DNA of 10,508 nucleotides from an uncultured Lachnospiraceae bacterium (lineage in GTDB: Bacteria; Bacillota; Clostridia; Lachnospirales; Lachnospiraceae). Under the pieces are notes generated by a model. It saw only the letters and a list, made by a program, of their open reading frames with translations, was not told where the DNA came from and did not search any database. The stretch covers positions 1 to 10,508 of the forward strand of contig CAJOQO010000340.1 in the NCBI GenBank assembly GCA_905236545.1. Direction: 5' to 3'. The translations under genes were made by a program, and so were the position numbers. This document shows, in pieces, positions 1 to 10,508 of this stretch; within the stretch, counting starts at the first letter, position 1; each line of letters opens with the position of its first letter.

Positions 1-1257
1 ACCCTGAAGGCAGGAGACAAGGTGTACGCGGTCTGGATGAAGAAGACGATCGCGCTGTTCACGGTCGGTACGCAGCCGATCGCGAAGGGACTTCGGATCC
101 TGGGCGCTCATATTGACTCTCCGAGACTTGACCTGAAGCAGGTGCCGCTCTATGAGGATACCGAGATGGCCTTTCTGGACACGCATTATTACGGAGGGGT
201 GAAGAAGTATCAGTGGACGACGACTCCGCTTGCGATTCATGGGGTAATCGCGAAAAAGGACGGAAGCGTTGTCGATGTCAGCATCGGGGAAGAGGAGAAT
301 GATCCTGTATTCTGTGTCACAGATCTTCTGATCCATCTGTCAAAGGATCAGATGGCCAAAAAGCTTGAGGATGCCATCAAGGGAGAAAATCTGGATGTCC
401 TTGTCGGCTCCAGGCCTCTGACGATCAGGGCGGACGAAGCAAAAACCGCGAAGGAAGCCTGTGCAGACGGTGAGAAGGAAGGCAGTGCCGCGAAGGAGCT
501 TGTCAGGAAGAATATCCTTGCGATTCTGAAGGAGAAGTATGGAATGGAAGAAGATGACTTCCTTTCCGCGGAGCTGGAGGTTGTCCCGGCCGGCAGGATG
601 CGGGATCTTGGACTGGACCGCAGCATGATCGCAGGTTACGGACAGGACGACAGAGTATGCGCGTTTACCTCGCTGGATGCATTTTTCCGCGTGGAGCATC
701 CACAGTACACTGCCTGCTGCCTGCTGACGGATAAGGAAGAGATCGGGTCGGTCGGCGCTACCGGCGCGCGGAGCCGTTTCTTCGAAAATGCGGTGGCGGA
801 TCTGATGGACCGGTGCGGACAGTATTCCGAGCTGGCGCTTCGCCGGGCGCTTTCTTCTTCCAGGATGCTTTCCTCCGATGTGTCGGCTGCGTATGATCCG
901 CTGTACGGAGAGGCGTACGAGAAAAAGAATTCCGCCTATTTCGGACATGGCATCGTATACAATAAATATACCGGCTCCCGCGGAAAATCAGGAAGCAATG
1001 ACGCGAACGCGGAGTATTTTGCCTGGGTAAGGCGTGTGATGGACGAGGCGGATGTGGCGTTCCAGACGGCGGAGCTTGGGAAGGTCGATATCGGCGGCGG
1101 CGGGACAATCGCGTATATCAGCGCGCTGTACGGCATGGATGTTGTGGACGCGGGCATCGCGGTTCTGAACATGCACGCTCCGATGGAGGTCACCAGCAAA
1201 TCAGACATCTACGAAGCAAGGAACGCATATGCCGCATTTCTTTCCGCAGAGCAGTAA
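1..1257 (+). CDS. M18 family aminopeptidase (aspartyl aminopeptidase-like), 5' end cut by window edge
   Basis: A zinc aminopeptidase that removes N-terminal residues from peptides in the cytoplasm; the M18 family often prefers acidic residues. The frame is open from base 1, giving 418 residues. By family length I infer that about 50-70 N-terminal residues lie outside the window. Numbering from base 1, the di-zinc and catalytic motifs are all present: AHIDSPRLD (His37, Asp39), GQDDRV (Asp216/217), DKEEIGS (Glu246/247), SSDVSAAYDP (Asp293) and the C-terminal MHAPMEVTS (His392). The inserted middle domain, about residues 90-190, is lysine/glutamate-rich as usual in M18 proteins. The gene ends with TAA. 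No clear terminator follows, so read-through into gpmI is possible. The family call is firm; substrate preference cannot be read from sequence. Confidence 0.95.
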   Translation, partial: TLKAGDKVYAVWMKKTIALFTVGTQPIAKGLRILGAHIDSPRLDLKQVPLYEDTEMAFLDTHYYGGVKKYQWTTTPLAIHGVIAKKDGSVVDVSIGEEENDPVFCVTDLLIHLSKDQMAKKLEDAIKGENLDVLVGSRPLTIRADEAKTAKEACADGEKEGSAAKELVRKNILAILKEKYGMEEDDFLSAELEVVPAGRMRDLGLDRSMIAGYGQDDRVCAFTSLDAFFRVEHPQYTACCLLTDKEEIGSVGATGARSRFFENAVADLMDRCGQYSELALRRALSSSRMLSSDVSAAYDPLYGEAYEKKNSAYFGHGIVYNKYTGSRGKSGSNDANAEYFAWVRRVMDEADVAFQTAELGKVDIGGGGTIAYISALYGMDVVDAGIAVLNMHAPMEVTSKSDIYEARNAYAAFLSAEQ

Positions 1258-1282
1258 GGAAGTGAAGTGAGCGTTCGTCTGC

Positions 1283-1301
1283 TCCGGCGTATCCTGCCGG
1301 A
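1283..1301. other. Small hairpin after the aminopeptidase gene
   Basis: TCCGGC (1283-1288) pairs perfectly with GCCGGA (1296-1301) around a 7-nt loop, 25 bp past the aminopeptidase stop. No T-run follows it, so it is not a standard intrinsic terminator. Its right arm runs into the first unit of the 26-bp repeat array. Confidence 0.35.
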
Positions 1302-1428
1302 AGCGGATGACAGGATGGGTCATCGGAAGCTGATGGCAGGATGGATCATCGGAAGCGGATGACAGGATAGATCCCTGGAAGCGGATGACAGGATGGATCC
1401 CTGGAATCTGATGGCAGGTTGAATCATT
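1299..1428 (+). repeat. Five tandem copies of a 26-bp unit
   Basis: Units run 1299-1324, 1325-1350, 1351-1376, 1377-1402 and 1403-1428. Each is exactly 26 bp and begins GGAA, followed by (G/T)C(G/T)GATG(A/G)CAGG and then a G/A/T-rich part ending ATCATC, ATCCCT or ATCATT. A sixth GGAA at 1429 leads straight into the gpmI ribosome site. The unit length is not a multiple of 3 and no convincing ORF covers the array. With its flanks it fills the 190-bp spacer between the aminopeptidase and gpmI. I see no sigma-70 promoter inside it. Confidence 0.95.
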
Positions 1429-1433
1429 GGAAA

Positions 1434-1439
1434 GGGAGG
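1434..1439 (+). promoter_or_regulatory. Ribosome binding site that fixes the gpmI start
   Basis: GGGAGG lies 8 nt before the ATG at 1448. It supports the long, signal-peptide-bearing form of the protein. A second SD-like GGAGG at 1549-1553 has no ATG, GTG or TTG in frame within a useful distance. Confidence 0.85.
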
Positions 1440-1447
1440 TTCTTTGA

Positions 1448-3109
1448 ATGAGAGGCAGAGTAAGCGAAAGATCACTGCTTCCGGTTTTGCTGGCTGTGCT
1501 TATGCTTCTGGCAGTTGTGCCTGGCGTTCCGGCCGGCACATTCTCGGCGGAGGCTGCGGAAAAGACGAACGGGAAGAGGCCGACCGTATTGCTGATCCTT
1601 GACGGCTATGGTCTGAGCGAGGAGAAGGAGCACAACGCGATCGCTCTGGCGGATACGCCCGTGATGGATCGCCTGATGAAGGAGTGCCCCTTCGCGAAGG
1701 GCAGTGCCAGCGGCCTGGCCGTGGGTCTTCCGGAAGGACAGATGGGCAGTTCCGAGGTGGGCCATCTGAATATAGGGGCCGGCCGTATCGTGTATCAGGA
1801 TCTGGTCAGGATCTCGAATACGATCGAGGATGGAACCTTCTTTGAGAATGAGGCGCTTTTGAAGGCTGTGAACAATGCAAAGGAAAAGGGAACGAGCCTT
1901 CATCTCTATGGCCTGCTCTCCGACGGCGGCGTGCACAGCCACAACTCCCATCTCTATGCGCTTCTGGAGCTGGCAAAGCGCCATGGACTGGAGAAGGTAT
2001 ATGTACACTGTTTCCTGGATGGGAGGGACACGTCTCCGGAATCCGGAAAAGGGTATGTCCAGGAATTGCAGGACGAGATGGACAGGATCGGATGCGGCAG
2101 GATCGCGACAGTGGGCGGCCGTTATTATGCGATGGACAGGGATAAAAACTGGGATCGCATCGAGAAGGCGTATCGGGCCATGACCCTCGGCGAAGGTGAA
2201 ACGGCATCCTCTGCCCTTGAGGCCGTGACACAGTCCTACGAGAAGGGTGAGACAGATGAATTCGTCCTGCCCACGGTGGTGATGGAGAACGGTGCGCCGG
2301 TGGCCACCATTGAGGACGGAGATTCCATTATCTTCTTCAATTTCCGCCCGGACCGCGCCAGGGAGATTACCCGGACCTTCTGCAGTGATGAGTTTGACGG
2401 CTTCGACAGAGGTCCCCGGAAGCAGGTGACTTACGTCTGCTTTACGGACTATGACGAGACGATCCCGAACAAAGAAGTTGCTTTCAGAAAAGATGTGATT
2501 GAGAATACCTTCGGCGAGTGGCTTGCCGCCAATGGCATGAAGCAGGCCAGGATCGCAGAGACGGAGAAATACGCCCACGTGACCTTCTTTTTCAACGGCG
2601 GCGTGGAAGCGCCCAATGAAGGGGAAGACCGTTTTCTGATTCCTTCCCCGAAGGTGGCGACTTACGATCTGAAGCCGGAGATGAGCGCGCAGGAGGTATG
2701 CGATACCCTGATCGAGAAGATCCGATCCGGCGCGTATGACGTGATCATCACAAACTTTGCCAACTCTGATATGGTAGGCCACACCGGCGTGGAGAAGGCC
2801 GCCATAGAGGCTGTCGCCTGCATCGATCAGTGTATCGGACGTGTGGTGGAGGCTGTTGAAGAAGTGGACGGACAGCTCTTCATCTGTGCGGATCATGGAA
2901 ACGCCGAGACGATGGTGGACAGTAAGACGGGAGAACCCTGGACGGCTCATACGACCAATCCCGTTCCCTTTATCATGGTGAATTATGATCCCGCCTATAC
3001 CCTGAGAGAGGGCGGCTGCCTGGCTGACATTGCGCCCACGCTGATCGAGATGATGGGGATGGAGAAGCCGGCGGAGATGACGGGAGAGTCACTGCTGGTC
3101 AGGAAATAA
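1448..3109 (+). CDS. gpmI: 2,3-bisphosphoglycerate-independent phosphoglycerate mutase with N-terminal signal peptide
   Basis: Interconverts 3- and 2-phosphoglycerate in glycolysis through a phosphoserine intermediate, normally in the cytoplasm and with two Mn ions. The protein is 553 aa, against about 510 usual. Catalytic residues are complete: Asp52 (ILDGYG), nucleophile Ser102 (MGSSEVGH), His163, DGRD 191-194, Arg225 and Arg231, FRPDR 299-303, Lys374 (ETEKYAH), Asp441/His445 (DMVGHTG), Asp482/His483 (ADHGN) and His501. The extra length is N-terminal. Residues 1-9 are basic, 10-27 are a Leu/Val/Ala hydrophobic core, and a type I cleavage site fits after Ala36 (AEA|AEK). The enzyme core starts near residue 44. 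The start is set by GGGAGG 8 nt upstream; Met19 as a start would still leave a hydrophobic leader. I infer export or membrane attachment, which is odd for this enzyme. The function call is firm, the location is not. Confidence 0.97.
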   Translation: MRGRVSERSLLPVLLAVLMLLAVVPGVPAGTFSAEAAEKTNGKRPTVLLILDGYGLSEEKEHNAIALADTPVMDRLMKECPFAKGSASGLAVGLPEGQMGSSEVGHLNIGAGRIVYQDLVRISNTIEDGTFFENEALLKAVNNAKEKGTSLHLYGLLSDGGVHSHNSHLYALLELAKRHGLEKVYVHCFLDGRDTSPESGKGYVQELQDEMDRIGCGRIATVGGRYYAMDRDKNWDRIEKAYRAMTLGEGETASSALEAVTQSYEKGETDEFVLPTVVMENGAPVATIEDGDSIIFFNFRPDRAREITRTFCSDEFDGFDRGPRKQVTYVCFTDYDETIPNKEVAFRKDVIENTFGEWLAANGMKQARIAETEKYAHVTFFFNGGVEAPNEGEDRFLIPSPKVATYDLKPEMSAQEVCDTLIEKIRSGAYDVIITNFANSDMVGHTGVEKAAIEAVACIDQCIGRVVEAVEEVDGQLFICADHGNAETMVDSKTGEPWTAHTTNPVPFIMVNYDPAYTLREGGCLADIAPTLIEMMGMEKPAEMTGESLLVRK

Positions 3110-3120
3110 GCTCAGATCGG

Positions 3121-3157
3121 CCGTGAATCGTAAGTTACGATTCACGGTTCCTTTCCC
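3121..3157 (+). terminator. Perfect 27-bp palindrome, probable gpmI terminator
   Basis: CCGTGAATCGTAA (3121-3133) and TTACGATTCACGG (3135-3147) are exact reverse complements separated by one G. In RNA this gives a roughly 12-bp stem with a tight loop, 11 nt past the gpmI stop. The tail TTCCTTTCCC is pyrimidine-rich but has few T runs, so terminator strength is uncertain. Confidence 0.6.
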
Positions 3158-3334
3158 ACAGGTGGATTAATTTTCAATTAACGTTCAAAACACAGTTTAC
3201 ACAAAGCAGACAGGTATTCTCTTTTCCATCGCAGATGAAAAACCGAGCAGCAGGCACTGTTCCGGGCGGGTTGAAAGAAGCCGTGAACGGTACCGGCAAA
3301 AGGCTCAGAGTTATTCGAGAAGGAGGCATGGATC
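3158..3334 (+). other. Spacer before the beta-helix gene
   Basis: This 177-bp spacer holds a small inverted repeat, TTAATT-ttc-AATTAA (3167-3181), and an AGGAGG ribosome site (3321-3326) 8 nt before the ATG at 3335. TTTACA (3196-3201) and TATTCT (3215-3220) look promoter-like, but the 13-nt gap between them is too short for a normal sigma-70 site. A promoter is expected here because a palindrome ends gpmI, but I could not place it. Confidence 0.4.
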
Positions 3335-5026
3335 ATGAAGAAGAGAAACCTGTTTGTTTGTTCGTTATTGTCATTGTCTGTGGCGGCGAATCTGGCGCTG
3401 CCGTCTCTGGCCGGGGATACATGTCGTTCAGACGCTTCTTCGGAAGTGGCGCAGGAACAGAGCGCAAAGACACAGGCGGGTGATGCCCGGACAGAGAATA
3501 CGGAATTGCAGGCGCCGGATGGAAACGGCGGTCCGGGAGGAGACGGGACAACGCCTCCGGAGAAGCCGTCGGGCGAGGCACCGGACGGGAACGGCGGCCC
3601 GGGAGGAGACGGGACAACACCGCCGGAGAAGCCGTCAGGCGAGGCGCCGGACGGGAACGGAGGTCCTGGCGGAGCCGGCGGTCCGGATGGAGCCGGCGGC
3701 CCCGGGGGACAGGAAAGCGTGACATACGCGGCGGTCAATGAGGTCACATCAGATTCTCAGGAATTCACCGGTGATATCGAATCGACAGGTACCGATGAGA
3801 ATGCGATTCTGGTGAGCGGATCCGATGCGGCCGCTGTCGTCAAAGGGGCGGCCGTTACAAGGAAGAGTGATGACTCTGATTCCGGGAATACATCCAGCTT
3901 TTACGGAAACGCTGCCGCGCTGCTTTCCACGGATGGAACCCTGTATATTTCGGACAGCACGATCGACACCGATTCGGCAGGCGGCGCGGGCGCATTTGCC
4001 TATGGAGACGGAACGGTGTATCTTGCGGACAGCACGATCACGACACAGCAGGGCACCTCGGGAGGCATCCATGCCGCAGGCGGCGGGACGCTCTATGCGT
4101 GGAACCTGGATGTAACAACCCAGGGCGGCTCCTCGGCCGCGATCCGCTCCGACAGGGGAGGCGGCACCATGGTCGTGGACGGAGGAACTTTTACGACAAA
4201 TGGAATCGGAAGTCCCGCGGTCTACTCCACGGCAGACATTGCGGTTCATGGCGCGACGCTTACGGCGAATGCTTCCGAGGCGACCTGTATCGAAGGCCTG
4301 AATTCGATCCGTCTGTTTGACTGCAGCCTCACGGGCAACATGCCGGACGACAATGAGCAGAATGATGTGCTCTGGAACGTTATCGTTTACCAGTCCATGT
4401 CCGGTGACGCGGAGGATGGAAACGGGACGTTTGAAATGGTTGGAGGAACACTGACCGCGCAGGCGGGCGGAATGTTCTACACCACCAATACGCAGTCGAC
4501 CTTCATATTGAACGATGTCGATATCAACTACGCTGATCAGTCGGATTTCTTCCTTCGCTGCACCGGCAATGCGAACGGCCGCGGATGGGGTACTGCCGGA
4601 GCAAACGGAGCGGACTGCAGCTTTACCGGAATCGGGCAGGAGATGGAAGGCGATGTGATCTGGGACAGGATCTCGAACCTTGATTTCTATCTGACCCAAA
4701 GCAGTACGCTGACCGGGGCATGCATCGAGGATACGACCTATTCGGGAGGAGAAGGCGAAGGTACCTGCAGCCTGTATATCGATGAAGGATCTTCCTGGAT
4801 CGTCACCGGCGACAGCACTCTGACATCGCTCAGCCTGATGGGAAGCCTGACAGATGAGGATGGCAATCCGGTATCCGTCATCGGAACCGATGGAACCGTT
4901 TATGTGGAAGGCAGCAGCCCGTATACGGTCACAGTAGAAACCTTCAGCGAGACCGCAGACCTGAGCGGCGCCAGTGCGGCAGACAGCTGGGAAACGTACG
5001 CCGCCGTGCGGCCTGAGAATCTTTGA
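3335..5026 (+). CDS. Secreted right-handed beta-helix repeat protein with Gly/Pro-rich linker (adhesin-like, function unknown)
   Basis: 563 aa. Residues 1-26 form a signal peptide (MKKRN, then a hydrophobic core, cleavage likely after PSLA). Residues 27-60 are polar. Residues 61-126 are a low-complexity linker with two full 22-residue repeats starting PDGNGGPGGDG and a third partial one fading into GGPDGAGGPGG. From about 130 to 500 there are short Ser/Thr/Gly/Asp-rich strands such as GTLYISDSTI, GTVYLADSTI, GTLYAWNLDV and GTMVVDGGTF, typical of a pectate-lyase-like parallel beta-helix. From memory, the stretches SAAIRSDRGGG, GSPAVYSTA, YQSMSGDA and GRGWG recur in secreted proteins of gut Firmicutes. 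No sortase motif, SLH repeat or C-terminal membrane helix is visible, so it is probably released or held non-covalently. Polysaccharide binding, like the Cthe_2159 group, is a possibility only. The start is set by AGGAGG 8 nt upstream. Confidence 0.85.
   Translation: MKKRNLFVCSLLSLSVAANLALPSLAGDTCRSDASSEVAQEQSAKTQAGDARTENTELQAPDGNGGPGGDGTTPPEKPSGEAPDGNGGPGGDGTTPPEKPSGEAPDGNGGPGGAGGPDGAGGPGGQESVTYAAVNEVTSDSQEFTGDIESTGTDENAILVSGSDAAAVVKGAAVTRKSDDSDSGNTSSFYGNAAALLSTDGTLYISDSTIDTDSAGGAGAFAYGDGTVYLADSTITTQQGTSGGIHAAGGGTLYAWNLDVTTQGGSSAAIRSDRGGGTMVVDGGTFTTNGIGSPAVYSTADIAVHGATLTANASEATCIEGLNSIRLFDCSLTGNMPDDNEQNDVLWNVIVYQSMSGDAEDGNGTFEMVGGTLTAQAGGMFYTTNTQSTFILNDVDINYADQSDFFLRCTGNANGRGWGTAGANGADCSFTGIGQEMEGDVIWDRISNLDFYLTQSSTLTGACIEDTTYSGGEGEGTCSLYIDEGSSWIVTGDSTLTSLSLMGSLTDEDGNPVSVIGTDGTVYVEGSSPYTVTVETFSETADLSGASAADSWETYAAVRPENL
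3515..3673 (+). repeat. In-frame 66-bp tandem repeat in the linker of the beta-helix gene
   Basis: Two full 66-bp units (3515-3580 and 3581-3646) and a 27-bp partial unit (3647-3673) encode 22-residue repeats made of PDGNGGPGG, DGTTPPEK and PSGEA. Differences between the two full units are mostly third-position (for example gat/gac and aca/acg), so they are old enough to have drifted while protein sequence was kept. Confidence 0.95.
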
Positions 5027-5096
5027 GACCGGATCACATACGCCACACCCAGTAACACGCTGAGGATTGCCGAATTACGACCATTCCCAAACACGG

Positions 5097-5126
5097 TTGA
5101 GCTTTGACGCAGGAATGTGATATGAT
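5097..5126 (+). promoter_or_regulatory. Predicted extended -10 promoter for gtrA
   Basis: TTGAGC (5097-5102), an 18-nt spacer and TATGAT (5121-5126), with an upstream TGA making an extended -10. The -10 ends only 8 nt before the gtrA ATG, so the predicted transcript would start at about 5131-5135, at or just before the start codon. An alternative -35, TTGACG (5104-5109), is too close, with an 11-nt spacer. Confidence 0.55.
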
Positions 5127-5134
5127 ACGCAATT

Positions 5135-5611
5135 ATGAAAGAACTGATTCAAAAATACCGTGAACTGATCGTATATTTTATCACCGGTGTCCTCACGACT
5201 CTTGTCAACTGGGCGGCCTACGCGCTCTTTGTCAGAACCTTCGGCTGGAGCGTGGCGGTCTCCAATGCGCTTGCCTGGGTGGCGGCGGTCGCATTTGCCT
5301 ATATTACCAACAAGCTGTGGGTGTTTCGCAGCTATAACTGGGAGCTCCGGTTTGTGCTGCGTGAGGCGGTGCTCTTTGTTGGCGCGAGGATCCTGACCGG
5401 TATCTTCGAGATTGTCAGTGTACCGCTTCTGGTCAGCCTGGGCCTGAATGCAACGCTCCTGGGAGTGAAAGGCATGTGGGCCAAGATCCTGGTAAGCGCG
5501 GTGGTCATGGTGCTGAATTATGTTTTCTCGAAGCTGATCGTATTCCGGAATTCCGGGAAAACGAAACCGGCCGGGGCCGGCCCGAAGACGGAGCAGACAG
5601 AAAAAGCCTGA
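5135..5611 (+). CDS. gtrA: GtrA family membrane protein (probable lipid-linked sugar flippase)
   Basis: 158 aa with four predicted membrane helices, about residues 12-32, 39-60, 72-95 and 112-135, in the order usual for GtrA/GtcA proteins. Typical family features are TGVLTTLVNW in helix 1, AYITNKLWVFRS after helix 2 and NYVFSKLIVF at the end of helix 4. Family members are thought to move undecaprenyl-phosphate sugars across the membrane for glycosylation of surface polymers. The partner glycosyltransferase is the next gene, 86 bp downstream. No Shine-Dalgarno lies at useful distance from the ATG (AGGA ends 20 nt away), and no other in-frame start was found. The last 20 or so residues are a hydrophilic Lys/Thr/Glu tail coded by a DNA segment that is duplicated just after the gene. 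Confidence 0.92.
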   Translation: MKELIQKYRELIVYFITGVLTTLVNWAAYALFVRTFGWSVAVSNALAWVAAVAFAYITNKLWVFRSYNWELRFVLREAVLFVGARILTGIFEIVSVPLLVSLGLNATLLGVKGMWAKILVSAVVMVLNYVFSKLIVFRNSGKTKPAGAGPKTEQTEKA

Positions 5612-5669
5612 AAGAAAACCCGGCCGGAGCCGGCCCGGAGACGGAGCAGACAGAAAAAGCCTGAAAGAA
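5567..5669 (+). repeat. 53-bp direct duplication spanning the end of gtrA
   Basis: Copy 1 (5567-5616) and copy 2 (5620-5669) match at 48 of 50 bases with a 53-bp period. Each holds the GC hairpin CCGGC-(CGGG or CGGA)-GCCGG, a GACGGAGCAGACAG stretch and the same TGA (5609-5611 and 5662-5664). Copy 1 is coding; copy 2 lies in the spacer and would still read NPAGAGPETEQTEKA in another frame. One of the two mismatches falls in the hairpin loop, so the stem is intact in both copies. Confidence 0.95.
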
Positions 5670-5697
5670 TTTCCAACGAAAGAATAAAGAACAGACC

Positions 5698-6606
5698 ATG
5701 CTATCCGTAGTTATCCCCGCATACAATGAAGAACAGATGCTGCCGCGTGCTGTAAAGGTGCTGGATGAGCTTCTGACATCGCAGCAGATTCCCTACGAGA
5801 TGATCTTTGTGGATGACGGTTCAAAGGATCATACCTGGGATGAGATCTGTGAGGCCCACCGGAACAATGAGCATGTACGGGGCATTCATTTTTCCCGCAA
5901 CTTTGGAAAGGAGGCTGCGATCTTTGCAGGCCTTTCCGAATCCCGCGGGGACTGCAGCGCAGTGATAGACTGCGACCTGCAGCACCCGCCCGGGACGCTG
6001 GTGGAGATGTACCGCCTGTGGGAAAAGGGATATGAGGTCGTTGAGGGGAGCAAGCGGACGCGGGGAAAAGAATCCGCCGCCCACCGCGCAGCGACCGGTA
6101 TTTTCTACCGGATCATGTCAAGAGCCGTGAAGATCGATATGACGCATGCGTCAGACTTTAAGCTGCTGGACAGGAAGGCTGTGGAAAGCATCCTGGAGAT
6201 GCCTGAACGAAATGCATTTTTCCGTGCCATGAGTGCCTGGATCGGATTCCGGCATGCATCAGTAGAGTTCGATGTGCAGGAGCGAGAGGCAGGAGAATCG
6301 AAGTGGTCGACCCGCAGGCTGATCTCCTATGCCGTCAGCAATATCGTCGGATATTCAACCGCACCCATGCAATTTGTGACGGGAGCGGGAATCGTTGTTT
6401 TTGTGCTTGCGGTTGTGCTGGGCATCCAGACACTGGTGCGATACTGCACGGGGCACGCAGTGGAAGGCTTCACCACGGTGATCCTTCTGATCCTGCTGAT
6501 CGGGAGCGTTATCATGTTCTCCCTGGGGATCATCGGCTATTATATTGCCCGGATCTATGAAGAGGTGAAGGGACGGCCCAAATATATCATCTCCAGGAAA
6601 ATATGA
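5698..6606 (+). CDS. Family 2 glycosyltransferase, DPM1/GtrB-like, with two C-terminal membrane helices
   Basis: 302 aa. It transfers a sugar from a nucleotide donor to undecaprenyl phosphate on the inner face of the membrane (family knowledge). The GT-A domain spans about 1-215: VVIPAYNEE (4-12), FVDDGSKD (37-44), FSRNFGKEAA (65-74), the DxD-type metal site DCDLQHPPG (91-99), and the acceptor-side motif GESKWSTRRL (199-208). Two helices follow at about 227-249 and 259-285, then a basic KGRPKYIISRK end, as in GtrB/YkcC/CsbB proteins. The gene follows gtrA and is probably co-transcribed, since such pairs work together. There is no recognisable Shine-Dalgarno before the ATG; the spacer is A/G-rich with an in-frame TGA at 5662, so no longer start exists. 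The sugar cannot be told from sequence. Confidence 0.93.
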   Translation: MLSVVIPAYNEEQMLPRAVKVLDELLTSQQIPYEMIFVDDGSKDHTWDEICEAHRNNEHVRGIHFSRNFGKEAAIFAGLSESRGDCSAVIDCDLQHPPGTLVEMYRLWEKGYEVVEGSKRTRGKESAAHRAATGIFYRIMSRAVKIDMTHASDFKLLDRKAVESILEMPERNAFFRAMSAWIGFRHASVEFDVQEREAGESKWSTRRLISYAVSNIVGYSTAPMQFVTGAGIVVFVLAVVLGIQTLVRYCTGHAVEGFTTVILLILLIGSVIMFSLGIIGYYIARIYEEVKGRPKYIISRKI

Positions 6607-6610
6607 GGCA

Positions 6611-6642
6611 CGCAAAGGACAGGCCGCGCAAAGGACAGGCCG
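6611..6642 (+). repeat. Two exact 16-bp tandem repeats after the glycosyltransferase gene
   Basis: The unit CGCAAAGGACAGGCCG occurs at 6611-6626 and 6627-6642. A degraded third copy begins CGCATAGCACAG at 6643. The array starts 5 bp past the stop codon. Confidence 0.9.
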
Positions 6643-6695
6643 CGCATAGCACAGATCCCGCAAAGCGCGTAAGGCCTGAAAACAGACAGAAACAT

Positions 6696-6748
6696 CACCC
6701 GAAAACCGTTGATTTCCGGAGGAAGCTGCGGCGGGTGGCGTTTTTTTT
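6696..6748 (+). terminator. Probable intrinsic terminator of the gtrA-glycosyltransferase unit
   Basis: CACCCG (6696-6701) can pair with CGGGTG (6732-6737). Inside, CCG/CGG and TTCC-gga-GGAA extend the stem with a bulge of four A. A run of eight T (6741-6748) follows 3 nt after the stem. The structure is imperfect, but the T-run and its place between two transcription units support the call. Confidence 0.55.
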
Positions 6749-6814
6749 ATGGGGGAAAATGGCAAAAGGGGAAAAGAAAAATGTGAAAAGGAGAAGAAAA
6801 ATATTACAGAAATA

Positions 6815-6843
6815 TTGAGTACGAGTCATGAAACTGTTATAAT
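6815..6843 (+). promoter_or_regulatory. Predicted sigma-70-type promoter for the LtaS-like gene
   Basis: TTGAGT (6815-6820), a 17-nt spacer and a consensus TATAAT (6838-6843), with TGT just before it making an extended -10. The expected start of transcription is about 6850, giving a leader of roughly 27 nt. An A-rich stretch upstream (6750-6812) could act as an UP element. AATATT at 6800-6805 and 6811-6816, spaced by 5 nt, overlaps the -35 and might be an operator. Confidence 0.75.
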
Positions 6844-6876
6844 GCCTTTCGTCTTTTTTAGTGAGTGAGGTATATG

Positions 6877-8982
6877 ATGAACAGTACAGAAGAAAATCCA
6901 AGAAAAGAGGACTTGACAAAAGAAGGAGAGTTTTCAAGAGAAAAGACCCGTACAAAGGTGATTCGCTTTCTTCTTTATTTTGCGATTACCTTTTTTGTCA
7001 TCGCAGGGCGAAGCGCGCAGTGGGTTCTGACGGAATGGGGCGATCTGACGCTGGATGAAGTGATTTTTACCATGACCCAGCCGCTGAACGGGACGGATTC
7101 CGGGATTATCCGGAGCTACATCCTGTTTGCGGTTCTTCCGGGTGTCATCATCCTGGCGGCTTTGATGATCGTCGAGCATCTGTTCCTGATGAAAAAGCAG
7201 CCGCCAAAGGGGCGCAGGGTGAAGGGGGAGGACGGAAAGAAAACCCGTCTTCCGGCGGAGCTTACCCCCGAGATGGAGTCGGCCCTCCGGGCGGATCATG
7301 AGAAAAAGGATACGAAGGCCAGGAACCTGTTCCGGGTATGGCTTCTTCCTGTCTGCGCCATCATCGCGGCCGTTTTCGGCATCATCCAGATTTCCGGCCT
7401 GTGGATCAAGCTTGGCGTATCCGAGCATCTGAGCTCTCTGGGCGAGGATTCCACCTGGATCGAAGACAACTATGTGGATCCGACAAAGGTGCAGCTGACG
7501 TTCCCGGAGAAGAAGCGCAACCTGATCTATATTTTCCTTGAGTCGATGGAAGTATCCTACGCGGACAAGGCAAGCGGCGGTCTGTTTGACACGAACTACA
7601 TTCCGCGTCTGACGGAGATTTCCCGGGAAAATGAGAACTTCTCCGGCTCTGACAAGAAGGTGCTGGACGGAGGCAATTCTCTCAAGTATTCGACGTGGAC
7701 CATGGGCGGGATGTTTGCCGCGACAAGCGGCCTGCCGCTGAAGATTCCGCTTGAGCTCAAGGGTGTCGGTACCAACTTCATGAATACACAGACCTCGTTC
7801 TTCTCCGACCTCACCTGTCTGGGAGACATCCTTGAAGCGCAGGGCTATAACATGGAGATGAGCTTCGGTTCGGACGCGACCTTTGGCGGAAGACGGCTTT
7901 GCTTCACCGAGCACGGAAATTATGACTTCTATGACTGGAAGTATTACACCACGGATGGCGAGCTGCCCTCCGACTATAAGGTCTGGTGGGGATTCGAGGA
8001 TCAGAAGCTGTTTGCTTTTGCGAAGGACAGGCTGACGGCACTCGGGCAGGAGGATGCGCCCTTCGACTTCACCATGCTGACGGTTGATACGCATTATCCG
8101 AATGGTTATGTCTGTGAGCTGTGTGGTGAGGAATATGACGAGCAGTACGCAAATGTGATCCGCTGCTCGGATAACCAGGTTGCGGACTTTGTGGAATGGT
8201 GCCAGAAGCAGCCGTGGTATGAGAATACAACGATCATTCTGTCCGGCGACCATCCGACCATGAACAAGGAGTTTTGTTCCTCCGCCTCCTATGATTACAG
8301 GAGAAAGGTTTACACTGCCTATATCAATGCGCCGGTGGAGCCTGTGAGAAAGGACTTCAGAGAATATGCGACGGTCGATAATTTCCCGACCACGCTTGCG
8401 GCGCTTGGCGTTCAGATCGAAGGAAACCGTCTCGGACTGGGCACGAATCTGTTTTCCGCGGAGGATACCCTTGTCGAGCGTGACGGACTGGAGTTTGTCA
8501 ATACGGAGCTTCAGAAGTCGTCCGACTGGATGGATAAAATGTCCAACCTGCAGGAGGTTTCGGCGAAGATCGAGTACAAGGACTATGATCCTGAGTCGCA
8601 GACCATCAAAATGGTTCTCACAGACGTGACCAGCGACGAGGTTGACAGCTTCCATGTGTCGATGCACATGTACGGGTATCTGGTAAACGGGAAGGACTAT
8701 GTTTCCTGGTCTGACTCCGTGGAGGAAGAGCCGGGCGTCCATGTGGTTACCATCAAGATACCGACCGACAAGGCATTTAACGGGAGGATCAAGATCCAGC
8801 CGCACTGTATGATAGACGGCGTGAGGGGCATCCATCTGGATACTCACTATTACCATCTGGAGTATGATGAGGGCGGCGCCAATGCGGAGGCTTATCAGTG
8901 CGACCGCTATGGCGAGGAACTGAAAGAACCGTCCTGGTGGGATAAGGTTAAGGACTGGTGGGCAGGCCTGTGGCCGCTGTAA
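6877..8982 (+). CDS. LTA synthase/MdoB-like sulfatase-fold membrane protein (probable polyol-phosphate transferase)
   Basis: About 701 aa. Three membrane helices (about 29-50, 80-104 and 151-175) with a Lys/Arg-rich loop at 105-150 put the catalytic domain outside. The sulfatase-fold domain covers about 205-520: IFLESME (metal Glu222), the nucleophile region STWTMGGMFAATSGLPL (likely Thr275), FTMLTVDTHYP (His406) and LSGDHPT (Asp458, His459). WTMGGM with SGLPL looks nearer to MdoB/OpgB phosphoglycerol transferases than to classic LtaS, which has five helices. Residues from about 545 form an extra polar, beta-rich domain that I do not recognise, ending in the Trp-rich tail SWWDKVKDWWAGLWPL. 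Likely role: moving glycerol-phosphate or a similar group from a lipid to a surface glycan or teichoic acid. Start choice: GAGG (6867-6870) is 6 nt before ATG 6877; ATG 6874 or GTG 6865 are possible but worse spaced. Confidence 0.88.
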   Translation: MNSTEENPRKEDLTKEGEFSREKTRTKVIRFLLYFAITFFVIAGRSAQWVLTEWGDLTLDEVIFTMTQPLNGTDSGIIRSYILFAVLPGVIILAALMIVEHLFLMKKQPPKGRRVKGEDGKKTRLPAELTPEMESALRADHEKKDTKARNLFRVWLLPVCAIIAAVFGIIQISGLWIKLGVSEHLSSLGEDSTWIEDNYVDPTKVQLTFPEKKRNLIYIFLESMEVSYADKASGGLFDTNYIPRLTEISRENENFSGSDKKVLDGGNSLKYSTWTMGGMFAATSGLPLKIPLELKGVGTNFMNTQTSFFSDLTCLGDILEAQGYNMEMSFGSDATFGGRRLCFTEHGNYDFYDWKYYTTDGELPSDYKVWWGFEDQKLFAFAKDRLTALGQEDAPFDFTMLTVDTHYPNGYVCELCGEEYDEQYANVIRCSDNQVADFVEWCQKQPWYENTTIILSGDHPTMNKEFCSSASYDYRRKVYTAYINAPVEPVRKDFREYATVDNFPTTLAALGVQIEGNRLGLGTNLFSAEDTLVERDGLEFVNTELQKSSDWMDKMSNLQEVSAKIEYKDYDPESQTIKMVLTDVTSDEVDSFHVSMHMYGYLVNGKDYVSWSDSVEEEPGVHVVTIKIPTDKAFNGRIKIQPHCMIDGVRGIHLDTHYYHLEYDEGGANAEAYQCDRYGEELKEPSWWDKVKDWWAGLWPL

Positions 8983-9012
8983 TATTCCCTGGAACGTGTT
9001 ACACTGGCATAT

Positions 9013-9507
9013 TCACAGATCAATTACGATACGGCGTCCGGTCGGCTGGTATTTGCAGCACCGGACGCCGGCTGCGTTGAGCATCCTGAGAGAAGCGATA
9101 TTGTTCGGCGCGCTGCGGTATTTATCATCCTCGTAGATCACGGTGCGGATCCCGGACTGAATCACCGCCTTGGCGCATTCATTGCAGGGAAAGAGGGTTA
9201 CATACAGACGGGCGCCCTCCAGGCCCGGACCGCGGTAGTTCAGGATCGCATTCAGCTCACTGTGGACGGTATAGGGATATTTGGTATTCAGCTCATTGCC
9301 GTCCCCGGTGCTTCGTGACCATGGAAATTCGTCATCGGAGCATCCGTTTGGCAGGCCATTGTATCCCATGGAGAGAATCTTGTTGTCCGTGCTGACGATG
9401 CAGGCGCCTACCTGCGTATTCGGATCCTTTGACCGAAGAGCCGCAAGATGCGCGACTCCCATGAAGTATTCATCCCAGGAAATATAGTCTTTTCTCTTAT
9501 CGCTCAT
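9013..9507 (-). CDS. Deoxycytidylate (dCMP) deaminase, ComEB-like
   Basis: 164 aa. Zinc enzyme that converts dCMP to dUMP, feeding thymidylate synthesis. The zinc site is complete: HSELNAI (His82, catalytic Glu84) and PCNEC (Cys108, Cys111). DPNTQVGACIV (28-38), GYNGLPNG (48-55) and the long insert before YPYTVHSE are typical of dCMP deaminases rather than of free cytidine deaminases. The start has a very strong site, GGAGGAGG on the minus strand (9515-9522), 7 nt before the ATG. A small upstream ORF overlaps this start, and hairpins sit just before the ribosome site, so translational control is possible. The gene ends 30 bp from the stop of the convergent LtaS-like gene with no clear terminator between them. 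It is downstream of upp on the same strand, a sensible pyrimidine pairing. Confidence 0.95.
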   Translation of the reverse strand: MSDKRKDYISWDEYFMGVAHLAALRSKDPNTQVGACIVSTDNKILSMGYNGLPNGCSDDEFPWSRSTGDGNELNTKYPYTVHSELNAILNYRGPGLEGARLYVTLFPCNECAKAVIQSGIRTVIYEDDKYRSAPNNIASLRMLNAAGVRCCKYQPTGRRIVIDL

Positions 9508-9577
9508 GTTTTTTCCTCCTCCCTGCAGCCACCTTTGCTGCAGATGCCCGACTTACTGACGCCCTGCGGGGCGTCAT
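9497..9577 (-). CDS. Possible 26-aa leader ORF overlapping the dCMP deaminase start
   Basis: On the minus strand GGGAGGAG (9585-9592) is 7 nt before an ATG (9575-9577). The frame runs 26 codons, starting MTPRRASVSR and ending GRRKKHER, with a TAA at 9497-9499. It runs across the deaminase ribosome site and ends 8 nt past the first base of the deaminase ATG in another frame, an arrangement that would allow translational coupling. The ATG lies in the stem of a hairpin (9557-9576). The peptide is Arg/Ala/Lys-rich and resembles nothing I know. The strong ribosome site is the main support; a chance ORF cannot be excluded. Confidence 0.35.
   Translation of the reverse strand: MTPRRASVSRASAAKVAAGRRKKHER
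9523..9543 (-). promoter_or_regulatory. Hairpin abutting the dCMP deaminase ribosome site
   Basis: On the minus strand CTGCAGC and GCTGCAG form a perfect 7-bp stem around the loop AAAGGTG. It ends directly next to the GGAGGAGG ribosome site (9515-9522). It could affect ribosome access; that is inference. Confidence 0.45.
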
Positions 9578-9651
9578 ATTTTGTCTCCTCCCTGAAAGCA
9601 CTTTTCAGATATCTGGCTTACGGCGTCTTTCGGGACGCCATGCTTTGTCTC
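9541..9651 (-). repeat. Two diverged copies of a hairpin module in the upp-deaminase spacer
   Basis: Copy A is 9541-9587, copy B 9606-9651. On the minus strand both read GAGACAAA, two variable bases, ATG, a hairpin, then GTAAG(T/C)C and ATCTG about ten bases later. Stem A is TGACGCCC/GGGCGTCA (loop 9565-9568); stem B is GGCGTC/GACGCC (9622-9627 with 9634-9639). In the shared six-pair stem, two pairs changed on both sides (A-T to G-C and C-G to T-A), so pairing is conserved although sequence is not. On the plus strand each hairpin is followed by TTTTGTCTC or CTTTGTCTC, so a plus-strand terminator is another reading. Confidence 0.75.
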
Positions 9652-9699
9652 TATACAGCTGACGTCGGCCCGCCTGTTCTTCCGGATCTGTTTCCTGCA

Positions 9700-9732
9700 C
9701 AGACAGCCGCCGCATATTGCGGCGGCTGTCTG
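9700..9732 (-). other. Perfect 15-bp hairpin downstream of upp
   Basis: CAGACAGCCGCCGCA (9700-9714) and TGCGGCGGCTGTCTG (9718-9732) are exact reverse complements around TAT (ATA in the minus-strand RNA). It lies 85 nt past the upp stop. No T-run follows on either strand, so it may be a weak or factor-dependent terminator, an RNA processing or stability element, or a dispersed palindrome. Confidence 0.8.
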
Positions 9733-9751
9733 AACACAGATGTTACGATAA

Positions 9752-9802
9752 ACAGGATGTTGCGGGAAACAGGATGCTGCGGCAGACAGGATGCTGCGGC
9801 AG
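9752..9802. repeat. Three tandem 17-bp repeats just past the upp stop
   Basis: Units at 9752-9768, 9769-9785 and 9786-9802. The last two are identical (ACAGGATGCTGCGGCAG); the first differs at four positions. The core TGCTGCGG also occurs in the 14-bp repeats upstream of upp. Confidence 0.9.
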
Positions 9803-9817
9803 ATGTGATGACAATCG

Positions 9818-10447
9818 CTATTTTGTACCGAAGATCCGGTCACCGGCGTCTCCCAGCCCGGGGACGATATAGGCGTGCTCATTCAGATGATCATCCAGCG
9901 CCGCGATGTAAACGTCCACATCCGGGTGGTCTTTCTGAAGACGCTCGACGCCTTCCGGCGCGGCTATGATGTTCATCATGCGGATATTCCGGCAGCCATG
10001 CTGCTTCAGCAGGGTGATCGCCGCGGAGGCGCTGCCGCCTGTCGCGAGCATGGGATCAACCACGAAAACCTCTCTTTCGCCGCAGTCTTCGGGAAGCTTG
10101 CAGTAGTATTCCACCGGCTCAAGGGTGTCAGGGTCGCGGTAGAGCCCGATATGGCCCACTTTTGCGGCCGGGATCATATTAAGCACGCCATCGACCATGC
10201 CCAGGCCGGCCCGAAGGATCGGGATCACAGCCAGCTTGCGGCCGGACAGCTCCTTTACGACAGCTTTGGAGATCGGAGTTTCGATCTCCACGTCTGTCAG
10301 CTTCAGGTCGCGGGTCGCTTCGTAACACATCAGTCCGGCGATCTCCGAGACAATGGTGCGAAAATCCTTTGTCCCGACGTCCTTTCTCCGGATCACGCCA
10401 ACCTTATGCTGGATCAGCGGGTGGTCAAGAATCATTACTTTCGACAT
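9818..10447 (-). CDS. upp: Uracil phosphoribosyltransferase
   Basis: 209 aa, the normal length. Salvages uracil: uracil plus PRPP gives UMP and pyrophosphate, in the cytoplasm. Diagnostic motifs are PILRAGLGM (76-84), the PRPP loop [13 protein letters not shown] (129-141) and the C-terminal uracil-binding stretch [17 protein letters not shown] (193-209). AAAGGAGG on the minus strand (10453-10460) places its core 5 nt before the ATG. The dCMP deaminase gene follows 310 bp downstream on the same strand. Any promoter or PyrR-type attenuator would lie outside the window. Confidence 0.98.
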
Positions 10448-10477
10448 GTCGGCCTCCTTTAACCATTCCTGCTCGTT

Positions 10478-10508
10478 TGCTGCGGTTCATCTGCTGCGGT
10501 TCATCTGC
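10478..10508. repeat. 14-bp tandem repeat upstream of upp, running off the window
   Basis: TGCTGCGGTTCATC at 10478-10491 is repeated exactly at 10492-10505, and TGC at 10506-10508 begins a third copy. The array lies about 20 bp upstream of the upp ribosome site and its full length is not visible. Confidence 0.8.

Follow-up and report, generated by a model that had tools for sequence, protein, structure and literature searches.

The window, by which we mean the whole 10,508-nucleotide stretch of DNA that was analysed, carries between positions 1448 and 3109 what its sequence marks as a cofactor-independent phosphoglycerate mutase (GpmI) with a Sec/signal peptidase I-type leader. Our reading is that the product is probably a dedicated secreted, catalytically competent GpmI paralogue and one of several exported metabolic enzymes in its lineage, which probably belongs to the Lachnospiraceae; the bacterium itself probably lives in the gut. 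Glycolytic enzymes found outside bacteria are usually ascribed to lysis or non-classical release, because they have no signals, and the moonlighting enzymes of cell surfaces as a rule come from the housekeeping gene and lack a signal peptide. The window copy resembles this class in being a glycolytic enzyme expected outside the cell, but it differs in bearing a signal peptide of its own and in being encoded apart from the housekeeping gene, which lies elsewhere in the genome. In the open-licence literature we found no published exported, extracellular or secreted phosphoglycerate mutase and no signal peptide ascribed to one, which is weak evidence of such an enzyme being unreported. A signal-bearing GpmI clade with an unchanged active site and a distinct charge suggests that selection may favour such an enzyme outside the cell.

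The original prediction held that a GpmI core is preceded in frame by a leader with an AEA site, and that the only good ribosome site (GGGAGG, 8 nt) serves the long form. The open reading frame, the match to TIGR01307 and the reading of the leader bear out the first statement, and the ribosome site stands directly before the long form, as the second would have it (Table 1). The leader of the window protein is MRGRVSERSLLPVLLAVLMLLAVVPGVPAGTFSAEA, followed after the predicted cut by AEKTNGKRPTV and the rest of the protein; its start is basic, and by hydropathy and motif it has the basic n-region, the hydrophobic h-region and the small-x-small site of a Sec/signal peptidase I substrate. Residues 1-36 contain no Cys, and hence no lipobox Cys. 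Behind the leader, TIGR01307 covers residues 45-550 (profile positions 2-504 of 504) with 742.1 bits against a cut-off of 330.65, and residues 42-552 align with 619 bits to 1EJJ, which we take to be the GpmI structure of Geobacillus stearothermophilus. The stricter NCBI model NF003897 scores the window protein at 696 bits and the genus housekeeping copy at 685, both below its cut-off of 862. A promoter and terminator scan around the leadered gene gave nothing exceeding shuffles, and the unit of the tandem repeat that ends just upstream has no match elsewhere in the same genome with up to 3 mismatches allowed.

Table 1. Positions of the leadered gpmI gene and its parts in the window, and of the other signal-bearing enzymes found in the genus
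Feature	Position	Strand	Remarks
Leadered gpmI open reading frame	1448-3109	+	553 codons; ATG at 1448, end at 3109
Ribosome-binding site GGGAGG of the long (leadered) form	1434-1439	+	8 nt 5′ of the ATG; read directly
Predicted Sec signal peptide, residues 1-36	1448-1555	+	From sequence: n-region MRGRVSER, h-region about 10-27, likely cleavage after A34-E35-A36, before A37
Short linker AEKTN, from predicted cleavage site to core	1556-1570	+	Read from sequence
Complete GpmI catalytic core, residues 42-553 plus stop	1571-3109	+	TIGR01307, Pfam iPGM_N and Metalloenzyme, alignment to 1EJJ
26-bp tandem repeat, 5.2 copies	1298-1432	+	3′ end just upstream of the gpmI ribosome site
Signal-bearing phosphotransacetylase (G017)	L028 14732-15862, also L158 1483-2613 (minus strand in both)		Clear signal peptide
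Signal-bearing prephenate dehydratases	L215, L220, L222, L223, L225, L226		Distinct from cytosolic CM-PDT

A mis-called start, or a dual product, would make the leader untranslated or incidental, with an internal start giving a cytoplasmic form. The start codon closest to the core in the window, a TTG in the first strand 3 codons before the LDG, speaks for this, but it has no ribosome site and is the sole in-frame start codon among the last 22 codons before the LDG; the claim that the core has no ATG, GTG or TTG served by a ribosome site was thus upheld. The same 22 codons hold no start codon in two of the other congeneric leadered genes (L027 and L028), and in the window, L026 and L029 they hold ones only 2-4 codons before the LDG. 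In each of the four further leadered genes of the genus, a purine-rich stretch resembling a ribosome site precedes the point where the leader begins, though a weaker one in L026. A separate cytosolic gpmI gene exists in the genome, and the leader recurs in nearly all the listed relatives, as described below; we therefore regard a mis-called start as highly improbable, and it was rejected on the absence of a core start codon with a ribosome site. Leaderless gpmI loci of the genus, the family and named genomes served as the control (105 resolved, 22 unresolved by motif). In 104 of the 105 resolved loci a start codon lies 8-14 residues before the LDG, and in 70 a stop codon is too close upstream for any leader to fit. 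Only 35 have upstream room for at least 15 open residues, and none of these reaches a mean Kyte-Doolittle hydropathy of 2.0 over 15 residues, the value used as the leader test. By itself this threshold is not specific: several leaderless GAPDH loci also pass it, their native N-terminus and translated ribosome site being hydrophobic.

Among the GpmI relatives, taken as the best 120 of 7995 database matches with the window's own entry included, 119 have a leader above the 2.0 threshold, and the lone exception (P0093) is a gene call that starts within the leader. All 119 show at least 2 Lys/Arg near the start of the h-region and an A-x-A-like site, the strict AxA being present in 96. Relatives that have no leader and start at a non-standard codon near 1565-1589 had been named as the finding that would speak against the leader, and among the 120 listed none of that kind turned up. 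Nor does an artefact of assembly or binning, with a foreign leader or contig joined to gpmI, appear credible. A bin as fragmentary as this one, with 349 contigs, 72% completeness and 4% contamination, would suit such an accident, but the same layout recurs in four further genomes of the genus and in many of the listed database proteins on other contigs, and on this ground the artefact was rejected.

The character of the leaders bears on whether they are cut. When the relatives are thinned to 26 rows (below about 95.5% identity), a leader is present in 25, with a strict AxA in 16 of these and none in the other 9. This shortfall is consistent with an uncleaved signal anchor, which would tether the mutase to the outer face of the membrane and not release it, as is the leader of P0114, which resembles a plain transmembrane segment. 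Lipobox-like motifs point the same way and occur in 8 of the 119 leadered GpmI relatives (best 120 of 7995) and in 69 of 116 leaders among the best 120 listed relatives of prephenate dehydratase (PDT), an enzyme discussed below. For phosphotransacetylase (Pta), also discussed below, the corresponding count is 22 of 85. Against an anchor stand the A-E-A of the window protein and the small-x-Ala that relatives repeatedly show at residues 34-36, and we consider tethering unlikely. In six relatives (P0079, P0084, P0085, P0089, P0090 and P0105) the linker has expanded to a variable repeat rich in Ala, Glu, Asn and Gln.

The search of the genome for a second, leaderless gpmI, which the original prediction had put forward as a check, was successful. 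Such a gene lies on contig C260 and is 73% identical to the leadered copy, with an ATG and ribosome site directly 5′ of MSKRPTVLMILDGYG; its neighbours are presumably a homoserine-dehydrogenase-like gene on one side and an HtrA-like gene on the other. Across the genus, 18 of 19 genomes have a gpmI match and 5 of the 19 (G000, G003, G007, G017 and G018) have a leadered copy, each of these five having a leaderless gpmI too. A search of 299 genomes of the family, from 298 genera, gave a match in 280; the window's own is the sole one above 1000 bits, and the 29 other family gpmI loci that were read all start as plain cytosolic enzymes, without a leader. The gpmI relatives read in named genomes also have none, in a scan limited to at most 75% identity from which records near the window were perhaps omitted.

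Three options had been offered for the leadered gene, the first being an exported or tethered mutase. The second, a second copy specialised for the outside, is supported by the C260 gene, the distribution over 5 of 19 genomes and the single leadered clade. The third, a recent fusion of a leader to the housekeeping gene, was rejected, because the housekeeping gpmI is a separate gene in the same genome and the leadered lineage includes listed sequences only 80-88% identical to the window. The tree agrees. It has 112 rows, is of the quick kind and is rooted for drawing only; rows outside 480-530 residues were omitted, and 26 rows were kept from the database after thinning. All 31 leadered rows cluster in a single clade (SH-aLRT 100, stem 0.23), the 16 housekeeping rows of the genus make up a second (support 100, stem 0.19), and the two clades fall within one group (97) with three leaderless rows. 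The probable placement in the Lachnospiraceae comes from the named neighbours in this tree. Since the leadered rows are one clade, the gene is best seen as an established paralogue and not a recent fusion. The topology suggests that the gene was duplicated once, close to the base of the genus, and gained its leader once, with later loss or patchy sampling. Among the five congeneric leadered genes, residues differ at 56% of sites in the leader and at 15% in the core, and the differences by codon position are 0.38/0.32/0.41 in the leader and 0.10/0.06/0.40 in the core. On these figures the leader reads as conserved in character, not in letters, and the core as being under strong purifying selection.

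The core is full length by TIGR01307 and 1EJJ, and the 15 positions checked (D12, S62, H123, R153, D154, R185, R191, R261, R264, K336, D403, H407, D444, H445 and H462 in 1EJJ, which we take to be its metal and substrate positions) are identical to 1EJJ in all 31 leadered rows. The differences from the known enzyme are the signal peptide, the status of second copy, Ser in place of Asn61 and a more negative core. Position 61 (1EJJ numbering), beside the catalytic Ser62, is Ser in 31 of 31 leadered rows and Asn in 16 of 16 genus housekeeping rows and 65 of 65 others; it is the most striking of 11 alignment columns that set the leadered clade apart. The mean net charge of the core is -37.2 in the leadered rows as against -23.2 in the genus housekeeping rows (n = 16) and -23.9 in the others (n = 65), so that leadered cores are about 14 charges more negative than the housekeeping form of the genus. 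Leadered cores also average 10.4 cysteines as against 7.6. Exported proteins commonly have fewer cysteines, a trend by which anaerobes are less bound, and the extra ones argue mildly against adaptation to an oxidising outside.

The main rival to an enzyme at work outside the cell is an exported moonlighting protein, that is, a surface adhesin or binder of host proteins for which catalysis is irrelevant. An export signal and an acid shift would suit a surface protein, surface glycolytic enzymes are a known phenomenon, and exported pathway partners were not seen. But all 31 leadered rows have kept the 15 active-site and metal residues, although identity with the window falls to about 80-83%, which disfavours moonlighting, since an adhesin would be free to lose those residues. 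Moreover, neither a sortase motif nor a binding repeat was apparent by eye at the C-terminus of the window GpmI. We hold the moonlighting explanation to be rather unlikely.

For the preferred reading, a secreted and active paralogue, the simplest course of events would be a single duplication of GpmI at or near the ancestor of the genus and a single gain of a Sec signal peptide at the N-terminus, after which the leadered copy would have been passed on in some lines and lost from others, beside the cytosolic gene. The long form would be translated and passed unfolded across the membrane by Sec, and signal peptidase I would probably cut after the A-x-A near residue 36. Folding outside would then yield a soluble, metal-dependent mutase, either in the wall zone or secreted, which may still interconvert 2- and 3-phosphoglycerate or act on a close phospho-ester. 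The parts of this account differ in strength: export and cleavage are very likely, judged from the leaders, while for catalysis kept outside the cell the balance tips only slightly in favour. The source of substrate and the benefit are matters of speculation. Phosphoglycerates are generally considered scarce outside cells, which counts against this reading, as does the presence of the leadered gene in only 5 of 19 congeneric genomes and the single family match above 1000 bits. They might come from lysis or leakage, or the substrate might be wall phospho-esters.

Seven enzyme families (GpmI, Pta, PDT, enolase, PGK, GAPDH and AckA) were examined in the genus, the last six by a tblastn survey, and leadered copies were found in three of them, GpmI, Pta and PDT, which together make up no pathway. 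Pta and PDT were chosen after a chance sighting near leadered gpmI, and thus three of seven should not be read as an unbiased rate. When the genus loci were scanned heuristically for reading frames with a signal, 13 were flagged, including 4 GpmI, 1 Pta and 3 PDT. For Pta, 18 of 19 congeneric genomes have a match and one has a leadered copy; 30 of the 34 matches were placed as loci, one of which (L157) is interrupted by a contig end. Among the best 120 of 7999 Pta relatives, 85 have a leader at the 2.0 threshold, and the mean core charge is -16.7 in the leadered relatives (n = 85, -24 to -12) and -8.2 in the leaderless (n = 35, -22 to -5), with overlapping ranges. In the genus, the leadered Pta has a charge of -21, and the 19 leaderless loci range from -9 to -13.

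Similar results were obtained for PDT. A match is present in 18 of 19 congeneric genomes and a leadered copy in 6 (24 of 25 matches placed; the PDT locus L224, read separately, is cytosolic), and 115 of the best 120 of 1753 relatives have a leader at a laxer hydropathy threshold of 1.6. The charge is -21 to -36 in the 6 leadered loci and -9 to -13 in 8 cytosolic CM-PDT loci. A TRF motif, to which we assume a catalytic role in PDT, is present in 118 of these best 120 of 1753; motif matching was by regular expression, which missed rows, as for the PDT HDRP motif (44 of 120). In the family, PDT of the signal-bearing type was found in 2 of 200 genomes at a strict 1e-80. One congeneric genome (G003) has a tyrosine-phosphatase-like domain (PF13350, Y_phosphatase3) fused to PDT behind one signal peptide (L026 1439-3499, minus strand), separated by one gene from the leadered gpmI.

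The leadered Pta and PDT of the genus are like the leadered GpmI in having a leaderless copy beside them, a more acidic core and no pathway operon in the loci read; they differ in being non-homologous to GpmI and in that a lipobox-like motif is commoner. There is precedent for biosynthetic enzymes exported beside cytosolic versions. The AroQ-gamma chorismate mutases, PheC and the CM-CDT fusions are described as being of this kind, with a debated role, and PheC as probably derived from solute-binding proteins (PMC10520331). The likeness is in export alongside a cytosolic form, and the difference lies in the enzymes and organisms; in particular, PheC is set apart by its probable origin in solute-binding proteins from the exported PDT seen here, which matches PF00800.

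Leadered GpmI, Pta and PDT in one genus suggest that ordinary metabolic reactions may be run outside the cell. The unlinked, acid-shifted exported copies would act on metabolites from the cell itself, its neighbours or lysed food cells. As a broader and tentative idea, which we think possible but do not favour, the lineage may practise an "exo-metabolism": duplicated GpmI, Pta, PDT and perhaps more would have been given Sec or lipoprotein signals independently, made more acidic and set to work outside the membrane on leaked or lysis-derived metabolites, where they would salvage or remodel a common pool or produce signals. The two further leadered enzymes make an extracellular chemistry of phosphoglycerate, acetyl-phosphate/CoA and prephenate testable.

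The neighbouring steps of glycolysis present a different picture. No leader was found on enolase (18 of 19 loci placed, some partial; family matched in 14 of 19 congeneric genomes), on PGK (16 of 16 loci placed; 15 of 19 genomes) or on GAPDH (16 of 18 loci placed; 14 of 19 genomes), nor on AckA, for which 30 loci were fetched from 42 matches in the genus and all 30 lack a leader. In the five genomes that have leadered GpmI, the enolase, PGK and GAPDH families are each incomplete, as are the bins. Because these three enzymes are without a leader in the loci read, an exported glycolysis is not supported, and the mutase is apparently no part of one, as far as the incomplete bins show. A second PGK type in G009, G011 and G016 (446-codon frames) was considered as an exported PGK and rejected: it is cytosolic and leaderless in L202 and L198, and in L199 (G016) there is no hydrophobic stretch upstream. 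In two of these loci (L202 337-4101 in G009 and L198 325-4038 in G011) a divergent GAPDH-like gene, the PGK and a third gene, which we take to be LarA-like, form a cytosolic cluster; G016 has the same PGK type.

The surroundings of the leadered genes vary. In the window, gpmI lies between an M18 aminopeptidase gene and the gene of a secreted repeat protein, and the other four leadered gpmI genes have mostly different neighbours, G003 and G018 having a few genes in common nearby. No conserved operon partner was found among the five neighbourhoods, and since these mostly differ, context yields no function. The repeat protein of the window (3335-5026) has 563 residues, appears to carry a signal peptide and contains a 66-bp (22-residue) repeat rich in Gly and Pro; neither Pfam nor NCBIfam gave a match. 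Beyond it, between 5135 and 8982, are consecutive GtrA-like, glycosyltransferase 2 (PgfS/ArnC-like, below cut-offs) and LtaS/phosphoglycerol-transferase-like genes, perhaps a cluster for a cell-surface glycan or glycerophosphate.
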